A stretch of 10,933 nt of DNA from Sphingobacteriales bacterium (GTDB lineage: Bacteria; Bacteroidota; Bacteroidia; Chitinophagales; Chitinophagaceae), in NCBI GenBank assembly GCA_024640385.1, contig JAHEFC010000074.1, forward strand, positions 1-10,933, in the 5' to 3' direction. The position numbers and the translations under genes were made by a program. Position 1 is the stretch's first letter; the number at the start of each line of letters is the position of its first letter. The notes under the pieces were generated by a model that saw only the letters and a list, made by a program, of their open reading frames with translations, made no database searches and was not told the DNA's origin. Below are positions 1-10,933 of this stretch, piece after piece.

Positions 1-252
1 GTATTACTGATCAAGAAATTCAAAGTGAAAACGATTTACGGAGAAACCATAGTTATTCCTGCCAAAACTTTCAATAAAGGCCAGGTGTACGGAGGATTGA
101 TCTTTGGCCTGGGCTGGGCAATGACGGGGGCCTGCCCTGGTCCGTTGTTTGCACAGTTGGGTTCAGGTGCAACTGTTGTTTCGGTGACCCTTTTGATGGC
201 AATTGCCGGAACATGGGTGTATGGTTATTTCCGTGAGAAATTGCCTCATTAA
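1..252 (+). CDS. YeeE/YedE family (DUF6691-type) sulfur permease subunit, C-terminal fragment
   Basis: The frame is open from the first base, so this is the last 83 residues of a gene that starts outside the window; the internal GTG at 25 is not a convincing start. The fragment carries the glycine-rich motif GLGWAMTGACPGP, with its cysteine at fragment residue 45 (codon 133-135), followed by a hydrophobic membrane span at about residues 52-73 and a short basic tail. This motif is characteristic of YeeE/YedE proteins, inner-membrane permeases for thiosulfate or related sulfur compounds, in which conserved cysteines handle the substrate. In many bacteria the family is split into two half-size subunits (PmpA/PmpB type), and this resembles the second half. 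The gene is followed after 30 bp by a thiosulfate-type cytochrome and then soxB, which supports a sulfur role. Transport direction and substrate cannot be read from the sequence. Confidence 0.8.
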   Translation, partial: VLLIKKFKVKTIYGETIVIPAKTFNKGQVYGGLIFGLGWAMTGACPGPLFAQLGSGATVVSVTLLMAIAGTWVYGYFREKLPH

Positions 253-256
253 ATAA

Positions 257-279
257 ATCCGGAATCCGCAATCCGGAAT
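257..279 (+). repeat. Three tandem heptads (ATCCGGA type) just after a stop codon
   Basis: Units are ATCCGGA (257-263), ATCCGCA (264-270) and ATCCGGA (271-277), followed by a partial AT. They start four bases after the TAA of the permease gene and end four bases before the ATG of the cytochrome gene, so they fill nearly the whole 30-bp gap. Unit length matches the heptads at 8404 and 9602, while the unit sequence is different. Confidence 0.75.
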
Positions 280-282
280 AAA

Positions 283-1203
283 ATGATAAGACATCTTTCA
301 TTCATATCAATCCTTGTGCTCCTGGCTGCCTGCCAGGAGAAGCAGGAGCCCGCGAAGGCCCCTGTGGAGGAAGCACCCTGGCAGGGATGGAATAAATACC
401 AGATCAAGCCGGAAGACAGCCTTGCAGCATACGGACATGAGTTGATCGCAAACACATCATACTACCTCGGCCCTAAGGGCAAGGTGGCAGCACTGACCAA
501 TGGAATGAATTGTCAGAACTGCCACCTTGATGGAGGTACGGTTCCTTATGGAAACAATTACAGTGCAGTGATATCAACCTATCCCAAATTCAGGGGCAGA
601 AGCGGAACATATGAAACTATCCCGAAACGGGTAAATGATTGTATGGAAAGAAGCCTGAACGGTGTGGCACTTGATACCAACAGCAGGGAGATGCAGGCCA
701 TACTGGCTTACATGCACTGGATCGGTGATGATATACCTAAAGACTCCACACCAAAAGGCGCGGGCATTCCTGATCTCCCCGAGATGAACAGGGCGGCAGA
801 CCCCAACCTGGGAGCAATTGTTTATAAGAACAAATGCGCAGTCTGTCATGGACCTAACGGCGAAGGACAACCGAATGCTGAAGGTTATGGATATACCTAT
901 CCTCCCTTATGGGGCGATAACAGCTATAATGTTGGTGCCGGTATGTACAGGGTATCCAGGTTAGCCGGATATGCAAAATATAACATGCCTTTTGGCACGG
1001 CGAATTACAAGAACCAGGTGCTGACCAATGAAGAAGCCTGGGATGTGGCGGCTTATATCAATTCGCGTCCAAGGCCTGCTAAAGATCTTTCCAAAGACTG
1101 GCCTGATATCAAGAAGAAACCCAAGGATCATCCTTTTGGTCCTTATGCAGACGGACTTACAGAAGTTCAACATAAATACGGCCCCTGGAAAAAGGGAAAG
1201 TAA
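283..1203 (+). CDS. Lipoprotein diheme cytochrome c, TsdA-like (thiosulfate dehydrogenase / SoxA-type site)
   Basis: A 306-residue exported cytochrome. Residues 1-17 form a lipoprotein signal peptide with lipobox LAAC, so Cys17 should be lipidated. Two heme-binding motifs are present: CQNCH (77-81) and CAVCH (185-189). Between them lies the signature of thiosulfate dehydrogenase TsdA: Arg106, Arg116, Cys120 and Ser124 have the spacing recalled for the active-site Arg82, Arg92, Cys96 and Ser100 of Allochromatium vinosum TsdA, where the cysteine is the unusual axial ligand of heme 1. The sequence around heme 1 (NGMNCQNCHLDGG) is also TsdA-like. Met235 (YNMPFG) is a good axial-ligand candidate for heme 2. 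TsdA couples two thiosulfates to tetrathionate, and its fold is related to SoxXA. The gene lies 30 bp after the permease and 42 bp before soxB, so it may serve as a SoxXA substitute or as TsdA. Membrane anchoring differs from soluble TsdA. Confidence 0.85.
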   Translation: MIRHLSFISILVLLAACQEKQEPAKAPVEEAPWQGWNKYQIKPEDSLAAYGHELIANTSYYLGPKGKVAALTNGMNCQNCHLDGGTVPYGNNYSAVISTYPKFRGRSGTYETIPKRVNDCMERSLNGVALDTNSREMQAILAYMHWIGDDIPKDSTPKGAGIPDLPEMNRAADPNLGAIVYKNKCAVCHGPNGEGQPNAEGYGYTYPPLWGDNSYNVGAGMYRVSRLAGYAKYNMPFGTANYKNQVLTNEEAWDVAAYINSRPRPAKDLSKDWPDIKKKPKDHPFGPYADGLTEVQHKYGPWKKGK

Positions 1204-1245
1204 ACTCTCACATCACCGCATTCTCAACATTTCAAATTATTCACC

Positions 1246-2952
1246 GTGTGTGAAAACCATAACGATCGCCGAGACTTTATAAAGAACATTTCCCTGGCGG
1301 GCCTTGGCATGGCCGGCATACCTCAAATTGCATCAGCATACAACAATGATCCGGCCGATGAAAAGGGCTGGAAAAGATCAGCAGTGCTCCAGGAGGGGAA
1401 GGCACAGCGCATCACCCTGTTGCATACCGCTGATATCCACGCGCAACTTTATACGCACGACGAATTTTTCTGGGAAAATGGAAAAGCCGTGTACCGCAAG
1501 CTGGGAGGGTTCCCGGTGTTAAAAACCATGCTGAGAACGCTGAAGGCAGAAAACCCGGCGAATACCCTGATCATTGACGGGGGCGACTGTTTCCAGGGCT
1601 CTGGTGTGGCTGCACTCAGCGAAGGCAAGGCCATTGTACCACTGATCAATAATATAGACTATGACCTCACGCTTCCAGGTAATTGGGAGGTGGTGTACGG
1701 GAAAGAAATGCTGATGAAAGATATGGGGGGGTATAATGCCCAGAAGATCTGCGCCAATATGTTCCATGAGGAAACGGAGAAAAAAGGGGACCTTATGTTC
1801 CCTCCTTACTGGATCACGCATTTTGGCAATATGAAGATCGGATTCATTGGATATAACGATCCCTTGACCCCAAAGAGGCAATCCCCTGCATATTCAGCAG
1901 GAATCAAATTCACGCATCCCGATGTGAATGTTGCTAAATATGTGAAATACCTCAGAGATTATGAAAAATGCGGGATGGTGTTTCTCGTAACCCATATGGG
2001 CATTGCTCAACAGGTAGACCTGGGTAATAATCCGGCCGTGGCAGGAGTTGATTTTATCCTTGGTGCTGATACCCATGAGCGGGTGAGAAAACCGATTGAA
2101 ACTAAGTATACCAAAGTGACCGAGCCCGGCGCCTTTGGATCTTTTGTAGCTAAGCTGGATATCATTGTGGAAAATGGTAAGGTTAAAGAAACCCAGTATA
2201 AACTCCTTGAAGTTGATCCGGCAAAATATAAGCCGGATCCTGAGATGACCGAAATGGTGAAAAAAGCAGGAGAGCCCTACAAAGAGGAATTGAGCAAAGT
2301 GATCGGCAGCACCAAAACAACCCTGGTAAGGTATTTTGTGCTGGAAAATACCATGGATAACCTCATCACCGATGCTGTTTACTGGAAATTCAAACCAGAC
2401 ATCGCCTTGAGTAATGGATTCAGGTTTTGTCCTCCATTGGCAGTAGATGAAAAAAAAGGATCCCGTGAGATCACCAATGAATTTTTATGGAACATGCTTC
2501 CCGTGAACAGCGATGCAAAAACGGGGGAGATCACTGGAGAAAAGCTACTGGCCTGGCTGGAAAAAGAACTGCATAACGTATTTGCGAAAAAAGCCTCTGA
2601 AAGATTTGGCGGTTGGGTGGTGAGGTTTTCGGGCATGGAGATCAATATCACTGCCGGTAATGAAAAAGGCAAGCGGGTGAATTGGGTCAAGGTCAAAGGG
2701 ATGCCCCTTGACCTGCAAAAAACCTATCGAATTGTAGCCTGCGAACGGGAAGGTGATCCGGACGACATGATCTGCAGGGTGGAGAACGTAAGTAATCCCC
2801 AAGTCCTGGGCTATACGCTTCATGACGTCATCCGGGAGTACCTGGCAGCTAATTCTCCTGTTTCTCCAAAGATTGAAGGCCGGGTAACTGCCACTGATGA
2901 ACTTCCAACTCTGCTTACGCAATTGGAAGGATACGATTATGAATTTAGATAG
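1246..2952 (+). CDS. soxB: SoxB, thiosulfohydrolase of the Sox pathway
   Basis: A 568-residue protein of normal SoxB length in the metallophosphoesterase/5'-nucleotidase superfamily. SoxB hydrolyses the sulfane-sulfonate bound to the SoxY cysteine and releases sulfate in the periplasm, using a dinuclear manganese site. Metal-site motifs are in order: TADIHAQ (Asp63, His65), DGGDCFQG (Asp114), PGNWE (Asn146, with Trp where 5'-nucleotidases have His, as in SoxB), VTHMG (His250) and GADTHER (Asp275, His277). The C-terminal domain contains CEREGDPDDMICR (499-511). The N-terminus has a twin-arginine signal (DRRDFIKN, Arg8-Arg9, then a hydrophobic stretch). The start is GTG at 1246: upstream in frame there is no other start before the TAA of the cytochrome gene, and the next ATG (1309) would remove the Tat motif. 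No clear ribosome binding site is visible. It is the third gene of the likely operon. SoxYZ, its usual partner, is not in the window. Confidence 0.95.
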   Translation: MCENHNDRRDFIKNISLAGLGMAGIPQIASAYNNDPADEKGWKRSAVLQEGKAQRITLLHTADIHAQLYTHDEFFWENGKAVYRKLGGFPVLKTMLRTLKAENPANTLIIDGGDCFQGSGVAALSEGKAIVPLINNIDYDLTLPGNWEVVYGKEMLMKDMGGYNAQKICANMFHEETEKKGDLMFPPYWITHFGNMKIGFIGYNDPLTPKRQSPAYSAGIKFTHPDVNVAKYVKYLRDYEKCGMVFLVTHMGIAQQVDLGNNPAVAGVDFILGADTHERVRKPIETKYTKVTEPGAFGSFVAKLDIIVENGKVKETQYKLLEVDPAKYKPDPEMTEMVKKAGEPYKEELSKVIGSTKTTLVRYFVLENTMDNLITDAVYWKFKPDIALSNGFRFCPPLAVDEKKGSREITNEFLWNMLPVNSDAKTGEITGEKLLAWLEKELHNVFAKKASERFGGWVVRFSGMEINITAGNEKGKRVNWVKVKGMPLDLQKTYRIVACEREGDPDDMICRVENVSNPQVLGYTLHDVIREYLAANSPVSPKIEGRVTATDELPTLLTQLEGYDYEFR

Positions 2953-3042
2953 TCAGAGAGTCAGAGAGTCGGAGAGTCAGAGAGCCAGTGTGAAAAACGC
3001 TGACTTTGCCTCTCTGACTCTTTGCCTCTCCGACTCTCTAAT
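2952..3042. repeat. Inverted arrays of GTCAGAGA octads between convergent genes; probable bidirectional terminator
   Basis: The left arm has four tandem octads: GTCAGAGA at 2952-2959 and 2960-2967, GTCGGAGA at 2968-2975 and GTCAGAGA at 2976-2983; its first base is the last base of the soxB stop codon. The right arm (3011-3042) has the reverse complements TCTCTGAC, TCTTTGCC, TCTCCGAC and TCTCTAAT, and ends four bases from the stop of the minus-strand gene. Read on each gene's own strand, both arms start with sense-oriented GTCAGAGA-type units. The arms can pair in more than one register to form a long imperfect stem over a loop of about 27 bases. A T-rich run (3041-3048) follows on the plus strand, so it may terminate soxB transcription. 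Confidence 0.7.
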
Positions 3043-3046
3043 ATTT

Positions 3047-3739
3047 TTAGCCTGCAAAAATATACGAACAGCCTTTTTCCTGCGCTCTGCCCAGGGCCCA
3101 AACACCGGATGGAACAGGTTGTATATCCGGCAATAATGCGCTCATCCAGTCTTTCTTGATCTCCTCCGCAGGTTGTTTTGTTTTTTCCGCGATAGAGTTT
3201 GCAAAAACTGTAATGGCCATATTGCATACAGCGAATAAAACCCCGCTTTCCTGCAATTCGTTGATCCCGATAGCTACAGGCCCAATGCCTGGTGCAGAGA
3301 AATCTCCTTTAGCGGGTTTCCAAAAAGGATTTCGCAGGGCAGCTTTTGAAGTTTTTGGATCCGGGGCATCAAAAACTTCCCCGAATTTATATTTCTCCCA
3401 AACAGAATTGTCAAATGCGTAGGGGATGGCTGCATGACGGAGTACCACTACCGCGCAGCAATCATTTTCCGCTGCACCTGTAGCCTGGTTCGTAAGCAAA
3501 AAAACCCTCGGCCATGCAAAAGGGTAAATGCCATTAGGATGGGTAGCATCAAATACAATTTTGTGTTTTCCTTTGATACGATTGGTCCAGGCTTCCGGAT
3601 CTTCGGGACTGTACTGCCGGAAGAAATCCAGATCTGCTGGAAGCATGAAGGAGGACAAACCCAGTGCAGCAGCACCTGCAGTAAGAGAACCAATAAATTG
3701 GCGGCGGTTGGGAACCGATGAGGGATTTAGTGTGTTCAT
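3047..3739 (-). CDS. Tat-exported DsrE-like protein
   Basis: Taken from the ATG at 3739, the product has 230 residues. A longer in-frame start at 3871 would add 44 residues before the signal peptide and is unlikely. The N-terminus is a twin-arginine signal: NRRQFIGS with Arg12-Arg13, then the small hydrophobic stretch AGAAALGLSSFML. The mature part begins near residue 55 with KHKIVFDATHP and has alternating beta-strand and helix patterns typical of the DsrE/YchN fold. Its hallmark segment GVLFAVCNMAI carries Cys162, where DsrE-like proteins have the sulfur-binding cysteine. Other cysteines are Cys94-Cys95 and Cys224. DsrE-family proteins bind or transfer sulfane sulfur as persulfides. The gene converges on soxB and diverges from sqr, which fits a periplasmic sulfur-carrier or sulfur-binding role; this role is inferred. 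Family assignment rests on motif and fold pattern only. Confidence 0.7.
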   Translation of the reverse strand: MNTLNPSSVPNRRQFIGSLTAGAAALGLSSFMLPADLDFFRQYSPEDPEAWTNRIKGKHKIVFDATHPNGIYPFAWPRVFLLTNQATGAAENDCCAVVVLRHAAIPYAFDNSVWEKYKFGEVFDAPDPKTSKAALRNPFWKPAKGDFSAPGIGPVAIGINELQESGVLFAVCNMAITVFANSIAEKTKQPAEEIKKDWMSALLPDIQPVPSGVWALGRAQEKGCSYIFAG

Positions 3740-3976
3740 GAAAAAGAGTTTTATGAGTGAAGCATAAATTTCATTCCAAAGCTGGCAAGGGTAAGGAAAT
3801 TTGTCAATCGCCAATATGGGTGATGGCGGTAGGGTGTTGAGCTGATTCTTGTCATCTATAGTATAATTCATTCATTTTCAATAGCTTTAGAATGGTTCAG
3901 GCCAGGATTGTGTGATTATAATCACTATCAGAACCCCACTTCATTTCTACCTTTACCTCATCCTAAAAACATATGT
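3740..3976. other. 237-bp divergent intergenic region between the dsrE-like gene and sqr
   Basis: This is the largest gene-free stretch and must hold the promoters of both divergent genes. It contains the palindrome at 3911-3926 and a TATAAT hexamer at 3862-3867 with no well-spaced -35 partner. I found no exact TAnnTTTG element on either strand. The rest is A/T-rich with no clear structure. Frames stay open through part of it in both directions, which explains the overlong alternative starts of both neighbouring genes. Confidence 0.5.
3911..3926. promoter_or_regulatory. CRP/FNR-family-like operator upstream of sqr
   Basis: The 14 bases GTGATTATAATCAC (3912-3925) are a perfect palindrome. With the flanking bases the site reads TGTGA-N6-TCACT, nine of ten positions of the TGTGA-N6-TCACA consensus bound by CRP-type regulators. 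Its centre is about 58 bp upstream of the sqr ATG and about 180 bp upstream of the dsrE-like gene start, so sqr is the likelier target. Bacteroidota encode many Crp/Fnr-family regulators, but which one would bind here cannot be told. Confidence 0.5.
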
Positions 3977-5242
3977 ATGAGCACTCATTATAATGTTCTC
4001 GTGATCGGTGGCGGTGCAGGTGGAATCATGACAGCTGCACAACTTCGCAGGAAAGACAAAAAGCTTTCCATAGCCATTATTGAACCAGGCGATAAACACT
4101 ATTATCTCCCGGCATGGACACTTGTTGGTGCAGGTGCATTTAAATATTCCAGCACCATTAAGGATGAGAAGAAAATGATCCCACATGGTGTAAAGTGGAT
4201 CAAAGACTATGCAACAACATTCGATCCCGAATCGAATCTCGTAAATACAAAAAACAGTGGTGCCATCACTTATGATGCAATGATCATCAGCGGCGGTATT
4301 CAATATGATATTGATGCATTACCTGGTTTAAGGGAAGCGCTGAAAACCGATGTAGTATGCAGTAACTATCTCGATCCCGAAAAAACATATCGTGTATTGC
4401 AGAATTTCAAAGGAGGTAATGCTGTATTCACACAACCTGCCGGTGCCATCCGTTGCGGAGGCGCTCCGCAGAAGATCATGTACCTGGCTGAAGAATATTT
4501 TATCAAATCAGGAGTGCGTGAGAAGACCAATGTGATCTTTGCAACACCCGGTACCGTGATTTTCGGCACCAAGGAATTTGCTGATGAACTGAACCGTATA
4601 ATTGAAAGCAAACATGTAAACTTCAAACCTTATTATAAACCCGTTAAGATCGATCCTGTAAAACAGGAGATCAGTTTTCAATATATCAAACCTGATGTGA
4701 AAAAAACAGATGCAGATCTGGACAAGGTTGCAGGTGAACGTTTGGATGGAGAGAACCTGGTGACCATGCATTACGATATGCTGCACCTTGCTCCCCCGCA
4801 AAGCGCGCCAGACTTCATTAAACAGTCGCCATTTGCACACCAGGAAGGTCCTCATAAAGGATATGTGAATGTTGACATCCATACCCTTCAGCATGTGCAT
4901 TATAAAAATGTATTCGGACTCGGTGATAGTGCGGGTTTGCCTACTGCAAAAACAGGTGCAGCTGCACGCAAACAGGCCCATGTAGTGGTAGATAACGTGA
5001 TGCGCATCCTGCAAAAGCAACCGATTTCTGAGACCGTCTATGAAGGTTATTCATCATGCCCGATAGTCACAGGCTACGGCAAAATGCTGTTATGTGAATT
5101 CAAGTATGATAACCTTCGCGACAGTGATCCACTTCTTTCAAAATTCATAGATACTACCAAGGAAAAATGGAGCATGTGGATCCTGAAAAAATTCGGATTG
5201 CCCTGGCTCTATTGGAACATGATGATGAAGGGAAGAATGTGA
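3977..5242 (+). CDS. sqr: Sulfide:quinone oxidoreductase, type II-like (mitochondrial SQRDL-like)
   Basis: A 421-residue flavoprotein that oxidises sulfide to sulfane sulfur and passes electrons to membrane quinone. The N-terminal FAD-binding motif is VIGGGAGGIM (9-18). The two redox cysteines of SQR are present in recognisable contexts: Cys160 in AIRCGGAPQKIMYL, matching human SQR Cys201, and Cys361 in SSCPIVTGYGKM, matching human Cys379. Cys128 is an additional cysteine. The second FAD-binding segment is FGLGDSAGLPTAKTGAAA (313-330). The C-terminus (WILKKFGLPWLYW) is amphipathic and suits peripheral membrane attachment. The ATG at 3977 is preferred over one 69 bases upstream because the FAD motif then starts near residue 7, as usual, and the longer version would translate through the palindrome. 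An out-of-frame ATG at 3973 opens only six codons. It lies beside soxB and the dsrE-like gene, giving a sulfide-plus-thiosulfate module. Confidence 0.93.
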   Translation: MSTHYNVLVIGGGAGGIMTAAQLRRKDKKLSIAIIEPGDKHYYLPAWTLVGAGAFKYSSTIKDEKKMIPHGVKWIKDYATTFDPESNLVNTKNSGAITYDAMIISGGIQYDIDALPGLREALKTDVVCSNYLDPEKTYRVLQNFKGGNAVFTQPAGAIRCGGAPQKIMYLAEEYFIKSGVREKTNVIFATPGTVIFGTKEFADELNRIIESKHVNFKPYYKPVKIDPVKQEISFQYIKPDVKKTDADLDKVAGERLDGENLVTMHYDMLHLAPPQSAPDFIKQSPFAHQEGPHKGYVNVDIHTLQHVHYKNVFGLGDSAGLPTAKTGAAARKQAHVVVDNVMRILQKQPISETVYEGYSSCPIVTGYGKMLLCEFKYDNLRDSDPLLSKFIDTTKEKWSMWILKKFGLPWLYWNMMMKGRM

Positions 5243-5590
5243 TCAGTTCACATTAAGAACGATCCACTCTTTGATCATAGATCTCACCTTGTCGCTATTG
5301 GTGAGGATCTCGGATTCTGAAAATCTCAGTACGGTATAACCACCTAACCTGAAAAGCAATTCCTTTTCAGCAGCTTTTCTGAAGTTTTCTTTCTGATGCC
5401 CTGTAGCAGCATCGATCTCAATGATCAGGCGCAGTTTCAGAGACAAGAAAGCTGCATTTTGATCAAGCACTTTTATCCTTCTGTCAAAAGGATAACCCAA
5501 CATCTGATCATCTTTCAACACCTTATTCCAGAGGTGGGCCTCCGCGTCGGTCATCTTCTTGTTAAGGCCATACGTAAGTATCTGAACCAT
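5243..5590 (-). CDS. DUF559-family (Vsr/PD-(D/E)XK endonuclease-like) small protein, active site altered
   Basis: A 115-residue protein, normal length for DUF559. Typical features are in order: MTDAEAHLWNKVL (13-25), the GYPFDRR segment (32-38), LRLIIEIDAATGH (53-65) and GGYTVLRFSESEIL (83-96). The family resembles the very-short-patch-repair nuclease and keeps a D...ExD core of the PD-(D/E)XK type. Here the segment that normally reads (I/V/A)DF reads AAF: Ala47 stands where the first acidic residue is expected, eleven residues before Glu58, while Glu58 and Asp60 remain. The usual IDGxxH is also changed to IDAATGH. The protein may be a non-nucleolytic or decaying member. Its stop codon abuts that of sqr with no gap, in convergent orientation. 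Biological role of the family is poorly known. Confidence 0.8.
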   Translation of the reverse strand: MVQILTYGLNKKMTDAEAHLWNKVLKDDQMLGYPFDRRIKVLDQNAAFLSLKLRLIIEIDAATGHQKENFRKAAEKELLFRLGGYTVLRFSESEILTNSDKVRSMIKEWIVLNVN

Positions 5591-5787
5591 CTCAATAAGA
5601 AAAGGATTGTTCTTAACTCCTACCTATTTCGGTGCCGCCTCAATCTGTGAACATTTGCAACCGCTTATGCAGCATACTGTTCAACAATTCCAATCTTTTA
5701 CAAAAAATCGGGTAAACATTTCTACAATCACATCTGACCTGGCAACCGGCTTAAGGTCAACTCATTTTCTTTGCGTATTTTGTACAC
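5591..5787. other. Divergent gap between the DUF559 gene and the GH63-like gene
   Basis: This 197-bp region should contain promoters for both neighbouring genes. A short inverted repeat TAAGAA/TTCTTA (5596-5601 and 5610-5615) is present but too small to interpret. Just upstream of the GH63 start is TATTTTG, one base short of the Bacteroidota -7 element TAnnTTTG and with no properly spaced upstream TTG. I see no gene or RNA here. Confidence 0.4.
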
Positions 5788-8400
5788 ATGAATGCAGAAT
5801 CTCTAAGGCTGCAACAAAACGCAAGCAAAAAAATTCCTCTCGAACAATGGGGCCCCTATCTCTCCGAGCGCCAATGGGGGACAGTTCGTGAAGATTACAG
5901 CCATCATGGTGATGCCTGGCGCTATTTTCCTTTTGAACAATCACATTGCAGAAGCTATATCTGGGGTGAAGACGGGCTGGCAGGTATTTCTGATTATTTT
6001 CAGAATCTCTGTTTCTCAGTCGGGTTCTGGAACGGTCACGATAAGGTGTTGAAAGAACGAATGTTTGGCCTGGTGAACTTCGAAGGCAATCATGGAGAAG
6101 ACGTTAAAGAACTTTACTACTACCTCGATAATACGCCCACGCATTATTATATGGAATACCTGTACAAGTATCCGCACAAGGCATTTCCATATGAGAAACT
6201 GAGAGAGGAGAACAGGAAAAGATCCCGCCATGAACCAGAGTATGAATTACTCGATACCGGCATATTCGATAAAGACGAGTACTTCGACTGCCACATCACC
6301 TATGCCAAAAATAACAGCACAGATATTTTCATAAAGATCCAGGTGACCAACCGGGGTTCTCATGCGGCAGATTGTACGGTACTGCCCACACTATGGTTCT
6401 ACAACCGCTGGCAAACCGAAAAAAAGTTTCGCAAGCCTACCATCATCTTGAAAGATGAAAAGCATGTGAGGGCCACCCACGAAAGAATTGGTGCGTACAA
6501 TCTCTATTTCCAGAAAGCAGACAACCTGATGTTCACAGAGAATGAAACCAACCAGAAACTGGTTTCCGGAAAAGAGCATCGTTCGATCTATACTAAAGAC
6601 GCAATTAATGATGCCGTGATCAACGGCAAGAATCTACACCTGGTCAAGAAAAGAAAACACGGCACCAAATTCAGCCCGGTTTATAAACTGCATCTTAAAG
6701 CAGGGGAATCCAAAGAGATATACCTGAGGCTGGTAGACAGTGCCCCCGCGGATCCCTTCCCCTCCCAGTTCAAGCAATTGTTTGTTACCAGGAAGAAAGA
6801 GGCAGATGCGTTCTATGATGAAATACTGACCACGCCTAAAAATTCTGATATTCGAAGCATACAACGGCAGGCTCTTGCCGGTTTGCTCTGGAGCAAACAA
6901 TATTATCATTATGATGTAGAGAAATGGCTTTCCTCCGGAGACGGTATCACTGAGCCTGGGGATGGCAAGAAATGGGGCAGGAACCACGACTGGAAGCACC
7001 TGAAAAACCAGGATATCATATCGATGCCTGACAAGTGGGAGTTTCCCTGGTATGCTGCCTGGGACCTGGCATTCCAATGTATCCCACTTGCCATGGTGGA
7101 TCCCACATTTGCCAAAAACCAGCTCCTGCTGATCATGCGGGAATGGTATATGAAACCGGATGGTCAGCTGCCAGCCTATGAGTGGAATTTCTCAGATGTG
7201 AATCCCCCGGTGCAGGCATGGGCCGCGCTGGAAGTATTCAAAATTGAGAAACAGTATACGGGCCAGGGCGACCTGGTATTTCTCAAAAAAGCGTTTCATA
7301 AGCTATTGATCAATTTCACCTGGTGGATCAACAGAAAAGATCCCAACGGTAATAATATGTTCGAGGGCGGGTTCCTTGGCCTGGATAATATAGGCGTATT
7401 CAACAGGAGTGCACCCCTTAACGATAGTATGCACCTGGAGCAGGCTGATGGAACCGCATGGATGGGAATGTATGCGCTCAACCTGCTTGATATGGCATTG
7501 GAGATCGCCATGCATGATCCATCCTTCGAAGACGCGGCAACGAAATTTTTTGAGCAGTTTGTATTGATCGCCGAAGCGATCAATCATCATGGTATGTGGA
7601 ATGAGGAGGATGAATTTTTCTATGATACCCTCTCCATTTCCGGCAGCGCTCCCATACAGCTTCGTATTCAATCCATAGTTGGTCTTACCAGTTTATTTGC
7701 GGTATCCATTATAAGGAAAGAGATGATGGAAAAGCTTGACGATTTTTCCAAGCGCATCAGCTGGTTTGAGAATTACCGGAAGAAGAACAACCTGTTCTGG
7801 CCAAACGAAGAACACGGGGAACGCGACCGCACCCTGGTATCCCTGCTGCCCAGGGAAAGGCTGGAAGCCTTGTTGAAACGGGTTTTGAATGAAGATGAAT
7901 TTTTATCAGACAATGGCATCAGGGCGCTGTCAAAGTATTACGAGAAGAACCCCTACACTGTACATATTGCGGGCATAGACCATACTATCCAGTATGACCC
8001 GGGGGATTCAACCAGTGATTTTTTTGGCGGCAATTCCAACTGGCGTGGTCCTGTATGGATACCGATGAACTATCTTATCATCAGGAGCATCAGGCGATAT
8101 GGAAGGTTTTATGGTGATTCGCTGAAAGTGGAATTTCCTACCGGCAGCGGTGAAAAGTATAACCTGAAAGAGGTGGCCAATAAACTAACGGAAAGGCTTA
8201 GCCGAATGTTCCTGAAAGATGAGGAAGGCAAGCGTCCCTGCTTTGGCGAATATCACGAATTCTATACCCGGCCGGGCAATGAACATCTTGTTTTGTTCAA
8301 TGAATATTTCCACGGCGATTCAGGTAAAGGACTGGGAGCCAGTCACCAGACAGGGTGGACGGCACTTATTGCTGAACTGATCGAGAGAGCAGGGAAGTAG
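5788..8400 (+). CDS. Cytoplasmic GH63-like glucosidase (MGH1/YgjK-type catalytic domain)
   Basis: An 870-residue protein with no signal peptide, hence probably cytoplasmic. The N-terminal 350 or so residues are beta-rich (for example CRSYIWGEDGLAGISDYFQ) and the C-terminal half is the (alpha/alpha)6 barrel of GH63-type enzymes. Conserved barrel segments are FPWYAAWDLAF (419-429), QLPAYEWNFSDVNPPVQAW (around Tyr464-Glu465-Trp466), WRGPVWIPMNYL (752-763) and FGEYHEFYTRPG (819-830). By analogy with YgjK and bacterial mannosylglycerate hydrolase, Asp426 is the likely general acid and Glu821 or Glu824 the likely base; this assignment is inferred from motif position. GH63 enzymes are inverting and act on alpha-glucosidic or related bonds; the exact substrate is unknown. 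The gene looks monocistronic, flanked by the 5591-5787 gap and by a heptad repeat and hairpin terminator. It has no evident link with the sulfur genes. Confidence 0.85.
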   Translation: MNAESLRLQQNASKKIPLEQWGPYLSERQWGTVREDYSHHGDAWRYFPFEQSHCRSYIWGEDGLAGISDYFQNLCFSVGFWNGHDKVLKERMFGLVNFEGNHGEDVKELYYYLDNTPTHYYMEYLYKYPHKAFPYEKLREENRKRSRHEPEYELLDTGIFDKDEYFDCHITYAKNNSTDIFIKIQVTNRGSHAADCTVLPTLWFYNRWQTEKKFRKPTIILKDEKHVRATHERIGAYNLYFQKADNLMFTENETNQKLVSGKEHRSIYTKDAINDAVINGKNLHLVKKRKHGTKFSPVYKLHLKAGESKEIYLRLVDSAPADPFPSQFKQLFVTRKKEADAFYDEILTTPKNSDIRSIQRQALAGLLWSKQYYHYDVEKWLSSGDGITEPGDGKKWGRNHDWKHLKNQDIISMPDKWEFPWYAAWDLAFQCIPLAMVDPTFAKNQLLLIMREWYMKPDGQLPAYEWNFSDVNPPVQAWAALEVFKIEKQYTGQGDLVFLKKAFHKLLINFTWWINRKDPNGNNMFEGGFLGLDNIGVFNRSAPLNDSMHLEQADGTAWMGMYALNLLDMALEIAMHDPSFEDAATKFFEQFVLIAEAINHHGMWNEEDEFFYDTLSISGSAPIQLRIQSIVGLTSLFAVSIIRKEMMEKLDDFSKRISWFENYRKKNNLFWPNEEHGERDRTLVSLLPRERLEALLKRVLNEDEFLSDNGIRALSKYYEKNPYTVHIAGIDHTIQYDPGDSTSDFFGGNSNWRGPVWIPMNYLIIRSIRRYGRFYGDSLKVEFPTGSGEKYNLKEVANKLTERLSRMFLKDEEGKRPCFGEYHEFYTRPGNEHLVLFNEYFHGDSGKGLGASHQTGWTALIAELIERAGK

Positions 8401-8403
8401 ATT

Positions 8404-8434
8404 CAGGTTGCAGGTTGCAGGTTGCAGGTTGCAG
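8404..8434 (+). repeat. Four tandem CAGGTTG heptads just after the GH63 gene
   Basis: Four perfect copies of CAGGTTG (8404-8410, 8411-8417, 8418-8424, 8425-8431) plus a partial CAG. They begin three bases after the TAG stop and precede a separate hairpin terminator at 8461-8501. The same repeat occurs in reverse complement at 9602-9633. Both neighbouring genes are on the plus strand, so the element is tied to the upstream gene's end rather than to a convergent pair. Confidence 0.85.
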
Positions 8435-8460
8435 AGGGGGGATTCTTCTTTATGAATAAT

Positions 8461-8501
8461 TGCATGAACTGGCGGGCTTTGGCCTGCCAGTTGCATTTTT
8501 T
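8461..8501 (+). terminator. Rho-independent terminator after the GH63 gene
   Basis: An 11-bp stem pairs AACTGGCGGGC (8467-8477) with GCCTGCCAGTT (8482-8492), closed by the tetraloop TTTG, with one G-T wobble. The stem can extend with TGCA (8461-8464) and TGCA (8492-8495) past a small bulge. Six T residues follow at 8496-8501. It lies 61 bases after the stop codon. Confidence 0.85.
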
Positions 8502-8598
8502 ACTACTAAGGCATCCTGGCTTTTGTAGTCTTGCAATTTCCGCTGTCAGATAAGATCTGCTGCGGTAAAATCAATTAAGGATCGGGTAGATACGGTAA

Positions 8599-8606
8599 TA
8601 GGTTTG
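8599..8606 (+). promoter_or_regulatory. Bacteroidota-type -7 promoter element before the desaturase gene
   Basis: TAGGTTTG matches the Bacteroidota -7 consensus TAnnTTTG exactly. Transcription would start around 8611-8613, about ten bases before the ATG at 8622. No clear TTG element is seen about 20 bases upstream, so the call is tentative. The element overlaps the alternative TTG start at 8604 and argues against that start. Confidence 0.4.
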
Positions 8607-8621
8607 AAGAAAATCAGATGT

Positions 8622-9593
8622 ATGAACTTCAATCCTAATCTCCTGCTACATGCTGCTCCCGCCATGGTGCTCCTCGCAATCAGTGAGTTCCTCCTCATGA
8701 ATCATGAACACCGCAGTAAGGAGACCAGGCGGAATCTGCTCAATAGCTATATCATAGCCGCAGGTTTTCTAACCGTTACGGCCGCCATGAAAGCGATACC
8801 GTTCATGCTGTATACATGGTTATTCCAGTTCAGGCTGTTTGATTTTGAGCTATCTGCCTGGTGGGTGTTCATATTGGCCATACTATGTGATGATTTCACC
8901 TGTTACTGGTCGCACAGAATGACACATTCAGTAAGGTTTTTTTGGGCCTCACACCTGGTGCATCATTCTTCGGATACATATAATCTCACATCCGGATCAC
9001 GGCAATCCTGGGTTAGTGTATATAGCGGATCATTCCTCATGTGGGCCTGGCTTCCATTGGTAGGATTTTCTCCGGAAATGATCCTTTATGTTAAATCGAT
9101 CAGTACCATTTACCAGTTTTTCCTTCATACAGAACAGATCAGGAAACTGCCGTTGTGGATAGAATTTGTTTTTAATACGCCTTCCCACCATCGTGTTCAT
9201 CACAGTTCTGATCTTGAGAACCTTGATATGAATAACGGCGCGATGCTGATCATCTGGGACAGGATATTCGGCACATTCAGGGAAGAAAGATCGATGGATC
9301 ATCATTACGGACTTTGCAAAAAGATCGAAGATCCAACACCTGTTTCCATAAATTTTGCTGAATTCTCAGATATGTTGAGGGACGTGAAAAAAGTCAGCGC
9401 TCTCAAACATAAATTCATGTACGTTTTTGGCGCACCTGGTTGGAGCCATGATGGAAGCACAAAAACAGCAAAACAACTCAGGAAAGAATGTTCAGACGAT
9501 CCAACTAGAATTGTAGTCATGCGATCTATGGCTAATGACCCTGCTGAATTCAGCAGAGAAAGACTAAAGCATCAGATGATCAATGCGATGTAA
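8622..9593 (+). CDS. Sterol desaturase / fatty acid hydroxylase superfamily membrane protein
   Basis: A 323-residue integral membrane di-iron enzyme candidate. The histidine boxes of the superfamily are present: HRMTH (98-102), preceded by Asp90-Asp91; HLVHHSS (111-117); and HHRVHHSS (189-196), the last after the FNTPSHH segment typical of the family. Hydrophobic spans lie at about residues 8-23, 40-70, 78-90 and 127-160. The last 80 or so residues are polar and probably cytoplasmic. Family members use a di-iron centre and oxygen to hydroxylate or desaturate lipids, sterols or carotenoids; the substrate cannot be inferred. The ATG at 8622 is chosen over a TTG at 8604 because the latter overlaps a likely promoter element. 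It has its own terminator-isolated unit and is flanked by heptad repeats in inverted orientation. Confidence 0.9.
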   Translation: MNFNPNLLLHAAPAMVLLAISEFLLMNHEHRSKETRRNLLNSYIIAAGFLTVTAAMKAIPFMLYTWLFQFRLFDFELSAWWVFILAILCDDFTCYWSHRMTHSVRFFWASHLVHHSSDTYNLTSGSRQSWVSVYSGSFLMWAWLPLVGFSPEMILYVKSISTIYQFFLHTEQIRKLPLWIEFVFNTPSHHRVHHSSDLENLDMNNGAMLIIWDRIFGTFREERSMDHHYGLCKKIEDPTPVSINFAEFSDMLRDVKKVSALKHKFMYVFGAPGWSHDGSTKTAKQLRKECSDDPTRIVVMRSMANDPAEFSRERLKHQMINAM

Positions 9594-9601
9594 TAGGCTA
9601 T

Positions 9602-9633
9602 CTGCAACCTGCAACCTGTAACCTGCAACCTGC
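9602..9633 (-). repeat. Four tandem heptads, reverse complement of the CAGGTTG array
   Basis: On the plus strand the units are CTGCAAC, CTGCAAC, CTGTAAC and CTGCAAC, plus CTGC and a trailing A; one unit has a single change. On the minus strand they read CAGGTTG, like the array at 8404. The array starts eight bases after the desaturase stop and ends eleven bases before the convergent GH95-like gene's stop. Read with the minus-strand gene, it is again a sense-oriented CAGGTTG array just after a stop codon. Confidence 0.85.
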
Positions 9634-9644
9634 ATTAGGGTCAG

Positions 9645-10933
9645 TCACAATTCAGCCACTAATTTCAGACTGCTTCCTCTTTCCAGCCAAACCTTCAACA
9701 TTCCATTTTCTTCTTTTAACCCTGCAGATTTTCCGGTCAGGGTTTTTTTCCATTTGCCTTCGGGAAGTTTAAGGACCAGGTTACCATCTACTGTGGCAAA
9801 TACCTCTATGTTACTCATCTTCCCCCCAACCTTCTTCGCATTCACAAGATAAGCTCCTTCTGTTCTCAGGGAATTAAAGGAAACATCAGTCCAGCTGGCG
9901 GGCACAGCAGGCATGATCTCGATAAAACCTGCATATGACTGTATCAGCATTTCCTGCAATCCTGCTGCAAAAGCGAAATTTCCTTCCAGTGTAAATGGCC
10001 TGTAAGTAAATGTAGAATAGCCCGATTTCGTTTGGTCGCCATTGAGGTGAAAACTGTTGGGGGAACAAAATGCCTTTGCAAAGATCTGCAGCGCTTTGGC
10101 AGCTCCAGCTCCGTCTTTTGCCCTGGCCTTAAGATTGGCTTCCCACGCATAAGAGTAGCCGCACCAGTTAGCAGGACCAATACTGTCAAGCAATTTGAGA
10201 GAGTTTTGAATGATCGTTTTCTGTTTATTGCCATCTTCCCATCTAATAAGTCCCAAAGGATGGATCGCCATCAGGTGAGAAAAATGCCGGTGCGATACAT
10301 TATAAGGAAGGGTACTGGCAAACATGAGTTCATTGGCCGGGCTCAGGGAAAACTCATCAAAACTTTTCAGCAGCTCATTCCATTTTTTGGCTTCGTTCTT
10401 TTTGCCGAGTTCATTGGCAAGCTCTGCTGCAGTTTTATAAATGAATTTCATCAGGGCCAGGTCGTAATTGGTGTTGGTATTGAACCAGGCGGATAGACTG
10501 TTGTCGTTGATCTCCGGACTGGCGCTGATGGGAAGCTTTCGTTTTCCATTGGCATCCAGTACGGTGATATTGGTGATGAATTCCGCGGTTTCTTTCACCC
10601 AGGGGTATGCCCTTTTCTCCAGGAAATCCCTGTCCATGCTATATTTCCACTGCCAATAGTAGTGTTGGGCCAGCCAGCAACCTACTGTTGGGGAGAGGGA
10701 ATATTGGATCCATCCTCCCATCTCTGTTCCATCCAGCGTGGTTACTCCGGGCACATTCAAACCCTCTACACCAAAATACAATTTCGTGTACCGTTTATAG
10801 TTAGCCTTGTTGCTGTCGAGATGATCGAGATAAACCATAGCTTCTTCCAGGTGATTACCTGAATAGGCAGGCCAGTAACTGAGTTGTGTATTCAGATCGT
10901 GATGGAAATCACCTTTCCATGGTGGTATGCGGC
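9645..10933 (-). CDS. GH95-like glycoside hydrolase, C-terminal part
   Basis: The frame is open to the right edge, so about 429 codons of the 3' part are visible and the N-terminus is missing; the ATG at 10838 is internal. Reading in from the edge, the segment DFHHDLNTQLSYWPAYSG corresponds to the GH95 core motif (usually NxN then NYWPA). Further motifs are SASPEINDN (glutamate codon 10512-10514, likely general acid), SHRHFSHLMAIHPL, and FTLEGNFAFAAGLQEML, followed by the C-terminal IEIMPAVPASW and a beta domain. GH95 enzymes are inverting, with an (alpha/alpha)6 barrel, and include alpha-1,2-L-fucosidases and L-galactosidases, usually exported. In this protein the first Asn of NxN is Asp (10896-10898) and the Asp of the usual IDGNFG motif is Glu (9984-9986), so fucosidase activity should not be assumed. 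The gene converges on the desaturase gene. Confidence 0.82.
   Translation of the reverse strand, partial: RIPPWKGDFHHDLNTQLSYWPAYSGNHLEEAMVYLDHLDSNKANYKRYTKLYFGVEGLNVPGVTTLDGTEMGGWIQYSLSPTVGCWLAQHYYWQWKYSMDRDFLEKRAYPWVKETAEFITNITVLDANGKRKLPISASPEINDNSLSAWFNTNTNYDLALMKFIYKTAAELANELGKKNEAKKWNELLKSFDEFSLSPANELMFASTLPYNVSHRHFSHLMAIHPLGLIRWEDGNKQKTIIQNSLKLLDSIGPANWCGYSYAWEANLKARAKDGAGAAKALQIFAKAFCSPNSFHLNGDQTKSGYSTFTYRPFTLEGNFAFAAGLQEMLIQSYAGFIEIMPAVPASWTDVSFNSLRTEGAYLVNAKKVGGKMSNIEVFATVDGNLVLKLPEGKWKKTLTGKSAGLKEENGMLKVWLERGSSLKLVAEL

Follow-up and report, generated by a model that had tools for sequence, protein, structure and literature searches.

Inverted tandem repeats of fixed polarity near stop codons: candidate gene-end hairpins built from seven- and eight-base units

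What are the short tandem repeats that sit beside the stop codons of this locus, consistent in unit length and unrelated in unit sequence? The window, the whole stretch of 10,933 nt analysed here, is part of a 4.08 Mb draft genome (G000), probably of a member of the Chitinophagaceae, and a first-pass annotation singled out four arrays in it, proposing a 3'-end element such as a protein-binding site or a transcript-end signal.

Arrays in the window and in the source genome

The four arrays are real: TRF recovered all of them (Table 1), and three score 18-24 under a stricter rule, by which the weakest, at 256, fails to reach 10, leaving some doubt. Of 200 copies of the window generated by a Markov-1 model, none contained an array with a score of at least 13 (periods 5-12), and comparison of the window with Rfam yielded no match at the gathering score. 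The AATCCGG array, separated by 3 nt from the stop at 250-252, carries TCCGGA at either end, able to pair, and the RNA of 250-285 folds at -8.9 kcal/mol (z -2.86). The inverted copy reported near 3011 is likewise genuine and ends 7 nt from the stop of the convergent gene (3047-3049); the RNA of 2950-3049 folds at -53.3 kcal/mol on the plus strand (z -9.05) and at -51.3 kcal/mol on the minus strand. The CAGGTTG array at 8404, again 3 nt behind a stop (8398-8400), has no detectable inverted partner (score of at least 10, within 120 nt), and an ordinary terminator-like hairpin lies downstream of it. The last array lies between the stops 9591-9593 (plus) and 9645-9647 (minus), 8 nt from one and 10 nt from the other, with its purine-rich strand in the sense of the minus-strand gene; it shows neither an inverted partner scoring at least 10 nor a significant RNA fold (z 0.69 and -0.33).

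Table 1. Repeat arrays and hairpin features of the window
Feature	Position	Strand	Basis or remark
Heptamer array AATCCGG, 3.4 copies, 88% match	256..279	+	TRF
Period-8 array, 5.2 copies, 88% match	2947-2988		TRF; spans stop 2950-2952
Purine-rich 5' arm, octamer array GTCAGAGA	2951..2984 (paired part 2955-2984)	+	Begins within stop 2950-2952
Repeat-hairpin loop, 25 nt	2985..3009		
Pyrimidine-rich 3' arm, inverted array	3010..3039	-	TRF; fold
Heptamer array CAGGTTG, 4.4 perfect copies	8404..8434	+	TRF; stricter score
U-tailed ordinary terminator-like hairpin	8467..8492	+	11-pair stem, tail GCATTTTTTA
Heptamer array CAGGTTG, 4.7 copies, 92% match	9602..9634	-	TRF; stricter score

Array statistics for G000 come from a 603 kb sample, which contains 62 arrays with periods of 4-15, period 7 being the commonest (36) and period 8 accounting for 10; three Markov-2 copies of the sample contain none. 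Intergenic DNA holds 57 of the 62 arrays, including 33 of those with period 7 and 9 of those with period 8. The annotation's copy number of three or four is loose, as the period-7 CAGGTTG arrays of the sample range from 3 to 10 copies, with four copies in 8 of 19. Its statement that nearly every gene end with room carries an array holds in the window (four of five such regions) but not in the genome, where an array of period 6-8 (score of at least 8) lies within 30 nt of 77 of 476 stops, against 29 of 477 starts.

The link to gene 3' ends is borne out: arrays come within 12 nt of a stop at two to three times the rate obtained by placing them randomly in their own intergenic regions (22 of 42 versus 11.9 expected in G000; 13 of 22 versus 4.2 in the congener G016), and arrays near starts are at expectation (6 versus 5.6, and 1 versus 0.9). 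Random placement relative to stops, which would speak against such a link, is not seen in the source genome; a second congener, G019, differs, with 3 of 12 arrays near stops and 2 of 12 near starts, about equal. Arrays are densest in convergent regions, of which the 56 in G000 hold 16 arrays, compared with 23 arrays for 183 same-strand and 3 arrays for 62 divergent regions; the corresponding counts in G016 are 13 arrays for 34, 8 for 123 and 1 for 55 regions. Genes were called by an in-house codon-based script, so that start positions are approximate, and cut-offs were set after the first listings had been viewed. The G034 sample was picked by matches and all others by contig number, and the G016 sample was extended once hairpins had appeared in its first four contigs. 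As a side observation, TAG seems more frequent in G000 among stops next to an array (10 of 25 versus 84 of 451 other stops), a preference that is not clear in G016 (4 of 14 versus 56 of 351).

The units differ from species to species. CAGGTTG arrays have matches in 2 of 59 relatives, and some congeners carry other heptamers instead, partly as hairpins. Among the orthologues of gene 5788-8400, 7 of 80 ends bear an array of period 6-8, with a different unit each time, compared with 22 of 1037 other stops at the same loci (p=0.003; the latter figure assumes that the 80 ends lie among 1117 called stops); the excess is suggestive, for this one gene. Two further genes have matches in 50 and in 19 of 195 genomes, that of the window among them.

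Inverted pairing, polarity and terminator-like features

An inverted partner lies within 120 nt of 29 of 48 arrays in G000, so that these gene ends can fold as long hairpins. The flanks of other arrays supply such a partner in 18 of 240 trials; in G016 the figures are 19 of 29 for an array's own flanks and 19 of 145 with flanks swapped. Of the 19 partnerless arrays of G000, two are in the window, which contributes three arrays to the 48. What the annotation treated as an aside, the inverted copy, is instead an instance of the main feature of the class, inverted pairing of fixed polarity. With all samples pooled, 53 of 57 hairpins open with their purine-rich arm (G000 31/34, G016 15/15, G020 3/3, the 80 named-genome loci 4/4, G019 0/1), six period-15 hairpins being excluded from these counts; by unit family, the order is purine-first in 14 of 16 (p=0.004). 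Throughout the genome, sampled contigs included, a CAGGTTG hairpin pattern with gaps of 0-30 nt matches 76 times in the purine-first order (overlaps counted) and never in the reverse order, and the corresponding AAAAGT pattern 10 times and never. Stems in coding regions have no such bias (42:47, 40:47), and ordinary intergenic stems also lean purine-first (23:13, 16:7). The period-15 hairpins form a separate family, pyrimidine-first in all six.

Same-strand gene pairs, where only one stop is near, hold 18 of the 34 G000 hairpins; thus, two convergent arrays, each in the sense of its gene, do not explain the pairing. In same-strand regions of the pooled samples, purine-sense arrays lie near the stop in 18 cases and near the start in 5, and pyrimidine-sense arrays in 5 and 15 (p=0.0007); the three G019 arrays in this test run in the opposite direction. 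More generally, 59 of 76 arrays follow the rule that polarity goes with position; the 76 exclude arrays that lie within a gene, are not flanked by two genes, occupy regions longer than 400 nt, are equidistant from the two borders or have as many purines as pyrimidines. None of the four G019 arrays follows the rule, and the single hairpin among that genome's 16 arrays has the wrong polarity. Hairpin ends show a mild excess near stops over random placement (18 of 30 versus 13.9 in G000; 6 of 10 versus 3.5 in G016). Copying by inversion was considered as the origin of the partners, and the order of variant units is mirrored between the arms no more than by chance (29 hairpins, summed score 602 versus 583).

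Behind stops, the median fold is -37.0 kcal/mol for hairpins versus -12.5 for other stops in G000, and -49.7 versus -19.1 in G016, a stability that inverted arms give by construction. A U-run, taken as at least five T in the 8 nt past the stem on either strand, follows 11 of 34 hairpins in G000 and 9 of 15 in G016. In the AAAAGT family, 3 of 9 listed places have a GC core with an A run on one side and a T run on the other, resembling a bidirectional terminator. U-tailed terminators accompany 3 of 60 stops in hairpin-bearing regions versus 55 of 373 others (two genomes pooled, p=0.04); the deficit weakens when unpaired arrays are added (6 of 86, p=0.08), these alone giving 3 of 26. Convergent regions of G000 are not longer with a hairpin than without (median 93.5 versus 111, p=0.70), and same-strand regions are (114.5 versus 79, p=0.026), as are both classes in G016 (128 versus 56.5, p=0.009; 283 versus 66.5, p=0.0015), the pattern that insertion would give.

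Candidate gene-end hairpins and competing explanations

The positions, pairing, polarity and species-specific units observed here are best read, tentatively and at slightly less than even confidence, as reflecting hairpins made of repeats, which would end transcripts arriving from either side, an action on RNA that we infer. More often than not, a purine-rich array of seven- or eight-base units, often right behind a stop, is followed by a loop and the inverted complement, with arms some 13 to 50 nt long; the resulting hairpin would end or protect transcripts. RNA polymerase would transcribe the purine arm and next the pyrimidine arm, where the hybrid of pyrimidine RNA on purine DNA is of the weak type, so that the forming hairpin could strip the RNA out and release the transcript without a U-tract. 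Given that a palindrome is the same on both strands, one hairpin can serve both convergent genes. Arm length would change via slippage, growing and shrinking, so that the arms would be arrays of 7-8-mers and each species would drift to its own units. One polarity prevails across unrelated units, which suggests that the hairpin is what they have in common. This account leaves unexplained the presence of one unit at many places and the core motif common to G016 hairpins.

Conceivably, the arrays are neutral products of slippage that arise anywhere and persist where harmless, behind stops and off promoters, with no function and with partners generated by switches of template between complementary strands lying close together. 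We consider this unlikely, even though much is consistent with it: the predominance of period 7 is that of bacterial simple repeats (PMC4679880, in its available text, on an earlier survey), few arrays lie between divergent genes, the site of promoters, units differ among species, G019 has arrays nearly without hairpins, variants are not mirrored from arm to arm, and hairpin-bearing regions are longer in most classes. Slippage alone, however, yields neither inverted partners nor the single polarity of the whole-genome patterns (76 versus 0, 10 versus 0), nor does it put one unit at many scattered places. A single polarity could still result if arrays were initially seeded with the purine-rich strand in gene sense, partner formation being confined to the intergenic side.

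That dispersal, one unit at many scattered places in one species, would suit the spread of hairpins as a mobile element, REP/REPIN- or MITE-like and moved by a Y1 transposase, or of a reverse transcriptase adding repeats to DNA ends. Moreover, AACAGCCA or its complement occurs in 8 of 15 G016 hairpins with differing arm units, and is absent from 33.6 kb of other intergenic DNA in that sample (29 occurrences in 445 kb of coding DNA), hinting at copies of one element; two of the loops that bear it are mutually inverted copies over most of their length. Two places on a G000 contig, C175, have a common loop, AGCAAAAAATC, an exception in a genome where no top-ranked 7- or 8-base loop word recurs in more than one of 34 masked loops; whole hairpins there are thus unlike copies of one element. 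Y1 matches, candidates for a RAYT, number two in G000 (one strong) and one in G016, but they occur also in G008, whose 80 kb sample is free of arrays, and the few genomes covered on both counts show no relation between Y1 transposases and arrays. Repeats made by a reverse transcriptase were considered as well, and PF00078 has no match (E up to 0.001) in G000, G016, G019 or G020. An origin of this kind seems decidedly improbable.

A sequence-specific protein site, as the annotation suggested, or a G-quadruplex signal, both proposed for other heptamer arrays, is disfavoured and very improbable. Every CAGGTTG copy contains a GG tract, and the frequency of four-copy arrays recalls the four-copy preference in Xanthomonas, which the available text of PMC4692102 ties to quadruplexes. 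Against this, units within the genome are unrelated, and AAAAGTC, GTCAGAGA and GAGAAAA, by inspection devoid of G-tracts, have the same hairpin architecture. A protein site is unlikely both on account of the unrelated units and because CAGGTTG outside arrays is at expectation between genes (11 versus 11.4; coding 195 versus 167.4, slightly above), which also disfavours other single-copy motifs such as a Chi site or an uptake signal. The 3'-end interpretation of the annotation is thus partly supported.

Comparison with known repeat systems

The STRR repeats of cyanobacteria and heptanucleotide long simple sequence repeats share the unit length of seven and the intergenic placement with the present arrays, which are, moreover, longer than chance allows and mainly outside coding sequence. 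REPs, for their part, sit behind stop codons. Heptanucleotide long simple sequence repeats, part of a class with units of 5-11 nt among which heptamers are the most frequent, are known from the introductions of PMC4679880 and PMC4692102, and the available descriptions of them and of STRRs include no gene-end hairpin polarity. REP/REPIN sequences are short palindromes in many copies between genes (PMC12306157, in its available text) with a conserved REP palindrome, unlike tandem-array arms of varying unit and the unshared loops of G000; G016, with its common core, comes nearer to them. In some bacteria hairpin terminators need no poly-U trail (PMC8355165); these likewise form shortly after the stop, and the available text describes no tandem-repeat construction for them.

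Although the annotation knew of no named family, heptamer repeats close to bacterial genes have long been on record, with their role left open in the accessible parts of PMC4692102 and PMC4679880. TAACTGA arrays, reported from marine Beggiatoaceae, cyanobacteria and five Bacteroidetes (MacGregor 2015, PMC4679880), are intergenic heptamer arrays that are patchy among species, as here. They differ, according to the available text, in comprising one unit, with only a single indirect repeat, and in lying mostly just upstream of start codons in the main genome, a location without excess in G000; TAACTGA is also absent from the 19 period-7/8 unit families of the 603 kb sample.

A close parallel is GGGNATC, whose arrays are dispersed between genes in Xanthomonas and Nostoc (Rehm et al. 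2015, PMC4692102). In the available text, the sense strand is the G-rich one where arrays lie up to 50 bp from stop codons, arrays are scarce between divergent genes, and two Xanthomonas genomes have 70 and 75 inverted pairs in 'convergent orientation', Nostoc having few; we read this orientation as the G-rich-first polarity seen here. Stop-adjacent heptamer arrays with inverted pairs are thus already published, and the likeness extends to the purine- or G-rich strand in sense. The differences are that GGGNATC is one G-rich unit type described with a focus on quadruplexes, whereas here many unrelated units occur per genome, 8-mers among them, several lack quadruplex-capable G runs, and units turn over between congeners. 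Apparently new is that many unrelated units, some without G-tracts, fall under one polarity. It is possible, if doubtful, that the gene-end hairpins of this lineage are continually rebuilt from self-expanding 7-8-mers, with selection keeping pairing and polarity while the sequence turns over, and that the G-rich heptamers of Xanthomonas are the same device, in which the stem and not the quadruplex does the work. If so, a reason for period-7 repeats behind stop codons would be supplied, and a fast-evolving class of gene ends would be added that terminator finders relying on U-tracts would overlook. Short repeats may be a fast-changing form of gene-end marking, related to the published heptamers of Xanthomonas and cyanobacteria.

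Short tandem arrays at gene ends

All four stop-adjacent arrays proposed in the first-pass annotation (placed there at 257, 2952, 8404 and 9602) are present in the window; three far exceed a Markov model of the window, the first, which starts at 256, being weaker. At 2951-3039 an array and its inverted partner can form a hairpin, with a predicted RNA folding energy of -53.3 kcal/mol, and the array at 256 could form a short stem from its own sequence. No inverted partner was found for the arrays at 8404 and 9602, and a U-tailed terminator-like stem (8467-8492) lies downstream of the former. The 80 best named relatives of the 870-residue glycoside-hydrolase-like protein encoded in the window come from Chitinophagaceae or from loosely labelled Bacteroidota metagenome bins, so that the genome probably belongs to Chitinophagaceae. 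A Pfam search of the window gave no match for ORF 3047-3736. Positions 1-2952 hold side by side the sulphur-transport, cytochrome c (SoxA/TsdA-like domain) and 5'-nucleotidase-family proteins, possibly a sulphur-oxidation cluster.

Features of the window and 15-base-unit palindromes
Feature	Location	Basis
Sulphur-transport protein end	window	Pfam match
Cytochrome c	window	Pfam match
5'-nucleotidase-family protein	window	Pfam match
Pyr_redox_2 oxidoreductase	window	Pfam match
DUF559 protein	window	Pfam match
GH63/MGH1-like protein	window	Pfam match
Fatty acid hydroxylase	window	Pfam match
GH95 enzyme	window	Pfam match
15-base-unit palindromes	L057:3287-3351, L090:10055-10112, L035:9779-9821, L055:5659-5707	

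The draft genome containing the window (G000, contig C29, positions 1-10933) comprises 4,084,565 bases in 585 contigs and is 94% complete. Contigs C1-C80, picked by number (603,422 bases, about 15% of the genome), contain 62 arrays of period 4-15, 57 of them intergenic, and three Markov-2 copies of this sample contain none. Period 7 predominates (36 arrays), followed by periods 8 (10), 15 (7) and 14 (6), with 3 others. CAGGTTG is the unit of 19 arrays, and further units include AAAAAGT/AAAAGTC, AATCCGG, AATCCGCC-like and AGAGAGT-like octamers, and GGCGAGA. A genome-wide search with an 18-base CAGGTTG pattern, allowing one mismatch and including overlaps, gave 246 forward and 274 reverse matches, and the reversed control gave none. 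At L093:9191-9300, CAGGTTG arrays separated by GCATAGCATCCCCGTGCAACT belong to a longer repeated block, a higher-order repeat behind a stop.

The suggestion that nearly every gene end carries an array is borne out locally in the window but not in the 603-kb sample, where this applies to 77 of 476 stops. For arrays of period 6-9, we compared proximity (12 nt or less) with random placement of each array within its own intergenic region. Stops lie this close to 22 of 42 usable arrays in G000 (11.9 expected) and 13 of 22 in a congener, G016 (4.2 expected), with starts near 6 (5.6 expected) and 1 (0.9 expected), respectively. The smaller samples gave 3 stops (0.7 expected) and 2 starts (0.8 expected) for G019 (n=12), 2 stops (0.8) and 2 starts (0.5) for G020 (n=8), and 4 stops (1.3) and no starts (1.0) for 15 arrays from 80 named loci holding orthologues of window gene 5788-8400. 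In both G000 and G016, convergent regions are richest in arrays and divergent regions poorest. Given the stop excess and this distribution, the central point of the first-pass annotation, the link between arrays and gene ends, holds for these two genomes.

TAG is the stop codon at 10 of 25 array-adjacent stops in the 603-kb sample compared with 84 of 451 others; no such excess is clear in G016.

Paired arrays and their polarity

Many arrays have an inverted partner in their flanks: 29 of 48 in G000 and 19 of 29 in G016, against 18 of 240 and 19 of 145, respectively, in a control that swapped flanks among the arrays within each genome. In nearly all of the resulting hairpins the purine-rich arm comes first, as in CAGGTTG then CAACCTG, AAAAGTC then GACTTTT, GGCGAGAG then CTCTCGCC, and GAGAAAA then TTTTCTC. 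This order is seen in 31 of 34 hairpins of G000, where all three exceptions involve the near-neutral unit ATTCCGG, in 15/15 of G016, 3/3 of G020, 4/4 of the 80 named loci and 0/1 of G019, and in 14 of 16 unit families. Genome-wide, the CAGGTTG hairpin pattern occurs 76 times purine-first (at least 28 separate places among the matches listed) and the AAAAGT pattern 10 times (9 places), with no match in reverse order for either. Arm order is a property of the hairpin rather than of one gene's direction, since the arms of a palindrome follow each other in the same order whichever strand is read. Ordinary intergenic stems also lean purine-first, and coding stems show no lean. Single arrays tend to be purine-rich near the left intergenic border and pyrimidine-rich near the right (59/76), a rule obeyed by 0/4 in G019. 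Unlike the heptamer hairpins, a separate, REP-like family of palindromes is pyrimidine-first, with short loops; its unit is 15 bases long (TACCTCCAAGGTCCC and the complement).

Candidate function and origin

The best-supported reading, with modest support beyond position and polarity, is that the array hairpin at gene ends would act on RNA as a terminator or 3'-end shield. Pyrimidine RNA on purine DNA forms a weak RNA-DNA hybrid, which would argue for such an action. U-tailed terminators are scarcer at stops in hairpin-bearing regions (3/60 versus 55/373, p=0.04; 6/86, p=0.08, with unpaired arrays added). Modest support also comes from the convergent regions of G000, which show no extra length with a hairpin, but hairpin-bearing regions are longer among same-strand regions in G000 and in both classes in G016. 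A serious rival is that neutral slippage together with template switching generated the arrays and their inverted partners.

An element-like origin is a possible alternative, to which the loops are relevant. The 34 loops of G000 (2-68 nt) have little in common: 9 of 561 pairs have a 10-base word in common, which in most cases is leftover repeat-unit sequence, and no top-ranked 8-base word recurs in more than one masked loop. Among the genome-wide matches listed, one loop on contig C175 is common to two places and GCACATTT to three. An element-like origin is hinted at by a core shared among G016 hairpins in both forms, AACAGCCA/TGGCTGTT: of the 15 hairpins, whose arms are built from several units, 8 contain AACAGCCA or its complement, which is found nowhere else in the intergenic sample (33.6 kb) and 29 times in the coding sample (445 kb). 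The loops of hairpins L142:136-252 and L242:75-218 are inverted copies of each other over most of their length. The core joined to a TTTTCTC arm gave 3 matches, all in G016, among five genomes searched. Possible explanations of the core are a terminator core, common descent or the remnant of an element.

Species differences and known systems

Units differ among genomes. The 18-base CAGGTTG pattern (one mismatch) occurs in 2 of 59 other genomes, G034 and G002, with 8 matches in total. Units sampled in congeners are TTCGTTG and GTTCATA in G019, AATTATG-like in G020, GAGAAAA and GAGGCAAG in G016, and CTGCCTA among others in G033; samples of G008 (80 kb) and G030 (21 kb) contained no arrays. Of 80 genomes with an orthologue of gene 5788-8400, 7 carry an array of period 6-8 behind it, each with a different unit; in one of these loci, L161, an inverted CTAACTA-type array follows about 100 nt further on. 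The array-bearing sequence of L161, titled Sphingobacterium thalpophilum, is identical to L112 of G020, apparently one contig; L161 is thus probably mislabelled.

Two studies are close precedents. GGGNATC heptamers in Xanthomonas and Nostoc are biased to stops, matching the present arrays in this respect, and the two Xanthomonas genomes contain 70 and 75 inverted pairs, respectively, that are oriented convergently (Rehm et al., 2015; PMC4692102). TAACTGA arrays lie mostly upstream of starts in the main genome of the other study (MacGregor, 2015; PMC4679880); nearer to this pattern are some heptamer arrays of G019 (L120:12647-12673 and L120:2790-2844), which lack an inverted partner and lie directly against called start codons. 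In the literature searched, with most subscription papers outside its scope, we found no description of many-unit repeat hairpins at Bacteroidota gene ends. Purine-first repeat hairpins could represent a general rule.
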